A DNA stretch of 33,496 nt, taken from Pseudomonadota bacterium (GTDB lineage: Bacteria; Pseudomonadota; Gammaproteobacteria; Burkholderiales; Thiobacillaceae). Positions within the stretch are counted from its first letter, which is position 1. Each line of letters opens with the position of its first letter. Location of the stretch: contig JAUYFG010000121.1 in the NCBI GenBank assembly GCA_030690985.1, positions 1 through 33,496 on the forward strand, in the 5' to 3' direction. Below are positions 1 through 33,496 of this stretch, one piece after another. The translations under genes and the position numbers were made by a program. The notes beneath the pieces are model-generated. The model saw nothing but the letters and a program-made list of their open reading frames with translations, did no database searches and was not told the origin of the DNA.

Positions 1-27
1 ACGAAGCAGGCGGGACGCCTGCGCTAC
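1..27 (-). repeat. GTAG-type REP-like palindrome (GTAGCGCAGGCGTCCCGCCTGCTTCGT on - strand), cut by window edge
   Basis: Stem GCAGGCG/CGCCTGC next to a GTAG end; seen directly. Confidence 0.6.
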
Positions 28-63
28 AGGCCTACTTTGGCTAATGGACAATCCGGCTTTTTT

Positions 64-119
64 GTAGGGTGCGCCGCGCGCACCGATCCACTTTCAATGG
101 TGCGCGCGGCGCACCCTAC
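64..119. repeat. Family B GTAG palindrome (GTAGGGTGCGC...GCGCACCCTAC)
   Basis: Near-perfect inverted repeat; related copies at 26629-26677 and 29208-29257. Confidence 0.9.
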
Positions 120-122
120 CGT

Positions 123-1106
123 TCAGCGCTGCCGCTCGCCCTTGTTGAGCAAACGCCGACGGTAGGGGTGGCCGATCTTGGGGCCTTCGTTGCGCGGAGG
201 ACGCTCGTCGTGGTTTCCCCGTGCGCTTGCCGGCTCGTCGTCGCCCGCAACATCACGGTCGCCACCGCGTTCATTGCCTTTCAGCAAGCCGCACCACTTC
301 AGCAGCTCCTGGACTTCGTTTTCCGGCATTTCTTCCTGCATGCCGCGTTTCAGGCGTGAAGGCATCGCGATCGGACCAAAGCGCACCCGGATCAACCGAC
401 TGACGGTCAAACCCATGTGCTCCATGATGCGGCGCACCTCGCGGTTACGACCTTCCCTGATGACCAGGCGATACCACTGGTTCACGCCTTCGCCACCGGC
501 TGGGACGATGCTCTCCAACTGGGCCACACCATCGTCCAGTTCCACGCCGTCGAGCAACTGCTTCATCTGTTCGCCGGTCAACGCGCCCAGCAGGCGCACG
601 GCATATTCGCGTTCCACTTCATAACGCGGGTGGCTCAGGCGGTTGGCCAGATCGCCGTTGGTGGTGAAGACCAACAGGCCTTCGGTGTTGAAGTCCAGAC
701 GTCCCACCGTGATCCAGCGGCCGCCGCGTATCGAAGGCAGGCGGTCGAACACCGAGGGGCGCCCTTCCGGGTCGTCGCGCGAGACGATTTCGCCTTCCGG
801 CTTGTGGTAAATCAGCACGCGCGGCACCTGGCGTTTCCATGACAGGCGGATCAGGCGCCCGTTCACCTTGACCAGATCGCTGGGCTTTACCCGGTCGCCA
901 ACCTTGGCCGGCATGCCGTTGATAGTGACGTGGCCATCGGCAATGAGTTGTTCCATTTCGCGACGCGAACCCATACCGGCCGTGGCCAGCGCTTTCTGCA
1001 GCTTTTCACTGTGGTCCTCAAGCTCGTCGGGCGATGCTTTGAGGGGCCTACCCTTGTAGGAATAACGTGGCATTGTTTTCGAAGGTTTGTTGGTTCTATT
1101 GTTCAT
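123..1106 (-). CDS. rluB: 23S rRNA pseudouridine synthase, RluB/RsuA family
   Basis: S4 domain start (LQKALATAGMGSRREMEQLIADGHVTING), GRLDFNTEGLLVFTTNGDLANRLSHP motif, basic C-terminal tail. Confidence 0.92.
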   Translation of the reverse strand: MNNRTNKPSKTMPRYSYKGRPLKASPDELEDHSEKLQKALATAGMGSRREMEQLIADGHVTINGMPAKVGDRVKPSDLVKVNGRLIRLSWKRQVPRVLIYHKPEGEIVSRDDPEGRPSVFDRLPSIRGGRWITVGRLDFNTEGLLVFTTNGDLANRLSHPRYEVEREYAVRLLGALTGEQMKQLLDGVELDDGVAQLESIVPAGGEGVNQWYRLVIREGRNREVRRIMEHMGLTVSRLIRVRFGPIAMPSRLKRGMQEEMPENEVQELLKWCGLLKGNERGGDRDVAGDDEPASARGNHDERPPRNEGPKIGHPYRRRLLNKGERQR

Positions 1107-1192
1107 ATCGGGTCACAGTGAAGAAACTTAAGGCAGACCGGAAAATAATTCGGCCAATACGATAACGAAGCGATATTTGATAAAAGTGCCAG

Positions 1193-1786
1193 TTATTCCC
1201 TGACGGCTACAGCAACTTCTTCCAGAGATTCTTGCGGGATGAGGTCGCGCGCCAGTTCCGGCAAGGGCGGCAATTCGGACAGGGCGCGGAGATTCAAGTC
1301 GGAGAGAAATTGTTTGGTGGTGGCAAACAGGGCCGGACGACCGGGCACCTCCTTGTGCCCCACCACTTCGATCCAGCCGCGCTCTTCCAGCGCCTTCACG
1401 ATCTGGCTGTTGACCGCCACGCCGCGAATATCCTCCACATCGCCGCGCGTCACCGGCTGTCGGTAGGCGATCACCGCCAGCGTCTCCAGCACGGCGCGCG
1501 AGTAACGCGGCGGTTTCTCGGGGTTGAGGCGGTCGAGATAGGGTTGCACCTCCGGCCGGGTCTGGAAGCGCCAGCCATCCGCCACCAGCACCAGTTCCAC
1601 CGCCCTGCCCCGCCAGTCGGATTTAAGTCCTTCCAGGGCGCGGCGGAGAAAATCATTGCCCAGTTCCACCTCGAACACCCGCTTGAGTTCCGCCAGGGTC
1701 AAAGCGCCACTGCTGGAGAGCAGGACCGCTTCCAGCACACGTTTGACTTCATCGAGATCAAGTTGCGGGGGCATGTTCGGCGGCAA
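1193..1786 (-). CDS. scpB: Segregation and condensation protein B
   Basis: ScpB wHTH motifs ([57 protein letters not shown]); adjacent to scpA. Confidence 0.95.
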
Positions 1787-2594
1787 CGGCCAGTTGGGCG
1801 TAAATCGGCGTGAAGGGTTCGTTCTGGACGATATCGACCAGCCGCTCGCGTACCAGTTCCAGCAGGGCGAGAAAGGACACCACCAGGGAGGAGCGGCCCT
1901 GGGCCGGATCGAACAGGTCGGAGAACTGGCTGCGGCCCGCTTCCCGCAGGTACTTCAGGATACGGCTCATATGTTCGCGCACCGAGAGTTCCTGGCGGCC
2001 GATGCGGTGGTGTTTGGTCATCGAAGCACGCTTCAGTATCGCGCCCCAGGCAGCCAGCAGATCGTCGGACGCCACCTGCGGCAGGCGCTTGGCGGCCAGT
2101 TGCGGAATGTGGATGCTCAGGGTGAAGAAATCGCGACCGGCCTGTGGCAGTTCACCCAAACCACGCGCCGCCAGCTTCGTCTGCTCATACTCCAGCAAGC
2201 GCCGCACCAGCTCCGCGCGCGGGTCGTGCCCCTCGTCTTCCACCGCCTTCTCCGGGCGCGGCAGCAGCATGCGCGACTTGATCTCAATCAACATCGCCGC
2301 CATCACCAGATACTCCGCCGCCAGCTCCAGCCGCTTGTGCTGCATGGCCTCGACGTATTCGATGTACTGGCGGGTCAGCGCGGTCATGTTGATATCGAGA
2401 ATGTTCAGGCTGTTGCGGCGGATCAGCCAGAGCAAGAGATCGAGTGGGCCTTCGAAAGCCTCCAGAATGACTTCCAGCGCATCCGGCGGGATGTAGAGGT
2501 CATTCGGCAATTCACTCCACAATTCACCCTGTACCCGAGCGAGATGACGAATCTCTTCCTCGGCGGCTTCCGCTTTTTCCAGAACCTCGCTCAT
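1758..2594 (-). CDS. scpA: Segregation and condensation protein A; start chosen at MSEVLEK inside the longer ORF
   Basis: [38 protein letters not shown] is the ScpA signature. Confidence 0.93.
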
Positions 2595-2937
2595 CGCGCC
2601 CGCAGCAAAGCGAAACCCGATGGCGGTGATTTCATCGACACGGCGGTAAACAACACTGGAACGGGCATGATGAAAGCGAGCATGAAATGGGAGCCGATGC
2701 CAGCAGAGCCCTGGCACTCTCAAGAACAGCACATCAAACCATTAAGCCGAGCCGCAGTGACACCGGTATCCAGACAGCAATGAGCCAAGCCGTAGGCAGG
2801 AGAAGGAAGGGACGAAATACCGGCGGCATGCGTGGTGGCACCACGACACTACCTGTCGTTCATCACAGTGAAACGGGGGGGAGAGTTATACGTTTTGCGT
2901 TACAGCATGCAACTTGATGCACCTGTAACCAGGTGAC

Positions 2938-3030
<93 letters not shown>

Positions 3031-3195
3031 GGAAGGCGGCGCAGAATACACGGAGGCGCACTACGTGGCAAGGTGCTTGCAACAATGCCGGCGGGGAGGC
3101 CTGGCCCGCCACTGCTAGAATTCGCCCGCCTTCTTATCGCAGCGCATTGCCATGTCCTTCGCTTCCGCCTTATTACCTGACCCAATCCGCCTCAC

Positions 3196-3885
3196 ATGAC
3201 CTGGCGCGTTCTCCTCAAGGGTCTGGTCATGCTCACCTCGCTGGCGCTGCTTGGTTTCCTCGCCAGCCATTTCCAGTTCAGCGAGATGCTCTCGCAACAC
3301 TGGATCGACAGCGAGGTGCGCGGCAAGGGCTGGCTGGGCATTCTGTTGTTCCTGGCGGTGGGCGGCCTGGCCACGGCGTTGAGCGTTCCCCGCCAGATCG
3401 TGGCGTTTCTCGGCGGCTATGCCTGGGGCTTTGCGGCGGGCACCGGGCTGGCGACGCTGGCGACGGTGTTCGGCTGCATTTTTGGTTTTTTCTACGCGCG
3501 CTGGCTGGGGCGTGGTTTTGTCCAGAAGCGGTTTCCCGGCCGCATCCGCAAGCTCGATGAATTCCTGCATCGCCACCCGTTCAGCATGTCGCTGGTGATC
3601 CGCCTGCTGCCGGTGGGGCATAACGCCAGCACCAACCTGCTGGCCGGCGTTTCCAGCGTCCGCCCCTTGTCCTTCTTCGCCGGTTCGGGCCTGGGTTATC
3701 TGCCGCAGAATCTGGTGTTCGCGTTGGCCGGCAGCGGCGTCAATCTCGATCCGGAATTACGCATGAGCCTGGCGGTACTGCTGTTCGTTATTTCCAGTCT
3801 GCTCGGCGTCTGGCTGTATCGCCGCTATCGAAAGGATCTGCCCGGTGTGAATGATGAAAATGGACAACCGATGGAACAGCGATGA
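3196..3885 (+). CDS. TVP38/TMEM64 (DedA-like) membrane protein
   Basis: VPRQIVAFLGGYAWGFAAGTGLATLATVFGCIFGFFYARWLGR and hydrophobic profile. Confidence 0.8.
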   Translation: MTWRVLLKGLVMLTSLALLGFLASHFQFSEMLSQHWIDSEVRGKGWLGILLFLAVGGLATALSVPRQIVAFLGGYAWGFAAGTGLATLATVFGCIFGFFYARWLGRGFVQKRFPGRIRKLDEFLHRHPFSMSLVIRLLPVGHNASTNLLAGVSSVRPLSFFAGSGLGYLPQNLVFALAGSGVNLDPELRMSLAVLLFVISSLLGVWLYRRYRKDLPGVNDENGQPMEQR

Positions 3886-3965
3886 CGCGCGCCAGGCCGC
3901 TTTTCGTTCCAGTAGGCCGGCGTTCCCAGTAGACTCGCGCCACTTTCCCCAGCCCTGCCGCCGCC

Positions 3966-4949
3966 ATGACGGATTCAGCCAGCATTAGCGTTTCCCTGAT
4001 CGCCCCCATCTATAACGAGCAGGAAAACCTGCCCGATCTGGTGGACAAGGTCGAAGCCGTGATGTCGGCGCAGGAGAAAAGCTGGGAGTTCATCTGCGTC
4101 GACGACGGTTCGCGTGACGGCTCCGACACCCTGCTGGTGGAACTGGCGGCGACCCGCCCCTGGCTTCGCCCCTTGTTTCTGCGTCGCAACTACGGCCAGT
4201 CCACCGCCATGCAGGCCGGTTTCGACGCGGCGCGCGGCGAGGTGCTGGTGACCATCGACGGCGACATGCAGAACGACCCGGCCGACATTCCGCGCCTGCT
4301 GGACATGCTCGATGCCCGTCCCGAGGTGGACATCATTTCCGGCTGGCGGAAGAACCGCAAAGACAAGGCGCTGCTGCGTAAATTTCCCTCCAAGATCGCC
4401 AACCGCCTGATTTCCAAGGTCACCGGCGTGAACCTGCACGACTATGGCTGTTCGCTGAAGCTGTACCGGCGCGAGGCGGTGCGCTACGTGAAGATCTATG
4501 GCGAGCTGCACCGCTTCATCCCGGCGCTGGCGCACGAATACGGCGCCCGGGTGATGGAGACCGAGGTCAACCACTTCCCGCGCACCAAGGGTGTTTCCAA
4601 ATACGGCATCGACCGCACCATCCGCGTGCTGCTCGACCTGATCTGGGTGAAATTCATGCTGCGTTTTCTGCATCGCCCGCTGCATGCCTTCGGCGGCATC
4701 GGCGCGGCGATGTTCTTCCCCGGTCTCCTGATCCTGCTCTACCTGGCCGGATACAAGCTGTTTTCCCACGCCGACATCGGTGGCCGCCCGCTGCTGCAAC
4801 TGGGCGTGATGTTCACCCTGATGGGCGCGAACTTCATCGGCATGGGCATCCTGGGCGAACTGCTCACCCGCATCTGGCATGAGCCCGGCGGCAAGGCGCA
4901 GTACCTGTTGCGTGAAGCCTCTTCGCTGCGCGAGCCGCCCCACGAATGA
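3966..4949 (+). CDS. GT2 family, ArnC/dolichyl-P-mannose synthase-like glycosyltransferase with C-terminal TM helices
   Basis: SLIAPIYNEQENLPDLV, DDGSRDGS, TIDGDMQNDPADIP motifs. Confidence 0.9.
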   Translation: MTDSASISVSLIAPIYNEQENLPDLVDKVEAVMSAQEKSWEFICVDDGSRDGSDTLLVELAATRPWLRPLFLRRNYGQSTAMQAGFDAARGEVLVTIDGDMQNDPADIPRLLDMLDARPEVDIISGWRKNRKDKALLRKFPSKIANRLISKVTGVNLHDYGCSLKLYRREAVRYVKIYGELHRFIPALAHEYGARVMETEVNHFPRTKGVSKYGIDRTIRVLLDLIWVKFMLRFLHRPLHAFGGIGAAMFFPGLLILLYLAGYKLFSHADIGGRPLLQLGVMFTLMGANFIGMGILGELLTRIWHEPGGKAQYLLREASSLREPPHE

Positions 4950-6457
4950 GACTGGATCGCCTGCTCCTGGCGGTCCTGGTGCTGTTCCCGTTTCTGGCTC
5001 TGGGAACCCCGCCGCTGTTCGACCTGGATGAAGGCGCTTTCACCGCCTCCACCACGGAGATGTTCCTGCGGGGCGACTTTCTCTCCAGCTATCTGCTGGG
5101 CGAGCCGCGCCACGACAAACCCATCCTGATCTACTGGCTCCAGGCTGCATCGGTGAGCCTGCTGGGCAGTAGCGAGTTCACCTGGCGACTACCTTCCGCC
5201 CTGGCCTCCAGCCTGTGGATACTCGCCACCTATGGTTTCGTCAGCCGGGTGCGCGACCGCCAGGCAGGTCTTGCCGCCGCTTTGATCATCGCCACGGCGG
5301 CGGGACTGACCATCATCACGCGGGCGGCGACGGCCGATGCCCTGCTCAATCTTTTCCTCGCCGGCGCCGGCTATGCCACCTGGCTCTGGCTGCGCGAGCG
5401 CGAGCAGCGTTGGCTCTACGCGGCTTGGGCTGCGATGGCTCTGGGCTTTCTTGCCAAGGGGCCGATTGCGTTATTGATCCCGGTCGGCACTTTGTTCCTC
5501 TGGTGCGCCACCCGCCGAGACTGGCGTTCGTTCCGCTCCTGGGCACTGGCACCGGGACCCGTGCTGCTGTTCCTGGCGGTAGCGTTGCCCTGGTTCGTCA
5601 TCCAGACAGGGAACGAAGGCCCCGGCTTTCTGGCCGGTTTCTTTTTCAAACACAACCTGGCGCGCTTCGACACCCCCATGGAAGGGCATGGCGGCAATCC
5701 CTTCTACTATGTGCCGGTGGTGCTGATCTCGCTGTTGCCGCATACGGGACTATTGCTGGTCGCGCTGGCCCGCCTGAAAACAATCTGGCGCGATGAATTG
5801 TTGCGCTTCGGGCTACTCTGGTTCCTGCTCGCCTTCGTGGCGTTTTCCTTCTCCGGCACCAAGCTGCCGCATTACATTTATTACGGCTATGGCGGCCTGG
5901 TCCTGATTCTGGCCGCCCAGGCAGAACACCAAGCCTCGCGCTGGCTGCTGGCCATCACCGGCGCCATCACCTTCGCCCTGTTGCTGGCCGTGCCCAGCCT
6001 GCTCGATCAGGCACTGCCCAGGCTGAAACCGGACGATTTGCTCCTGGCCCAGGATATCGGCAGCCATTTCGGCCTGGGCTACTGGCTGTGGTGCGCTGCC
6101 GCCCTGGTCGTCAGTCTGCTGCCGTTGCTGCTGCGGCCGCTGACGACCCGCTTCGCGCTCTACGGCAATGGCCTGCTGGCGGGGGCGACCATGGCTTTCT
6201 TTTTGCTTCCCATCGTCGGCCAGGTGCAACAGGGGCCGGTGAAGAAAGCCGGCTTGCTCGCCCGCGACCTTTCCGGCCCGCTCCTGCTGCATGGCATCAA
6301 CACCCCCAGCTTCCAGACTTATGCCGGGCGTCGCGTGGAGAAACGCCCCGCCCGCACGGGCGATCTGGTACTGACCCGGGAAAGCCGTCTGGCCGAACTG
6401 CCCGCTACCGAGGTGGTGTTCCGCGAGCGCAGCTATGTGCTGGCGAGGGTGAAATGA
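4946..6457 (+). CDS. ArnT-like lipid-linked glycosyltransferase (PMT/GT39/GT83 superfamily)
   Basis: LFDLDEGAFTASTTEMFLRGDF...GEPRHDKPILIYWLQAASVSLLG; multi-TM; ATGA overlap with upstream gene. Confidence 0.88.
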   Translation: MRLDRLLLAVLVLFPFLALGTPPLFDLDEGAFTASTTEMFLRGDFLSSYLLGEPRHDKPILIYWLQAASVSLLGSSEFTWRLPSALASSLWILATYGFVSRVRDRQAGLAAALIIATAAGLTIITRAATADALLNLFLAGAGYATWLWLREREQRWLYAAWAAMALGFLAKGPIALLIPVGTLFLWCATRRDWRSFRSWALAPGPVLLFLAVALPWFVIQTGNEGPGFLAGFFFKHNLARFDTPMEGHGGNPFYYVPVVLISLLPHTGLLLVALARLKTIWRDELLRFGLLWFLLAFVAFSFSGTKLPHYIYYGYGGLVLILAAQAEHQASRWLLAITGAITFALLLAVPSLLDQALPRLKPDDLLLAQDIGSHFGLGYWLWCAAALVVSLLPLLLRPLTTRFALYGNGLLAGATMAFFLLPIVGQVQQGPVKKAGLLARDLSGPLLLHGINTPSFQTYAGRRVEKRPARTGDLVLTRESRLAELPATEVVFRERSYVLARVK

Positions 6458-7212
6458 AAAGAAGCCAGCCGATCGCGCTCTGGCTGCTCCCGGCTCTCGC
6501 GCTGCTGGCCATGCTGCCGATGAGCGAGCCGGCACGCAACCAGGCGATGTTTCTGGCGCTCAATCACGCGGTGGCGCGCTTGCCGGATGTGCTCTGGTCC
6601 GACCTGACCGTGTTGGGCGACACCCTGGTAGCACTCACGCTGTTGCTGTTTTTTCTGCGGCGCCGCCCCGATCTGGCGCTGGCCGTGCTGCTCGCCAGCC
6701 TGCCCGCAACGCTGCTCTCGCACGGGCTCAAGGATGGCCTGGACATGGCGCGCCCCTACGCGGTGCTGGGTGACCAGGTCCATGTCATCGGCCGCTATCT
6801 GACTGCGGGTTCCTTCCCCTCCGGCCACACCACCACCACGTTCGTGCTTGCCGCCGTATTGATCGGCGGCCTGCGTTCCGCGACCGCCACGTTCTGGATT
6901 CTGCTTGCCGCGCTGCTGGTGGGTTTCTCCCGCATCGCCGTGGGCGCGCACTGGCCGCTCGATGTGCTGGGCGGTCTTTTGTGCGGCTGGGCCTCCGGCC
7001 TGTTCGGGCTGTATTGGGCACAACGAGTGGATTGGGCGCCCCGGCCCCGCGTGCAACTCGCCCTGCGCCTGCTGTTGATCGCCGGCGCCGGCGCGCTCTT
7101 GCTTGACTACAACAGCGGCTACCCACTGGCACGAGCCTTCGAGCAGGGGGTCGCGGTACTGGCATTGGCGGTCAATCTGCTGCCCGGCTGGAACATGCGC
7201 AGAGCAACATGA
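6454..7212 (+). CDS. PAP2-family phosphatase
   Basis: KDGLDMARP, SFPSGHTTTTF and SRIAVGAHWPLDVLGG motifs; ATGA overlap with upstream gene. Confidence 0.9.
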   Translation: MKRSQPIALWLLPALALLAMLPMSEPARNQAMFLALNHAVARLPDVLWSDLTVLGDTLVALTLLLFFLRRRPDLALAVLLASLPATLLSHGLKDGLDMARPYAVLGDQVHVIGRYLTAGSFPSGHTTTTFVLAAVLIGGLRSATATFWILLAALLVGFSRIAVGAHWPLDVLGGLLCGWASGLFGLYWAQRVDWAPRPRVQLALRLLLIAGAGALLLDYNSGYPLARAFEQGVAVLALAVNLLPGWNMRRAT

Positions 7213-8828
7213 GCACGGCCTCCCGCGCGCCGCTGCTGCTCCTCTCCCTGGGCCTGCTGGTACTCTGGCGGCTGCTGGCAGCCTGGCATGGCAACATCGA
7301 GCTGTATGCCGACGAGGCGCAATACTGGACCTGGGCGCTGCAACCGGATTGGGGCTATTTTTCCAAGCCGCCCATGGTGGCCTGGGCGATCTGGCTTTCT
7401 CGCACGCTGTTCGGCGACGCTGAAATCGGTGTGCGCGCGATTTCGCTGCTGCTCTATCCGGTGACGGCCTGGGTGCTGTTTCTCCTGGTGCGGCGTTTGT
7501 TCAAGACGCATCCGCAACGGGAAGACATGGCGTTCTGGAGCGCCCTCACCTTCGCCACCCTACCCCTGGTTTCGCTCGGCTCCTGGCTGATCACCACCGA
7601 TGCCGTGCTGTTGCTGTTCTGGAGCCTGTCGCTCTATTTCACCGTCGCCGCCCTGGAAAGCGGGCGCTGGCGCGACTGGCTGCTGCTGGGCTGCGCGCTC
7701 GGCGCGGGCTTCATGTCCAAGTACAGCATGGTGTTCTACGGCCTCGGTTTCCTCGCCTGGCTGCTGCTCATGCCGCGACAACGCAAACTGCTGCGTGACC
7801 CGCGCCCCTATGCGGCGGCGGCGGTTGCCCTGCTGTTGCTGGCGCCCAATCTGATCTGGAACGCGCGGCACGATTTCGTCAGCGTCCAGCACACCGCCGA
7901 AATCTCGCAACTGGATCGCGGCCTGTTTCATCCCGGCGCCATGCTGGAATTCGTGCTTGGCCAGTTCCTGGTATTCGGGCCTTTGCTCTTCGCCGGCCTC
8001 ATGCTCCTGGTGTTGCGCCCGCGTACCTGGCTCGACGACGAACGCCTGCGCCTGCTCGCCGCCTTCACCCTGGCCCCCCTGGCCGCCTTCATGGCTTTAA
8101 GCCTGCTGTCTCGCGCCTTCGCCAACTGGGCGGCCTTCGCCTACGTCGGCGGCGCCGCCCTGATCGCTGCGGTGTGGGTCGCACAGGGCCACCGCCGCTG
8201 GCTGATCGCCGCGCTGGCGTTGCACCTGGCCATGGCCGCCGCGATGTACCACGCGCACGACATCACCCGGGCACTCGATATTCAGCTCACCCGCAAGACC
8301 GACCCCTATGGCCGCGTTACCGGCTACCGCGAACTGGGCCGTGAAGTCGCGCTGCGTCTGCAAATCCACCCCGAGGCGCGCCTGCTCAGCAACGACCGTA
8401 AGCTGCACGCCCTGCTGCGCTATTACGCGCGTCCCGGAAGCGAGGGGATGCGCTACCTGAATCCAAACGGCACGCGTGATAACCACTACGCCCTGAGCGC
8501 CGATCTGCGCGACAGCCCGAAGGGTGAGTTTCTGCTGGTCAGCCAGGGAGTGGAGGCGCGACAACTGGCCGCCTGGTTCGCTCAAGTGACGCCACAGGCG
8601 CCGATCCGTCTCAACCTCTACCCGGATTACCAGCCGGAATATCAGGTCTGGCTGCTGCGTGATTACCGGCAAGTAGCGCCGGCATGCCCGCAAGGGGTAG
8701 GCCGTGGTTGTAATGCCGCCCAAACCCCGGCGGCAACAACCACGCTCTCCTTGCCGGCCCCGTCCAGCCACCCCAAAGACGCCGGCAGGGATGCCGGCGC
8801 TACAAACCCACCGAGGAGTCCAGGGTGA
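7209..8828 (+). CDS. ArnT/GT39-like glycosyltransferase with a repeat-derived C-terminal tail
   Basis: ELYADEAQYWTWALQPDWGYFSKPPMVAWAIW motif; multi-TM; tail after LLRDYRQ is encoded by GTAG palindromes. Confidence 0.88.
   Translation: MSTASRAPLLLLSLGLLVLWRLLAAWHGNIELYADEAQYWTWALQPDWGYFSKPPMVAWAIWLSRTLFGDAEIGVRAISLLLYPVTAWVLFLLVRRLFKTHPQREDMAFWSALTFATLPLVSLGSWLITTDAVLLLFWSLSLYFTVAALESGRWRDWLLLGCALGAGFMSKYSMVFYGLGFLAWLLLMPRQRKLLRDPRPYAAAAVALLLLAPNLIWNARHDFVSVQHTAEISQLDRGLFHPGAMLEFVLGQFLVFGPLLFAGLMLLVLRPRTWLDDERLRLLAAFTLAPLAAFMALSLLSRAFANWAAFAYVGGAALIAAVWVAQGHRRWLIAALALHLAMAAAMYHAHDITRALDIQLTRKTDPYGRVTGYRELGREVALRLQIHPEARLLSNDRKLHALLRYYARPGSEGMRYLNPNGTRDNHYALSADLRDSPKGEFLLVSQGVEARQLAAWFAQVTPQAPIRLNLYPDYQPEYQVWLLRDYRQVAPACPQGVGRGCNAAQTPAATTTLSLPAPSSHPKDAGRDAGATNPPRSPG
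8673..8803. repeat. Composite GTAG palindrome region (GTAGCGCCGGCATGCCCGC ... GCCGGCAGGGATGCCGGCGCTAC), with an internal GTAGGCCGTGGTTGT/ACAACCACG hairpin at 8697-8744
   Basis: Outer ends are GTAGCGCCGGCAT and ATGCCGGCGCTAC in inverted orientation; inner stem GCCGTGGTTGT/ACAACCACG. Confidence 0.75.
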
Positions 8829-9508
8829 ACAGCTCCCTGCCCTCCCCACGCATTCTGGCCGCCTCCGCGCTGGCCTTCACCCTGATCTTCCTGGCTTTCC
8901 CGCAACTCGACCTGATCGCCAACGGCGTTTTTTACAGCCCGCAGCACGGCTTTCTACTGACCGGGAATGTGCTGTTCGACACGCTACGTGCCTATCTCGG
9001 CATTCTGGTCATCGCGCTGCTGGCCACACCTGTGGTGGTCTGGGGACTCTCGAAGCGCGCGAAAAATAGTGAGGAATGGCGCGCACGCCGTCCCGCCGCC
9101 CTGTTCCTTGCGCTGTCTCTGCTGCTCGGCCCGGGCCTCCTGGTCAACACCGTGTTCAAAGATCACTGGGGGCGCGCCCGTCCCTCCCAGATCGAAGCGT
9201 TCGGCGGCACGGCACGCTTCACTCCCGCCTGGGTGATAAGCGACCAATGCCACAAGAACTGCTCTTTCGTCTGCGGTGACGCCTCGGTGGGATTCGCGCT
9301 GCTCGCCATCGCCTTCGTCAGCCGCCGCCCACGCCTCTGGCTGTTTGTCGGTCTCGTCACCGGCTCGGCCCTGGGCCTGATGCGCATGGGCCAGGGTGGA
9401 CACTTTTTCAGCGACGTCATCTTTTCCTTCTACAGCGTCTATTTCGCCGCCTGGGCCTTGCACCGCTTTATGACGCGGGGCGGGCGGCCTATGTTTCCTC
9501 TCGACTAA
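8825..9508 (+). CDS. PAP2-family phosphatase, LpxE/LpxF-like subtype; GTG start overlapping upstream stop
   Basis: KDHWGRARPSQIEAFGG, CHKNCSFVCGDASVGF, RMGQGGHFFSDVI. Confidence 0.82.
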   Translation: MNSSLPSPRILAASALAFTLIFLAFPQLDLIANGVFYSPQHGFLLTGNVLFDTLRAYLGILVIALLATPVVVWGLSKRAKNSEEWRARRPAALFLALSLLLGPGLLVNTVFKDHWGRARPSQIEAFGGTARFTPAWVISDQCHKNCSFVCGDASVGFALLAIAFVSRRPRLWLFVGLVTGSALGLMRMGQGGHFFSDVIFSFYSVYFAAWALHRFMTRGGRPMFPLD

Positions 9509-9522
9509 GACCCACAGCAGCC

Positions 9523-12057
9523 ATGACCACGACCCGAATGAAACCCCTGCGCTACAGCAAACCCACGCCCGAACTCTACGAACTCCCGCCGCTCGGCATG
9601 GACTCGGAAGCGCTGGCCCTCGATATTCGCCGCAATTTCGGTACTTTCCTGGGTCGCGACAAGCATTGCCGCTCTACCCATTACCCCTACCAGGCGCTGG
9701 CCCTGGCGATGCGCGACCGGCTCATGGAGCGCTGGAAACGCACCCGTTACGCCTACGAAGAACAGGACGCCAGGCATGCCTATTACCTGTCCCTGGAATT
9801 CCTGATGGGGCGCACGCTCAACAACGCGATACTCAACCTCGGCGTCGATGCAGCGATGACGCCCGCGCTGAGCCGCCTGGGCCTGGATCTGGAAGAGCTG
9901 ATGGACGTGGAACACGACGCCGGCCTCGGCAACGGCGGTCTCGGCCGCCTCGCGGCCTGTTTCCTGGACAGTTGCGCCACCCTGCAATTACCGGTGATGG
10001 GCTACGGCATCCGCTACGAATACGGCATGTTCCGTCAGCATATTGAAAACTGCCTCCAGGTCGAGGAACCGGATCACTGGCTGCGTGACGGCAATCCCTG
10101 GGAACTGGAACGCCCGGAAAACACCCGACGCGTCCAATACTATGGCCACACCGAGGCCTATCAGGATACCGAGGGGCGCCGCCATGTCCGCTGGGTGAAC
10201 AGCCACGACGTGCTCGCCGTGCCGTTCGACACCCCGATTCCCGGTTACCGGAACGACACCGTCAACGTGCTGCGCCTATGGAGCGCGGCGGCCACCGATG
10301 AATTCGATCTGGGCGAGTTCAACGCCGGCTCCTACACCGAGTCGGTGGCGTCGAAAAACGCGGCCGAGAACATCACGATGGTGCTTTACCCCAACGACAC
10401 CAGCGAGAACGGCAAGGCACTACGCCTGAAGCAGCAGTATTTCCTCGCCTCCGCCAGCCTGCAGGACGTGCTGACGCGCTGGGTGCTGCACCACGGCAAC
10501 GACCTCGGCAACTTCGCCGAGAAGAGCTGCTTCCAGTTGAACGACACCCACCCGAGCTGCGCGGTGCCGGAGCTGATGCGTCTGCTGATGGACGTGCACG
10601 GCATGGAGTGGGATGCGGCCTGGGCGATCACCAGCCGCACCATGGCCTACACCAACCACACCCTGCTGCCGGAAGCACTGGAGAAATGGTCGGTGCGCCT
10701 GTTCGGGCAACTTCTGCCGCGCCTGCTGGAGATCATCCACGAGATCAACGTCCGCTTCCTCAAGACCGTCGCGCGTCGCTGGCCCGGCGACAACGCCCGC
10801 CAAGCGCGCATGTCCCTGATCGAGGAAGGTTCTGACCCGCAGGTGCGCATGGCCTACCTGGCCATCGTCGGCAGCTACTCGGTCAACGGCGTCGCCGCGC
10901 TGCACTCGGAATTACTTCAGCAAGGCCTGTTCCGCGACTTCTTCGAACTCTGGCCGCACAAGTTCAACAACAAGACCAACGGCGTCACCCAGCGCCGCTG
11001 GATGGCCTCGGCCAATCCCGAGATGGCGAAGCTCATCACGGAAAACATCGGCGATGCCTGGATCCGGCAGCTCGACACCCTGAGCGAACTGGTTCCCTAT
11101 GCCGAAAGCTCCGAATTTCGCGCCCAGTGGCAAGCCGTAAAACGCGCCAACAAGGTACGTCTGGCGGCGCTGGTACGGCACGATTGCAACGTGGATTTCG
11201 ACCCGGACGCCCTGTTCGACGTGCAGGTCAAACGCATCCACGAATACAAACGCCAGTTGCTCAACATCCTCCATGTCATCCATCTCTATGCCCGTCTGAA
11301 AGCCGGTGAAGACGCGAGAGACGCAACCCCGTGGACGCCGCGTTGCGTGCTGATCGGCGGCAAGGCCGCGCCCGGCTACTTCATCGCCAAACGCATCATC
11401 ACCCTGGTCTGCCAGGTGGCCGAAATGATCAACGGCGACGAACAGGTGGGTGGCCGCCTCAAGGTTGCCTTCCTGCCCAATTACCGGGTCTCGGCGATGG
11501 AAATCATCGCCCCCGGCACGGACTTGTCGGAGCAGATTTCCACCGCCGGCAAGGAAGCCTCAGGCACCGGCAACATGAAATTCATGATGAACGGGGCGAT
11601 CACCATCGGCACCCTGGATGGCGCCAACATCGAGATTCGTGAGGAAGTCGGCAACGAGAACTTCTTCCTGTTCGGCCTCACCGCCGAGGAAGTGGAGGCG
11701 GCCAGGCCGCATTACGACCCCAATGCGCTGATCGAAGCCGACCCCGACCTGAAGCGAGTGATGGACCTGCTCGAATCCGGTCACTTCAACCAGTTCGCAC
11801 CCGGCCTGTTCGACCCCATCATCCATGCGATCAGGAACCCGCACGACCCCTGGCTGGTGGCGGCGGACTTCCGTTCCTTCATCGATGCCCAGGAACTCGC
11901 GGCCACAGCCTATCGTGACCGTGACAACTGGGCTCGCATGAGCATCCTCAACACAGCGAGCAGCGGAAAGTTCTCCACCGACCGCACCATGCGGGAATAC
12001 AACGCGGAAATCTGGAAGCTGACTCCGGTCGCCCCGGTGGGCGTCACGGAGAGGTGA
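9523..12057 (+). CDS. glgP: Glycogen/starch phosphorylase
   Basis: YLSLEFLMGRTLNNAILNLG, NGGLGRLAACFLDS, FDVQVKRIHEYKRQLLN, PNYRVSAMEIIAPGTDLSEQISTAGKEASGTGNMKFMMNGA (PLP site). Confidence 0.97.
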   Translation: MTTTRMKPLRYSKPTPELYELPPLGMDSEALALDIRRNFGTFLGRDKHCRSTHYPYQALALAMRDRLMERWKRTRYAYEEQDARHAYYLSLEFLMGRTLNNAILNLGVDAAMTPALSRLGLDLEELMDVEHDAGLGNGGLGRLAACFLDSCATLQLPVMGYGIRYEYGMFRQHIENCLQVEEPDHWLRDGNPWELERPENTRRVQYYGHTEAYQDTEGRRHVRWVNSHDVLAVPFDTPIPGYRNDTVNVLRLWSAAATDEFDLGEFNAGSYTESVASKNAAENITMVLYPNDTSENGKALRLKQQYFLASASLQDVLTRWVLHHGNDLGNFAEKSCFQLNDTHPSCAVPELMRLLMDVHGMEWDAAWAITSRTMAYTNHTLLPEALEKWSVRLFGQLLPRLLEIIHEINVRFLKTVARRWPGDNARQARMSLIEEGSDPQVRMAYLAIVGSYSVNGVAALHSELLQQGLFRDFFELWPHKFNNKTNGVTQRRWMASANPEMAKLITENIGDAWIRQLDTLSELVPYAESSEFRAQWQAVKRANKVRLAALVRHDCNVDFDPDALFDVQVKRIHEYKRQLLNILHVIHLYARLKAGEDARDATPWTPRCVLIGGKAAPGYFIAKRIITLVCQVAEMINGDEQVGGRLKVAFLPNYRVSAMEIIAPGTDLSEQISTAGKEASGTGNMKFMMNGAITIGTLDGANIEIREEVGNENFFLFGLTAEEVEAARPHYDPNALIEADPDLKRVMDLLESGHFNQFAPGLFDPIIHAIRNPHDPWLVAADFRSFIDAQELAATAYRDRDNWARMSILNTASSGKFSTDRTMREYNAEIWKLTPVAPVGVTER

Positions 12058-12074
12058 TTGCGCTGGCGGGGATT

Positions 12075-12106
12075 GATGGGTTTCGCTATCGCTCAACCCA
12101 TCCTAC
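12075..12106 (-). repeat. Single GTAG hairpin (GTAGGATGGGTTGAGCGATAGCGAAACCCATC on - strand)
   Basis: Stem GATGGGTT/AACCCATC; next to glgP stop. Confidence 0.8.
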
Positions 12107-12132
12107 CGACTCGGCATCGAGACGCAGCACCC

Positions 12133-12228
12133 GTAGGGCGGAAAAGCCGGCGGCCTTTTGCCGGCGCCTTCCGCCATCTTCCGGTGGCATTCGGCGGAAG
12201 GCGCGATAAGGCCGCTTTTCCGCCCTAC
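12133..12228. repeat. Family D GTAG bipartite palindrome, copy 1 (96 bp)
   Basis: GTAGGGCGGAAAAGCCGGCGGCC...GGCCGCTTTTCCGCCCTAC; about 94/96 identical to copy 2 by eye. Confidence 0.95.
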
Positions 12229-12312
12229 GCGGGGTTACACCAAGCCCCCCACCCGCGCCCAACATGGCTTTCCTGAGTGCCTCGTCGTTGCTGGCCAGGG
12301 GCAACCCTTCGC

Positions 12313-12408
12313 GTAGGGCGGAAAAGCCGGCGGCCTTTTGCCGGCGCCTTCCGCCATCTTCCGGCGGCATGCGGCGGAAGGCGCGATAAGGCCGCTTTTC
12401 CGCCCTAC
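12313..12408. repeat. Family D GTAG bipartite palindrome, copy 2 (96 bp), same orientation as copy 1
   Basis: Near-identical to 12133-12228. Confidence 0.95.
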
Positions 12409-12412
12409 GGTA

Positions 12413-12925
12413 TCAGTCAGGTTCCGCCAGAATTGAACGAATGGTTTCCATCGTCATGAGCAACGTCATCGGCTGCAAAGGGGACTCCACAAACCCACGT
12501 GAGAGATAGAACTGCCGAGCCTGGTCGGAAAGTGCATGAACCAACAGGGCAAATACGCCGGCCTCGCCGGCGACGTTGACTGCCCTCAGCATGGCATCGC
12601 GCAGTAATGCCTGCCCTATGCCCTGATTGTGATAGCGCCTATCGACGGCAAGCCGGCCCAGCAACAGGACAGGCAATGGATCGGGCATGTTGCGCCGCAT
12701 CGCCTTGGGTGCCGCCTCATGGCTGATCGCACCGGCTGACAGACTGTAGTAAGCAATGACATCTGCACCGACACACAACACGAAGCAACGCGAAGCGCCA
12801 GACGCATGGTTCTTGAACGCACGCTTTCTGAGCCAGTCGTTCAGCGACAACTCGCCGCTGTCGAAATTCGCCGGCGCGTGATCAGCCGTGATCGGCGCGG
12901 GTGGCGTGAAATCCCGCAGGGTCAT
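12413..12925 (-). CDS. GNAT-family acetyltransferase toxin, TacT-like
   Basis: FDSGELSLNDWLRKRAFKNHASGASRCFVLC, LLGRLAVDRRYHNQGIGQALLRDAMLRA, FYLSRGF; ATGA overlap with DUF1778 gene. Confidence 0.9.
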   Translation of the reverse strand: MTLRDFTPPAPITADHAPANFDSGELSLNDWLRKRAFKNHASGASRCFVLCVGADVIAYYSLSAGAISHEAAPKAMRRNMPDPLPVLLLGRLAVDRRYHNQGIGQALLRDAMLRAVNVAGEAGVFALLVHALSDQARQFYLSRGFVESPLQPMTLLMTMETIRSILAEPD

Positions 12926-13215
12926 TTCTCCCAGGGCGCTTTCGTCTTGAGCAAGCGGCGCAGCTTGTCAGTCGGTGGCAAGGGGTGATCGAGCAGCGCT
13001 TGAAATTTGGCAAAAGTGCCTTCGTCGACCGTGAAGAAGGCTTGGTCAAGCAGCACGTCTTCCGCCTCTCGACAGGCGGCTTCGAGCATAAAGTCAGACC
13101 GGCTACGGCCCAAACGATCCGCGGCCTGGTCGATTAGATCGCGTTGCCTGGCTTTGGCTCGGATGTTGATGGAAACGGAAACCGCTTCTCTGGTTTGTGC
13201 GGATGGCATGGTCAA
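12922..13215 (-). CDS. DUF1778 antitoxin, TacA-like
   Basis: INIRAKARQRDLIDQAADRLGRSRSDFMLEAACREAEDVLLDQ (RHH-like N-terminus); precedes GNAT toxin. Confidence 0.9.
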   Translation of the reverse strand: MTMPSAQTREAVSVSINIRAKARQRDLIDQAADRLGRSRSDFMLEAACREAEDVLLDQAFFTVDEGTFAKFQALLDHPLPPTDKLRRLLKTKAPWEK

Positions 13216-13241
13216 GCTCCTTGTATGCGTTTAACCATACA

Positions 13242-13270
13242 TTATTGTGTTGAACATTGCGACACAATAA
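13242..13270. promoter_or_regulatory. Candidate operator upstream of tacA-like gene: TTATTGTGT-N11-ACACAATAA
   Basis: Perfect 9-bp inverted arms directly upstream of the antitoxin start. Confidence 0.55.
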
Positions 13271-13371
13271 GCAGGTGTGACCCCGCCACGCCACCTTGTA
13301 CGAAGCGGTGACCCGTTCTTTTCTTCCCTCCCCCAGCGCTATCCCGATGGGAGAGGGCGAAAAGCCACCCC

Positions 13372-14580
13372 TTACCAGTTGGTTTCCCGCTCCGCCGTCG
13401 CGGAAATCTTGTGGATGGAGAGGTCGGCGCCGTTGAACTCTTCCTCGGCATCAAGCCGAATGCCCACGGCGAGTTTCAACAGGCCATAAACCAGCGCGCC
13501 ACCACCCAGGGCAATGGCGATGCCGGTCAAAGTGCCGACCAGTTGCGCGGCGAAAGTCACGCCCCCGAGTCCACCCAGCGCCTTCAAGCCGAAAATGCCG
13601 GCGGCGATGCCACCCCAGGCGCCACACAGCCCGTGTAGCGGCCAGACCCCGAGCACATCGTCGATCTTCCATTTGTTCTGGGTGATGGTGAACATCACCA
13701 CGAACAGCGCGCCGGCGATGACGCCGGTGGCGAGCGCGCCCAGCGGGTGCATCAGGTCGGAACCGGCGCACACCGCGACCAGGCCGGCGAGCGGGCCGTT
13801 GTGGATGAAGCCGGGGTCGTTCTTGCCGACGAACAGTGCGGCAAGCGTGCCGCCCACCATCGCCATCAGCGAGTTCACCGCGACCAGGCCGGAGACGGCT
13901 TCCAGGGTTTGCGCGGACATGACGTTGAAGCCGAACCAACCCACCGTGAGTATCCAGGCACCGAGGGCCAGGAACGGGATGCTGGAGGGCGGATGCGCGG
14001 CCACCATGCCATCATGGCGATAGCGACCACGGCGGGCGCCCAGCAACAGCACCGCCGGCAGGGCGATCCAGCCACCCACGGCATGCACCACCACGGAGCC
14101 GGCGAAGTCGTGGAACTTGGCGCCAAAACTGGCGTTGATCCAGTCCTGGTAACCAAAGTTGTTATTCCAGGCCATGCCCTCGAAGAAGGGGTAGACAAAG
14201 CCGACCAGCAAGAAAGTGGCGGCCAGTTGCGGATTGAACCGGGCGCGCTCGGCGATGCCGCCGGAAACGATGGCGGGAATGGCGGCGGCGAAGGTGAGCA
14301 AGAAGAAGAACTTCACCAGGTCGTAGCCACTTTTCATCACCAGTTGGTCGGCACCGGCAAAGAAATCGACGCCATAGGCGATGCCGTAGCCGATGAAAAA
14401 ATAGGCGATGGTGGACACCGAGAAATCAGTGAGAATTTTCACCAGGGCATTGACCTGGTTCTTCTTGCGTACCGTTCCCAGTTCCAGAAAAGCGAAGCCG
14501 GCGTGCATGGCCAAGACCATGATGGCACCCAGCAGTATGAACAGTACGTCCGCGCCTGATTTGAAAGCATCCATCGTCAT
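13372..14580 (-). CDS. amtB: Ammonium transporter, Amt family
   Basis: ADVLFILLGAIMVLAMHAGFAFLELGTVRKKNQ, DFAGSVVVHAVGGWIALPAVLLLGARRGRY. Confidence 0.96.
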   Translation of the reverse strand: MTMDAFKSGADVLFILLGAIMVLAMHAGFAFLELGTVRKKNQVNALVKILTDFSVSTIAYFFIGYGIAYGVDFFAGADQLVMKSGYDLVKFFFLLTFAAAIPAIVSGGIAERARFNPQLAATFLLVGFVYPFFEGMAWNNNFGYQDWINASFGAKFHDFAGSVVVHAVGGWIALPAVLLLGARRGRYRHDGMVAAHPPSSIPFLALGAWILTVGWFGFNVMSAQTLEAVSGLVAVNSLMAMVGGTLAALFVGKNDPGFIHNGPLAGLVAVCAGSDLMHPLGALATGVIAGALFVVMFTITQNKWKIDDVLGVWPLHGLCGAWGGIAAGIFGLKALGGLGGVTFAAQLVGTLTGIAIALGGGALVYGLLKLAVGIRLDAEEEFNGADLSIHKISATAERETNW

Positions 14581-14604
14581 CTCCTAAAAAACGGGAAGAA
14601 CGTA

Positions 14605-14620
14605 AGCAAGAGCCATGCCT
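14605..14620 (-). promoter_or_regulatory. Sigma-54 promoter for amtB (AGGCATGGCTCTTGCT on - strand)
   Basis: GG-N10-GC spacing, close to TGGCAC-N5-TTGCW, about 25 bp upstream of amtB start. Confidence 0.75.
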
Positions 14621-14777
14621 TCATTCAGGGCGTCACGCACCCGAATGCCGCAGCGCCATGAAGAAGCCAGCCGGATATCGCAACCTATTGAAATAACAAA
14701 ACAATTATTCACGCCGAGGGGAACGGAACGATTCCTGGCGCGCGTAGATATGGGTGCAGAGCGGCGCGCTGAAAATG

Positions 14778-14804
14778 AATAACGCCCCATCAAGGGGCGT
14801 TATT
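14778..14804. terminator. Hairpin AATAACGCCCC-ATCAA-GGGGCGTTATT downstream of tatC
   Basis: Strong stem in the tatC/amtB gap; T-tract weak on either strand. Confidence 0.5.
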
Positions 14805-14830
14805 GCTTCCTCACGCACCATTACGGCACA

Positions 14831-15652
14831 TCAGGACACTTTCTTCTGCTCTTCCTCTATGTGGTCGAATTCCTTGTCCATGTCTGCGATGGACATGGGC
14901 TGGTAAGGAGCATCCTCCGGTGTTTCTGGCGCCTTCGCCTTGTTGCGTACCATCCAGCCGGCGACGATCACGCCCAACTCGTAGAGCAGCCACAAAGGCA
15001 GCGCGAGCATGAATTGCGACACCACATCCGGCGGCGTGAAAATGGCGCCGATCACGAAGGCGCCGACGATCACATAGGGCCTGGCTTCCTTGAACTGGTG
15101 GATTTCGACCATGCCGGTATAGGCCAGCGCGATCACCACAATGGGCACCTCGAAGGTAATGCCGAAAGCCATGAACATGGTGATGACAAAATCCAGGTAC
15201 TTGTTGATATCGGTCATCACCGCAACCCCTACAGGGGCAACACCGATAATGAAACCGAACACCACGGGAAACACCAGGAAGTAGGCGAACGCCATGCCGC
15301 AGGCGAACAGCAGGCAACTGGCAACCACCATGGGCACGATGAACTTCTTCTCGTGCAAATACAGGCCAGGCGCGATGAATGCCCAGACCTGATAAAGAAT
15401 GTAAGGAAGCGTGCCGAGGAAGGCACTCATCATCGCCACCTTGATCGGTACGAAGAAGGGGGTAACCACTTCCGTGGCGATCATCTGGCCGCCCTTGGGC
15501 AGCTTGGCCAGCATCGGCTCCGCCAGGAGCGTGTAGAGATCGTTGGCGAAGGGAAACAGACAAACGAACAGGACTATCCACGCAATCGCCGAACGCAGCA
15601 GGCGATCGCGCAGTTCGATCAAATGGGAAATGAAGGTTTCCGTGCCATCCAT
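14831..15652 (-). CDS. tatC: Sec-independent translocase TatC
   Basis: FISHLIELRDRLLRSAIAWIV, LYLHEKKFIVPMV, FGITFEVPIVVIAL. Confidence 0.96.
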   Translation of the reverse strand: MDGTETFISHLIELRDRLLRSAIAWIVLFVCLFPFANDLYTLLAEPMLAKLPKGGQMIATEVVTPFFVPIKVAMMSAFLGTLPYILYQVWAFIAPGLYLHEKKFIVPMVVASCLLFACGMAFAYFLVFPVVFGFIIGVAPVGVAVMTDINKYLDFVITMFMAFGITFEVPIVVIALAYTGMVEIHQFKEARPYVIVGAFVIGAIFTPPDVVSQFMLALPLWLLYELGVIVAGWMVRNKAKAPETPEDAPYQPMSIADMDKEFDHIEEEQKKVS

Positions 15653-15660
15653 GCGATTTC

Positions 15661-16182
15661 TCAGGCAGCCTTGGCGTCGTTGTTGTTCTGAGCGGCGACT
15701 TTGCCGTCAGTGGGTGCGGGTGCTGATTCGATTTCAGCGGGCGCTTGCGAAGACCCGGTTGTCGAAGATGCATCGGCGAGCGCCGCCGGTTCCTCGGGCA
15801 AAGCGGCTGTTTTGGCTGCGTCCTCTTCCTTGACCTTGTCCCACTCCCTCATGGTCAAGCCGCCGTCAGTGGCGCTCATCGCCTGCATGACCTTGCTGAT
15901 CTGGCTGGCGCCCTCTTCCACCGTCTCTTCGGCCACCCTGGCGCCGTCCTTGGCCATTATTTCGTAGCGCTGCGCGGTGTCCTTCATGTCCTGTTGCATC
16001 TTGCGCAGTTCATCCAGTTTCATGTCGCGGTCGATGTCCTGCTTGACCTGCGACACATAGCGGTTGAGCTTCCCCAGCCACTGGCCGGCGGTACGCGCCA
16101 CCTTGGGCAGGCGTTCAGGGCCGATCACCACCAGGGCGATGATGCCGATGATCATGAGTTCGGAAAAAGCGATGTCGAACAT
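15661..16182 (-). CDS. tatB: Sec-independent translocase TatB
   Basis: MFDIAFSELMIIGIIALVVIGPERLPKVARTAGQWLGKLNRYVSQVKQDI. Confidence 0.95.
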   Translation of the reverse strand: MFDIAFSELMIIGIIALVVIGPERLPKVARTAGQWLGKLNRYVSQVKQDIDRDMKLDELRKMQQDMKDTAQRYEIMAKDGARVAEETVEEGASQISKVMQAMSATDGGLTMREWDKVKEEDAAKTAALPEEPAALADASSTTGSSQAPAEIESAPAPTDGKVAAQNNNDAKAA

Positions 16183-16202
16183 AGGGAGTCAGAGCGGTAG
16201 CG

Positions 16203-16232
16203 GTAGGTTGGGCAAAGCGAAGCGTGCCCAAC
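16203..16232 (+). repeat. Single family E GTAG hairpin (GTAGGTTGGGCAAAGCGAAGCGTGCCCAAC) between tatA and tatB
   Basis: Same sequence as the left arm of 30153-30228. Confidence 0.85.
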
Positions 16233-16256
16233 ATGGCACGCCGGCAATCGCAAAAA

Positions 16257-16481
16257 TCAACTCTGCTGTTTGTCCTTCACTTCACCTTCGATGGTCGTGC
16301 CCTGGGATTCACCCTGGCGCGGCAGTTCGGTGGACTTGTTTTTCTCTTCGGCCATGGATTCCTTGAAGTTCTTGACCGCGCCACCAAGGTCGCCGCCGAT
16401 GTTGCGCAGTTTCTTGGTGCCGAAGACCAGCAGAACGATGACCAGAACGATCAACCAGTGCCAAATACTGAATGAACCCAT
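16257..16481 (-). CDS. tatA: Sec-independent translocase TatA
   Basis: [43 protein letters not shown]. Confidence 0.96.
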
Positions 16482-16542
16482 TTTCTATCTCCTGTGCTGA
16501 TTGAATAAGGTGGTGTCGGCAGCGCCGTCGCCACATATTGGA

Positions 16543-16881
16543 CTACATCGGGCGCGGTCCGTTGCCGCCGATGACATGGACATGCAGATGAAACACTTCC
16601 TGGCCGCCACCCCGGCCGGTATTGATGATGGTGCGAAAGCCGTCATCGAGTCCCTGCTCCTTCGCCAGGATGGGCGCCAACAGCAGAATGCGGCCCAGCA
16701 ACTCCTCATGGCGCACATGCGCATCCGCCAGTGAGGCGATGTGCTCCTTGGGAATGATCATGAAATGCACCGGTGCGACCGGGTGGATATCATGAAACGC
16801 AAGAATATCGTTGCCCTCGTAAATCTTCTTGCAGGGAATTTCGCCCGCCACGATCTTGCAGAAAATACAGTCCTCGCTCAT
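16543..16881 (-). CDS. Histidine triad (HIT) family protein
   Basis: [19 protein letters not shown]; next to hisE. Confidence 0.95.
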
Positions 16882-17213
16882 GCGTCTTCCTTTCCGGGTT
16901 TGCCACGGCCTGCTTTTTCGACCAGGCCCGACAAGCCTTCGCGTCGGGCCAATTCGTTAAGTATCTCGTCGGGATGGATGCCCTGTTGCGCCAGCAAAAC
17001 CAGCGTATGAAACCAAAGGTCGGCGGTTTCGTAGACGACTTTTTCCCGGACCCCATCCTTGGCCGCCATGATGGTTTCCGCCGCCTCTTCCGCCACTTTC
17101 TTCAGGATGGCGTCGAGACCCTTGGCGTAGAGCTTGGCCACATAGGACGACTGCGGATCGGCCGCTTTGCGGGCTTCCAGCGTTTCCGCGAGGCGGCTCA
17201 AAATATCAGACAT
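16878..17213 (-). CDS. hisE: Phosphoribosyl-ATP pyrophosphatase; start placed at [10 protein letters not shown]
   Basis: [34 protein letters not shown]. Confidence 0.93.
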
Positions 17214-17233
17214 GATGACCACCACACCACGAG

Positions 17234-17323
17234 CCGTCATTCCCGCGAAAGCGGGAATCCAGTTCATTCATCAAACTGCAATCAGAGTTACAAACTGGAT
17301 TCCCGCTTTCGCGGGAATGACGG
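17234..17323. repeat. Inverted repeat CCGTCATTCCCGCGAAAGCGGGAATCCAG...CTGGATTCCCGCTTTCGCGGGAATGACGG in the hisI-hisE gap
   Basis: Long near-perfect inverted arms; different family from GTAG elements; similar unit at 31971-32037. Confidence 0.95.
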
Positions 17324-17330
17324 TGATTGC

Positions 17331-17723
17331 TCATTTCTTGTAAATCTCGTGCGGGTCTTTCAGCACCGGATCCACCGCTATCCACTTGTCGTTCTCCAGT
17401 TTCTGGAAGAAACAACTGCGACGGCCAGTGTGGCAGGCGATGCCACCGGACTGCTCGATCTTGAGCAGAACCACATCCTCATCGCAATCCAGGCGGATTT
17501 CACTGACCTTCTGGGTATGCCCCGACTCCTCGCCTTTGTGCCACAGCTTCTTGCGCGAGCGCGACCAGTACACCGCCTCACCGAGTTCCACGGTTTGTTT
17601 GAGTGCTTCCCGATTCATCCAGGCCACCATCAGGATGTCGCCGCTCGCGGCATCCTGGGCAATTGCCGGCACCAGGCCTTCCTGGGACCAGTTGACCTTG
17701 TTCAACCACGTTTCACCACTCAC
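17331..17723 (-). CDS. hisI: Phosphoribosyl-AMP cyclohydrolase
   Basis: [51 protein letters not shown]. Confidence 0.96.
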
Positions 17724-18490
17724 AAGCGCACCTCGATTCCCTGTTCCCGCATATGTTTTTTCGCTTGTTCCACCGTGTATTCACTGAAGTGGAAGATGCT
17801 CGCGGCCAGCACGGCATCGGCTCCGCCGAACTTCACGCCATCGACCAGGTGTTGCAGATTGCCGACGCCACCGCTGGCGATGACGGGAATGTTGACTGCG
17901 TCGGATATCGCCCGGGTCAGGTTGAGGTCGAAACCGATCTTGGCGCCGTCACGATCCATGCTGGTCAGCAATATCTCGCCCGCGCCCAGGCTCTGCATGA
18001 TCTTCGCCCATTCCACGGCATCCAGCCCGGTGGGCTTGCGGCCACCATGAGTGAAGATTTCCCATTTCGGCGCCGCGCCCCACACCGTCTGCTTGGCGTC
18101 GATCGCCACCACGATGCACTGCGAACCGAAACGGTCGGAACAGTCTTTCACCAGTTGCGGGTTGAACACGGCAGCGGTGTTGATGGAGACCTTGTCCGCG
18201 CCGGCATGCAGCAGGCGCCGCACATCCTCCACCGCACGCACGCCGCCGCCCACGGTCAGCGGAATGAACACTTGGGCAGCCACCGATTCGATGATGTGCA
18301 GAATCAGGTCGCGGTTATCGGAAGTGGCGGTGATATCAAGGAAAGTCAGCTCATCGGCGCCCTGCTCGTCATAACGACGAGCGATTTCCACCGGATCGCC
18401 GGCGTCAACCAGATTGACGAAATTGACCCCCTTCACCACGCGACCGGCGGTCACGTCGAGACAGGGAATGATGCGTTTGGCTAACCCCAT
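17720..18490 (-). CDS. hisF: Imidazole glycerol phosphate synthase subunit HisF
   Basis: [37 protein letters not shown]. Confidence 0.97.
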
Positions 18491-18737
18491 GCCAGGCTCT
18501 CAAGAAACTCGCCGGGCCACCCCAAGCGTTTCTTGCCCCTTGAGGGGAGAACCGAGCGCAGCGAAGGTTTTCGGGGTGGGCTCATTGGGGGGCCGTAAAC
18601 GAAAAACCAGAACGTTCTGGCCGCGTTGACGGGCGCGCTGCGGCGTTGCCGGTCACTTGCAGGGAACGGCCATGCTGCGCGCCCGGCGTCTTGCAGCGCA
18701 TCCCGCCAGCACACCCATAATCGTCCAAGTTATCCAT

Positions 18738-19490
18738 TTACGGCCCCTTAACGCCGCACAACTCATCCGCCAGCAACTGCGCCGCCGTGAAATCCAGGGT
18801 GCCTTCGTAGATGGCGCGGCCGGTGATGGCGCCCATGATGCCTTCCTGGGCCACGGCGCACAGTTTGCGCACGTCGTCGAGGTTGGTGACACCCCCACTG
18901 GCGATCACCGGAATGCTCAACGCCTGAGCCAGGCGCACGGTGGCTTCGATGTTGACGCCGGAAAGCATGCCGTCGCGGCCGATGTCGGTGTAGACCACCG
19001 ATTCCACGCCGTAGTCTTCGAAGCGGCGGGCGAGGTCGATCACGTCGTGCTTGGTCACTTTCGACCAGCCTTCGACCGCGACTTTGCCGTCCTTGGCATC
19101 CAGGCCGACGATGATGTGGCCGGGGAAAGCGTTGCAGGCGTCGTGCAGGAAACCGGGGTTCTTCACCGCCGCGCTGCCGATGATGACGTAGGTGATGCCA
19201 TCGTCGAGATAACGCGCGATGGTGTCCAGATCACGGATACCGCCGCCCAGTTGCACCGGAATCTCGTCGCCAAGTTCGTCGGTGATGGCCTTGATGGCCT
19301 TCTCGTTGACCGGCTTGCCGGCGAAAGCGCCGTTGAGATCGACCAGATGCAGACGGCGGGCACCGCTGGCCAGCCACTTCTGCGCCATTTCCGCCGGATT
19401 GGCGGAAAACACCGTGGCGCTGTCCATTTCGCCCTGTTTCAGGCGAACGCACTGGCCGTCCTTCAGATCAATCGCGGGGATGATGAGCAT
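18738..19490 (-). CDS. hisA: ProFAR isomerase HisA
   Basis: [29 protein letters not shown]. Confidence 0.97.
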
Positions 19491-19495
19491 GTCGA

Positions 19496-20182
19496 TTACC
19501 TTGAACCGTCCCAGGTGGCAAAGTTGGCAAGCAAGCGCAGACCGGCGGCCTGGCTCTTTTCCGGGTGAAACTGCACGGCAAACAGCTTGCCATGAGCCAC
19601 CGCGCAGGTGAATGCAAAGGGGTAATGGGTGAAACCGGCCACCACGTCCTGTGACGCGGGCTCGGCGTAATAACTATGGACGAAATAGAAGCGTTCGCCG
19701 TCCTCGATACCGGCCCACAGCGGGTGGGGTTTTGTCCCATGCGCGCTCTGATGCACATTATTCCAGCCGATGTGCGGCACTTTCAGTTTCTGGCCATGCT
19801 CGTCCTTCATGGCTTCGGCCGGGAACAGGCGCACATTGCCGGGCAGCAGACCGAGTCCGGCGCAGTCACCTTCCTCGCTGTGCGCGAACAAGGCCTGCAT
19901 CCCCAGGCAGATGCCCAGGAACGGTTTGCCGGCGGCAGCCTGTTTCACGGCATCGGTCAACCCGCGCGACTCCAGCTCACGCATGCAATCCGGCATGGCG
20001 CCGACACCGGGAAATACCACCCGGGTCGCCGCCGCGATCACAGCGGGATCGGAGGTCACCACGATCTTGGCGCCGGGTTTGACTTCGCGCGCGACATGCT
20101 CGAAAGCCTTGGATACGGACAGCAGATTGCCCATGCCGTAATCGATGATCGCGACGTCAGCCCCTTCGCTCAGAACCGGCAT
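19496..20182 (-). CDS. hisH: Imidazole glycerol phosphate synthase subunit HisH
   Basis: [43 protein letters not shown]. Confidence 0.97.
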
Positions 20183-20769
20183 TACAGCGAGCCCTTGGTC
20201 GAAGGCAGGGTATCGCCCATACGCGGGTCGAACTCCACCGCCATGCGCAGCGCCCGGCCGAACGCCTTGAACACGGTCTCCGCCTGGTGGTGGGCATTGT
20301 TGCCGCGCAGGTTGTCGATATGCAGCGAAGCGCCGGCATGATTGACGAAGCCCTGGAAAAACTCGCGGAACAGGTCAACATCGAAATCACCGATGCGGGC
20401 GCGGGTGAAGTCCACATGGAACTCCAGGCCGGGGCGGCCGGAGAGATCAATCACCACCCGCGACAGCGCTTCATCCAGCGGCACATAGGCATGGCCGTAA
20501 CGGCGGATGCCCCGCTTGTCACCCAGCGCCTTGGCAAACGCCTGGCCCAGGGTGATGCCGATGTCTTCGCTGGTGTGGTGGGCGTCGATGTGCAGATCGC
20601 CCTCGGCTTCGATGTCGAGGTCGATCAAGCCATGGCGAGCCACCTGGTCGAGCATGTGATCGAGGAAGGGAACACCGGTCTTGAAGACACCGCGCCCCGT
20701 GCCATCGAGGTTGATCTGGACGCGAATCCGGGTTTCCAGGGTATTGCGAGAGAGTTCGGCTTGCCGCAT
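20182..20769 (-). CDS. hisB: Imidazoleglycerol-phosphate dehydratase; start placed at [10 protein letters not shown]
   Basis: [55 protein letters not shown]. Confidence 0.96.
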
Positions 20770-20915
20770 CGGGATACTTGGAGAGCTTGCGCTTAAGCGG
20801 TGGAGGACAGGCTGGCAGGGGAAATCGGGTCGCATGATAACATCACGGCCGCTTTCGGGTTCCAGCCCTCTTCGCCTGATTTCCCCCTGTTTTCCGTCCA
20901 CTCTATCTCACCGCC

Positions 20916-21983
20916 ATGAGCCAATTCTGGAGCGACCTCGTCGCCGGACTCACCCCCTATGTGCCGGGTGAGCAACCCAAACTACCGAATCTCGTCAAGC
21001 TCAACACCAACGAAAACCCCTACCCGCCCTCCCCGCGCGCGCTGGAAGCCCTGCGCGGCGAGATCGGCGAAGGCCTGCGGCTCTATCCCGACCCTGAAGC
21101 CTGCCGCCTGAAAGCCGCCATCGCCAGCTATTACCAGGTCACACCGAGCCAGGTGTTTGTCGGCAACGGCTCCGACGAGGTGCTCGCCCACGCCTTCCTG
21201 GGCTTGCTCAAACACGACGCGCCGCTGCTGTTCCCGGACATCAGCTACAGCTTCTACCCGGTCTACTGCGGCCTCTACGGCATTGACGGGCGCAGCGTGC
21301 CGCTGAACGAACAGTTTGAAATTTGCGTCGATGACTATCTGAACGCGCCCAACTGCGGCGCCATCATCTTCCCCAACCCCAACGCCCCCACCGGGCGCTT
21401 GTTGCCGCTCGCGGAAATCGAACGTCTGCTGGATGGAAAACCCGATGTGGTGGTCGTGGTGGACGAGGCCTACATCGACTTCGGTGGAAAAACAGCCATC
21501 GCCCTGGTCGATCGCCATCCCAACCTGCTGGTGGTGCAGACCCTGTCCAAGTCGCGCTCCCTGGCCGGCCTGCGGGTCGGCTTCGCGGTAGGGCATGCGG
21601 ATCTGATCGAAGCCCTGGAACGGGTGAAGAACAGCTTCAACTCCTACCCACTCGACCGCCTCGCCATCGCGGGGGCTGCGGCCGCGATCGAAGACCGTGC
21701 GTATTTCGAAGCCACCTGCCAGGCGGTCATCAATAGCCGCGAACAACTGGTCGGCGACATGACGGCACTCGGCTTCAACGTCCTGCCCTCCGCCGCCAAC
21801 TTCATCTTCGCCCGCCATCCCGGCCAGGACGCCGGCGACCTCGCCGCCGCACTGCGCGCCCGCAACATCATCGTCCGCCACTTCCGCCAACCGCGCATCG
21901 AGCAATACCTGCGCATCACCATCGGCAGCGACGCGCAATGCGCCGCGCTGGTCGCTGCGTTGCGGGAGATTCTCGGCGGCTAG
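20916..21983 (+). CDS. hisC: Histidinol-phosphate aminotransferase
   Basis: [40 protein letters not shown]. Confidence 0.96.
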
Positions 21984-22329
21984 CGCCGTCACCCCCTTCG
22001 CAGACGCCCCGATCAAGAGGCTCCCCCGCCAGGGCCGCTATCGCGTTGCGAACGGGCAACAGGTCAAGCTGGCTGTTCACCCTGAAGCTGAGCCGGTAAC
22101 AAAGCGGCGCTACGCTTGGCCTCCATATCTGATCAAGAGGCCGTCCATGAACAGCCCGCTTTCCGGGACGATACGCAAGGAACCCTTGCGAGTCTGTAAT
22201 AAAAACCAACCGTCCTCCCATAATCCTGGGTTCCGCCATTGGCATGGTCGCAGGTGCGGATTTATTCGCACAGATTTCGCGCAACGGCTTGAACCGTAAT
22301 GAATTTCTCTGCCCATTGAGGTTTCCAGG

Positions 22330-24138
22330 ATGATCGACTTGAACCCCCGACCGCATTGCATGGTAGGCGAGAGTACCCGGCCCATGCATCCCACCGTATC
22401 TGGTTTGCTGCGCTTGGCGCCGGCCATGTCGCGCCTGGCCGCATGTGAGGAGGCGCATGAAACCTTCCTCGCCGATGCTGCGCTGATCGCCCTGCCGGTG
22501 CTGGACGAGGAAGAAATGCCCTGCGCGATCATCGACCGTTACCCATTCCTGGAATTTTTCGGCCGCAGTTACCGGCAGGAATTGTTCGGCAAGCGCAGTC
22601 TGGGGTACTTCCTGGACGAGCACCCCGATATCTATCCGGCGCGGATGCCGCTCATGGTGGATGCGGATGCCACCCTGGATGACGCGGCGTTGATCCTCAT
22701 GGCCGCGCATCCTCAACATATGACCAGCGCCCTGATCGTAACGCGGGAGCAACGCTATCTTGGCATCACCAGCAGCCACGAACTGTTTAACGAGATCACC
22801 CGGCGCAAGCAGGAAGAACTGTATTTCCTGGCGCATTACGACGCGCTCACCCACATTCCCAACCGCATGCTGTTCACCGATCGGCTCGGCCAGGCCTGCC
22901 GTGAGGCGCTGCGCAGTGACAGGGAGGTGGCGCTGCTGTTCGTGGACGTGGACCGCTTCAAGCAGGTGAACGACTCCATGGGCCATGCCTTTGGTGACGA
23001 ACTGCTCTGTGCCATTGCTCGGCGCATGCAGGCCTGCGCACGCGAAAGCGATACCGTGGCGCGCCTGGGCGGCGACGAGTTCGCCATCGTTATGGACGGG
23101 GTGCGCGGCAGAGAGGACCCCGAGCGTCTCGCGCTGCGGCTGGTCGAGTCGATGCGCGAGCCAATACGCATCCTGGACCGGGAGGCGCGGGTCAGCCTCA
23201 GCATCGGCATCGCCCTGTACCCGAGCGACGACCGCGACGCCGAAACGCTCCTGTCCAAAGCGGACGCGGCCATGTACGAGGTGAAGACCAACGGACGCAA
23301 CGGCTACCGCCACTACGAGGCGGGTCTTACCGCCTTCAGCAGCGAGCGATCCTCCCTGGAGGCGGAACTGAAACAGGCCTTGGCCAACGCTGAATTCATC
23401 CTGCATTACCAGCCGCAGATTGATATCGCCAGTGGCGCGGTGGTGGGCGCGGAGGCGCTGATCCGCTGGAACCACCCGCGCCGCGGCCTGCTCTCCCCCG
23501 GCAGCTTCATCGAGATCGCGGAAGAAAGTGGACTGATCGTGCCGATCGGCGACTGGGTCCTGGCCGAGGCCTACCGCCAGCACCGCGAGTGGATGTGCCA
23601 GGGTCTGCCATCGTTGCGCCTGGGCATCAACATCTCGGCGCTACAGTTCCAGCAACCGGAATTCGTGAAACGGGTCAAGCGCCTGCTATCGGAACACGGG
23701 GTTGACCCCGCCTTCCTGGAGTTCGAACTGACCGAAAGCATGGTCATGCACAAAGCCTCGGCGGTGCTCGATAGGCTGCACGAACTCAAGGCGACCGGGG
23801 TGCGGCTGGCGTTGGATGATTTCGGTACCGGCTATTCCAGCCTGGGTTATCTCAGCCGCTTCCCTATCGATCGGCTGAAGATCGACCAGTCTTTCGTGCG
23901 CGGGGTCGATCAACTCCCGGTAAACGCCTCCATCCTGCGTGCCATCACCGCCCTGGCAAGAAGCCTGTCGCTCCATGTGATCGCGGAGGGGGTGGAGACC
24001 GAGGCGGAACTTGCCGTGATCCGCGAATGCGGTTGCGACGAGTCGCAAGGCTATCTGCACTCCCGTCCCATGCCTGCGGAGCGCTTTACCGCCTGGTTAC
24101 AAGATGGGGACGCCCAATCGGCAAGCGCACCGGGCTGA
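22330..24138 (+). CDS. GGDEF-EAL cyclic-di-GMP protein with N-terminal CBS-like region
   Basis: LGGDEFAIV; GAEALIRWNHP, ELTESMVM, DDFGTGYSSL, KIDQSFV, AEGVETEAE. Confidence 0.93.
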   Translation: MIDLNPRPHCMVGESTRPMHPTVSGLLRLAPAMSRLAACEEAHETFLADAALIALPVLDEEEMPCAIIDRYPFLEFFGRSYRQELFGKRSLGYFLDEHPDIYPARMPLMVDADATLDDAALILMAAHPQHMTSALIVTREQRYLGITSSHELFNEITRRKQEELYFLAHYDALTHIPNRMLFTDRLGQACREALRSDREVALLFVDVDRFKQVNDSMGHAFGDELLCAIARRMQACARESDTVARLGGDEFAIVMDGVRGREDPERLALRLVESMREPIRILDREARVSLSIGIALYPSDDRDAETLLSKADAAMYEVKTNGRNGYRHYEAGLTAFSSERSSLEAELKQALANAEFILHYQPQIDIASGAVVGAEALIRWNHPRRGLLSPGSFIEIAEESGLIVPIGDWVLAEAYRQHREWMCQGLPSLRLGINISALQFQQPEFVKRVKRLLSEHGVDPAFLEFELTESMVMHKASAVLDRLHELKATGVRLALDDFGTGYSSLGYLSRFPIDRLKIDQSFVRGVDQLPVNASILRAITALARSLSLHVIAEGVETEAELAVIRECGCDESQGYLHSRPMPAERFTAWLQDGDAQSASAPG

Positions 24139-24244
24139 GGTTGCGGTAGCGGCGCCAGGAAGCGGCCACCTTCGGTCTTGCTGCCATCAGCGTCGCTGGG
24201 CTTCGCTACATGGGCTGAAAGGCGTTGTTACGCTCCCCCGTTGG

Positions 24245-24976
24245 CTAAAGGGGGGAGCCTTCCGGCTTGACCCCGACAAACAGGTAATAAGGCGCGCGCA
24301 GCCCCGGCAGGTAGGGCACCGGGGCGCGCCTTTCCCGGACATACGGCGCGATGAACAGGGATTGCAGGGCGCGCAGGTGCTGGTCCGTGAGATGCACACC
24401 GTCATGCGCGAACCAGCGCCGCCAGAAGCGATTGCCGAGGCGGCTGCCGTTACCGGGCAGGTGGAAATCGACCACCCCGAGGCGACCGCCCGGCGCCAGC
24501 ATGGCCCAGGCGTTGACCAGGACGGCGCGCCAGTTCGGCATCATGGTCAAGGCATAGGAAAGGAACACCCGGTCGACCGGCTGCGCCGGCTGCCAGGTTG
24601 TGGCGTCGGCTTCGACGACCGTGATGTTGCCAAGCCCGTGCGCGCGTTGCCGCGCCAGCGCCAGCAGGGCCGGACAAAGATCGACGAGGTGCACGCCGGC
24701 GAGCGATTCGAGCGGCCTGGCCCGGTCGATCGCCGCCAGGTTGCTCCCCGTCCCGCAGCCGAGTTCAACCACGCTCGCGCCGGCCGGAATTTCCAGCGCC
24801 GCGATCAGGTCGTCGCGGCCGTGCAGCAGGCGGGCGCGGAAAGTGTCGTAGCGCGCCGCCTGCGGTGCGTAGAAGCCCTCCAGGCGCTCGGCATGGCTGC
24901 CCAAACGCGGCTGGCCACGCAGCAGGCGCCAGAGAACGCGGGTGTCGGCGGCAAGGTCAAGCGGGGACATCGGCAA
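24245..24976 (-). CDS. btaB: SAM-dependent methyltransferase, BtaB-like (betaine lipid N-methylation)
   Basis: VVELGCGTGSNLAAID motif I; YALTMMPNWRAVLVNAWAMLAPGGRLGVVDFH; overlaps btaA. Confidence 0.78.
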   Translation of the reverse strand: MPMSPLDLAADTRVLWRLLRGQPRLGSHAERLEGFYAPQAARYDTFRARLLHGRDDLIAALEIPAGASVVELGCGTGSNLAAIDRARPLESLAGVHLVDLCPALLALARQRAHGLGNITVVEADATTWQPAQPVDRVFLSYALTMMPNWRAVLVNAWAMLAPGGRLGVVDFHLPGNGSRLGNRFWRRWFAHDGVHLTDQHLRALQSLFIAPYVRERRAPVPYLPGLRAPYYLFVGVKPEGSPL

Positions 24977-26183
24977 TCATGAAACCGGCATAGGTGTGCA
25001 CTCGGTCAGCGGCATGCAGACGGGCCGCCAGGGCGCGGTCGATATGCAGGGTGTCCTCCAGCCGGCACCGCGCGTGGCCGACCCGAACCCAGTTGAGAAA
25101 AGCGGGATCGGCATGCGCGCTGCGCAGCAGGATGCGCGCGCCGACGCGGGCGCGCCCGAGAATGGCATTCCATTCCTCGACCAGCGCCGACGGGTGGTAG
25201 CTGCTCATCCAATCCATGTGGTCGAGCAGGACGAAGCGGGTGATCGGCTTGTTCGTGTCGTGCAGGAACTCGGTGACCGTGCAGGTATGTGTCTTGATGC
25301 GGTTGACCAGGCCACCTTTCAGCGCCTGGAAATTGCCGTACTTGAGGTATTCCGGACAGCAGTCGCGCGTATAGCGACCGTCCACGTAAACCCGCCAGAA
25401 GTAGTTGTCCGCCACCGGCAGTTCCCGGAACACATATTCGATGGCCTCGCGCACGAAGCCGGCCACGCCATCCACATGCTGTGCCTGCACCAGGCGCCGC
25501 TGCGGATGCGGCACACCGAGCAGGCTCAAGGTGAGTTGGCGGCCGAGCACCCATTTCATCGCCGGTGTCCACAGCGCACCCGCGATGCGTTGGTCATAAA
25601 TGTCGCGTTGGGTTTCCAGATCGCCGGCGCGGAACAGTTCCTGGACATCCTCCGCCAGTGTCGGCCGCATCCGGAAATAGGCGCGAAAACCGCGCGCCAC
25701 CAGGCCGGCGAGGCCATGGTAATAGAAGCTGCCCAAAGGGCTGGTGAACCAGTTGCCGTGCCGATCCCACCAGGCGCGGGCGAAATCCGACAGCTCGCCG
25801 CGCAGGCTGTCGCGGTACAACTGGGCGAAATGCGGGTGATAGCCGTCGCCGAAGAGGGCGAAGAAATCCTCGAATCCGAGGCGGCGGATCGCCGCGATCT
25901 TCAGTTCCAGCAAGGCGGTCTGGCGCGGATTGGCGTCCACTGCGTGAATCCGCCGAGGGCCGTCGAGGGCATAGTCGAGCGCATTGCATCCGGCACTGGA
26001 GATAACCATAACGGTGTCGTCCGCACCCAGCCGCAATGCCCGCCGGTCCACTGCGGGGTCTTCCCAGCAAGTGTTGTAGACCAGCGAGCGCGCATAGAGC
26101 GCGTTGAACACGTTCTGATCGAGCCGGTCGAGCAGGGTCAGCGCGGTGGGGGCGCTGTGGATGTGGATTTCGGGAGCGTTCAT
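24957..26183 (-). CDS. btaA: DUF3419 family, BtaA-like 3-amino-3-carboxypropyl transferase
   Basis: NTCWEDPAVDRRALRLGADDTVMVISSAGCNALDYALDGPRRIHAVDANPRQTALLELK; FVLLDHMDWM. Confidence 0.85.
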   Translation of the reverse strand: MNAPEIHIHSAPTALTLLDRLDQNVFNALYARSLVYNTCWEDPAVDRRALRLGADDTVMVISSAGCNALDYALDGPRRIHAVDANPRQTALLELKIAAIRRLGFEDFFALFGDGYHPHFAQLYRDSLRGELSDFARAWWDRHGNWFTSPLGSFYYHGLAGLVARGFRAYFRMRPTLAEDVQELFRAGDLETQRDIYDQRIAGALWTPAMKWVLGRQLTLSLLGVPHPQRRLVQAQHVDGVAGFVREAIEYVFRELPVADNYFWRVYVDGRYTRDCCPEYLKYGNFQALKGGLVNRIKTHTCTVTEFLHDTNKPITRFVLLDHMDWMSSYHPSALVEEWNAILGRARVGARILLRSAHADPAFLNWVRVGHARCRLEDTLHIDRALAARLHAADRVHTYAGFMIADVPA

Positions 26184-26389
26184 GGATAACGGATGGGTTG
26201 GCGAATGCTGGCAAGGCTAACGCCCCCTCATGACGGGGATATTTCGCGGCAACAACCCCATGACCAGGGACACACCCGGTTGGTGAGCGTCGTCGAAGCC
26301 GGAAACATCGGATTCCATGAGGCTACACAAGAACGAAGGATCATTGTGGACCCCGTTTTCAAGACACCAGATTAAGCAAGGTAGCAAGG

Positions 26390-26482
26390 TAGGGCGGAAA
26401 AGCGGCTTTATCGCGCCTTCCGCCGAATGTTTGGCATTCGGCGGATAACGCCGGCAAGAAGACGCCGGCTCATCCGCCCTAC
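26390..26482. repeat. Family D GTAG bipartite palindrome, copy 3 (arms in reverse order relative to copies 1 and 2)
   Basis: GTAGGGCGGAAAAGCGGCTTTATCGCGCCTTCCGCC...CATCCGCCCTAC. Confidence 0.9.
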
Positions 26483-26496
26483 GCGTGCTACGCGCC

Positions 26497-26568
26497 CGCA
26501 TCACCATCGGCAGCGACGCGCAATGCGCCGCGCTGGTCGATGCGTTGCGGGAGATTCTCGGAGAGTAG
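26497..26568 (+). pseudogene. Duplicate of the last 72 bp of hisC including a stop codon
   Basis: Aligns without gaps to 21912-21983, 4 mismatches by eye; [23 protein letters not shown] vs [23 protein letters not shown]. Confidence 0.93.
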
Positions 26569-26628
26569 CCGTGGCTATCGGGCCACAGCGGGGTTCCCCC
26601 CTTTGCAAAAGGCTCGCAGCCGCAAATC

Positions 26629-26677
26629 GCGCCGTGCGCACCATTGGATGTGGATCGGTGCGCACGGCGCACCCTAC
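26629..26677. repeat. Family B palindrome, left end lacking GTAGGGT
   Basis: GCGCCGTGCGCACC...GGTGCGCACGGCGCACCCTAC. Confidence 0.85.
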
Positions 26678-26856
26678 GGAATCAAATGGGTTGCATGGTG
26701 TTACTTGAGAGCCATAGATAACCCCTGCGCCCGGTTGTGGCGGCTTTGTTGCAAACCCCACCAAATCTGCGCGGAAGTTCTTTTCTCGACGCGGACCCAC
26801 CCCATAAGCGGATTGGTTTGTCCTTTTTATTCAGATAGATAGCATCAACATGGCGC

Positions 26857-26872
26857 TGGCATGGCGCTTGCG
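26857..26872 (+). promoter_or_regulatory. Sigma-54 (RpoN) promoter for nifV: TGGCATGGCGCTTGCG
   Basis: GG-N10-GC spacing, close match to TGGCAY-N5-TTGCW, ~35 bp upstream of nifV ATG. Confidence 0.85.
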
Positions 26873-26906
26873 GTAACTCCACTAACGCAAGCCACAGGCA
26901 AACACC

Positions 26907-28064
26907 ATGACCCGCCACATCATCATCGACGACACCACGCTGCGCGATGGCGAACAGTCCGCCGGCGTGGCGTTCACCCTGGACGAGAAACTGGACATCG
27001 CCCGCCGCCTGGGCGCGATGGGGGTGCCGGAACTGGAGGTGGGCATTCCGGCGATGGGGGCACGGGAATGCGAGAGCATCCACGCAGTAAGCAGCCTTGG
27101 TCTGAAATCCAGACTGGTGGTGTGGAGCCGGATGCGCACCGCCGACATCGAAGCCTGCCGCAACCTGAAAGTCGATCTGATCGACATCTCGATTTCGGTT
27201 TCGGACATCCACATCGCCAAAAAACTGAAGAAGGACCGCGCCTGGGTGCTGAAAAACATCCGTGAGAGGGTGCCGCGCGCACTGGATCTCGGCCTCGAAG
27301 TCATCGTCGGCTGCGAGGACGCCTCCCGCGCCGAACTGGATTTCCTCATGCGCGTGGCGGAAACCGCTGAACATGCCGGCGCGCGCCGCTTGCGTTATGC
27401 CGACACCCTGGGGGTGATGGAGCCGTTCGGCGTGACTGACGCCATCGCCAGCCTGCGTTCGGTCTGCGATCTGGAAATCGAGATGCACGCGCACGACGAC
27501 CTCGGTCTCGCCACCGCCAACACCCTGGCCGCCTGCCGTGCCGGCGCAACCCATGTCAACACCACGGTCAACGGACTCGGCGAGCGCGCCGGCAATGCGC
27601 CGCTGGAAGAAGTCGCGCTCGGCCTGACCAAGCTCTACGGCATGACAACCGGCGTCGACCTCTCCCTGTTCCCGGCGCTGTCCGATGCGGTAGCCGATGC
27701 CTCCGGGCGTCCGGTGGCCTGGCAGAAGAGCGTGGTCGGCGGAGGCGTGTTCACCCACGAAGCCGGCATCCATGTCGATGGCCTGCTGAAAGATCCCGAC
27801 ACTTACCAGGCCTTCGACCCACGCGAGGTGGGCCGCAGCCACACCCTGGTGGTGGGCAAGCATTCCGGCTCGCACGGCATCATGCATGCCTATGAGCGCA
27901 TGGGACTCACGCTCAGCCCGGCGGAAGCGCGTGAACTGCTGCCTGACATCCGCGCCTTCGCGGAACGCGCCAAGCGTTCGCCGGCGGACCACGAACTGCT
28001 GTTCCTGTATCAACGCCTGATCGGCCGCTTGAGGGTGGGTGCGATGGCGGGCGCGGTGCACTGA
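26907..28064 (+). CDS. nifV: Homocitrate synthase
   Basis: [59 protein letters not shown]; nif context. Confidence 0.95.
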
Positions 28065-28075
28065 GGGGGATGGCG

Positions 28076-28984
28076 ATGACCAAGGCCCAAGTAGCCGTAG
28101 GATGTGGTGAGGAACGAACCGCATCAACCACTTACGCCCATGTTGCGCGATGCGGTTCGCAGTCTCACCACATCCTACGGCGACCCACGACGCCGATCGA
28201 GGGCAAGGGGCTTGGCCGCCGACTTGGCCTGTTCACCCTCCTCCGCGAAGACGTCGATTGCGTATTCCAGCGCGACCCCGCCGCGCGCTCCCGGTTTGAA
28301 GTGCTCACCACCTATCCCGGCGTCCACGCCATCGTGCTGCAACGCATCGCACATCGGTTGTGGCAAGCCGAGCTGCGTTATCTGGCCCGCCTGCTGTCCT
28401 GGATCGCCCGCCTGTTCACCAATGTCGACATCCACCCCGGCGCCACGCTCGGGCGGCGATTCTTCATCGACCACGGCGCCGGCGTGGTGATCGGCGAAAC
28501 CGCCGAGATCGGCGACGACGTCACCCTCTATCACGGTGTCACCCTGGGCGGCACCACCTGGAACAAGGGCAAGCGCCATCCCACCCTGGGCAATGGCGTG
28601 GTGATCGGCGCCGGAGCCAAGATACTGGGCGCCATCACCCTGGGCGATAGCGTGCGGGTGGGCGCCAATTCAGTGGTGGTCAAAGACGTGCCGGCGCATC
28701 GCACCGTGGTCGGCATTCCCGGCAAGGTGGTGCTGCGTTCCGACGAAAACGGGCCGGGCGAATCGGGCATTTACGTCCAGGGCATCAACCTCGATCACCA
28801 CCTCATCCCCGACCCGGTCGGGCGCGCCATCGCCTGCCTGATGGAGCGTATCGAGGTGCTGGAAAAGGCCCTGCGCGCCAAGGGCGAACCGGTGGACGGG
28901 CAATGCAGCACCTGCGAAGCCGACGATCTTTGCGGCACAGCGGCAACGACTCCGCTGCGGTGCACAGGTCGCCCATCAAATTAG
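28076..28984 (+). CDS. cysE: Serine O-acetyltransferase, nif-linked (CysE/NifP), with repeat-derived N-terminus
   Basis: [39 protein letters not shown], hexapeptide repeats [40 protein letters not shown]; alternative ATG at 28070. Confidence 0.93.
28097..28178. repeat. Family F GTAG palindrome (GTAGGATGTGGTGAG...CTCACCACATCCTAC) inside the cysE reading frame
   Basis: Inverted terminal arms and inner GAACCGCATC/GATGCGGTTC stem. Confidence 0.93.
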
Positions 28985-29001
28985 AAAGATGTGAGGACAC
29001 C

Positions 29002-29199
29002 ATGGACTTGATGGAATTCGACCAGACCACGCTCTACTTCGACGACCCCTTGCCGATGGAGATCGAGCACCTGCGCCAGGGCAACAGCGCCGTCGGCGAA
29101 GCCATGCTGGAAAAACTCGCTGAACTCGACAGCCACGACCGCCTCGGCGGCAAGGCCCTGCTGAATCTGGTGCGAGAAGAACAGGAAGCGGAAGCATGA
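29002..29199 (+). CDS. 65-aa acidic protein of unknown function in nif cluster
   Basis: ATG preceded by GTGAGGA; MDLMEFDQTTLYFDDPLPMEIEHLRQGNSAVGEAMLEKLAELDSHDRLGGKALLNLVREEQEAEA. Confidence 0.75.
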   Translation: MDLMEFDQTTLYFDDPLPMEIEHLRQGNSAVGEAMLEKLAELDSHDRLGGKALLNLVREEQEAEA

Positions 29200-29207
29200 A
29201 GCAATCC

Positions 29208-29257
29208 GTAGGGTGCGCCATGCGCACCTCCCTAATGGTGCGCATGGCGCACCCTAC
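29208..29257. repeat. Family B GTAG palindrome in orf65-nifW gap
   Basis: GTAGGGTGCGCCATGCGCACC...GGTGCGCATGGCGCACCCTAC. Confidence 0.95.
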
Positions 29258-29272
29258 CTTGAAGGAACCATC

Positions 29273-29677
29273 ATGGACGACCTGACCCTGGACGAAGCCC
29301 TGGAAGACCTGGAATCCGCCGAAGACTTCCTCAACTACTTCGGCGTCGCCTTCGACGCCGCCGTGGTGCATGTCAACCGTCTGCACATCCTGCAGCGCTA
29401 TCACAACACCCTGGCCCAGGCCGGCGCACTACCCGAGTCGGAAGCGGCCCAGCGCGCGGTCTACACGACCCTGTTGACGCGCGCCTACCAGGACTTCGTC
29501 ACCTCCGACGCCCTCACCGAAAAGGTGTTCAAGGTATTTCACATGCACGAGCCGCAGACCACCTTCGTACCGCTCTCGTCCATCACCTTCTCCGCGAAGC
29601 CCGAGCCGGCAGCGGGCGGATGCGACTGCGGCGGCAAAGGGGTTTGCCACAGTTCCGAGGCCGCTTTGCGCAACTGA
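29273..29677 (+). CDS. nifW: Nitrogenase stabilizing/protective protein NifW
   Basis: LEDLESAEDFLNYFGVAFDAAVVHVNRLHILQRYHNTL. Confidence 0.93.
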   Translation: MDDLTLDEALEDLESAEDFLNYFGVAFDAAVVHVNRLHILQRYHNTLAQAGALPESEAAQRAVYTTLLTRAYQDFVTSDALTEKVFKVFHMHEPQTTFVPLSSITFSAKPEPAAGGCDCGGKGVCHSSEAALRN

Positions 29678-29679
29678 TC

Positions 29680-30141
29680 ATGGAACAACGCTTCGACTTC
29701 GGCGTCGCCGTGCGGCTGACGCGCAATGTCCGCAACGACGGCACCTTCCCTGGCCTGGAGGTCGGCAACCTGCTGATCAAGCGCGGCAGCGTCGGCTATG
29801 TGATGAACGTCGGCACCTTCCTGCAGGACCAGATCATCTACACCGTCAACTTCCTCGACCAGGGCCGCGTCGTCGGCTGTCGTGACGAAGAACTGATCGG
29901 AGTCGACGAACCCTGGGTGGACAGCCGCTTCGAAACCCGCGAGAAAGTCACCGCCCGGCTCGCGCTTTCCATCCGTGGCGAAGTCGTGGTCCCGCCCGGC
30001 AGCGTCGGCGAAGTGTTCAAGGTGCTGCGCGATCTGCCAGCTGGTGTGCAATACCACGTGCACTTCCCTGGCGGCCACCTGTTGCAAGTACCGGAAGCGC
30101 TGCTGGACAACCCGGAGGAGGAACCCCATGAACCTGTTTAA
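29680..30141 (+). CDS. nifZ: NifZ
   Basis: VAVRLTRNVRNDGTFPGLEVGNLLIKRGSVGYVMNVGTFLQDQIIYTVNF; follows nifW. Confidence 0.92.
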   Translation: MEQRFDFGVAVRLTRNVRNDGTFPGLEVGNLLIKRGSVGYVMNVGTFLQDQIIYTVNFLDQGRVVGCRDEELIGVDEPWVDSRFETREKVTARLALSIRGEVVVPPGSVGEVFKVLRDLPAGVQYHVHFPGGHLLQVPEALLDNPEEEPHEPV

Positions 30142-30152
30142 CGCACGGAATC

Positions 30153-30228
30153 GTAGGTTGGGCAAAGCGAAGCGTGCCCAACATTGCAACGGTGGCTTGT
30201 TGGGCACGCTTCGCTTTGCCCAACCTAC
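30153..30228. repeat. Family E GTAG palindrome in nifZ-nifM gap
   Basis: GTAGGTTGGGCAAAGCGAAGCGTGCCCAAC...GTTGGGCACGCTTCGCTTTGCCCAACCTAC. Confidence 0.97.
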
Positions 30229-30247
30229 AAAACCCTGACAGCCTCCC

Positions 30248-31087
30248 ATGCCTGAACCCTCCACCCTCGCCTATCTGGAACTGAAGACCGCGCAGAGCCT
30301 GTTCGGAAAATCACCGACGGAACTCGCCGAAGCCGAGCGCGCCAAGGTGCGCAATCTCGCCGGCCGCCAATACGGTCTGGAGGCGCGTGTACTGCACGCC
30401 TCGGAAGCGCGCGACGCGATGGTGCCGCAAGCCAGCCTGCAAGCCGCATTGGAAGAAATCCGCAAACGCTATCCGGAGGCGGAGGAATTCGACGCCGACC
30501 TGACGCGCAACGGACTCGACCAGGACGGCTTCGTCGCCGCGCTGGAACGCGAACTGAGGGTCGAAGCCATCCTGGAAAAAATCGGCGCGCACGCACCGCA
30601 GGTTTCCGAGGTCGACGTCGAACTCTATTACCAATATCACCCCGACCAGTTCCGCCGCCCGGAAACCCGGCGCGCCCGTCACATCCTGATCACGCTCAAC
30701 CCGGAACTGCCGGAAAACACCGCCACAACCGCCCGCGCCCGAATCGAAGCCATCGCCGCACGCCTGGCCAAGGAACCGAAACGCTTCGAGGAACAAGCCA
30801 TGAAGCACTCGGAATGCCCCACCGCGCTGCAAGGCGGCCTGCTCGGAGACATCCCGCGCGACAAGCTCTACCCGGAACTCGACGCTGCCCTCTTCGCCCT
30901 GTCCGCCGGCCAGGTCAGCGACGTGCTGGAATCACCACTGGGTTATCACCTGTTGCTGTGCGAATCCATCCAGGAAGCGCGCGTGCTCAGTCTCGACCAG
31001 GCGCGCGCGCCTATCCGCAACTTGCTGGAACAACGCCGCAAGCACGTCTGCCAGCAAGCCTGGATAAAGCAACTCCAAGCGAGTTGA
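30248..31087 (+). CDS. nifM: NifM, parvulin-type peptidyl-prolyl isomerase
   Basis: RRARHILITLNPELPENT, GGLLGDIPRDKLYPELDAALFALSAGQVSDVLESPLGYHLLLCE. Confidence 0.93.
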   Translation: MPEPSTLAYLELKTAQSLFGKSPTELAEAERAKVRNLAGRQYGLEARVLHASEARDAMVPQASLQAALEEIRKRYPEAEEFDADLTRNGLDQDGFVAALERELRVEAILEKIGAHAPQVSEVDVELYYQYHPDQFRRPETRRARHILITLNPELPENTATTARARIEAIAARLAKEPKRFEEQAMKHSECPTALQGGLLGDIPRDKLYPELDAALFALSAGQVSDVLESPLGYHLLLCESIQEARVLSLDQARAPIRNLLEQRRKHVCQQAWIKQLQAS

Positions 31088-31089
31088 CC

Positions 31090-31542
31090 ATGCTGCTCAG
31101 CCGGCGTAGGGCGGAAAAGCGGCTTTATCGCGCCTTCCGCCGTATGCCACTGAAGATGGCGGAAGGCGCCGGCAAAAGGCCGCCGGCTTTTCCGCCCTAC
31201 GGTCTGCCCCTGTTTTACCTGGCCAAACTGATCCAGCCCCCCACCCGCGCCGGCTGGCTGACCACCGTGCGCGGTCGCGGCGGCGGCGTGAAACTCACCG
31301 CCGAAGCCGAAACCATCACCCTGCTCGACATCCTGCACCTCACCGACGGCCATCGCGTCACCACGGAATGCCTGCTCGGTTTCAAAGCCTGCGAAGACGA
31401 AACCGCCTGCGTGCTGCACTGCCAATGGAAACCGATCAAACAGGAACTGACCGATGGACTCGGCGGCTACAGCCTCGCCGCCCTGGCCAACAGCGCGCTG
31501 CCCCCCTGGCTGCTGCGAAGCGAAGACGACGAATCGGCGTGA
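31090..31542 (+). CDS. Rrf2-family regulator whose N-terminal HTH segment is encoded by a family D repeat; may be nonfunctional
   Basis: MLLSRR start; LPLFYLAKLIQPPTRAGWLTTVRGRGGGVKLTAEAETITLLDILHLTDG; Cys cluster CLLGFKACEDETACVLHC. Confidence 0.8.
   Translation: MLLSRRRAEKRLYRAFRRMPLKMAEGAGKRPPAFPPYGLPLFYLAKLIQPPTRAGWLTTVRGRGGGVKLTAEAETITLLDILHLTDGHRVTTECLLGFKACEDETACVLHCQWKPIKQELTDGLGGYSLAALANSALPPWLLRSEDDESA
31106..31200. repeat. Family D GTAG bipartite palindrome, copy 4, inside rrf2
   Basis: GTAGGGCGGAAAAGCGGCTTTATCGCGCCTTCCGCC...GGCCGCCGGCTTTTCCGCCCTAC. Confidence 0.95.
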
Positions 31543-31713
31543 TGAGCCCTCTGTAGCGCCGGCTGATGCAGCCCCTACAGTCTCAGCACGAACGGAACAG
31601 GTCGATCCTGGAAATACCGGCTTACCGCGTCCTGGTCACTGGGATAGCGCATGGCTACAGGCGCTGGAGGCCATAAGGACGCTCACCGTTTGGGTGAATC
31701 CGCGTGGCAAGCC

Positions 31714-31827
31714 GTAGGAGCGGGCTTGCCCGCGATTGGCGGCCGCTATCGCGGGCAGCGGAGTCGTTGCCGCTTCAGCGGCTTTACGAATCCGGCGTGC
31801 CCCTTGCGGGTGCAAGCCCGCTCCTAC
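31714..31827. repeat. GTAG palindrome, family G (GTAGGAGCGGGCTTGC...GCAAGCCCGCTCCTAC)
   Basis: Inverted terminal arms; resembles Pseudomonas-type REP sequences as I recall them. Confidence 0.92.
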
Positions 31828-31970
31828 GGCAACACGTTACCTACTACGAATCACATAGAGACTTTACCAAGGGCCTTTCGCCCTGAGCCAGTCGAAGCGG
31901 CTTGTTCGAGGCCCCCTCACGTAAAACCGTTTTAGTGACATACTTGCCGGCGATGAATACATACAGTGCC

Positions 31971-32037
31971 GTCATTCCGGCGAAAGCCGGAATCCAGTGA
32001 AATCAATTACCTGGACCCCGGCTTCCGCCGGGGTGAC
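31971..32037. repeat. GTCATTCCGGCGAAAGCCGGAATCCAG...CTGGACCCCGGCTTCCGCCGGGGTGAC inverted repeat
   Basis: Same family as 17234-17323, diverged arms. Confidence 0.9.
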
Positions 32038-32087
32038 TAAATAATAAGCGTTTCCTTATCTGAATTCGCATAACTCGGCGAACAACA

Positions 32088-33257
32088 TTGATGACTTCCA
32101 ATCCGAAAATCCCGTATTTCATATCCGCCCTTGAAGAAAGCCTGCGTGACGGCAGCTTTGTGAAACTCTCCCTGGGCAATTACAAGGGGCCGGAAGACCA
32201 GCTTAAAAATATCCATGTCCGGAGAATCCAGGTCAAGCGCGAGGAAAAACTAAGTTTTACCTATCGCTATAAAACCCGCGACATCGTTAAAAACCATGAC
32301 TTCGCCGAAGGGATAGCGCTAATCAGTGAAGCGCTTGCCAGTGGGTTTCATGTCGCGACACTGTTAACCACCGCGTTCGATCTGATTCTTGAAAACCAGT
32401 CCTTGAAGAAGAAAGAGGCCAGCCATACAGCACCTGCGCCATCCGGCCACGACCGCGATAAAAAACGGCTGATCGGCACTGAAAACAAAGCGTATCTCCA
32501 CGCCCTGAACATTACCGACGACAAAGGGATTGTCTGCAAAAGCGCCCAGGACAAATACCGCCAGATCAATAAATATGTCGAGATTCTAAGCAGCCTTATT
32601 CAAGGCATTGCGCCCGGACAACTGAAGAAGATCGTCGACATGGGCTCAGGCAAGGGTTATCTGACCTTTGCGCTCTACGACTATCTGATCGGAATCGGCC
32701 TGCACCCCGAAGTGATCGGCGTCGAATATCGCGCCGAGCTTGTGGCGCTATGCAACAAAATCGCGGCGGACGCGCAATTTCACAGCCTGCATTTTTCCCA
32801 GGGCAGCATCGCCGACTACGATTGCAGCGATGCGAACATCCTGATCGCGCTCCACGCCTGCGACACGGCAACCGACGATGCGATCTACAAGGGCATCACG
32901 GCAGGCGCGGATTTGATCGTCGTTGCCCCCTGCTGCCACAAACAGATTCGCCGCGAAATCGAAAAAGCCAAAGCGCACAACGACCTGGATTTCCTGATGA
33001 AACACGGCATCTTTGTCGAGCGCCAGGCGGAAATGGTGACAGATGGCCTGCGCGCCCTGATTCTGGAATATTGCGGCTATACCACGAAGGTATTTGAATT
33101 TATCTCGGATGCCCATACGCCGAAAAACATCCTGATAGTCGGCGCAAAAAACAAAAAGCCCCCCGCATCCGACCCCGCCATTTTAGAAAACATCAAGGCC
33201 GCCAAAGCTTATTTCGGGATCGAAACTCACCACCTGGAAAAAATGCTGGGGCTGTAA
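32088..33257 (+). CDS. Class I SAM-dependent methyltransferase, Methyltransf_32-like
   Basis: KIVDMGSGKGYLTFALYDYL motif I; IALHACDTATDDAIYKGITAGADLIVVAPCCHKQIRREI. Confidence 0.82.
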   Translation: MMTSNPKIPYFISALEESLRDGSFVKLSLGNYKGPEDQLKNIHVRRIQVKREEKLSFTYRYKTRDIVKNHDFAEGIALISEALASGFHVATLLTTAFDLILENQSLKKKEASHTAPAPSGHDRDKKRLIGTENKAYLHALNITDDKGIVCKSAQDKYRQINKYVEILSSLIQGIAPGQLKKIVDMGSGKGYLTFALYDYLIGIGLHPEVIGVEYRAELVALCNKIAADAQFHSLHFSQGSIADYDCSDANILIALHACDTATDDAIYKGITAGADLIVVAPCCHKQIRREIEKAKAHNDLDFLMKHGIFVERQAEMVTDGLRALILEYCGYTTKVFEFISDAHTPKNILIVGAKNKKPPASDPAILENIKAAKAYFGIETHHLEKMLGL

Positions 33258-33496
33258 CGTCAAAGCCAACCAGGCGAGCGCGAACCGGCATTTCGCGCGG
33301 TCCGGTTGAGCCGAGGGCCAGGGAAATTCTGATTATTTCGTCACCCCGGCGAAAGCCCAATCCTCTCAACTTAAGCAATCCCCCCTCAAGTGGTTGATTT
33401 GTATCCATGTTTCCGATGCGGCTTAGGATGAGCGGGTCTGGGTTTAGTGGCTCCGGCCACGAAGCGGATCAGGTTTTTTGCCAACTCCGCGAACAC

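Follow-up and report, generated by a model that had tools for sequence, protein, structure and literature searches.

The 3' end of an ArnT-like glycosyltransferase gene carries a repeat-derived extension that retains the stop/start overlap with the following PAP2-family phosphatase gene. We are confident, though short of certain, that a GTAG-type REP/REPIN went into the final codon of the ArnT-like gene, was kept through its open frame and through translational coupling, and was later reshaped. The same event was found at other gene pairs, both in this genome and in relatives, which suggests that selection maintains the overlaps and makes protein tails, or even gene fusions, from repeats. The stretch of DNA that was analyzed, referred to as the window, is 33,496 nt long. 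The parts of the ArnT-like/PAP2 region described below lie on the forward strand, except for the composite repeat, which is given without strand, and its right REP, which is on the reverse strand.

The ArnT-like gene and its operon

The ArnT-like ORF (7209-8828, 539 aa) encodes a predicted membrane glycosyltransferase. Its conserved portion, codons 1-488 (7209-8672), matched PMT_2 (PF13231, Pfam E 2e-38). Against the ArnT equivalog NF009784 the protein scored 45 bits, below the cut-off of 567, and its predicted membership holds for the PMT_2 superfamily only. No solved structure for the protein was found in a search by sequence. After LLRDYRQ, the protein continues for 51 residues (VAPACPQGVGRGCNAAQTPAATTTLSLPAPSSHPKDAGRDAGATNPPRSPG), encoded together with the stop codon at 8673-8828. 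The final seven residues, NPPRSPG, have a source other than the repeat: they are encoded by a 21-nt spacer between the repeat and the PAP2 start (8804-8824), which contains a Shine-Dalgarno-like GAGGAG (8813-8818) and is similar in its right part to GGGGAATCCGGG in the sister genome G025.

The GTGA at 8825-8828 is the stop of the ArnT-like gene and the start of the PAP2-family phosphatase gene (8825-9508; PF01569, E 6e-14). The lipid A 4'-phosphatase LpxF appears to be the nearest assignment for the PAP2 protein, yet the score (167 bits against NF045633) was under the LpxF cut-off of 400. The starts in the operon are those of a glycosyltransferase (3966), a PMT_2 protein (4946), a PAP2 protein (6454), the ArnT-like protein (7209), the second PAP2 protein (8825), and a phosphorylase (9523). 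Four consecutive junctions are ATGA or GTGA overlaps, since ATGA is also found at 4946-4949, at 6454-6457, and at 7209-7212, where the ArnT-like gene meets the preceding PAP2 gene (6454-7212). A stop at 8672, giving no tail, would put 152 nt before the PAP2 start.

The first-pass annotation had proposed a tail of about 50 codons derived from a GTAG composite, a 4-bp GTGA overlap with the PAP2 gene like those at the other junctions of the operon, and an insert that kept the stop/start overlap. All three proposals stand: 51 residues follow base 8672, a GTAG REPIN occupies 8673-8803, and the GTGA closes the extended frame where outgroups have a direct ATGA. Preserved translational coupling at this junction, which had also been claimed, can be inferred from the preserved overlap.

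The repeat at 8673-8803

The repeat is a GTAG-tagged REPIN composite of 131 nt, consisting of two inverted REPs and belonging to a genome-wide family. Its arms, GTAGCGCCGGCATGCCCGC at 8673-8691 and GCAGGGATGCCGGCGCTAC at 8785-8803, both start with GTAGCGCCGGC, which gives an imperfect palindrome the 5' GTAG typical of these REPs. The right REP (GTAGCGCCGGCATCCCTGCCGGCGTC, 8778-8803) has exact matches elsewhere in the genome. The 19-mer of the arm was found twice in the window (0.03 expected by chance), and the DNA of the composite folded much better than shuffled sequences (z = -7.2). Within its own genome (G000), the composite gave 48 blast matches, and exact GTAGCGCMGGC..GCCKGCGCTAC inverted dimers numbered 216 against 0 in the control, in line with the high-copy dimers of REPINs. 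The composite sequence recurs in unrelated genes and between genes.

None of the four Y1_Tnp genes, inspected with flanks of ~1.5 kb, was flanked by a GTAGCGC REP, and the GTAG repeats near them were of other REP types. Three Y1-type transposase genes (L140, L141, and L143) lie near other GTAG families (GTAGGTTGGGC, GTAGGAGCGGGC) and are candidate family-specific RAYTs. Further GTAG-tagged or inverted-repeat families were observed in the window at 64-119, 12132-12409, 17234-17323, 29208-29257, 30144-30237, and 31711-31830, some of them overlapping ORFs. General selection of the element for being stop-free was considered and rejected, as open-frame counts in 12 copies were not clearly different from those in shuffles.

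Genome statistics were based on sampled stretches. For 45 sampled REPINs, the 3' ends of neighboring genes stopped before the repeat (38) or inside it (7); one 3' end read beyond, and two REPINs were located inside genes (NuoG-like and PFOR-like). A read-through tail is thus a minority outcome, most REPINs in this genome being placed after stop codons. Core-bearing copies were found in genes more often (7/22 vs 3/45, Fisher p 0.01, by a rough coding score and hand count); the core copies L002, L016, L017, and L021, near gene starts, were left out of the in-gene count because the true start may be downstream.

A nested 63-nt unit

The first-pass annotation can be refined on two points: the extension is probably older than this species and was reshaped more than once, and the REPIN in the window contains another unit nested in it. 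The unit is a hairpin of 63 nt (21 codons) in the loop of the left REP (8685-8747), recognized by comparison of copies and by empty sites in RibE and GluQ-RS. Subtracting it from the composite leaves a canonical 68-nt REPIN, and the window tail without it is still open to the GTGA. In the copies compared, the large composites proved to be ordinary REPINs carrying the unit (YACCCGC...CACGCTC) in one REP loop. Its length was exactly 63 nt in 20 of 24 distinct copies, and it was inserted between GGCA and TCCTTGCC, GGCG and TCTCGCC, or GGCT and TCCAGCC.

Exact in-frame insertions of 63 nt were found in riboflavin synthase (RibE), with an empty site in six relatives, and in GluQ-RS, in the opposite orientation and with an empty site in five relatives. 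Both are in-frame insertions with empty sites in unrelated conserved genes, in the manner of Rickettsia palindromic elements (RPEs). The target-site duplication that a classical MITE would leave was absent from both insertions. The stem of the RibE copy was kept by changes on both sides (GTGGTGGT..ACCACCAC vs GTGGTTGT..ACAACCAC). HrpA has an additional in-frame segment relative to its PDB homologue. The loci with in-frame insertions of the unit or of REPs were riboflavin synthase (L020), GluQ-RS (L011), HrpA (L019), and a hydantoinase-type gene with two copies (L013). A relative of the unit was also seen ahead of an IlvB-like gene, upstream of the likely ilvB start (L021).

The unit was detected in 4 of 117 family genomes; of the 399 order genomes sampled, 2 had it, and these belong to the source genus. 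A slightly different probe detected it in 5 of 23 genus genomes. Among the family and sampled order genomes, it was found only in the source genus. No credible match to an Rfam family was obtained for the unit, and a search for plasmid spread gave no match. The movement of the unit would be separate from that of REPs, precise, and without duplication. We tentatively propose, at slightly less than even confidence, that the genus has a frame-neutral mobile 63-nt unit inserting precisely, without duplication and in either orientation, into REP loops and genes, and that the unit and REPINs recurrently land at stop/start overlaps, where selection for coupling yields tails and occasional fusions of essential enzymes (MurB-Ddl).

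The ArnT-like/PAP2 junction in relatives

Orthologues of the ArnT-like gene were searched for in genome contigs, giving 79 loci, most of which align only to residue ~487/488. Outgroup orthologues from the same family end in DYRxP or similar, one residue past the shared codon, with a direct ATGA overlap; the repeat-free junctions of this ancestral type are L031, L034, L038-L042, and L044. The comparison of orthologous C-termini, which had been suggested as a check, gave the result expected from an insertion, and a palindrome-free orthologue with a similar conserved tail was sought in the outgroups and not found. The tail shares one open frame with the enzyme, as would a conserved functional domain whose likeness to the repeat is only apparent; that hypothesis was rejected from the orthologue comparison and is extremely improbable, since outgroups have no tail, in-genus tails vary in length and sequence, and the tail sequence also occurs in unrelated genes and between genes.

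Short GTAG-type remnants were found at the same codon in G029 (tail GTAGCACCGGCGCTAC.., 12 aa), G012 (GTAGTGCCGGCGCCAC.., 14 aa), and G021 (GTAGCGCCGTCGCCGGCG.., 9 aa). G025, the sister genome (90% identical, support 100/98), has a tail of 7 aa (GCCGCGCCGGGGAATCCGGG) and is without the large element; the tail in G024 is 8 aa long. Each of these five extended tails reaches the PAP2 start, and those of G012 and G029 are alignable past the palindrome. The tail in the genus is variable and repeat-derived rather than conserved, and what sits at this codon is mostly remnants of GTAG repeats. A single clade of the REP-bearing loci alone was rejected (AU test, p 0.002), because the window genome has the repeat-poor G025 as its sister. 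The extended set as one clade was not rejected (p-AU 0.145), so that an extension older than this species, followed by repeated reshaping, is likely but not proven.

Repeats at the murB/ddl and histidine-kinase/response-regulator junctions

The composite was also found between MurB and Ddl in the window genome, where the two form a single in-frame ORF of 655 aa with a REP-encoded linker (L010, G000:C128, 574-2538). The original ddl start has been lost in this fusion, and no other MurB or Ddl was found in G000. G025 has the full composite at the same murB codon, and the ATGA at the end of its murB still covers the ddl start. G021 carries a different REP, and its two genes overlap by 8 bp; G024 has a second in-frame MurB-Ddl fusion, again with a different REP; in G029, MurB overlaps a longer ddl. 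The repeat-free junctions of G011, G018, G026, and G031 have the murB stop on the ddl start. Differing REP types are thus found at one murB codon (G025/G000, G021, and G024).

The histidine-kinase/response-regulator (HK/RR) case was drawn from the unbiased sample of 45 REPINs. In G000, the closing ATGGCTGA of the kinase tail overlaps the start of the regulator, and differing GTAG-type elements were found at the same HK codon in G025, G021, G012 (with the 63-nt unit), and G029. The 8-bp HK/RR overlap in these five genomes is identical to that of the repeat-free G011/G018, and the inter-gene lengths (94, 49, 43, 106, and 49 with GTAG elements; 7 in G011/G018) are all 1 mod 3. G024 is the exception, with HK and RR 102 nt apart; kinase and regulator are separated there by a REPIN together with a second copy of the ATGGCTGA segment (L234), with possible mini-ORFs between the two genes.

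Weighing of explanations

Each junction taken singly is compatible with chance, and an open frame of the length of the tail at the window junction is unsurprising alone (P = 0.34, i.e. open in 34% of shuffles), so the case for the tail takes its weight from the orthologues and from the recurrence at other junctions. The tail could be a neutral by-product of an insertion near the stop, with the frame open by chance and PAP2 translated from its own Shine-Dalgarno sequence. The GAGGAG is in keeping with this and speaks against the coupling account, as PAP2 may start without coupling; so does the HK/RR separation in G024, which implies that uncoupling is tolerable. The 3' ends that stop before or inside the sampled REPINs, and the search that found no transposase flanked by this REP type among the four Y1_Tnp genes, also count against the insertion account. 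In favor of coupling, published reporter tests show it nearly abolished at distances of ~20 nt (PMC10666635), against the 152 nt that would separate the genes here without the tail. All other extended junctions at the three loci reach the downstream start, and the HK/RR frame is kept at every inter-gene length. The joint shuffle probability of all 18 extended junctions being open was ~7e-5 with relatedness ignored, a pointer and not a test because the junction sequences are related. On this evidence, a neutral by-product is rather unlikely.

The differing REP types at the same murB codon and the differing elements at the same HK codon would fit a hotspot at stop/start overlaps that received insertions repeatedly and independently, as opposed to a single old insertion at each junction with later reshaping. 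The alignable tails of G012 and G029 and the extended set that was not rejected as one clade count against a hotspot, as does the possibility that REP types were exchanged in situ by gene conversion; we find the hotspot doubtful. Assembly or binning artefacts might be expected to produce fused or extended ORFs in a metagenome-type genome of 314 contigs with a contamination of 5.28%, but the same junction types occur in the independent genomes G012, G021, G024, G025, and G029 and the flanks are orthologous on both sides, making artefacts very unlikely.

The insertion and reshaping account would run as follows. A GTAG-type REP/REPIN, a non-autonomous palindrome presumably mobilized by a Y1/RAYT-like transposase, would have entered the last ArnT-like codon, just before the ATGA/PAP2 overlap. 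It would have survived because ribosomes read through it in a phase that avoids the TAG of GTAG, and because the extended frame again terminates on the PAP2 start codon. The glycosyltransferase would thereby gain a dispensable low-complexity tail, presumably made and harmless, and PAP2 would stay within reach of terminating ribosomes. The repeat would later have been reshaped, collapsing in relatives and here being enlarged by the frame-neutral 63-nt hairpin unit in the REP loop. Selection for termination-reinitiation may have filtered insertions in the same way at murB/ddl and HK/RR, with an in-frame MurB-REP-Ddl ORF resulting in two genomes. Of this account, the sequences demonstrate the identity of the repeat, its insertion as compared with the outgroup orthologues, the overlaps that persist, and the nested unit with its empty sites; the transposase, the selection for coupling, and a tail that is made and harmless are inferences.

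Relation to known systems and significance

GTAG REPs inside genes, including some where a coding region ends, were described by Di Nocera et al. 2013 (PMC3733652), and the main survey regards intragenic REPs as insertions that chanced to be tolerated. The repeats here share with known GTAG REPs/REPINs (PMC3733652; RAYT paper, PMC2817692) the GTAG tag, the imperfect palindrome, inverted dimers, the high copy number, and a location mostly adjoining gene 3' ends with some intragenic copies. Unlike those, the repeat lies at a stop/start overlap that is kept, recurs at one codon across several species, and holds a nested 63-nt unit, and a matching transposase gene was not found among the four Y1_Tnp genes. 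As summarized in PMC10969869, RPEs are the classic coding palindromes (Ogata 2000, 2002), mobile elements that entered many conserved genes of unrelated kinds in frame and are retained as extra peptides; the present case differs in the bacterial group, in the occurrence of the 63-nt unit also in REP hairpin loops, and in the use of operon junctions. REP-targeting insertion sequences (PMC1525189; ISPpu9, PMC8450116) are likewise mobile sequences lodged in REPs, whereas the 63-nt unit is without a transposase and gave no target duplication at two resolved empty sites. ATGA-type 4-bp overlaps in operons are known from translational coupling of overlapping genes (PMC6728339, PMC10666635), but here the overlap has persisted, or has been restored, across a repeat insertion. 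No prior description of recurrent overlap-keeping insertion at operon junctions, of the MurB-Ddl joining, or of the frame-neutral 63-nt unit was found in the open-access papers searched.

Orthologous junctions that carry differing repeats and almost always keep the overlap constitute a natural experiment on the strength of selection for coupling. The MurB-REP-Ddl ORF shows a route by which two overlapping genes can become one protein with both enzymes fused, and the 63-nt unit, with its clean empty sites, offers a simple system for how tiny elements move.
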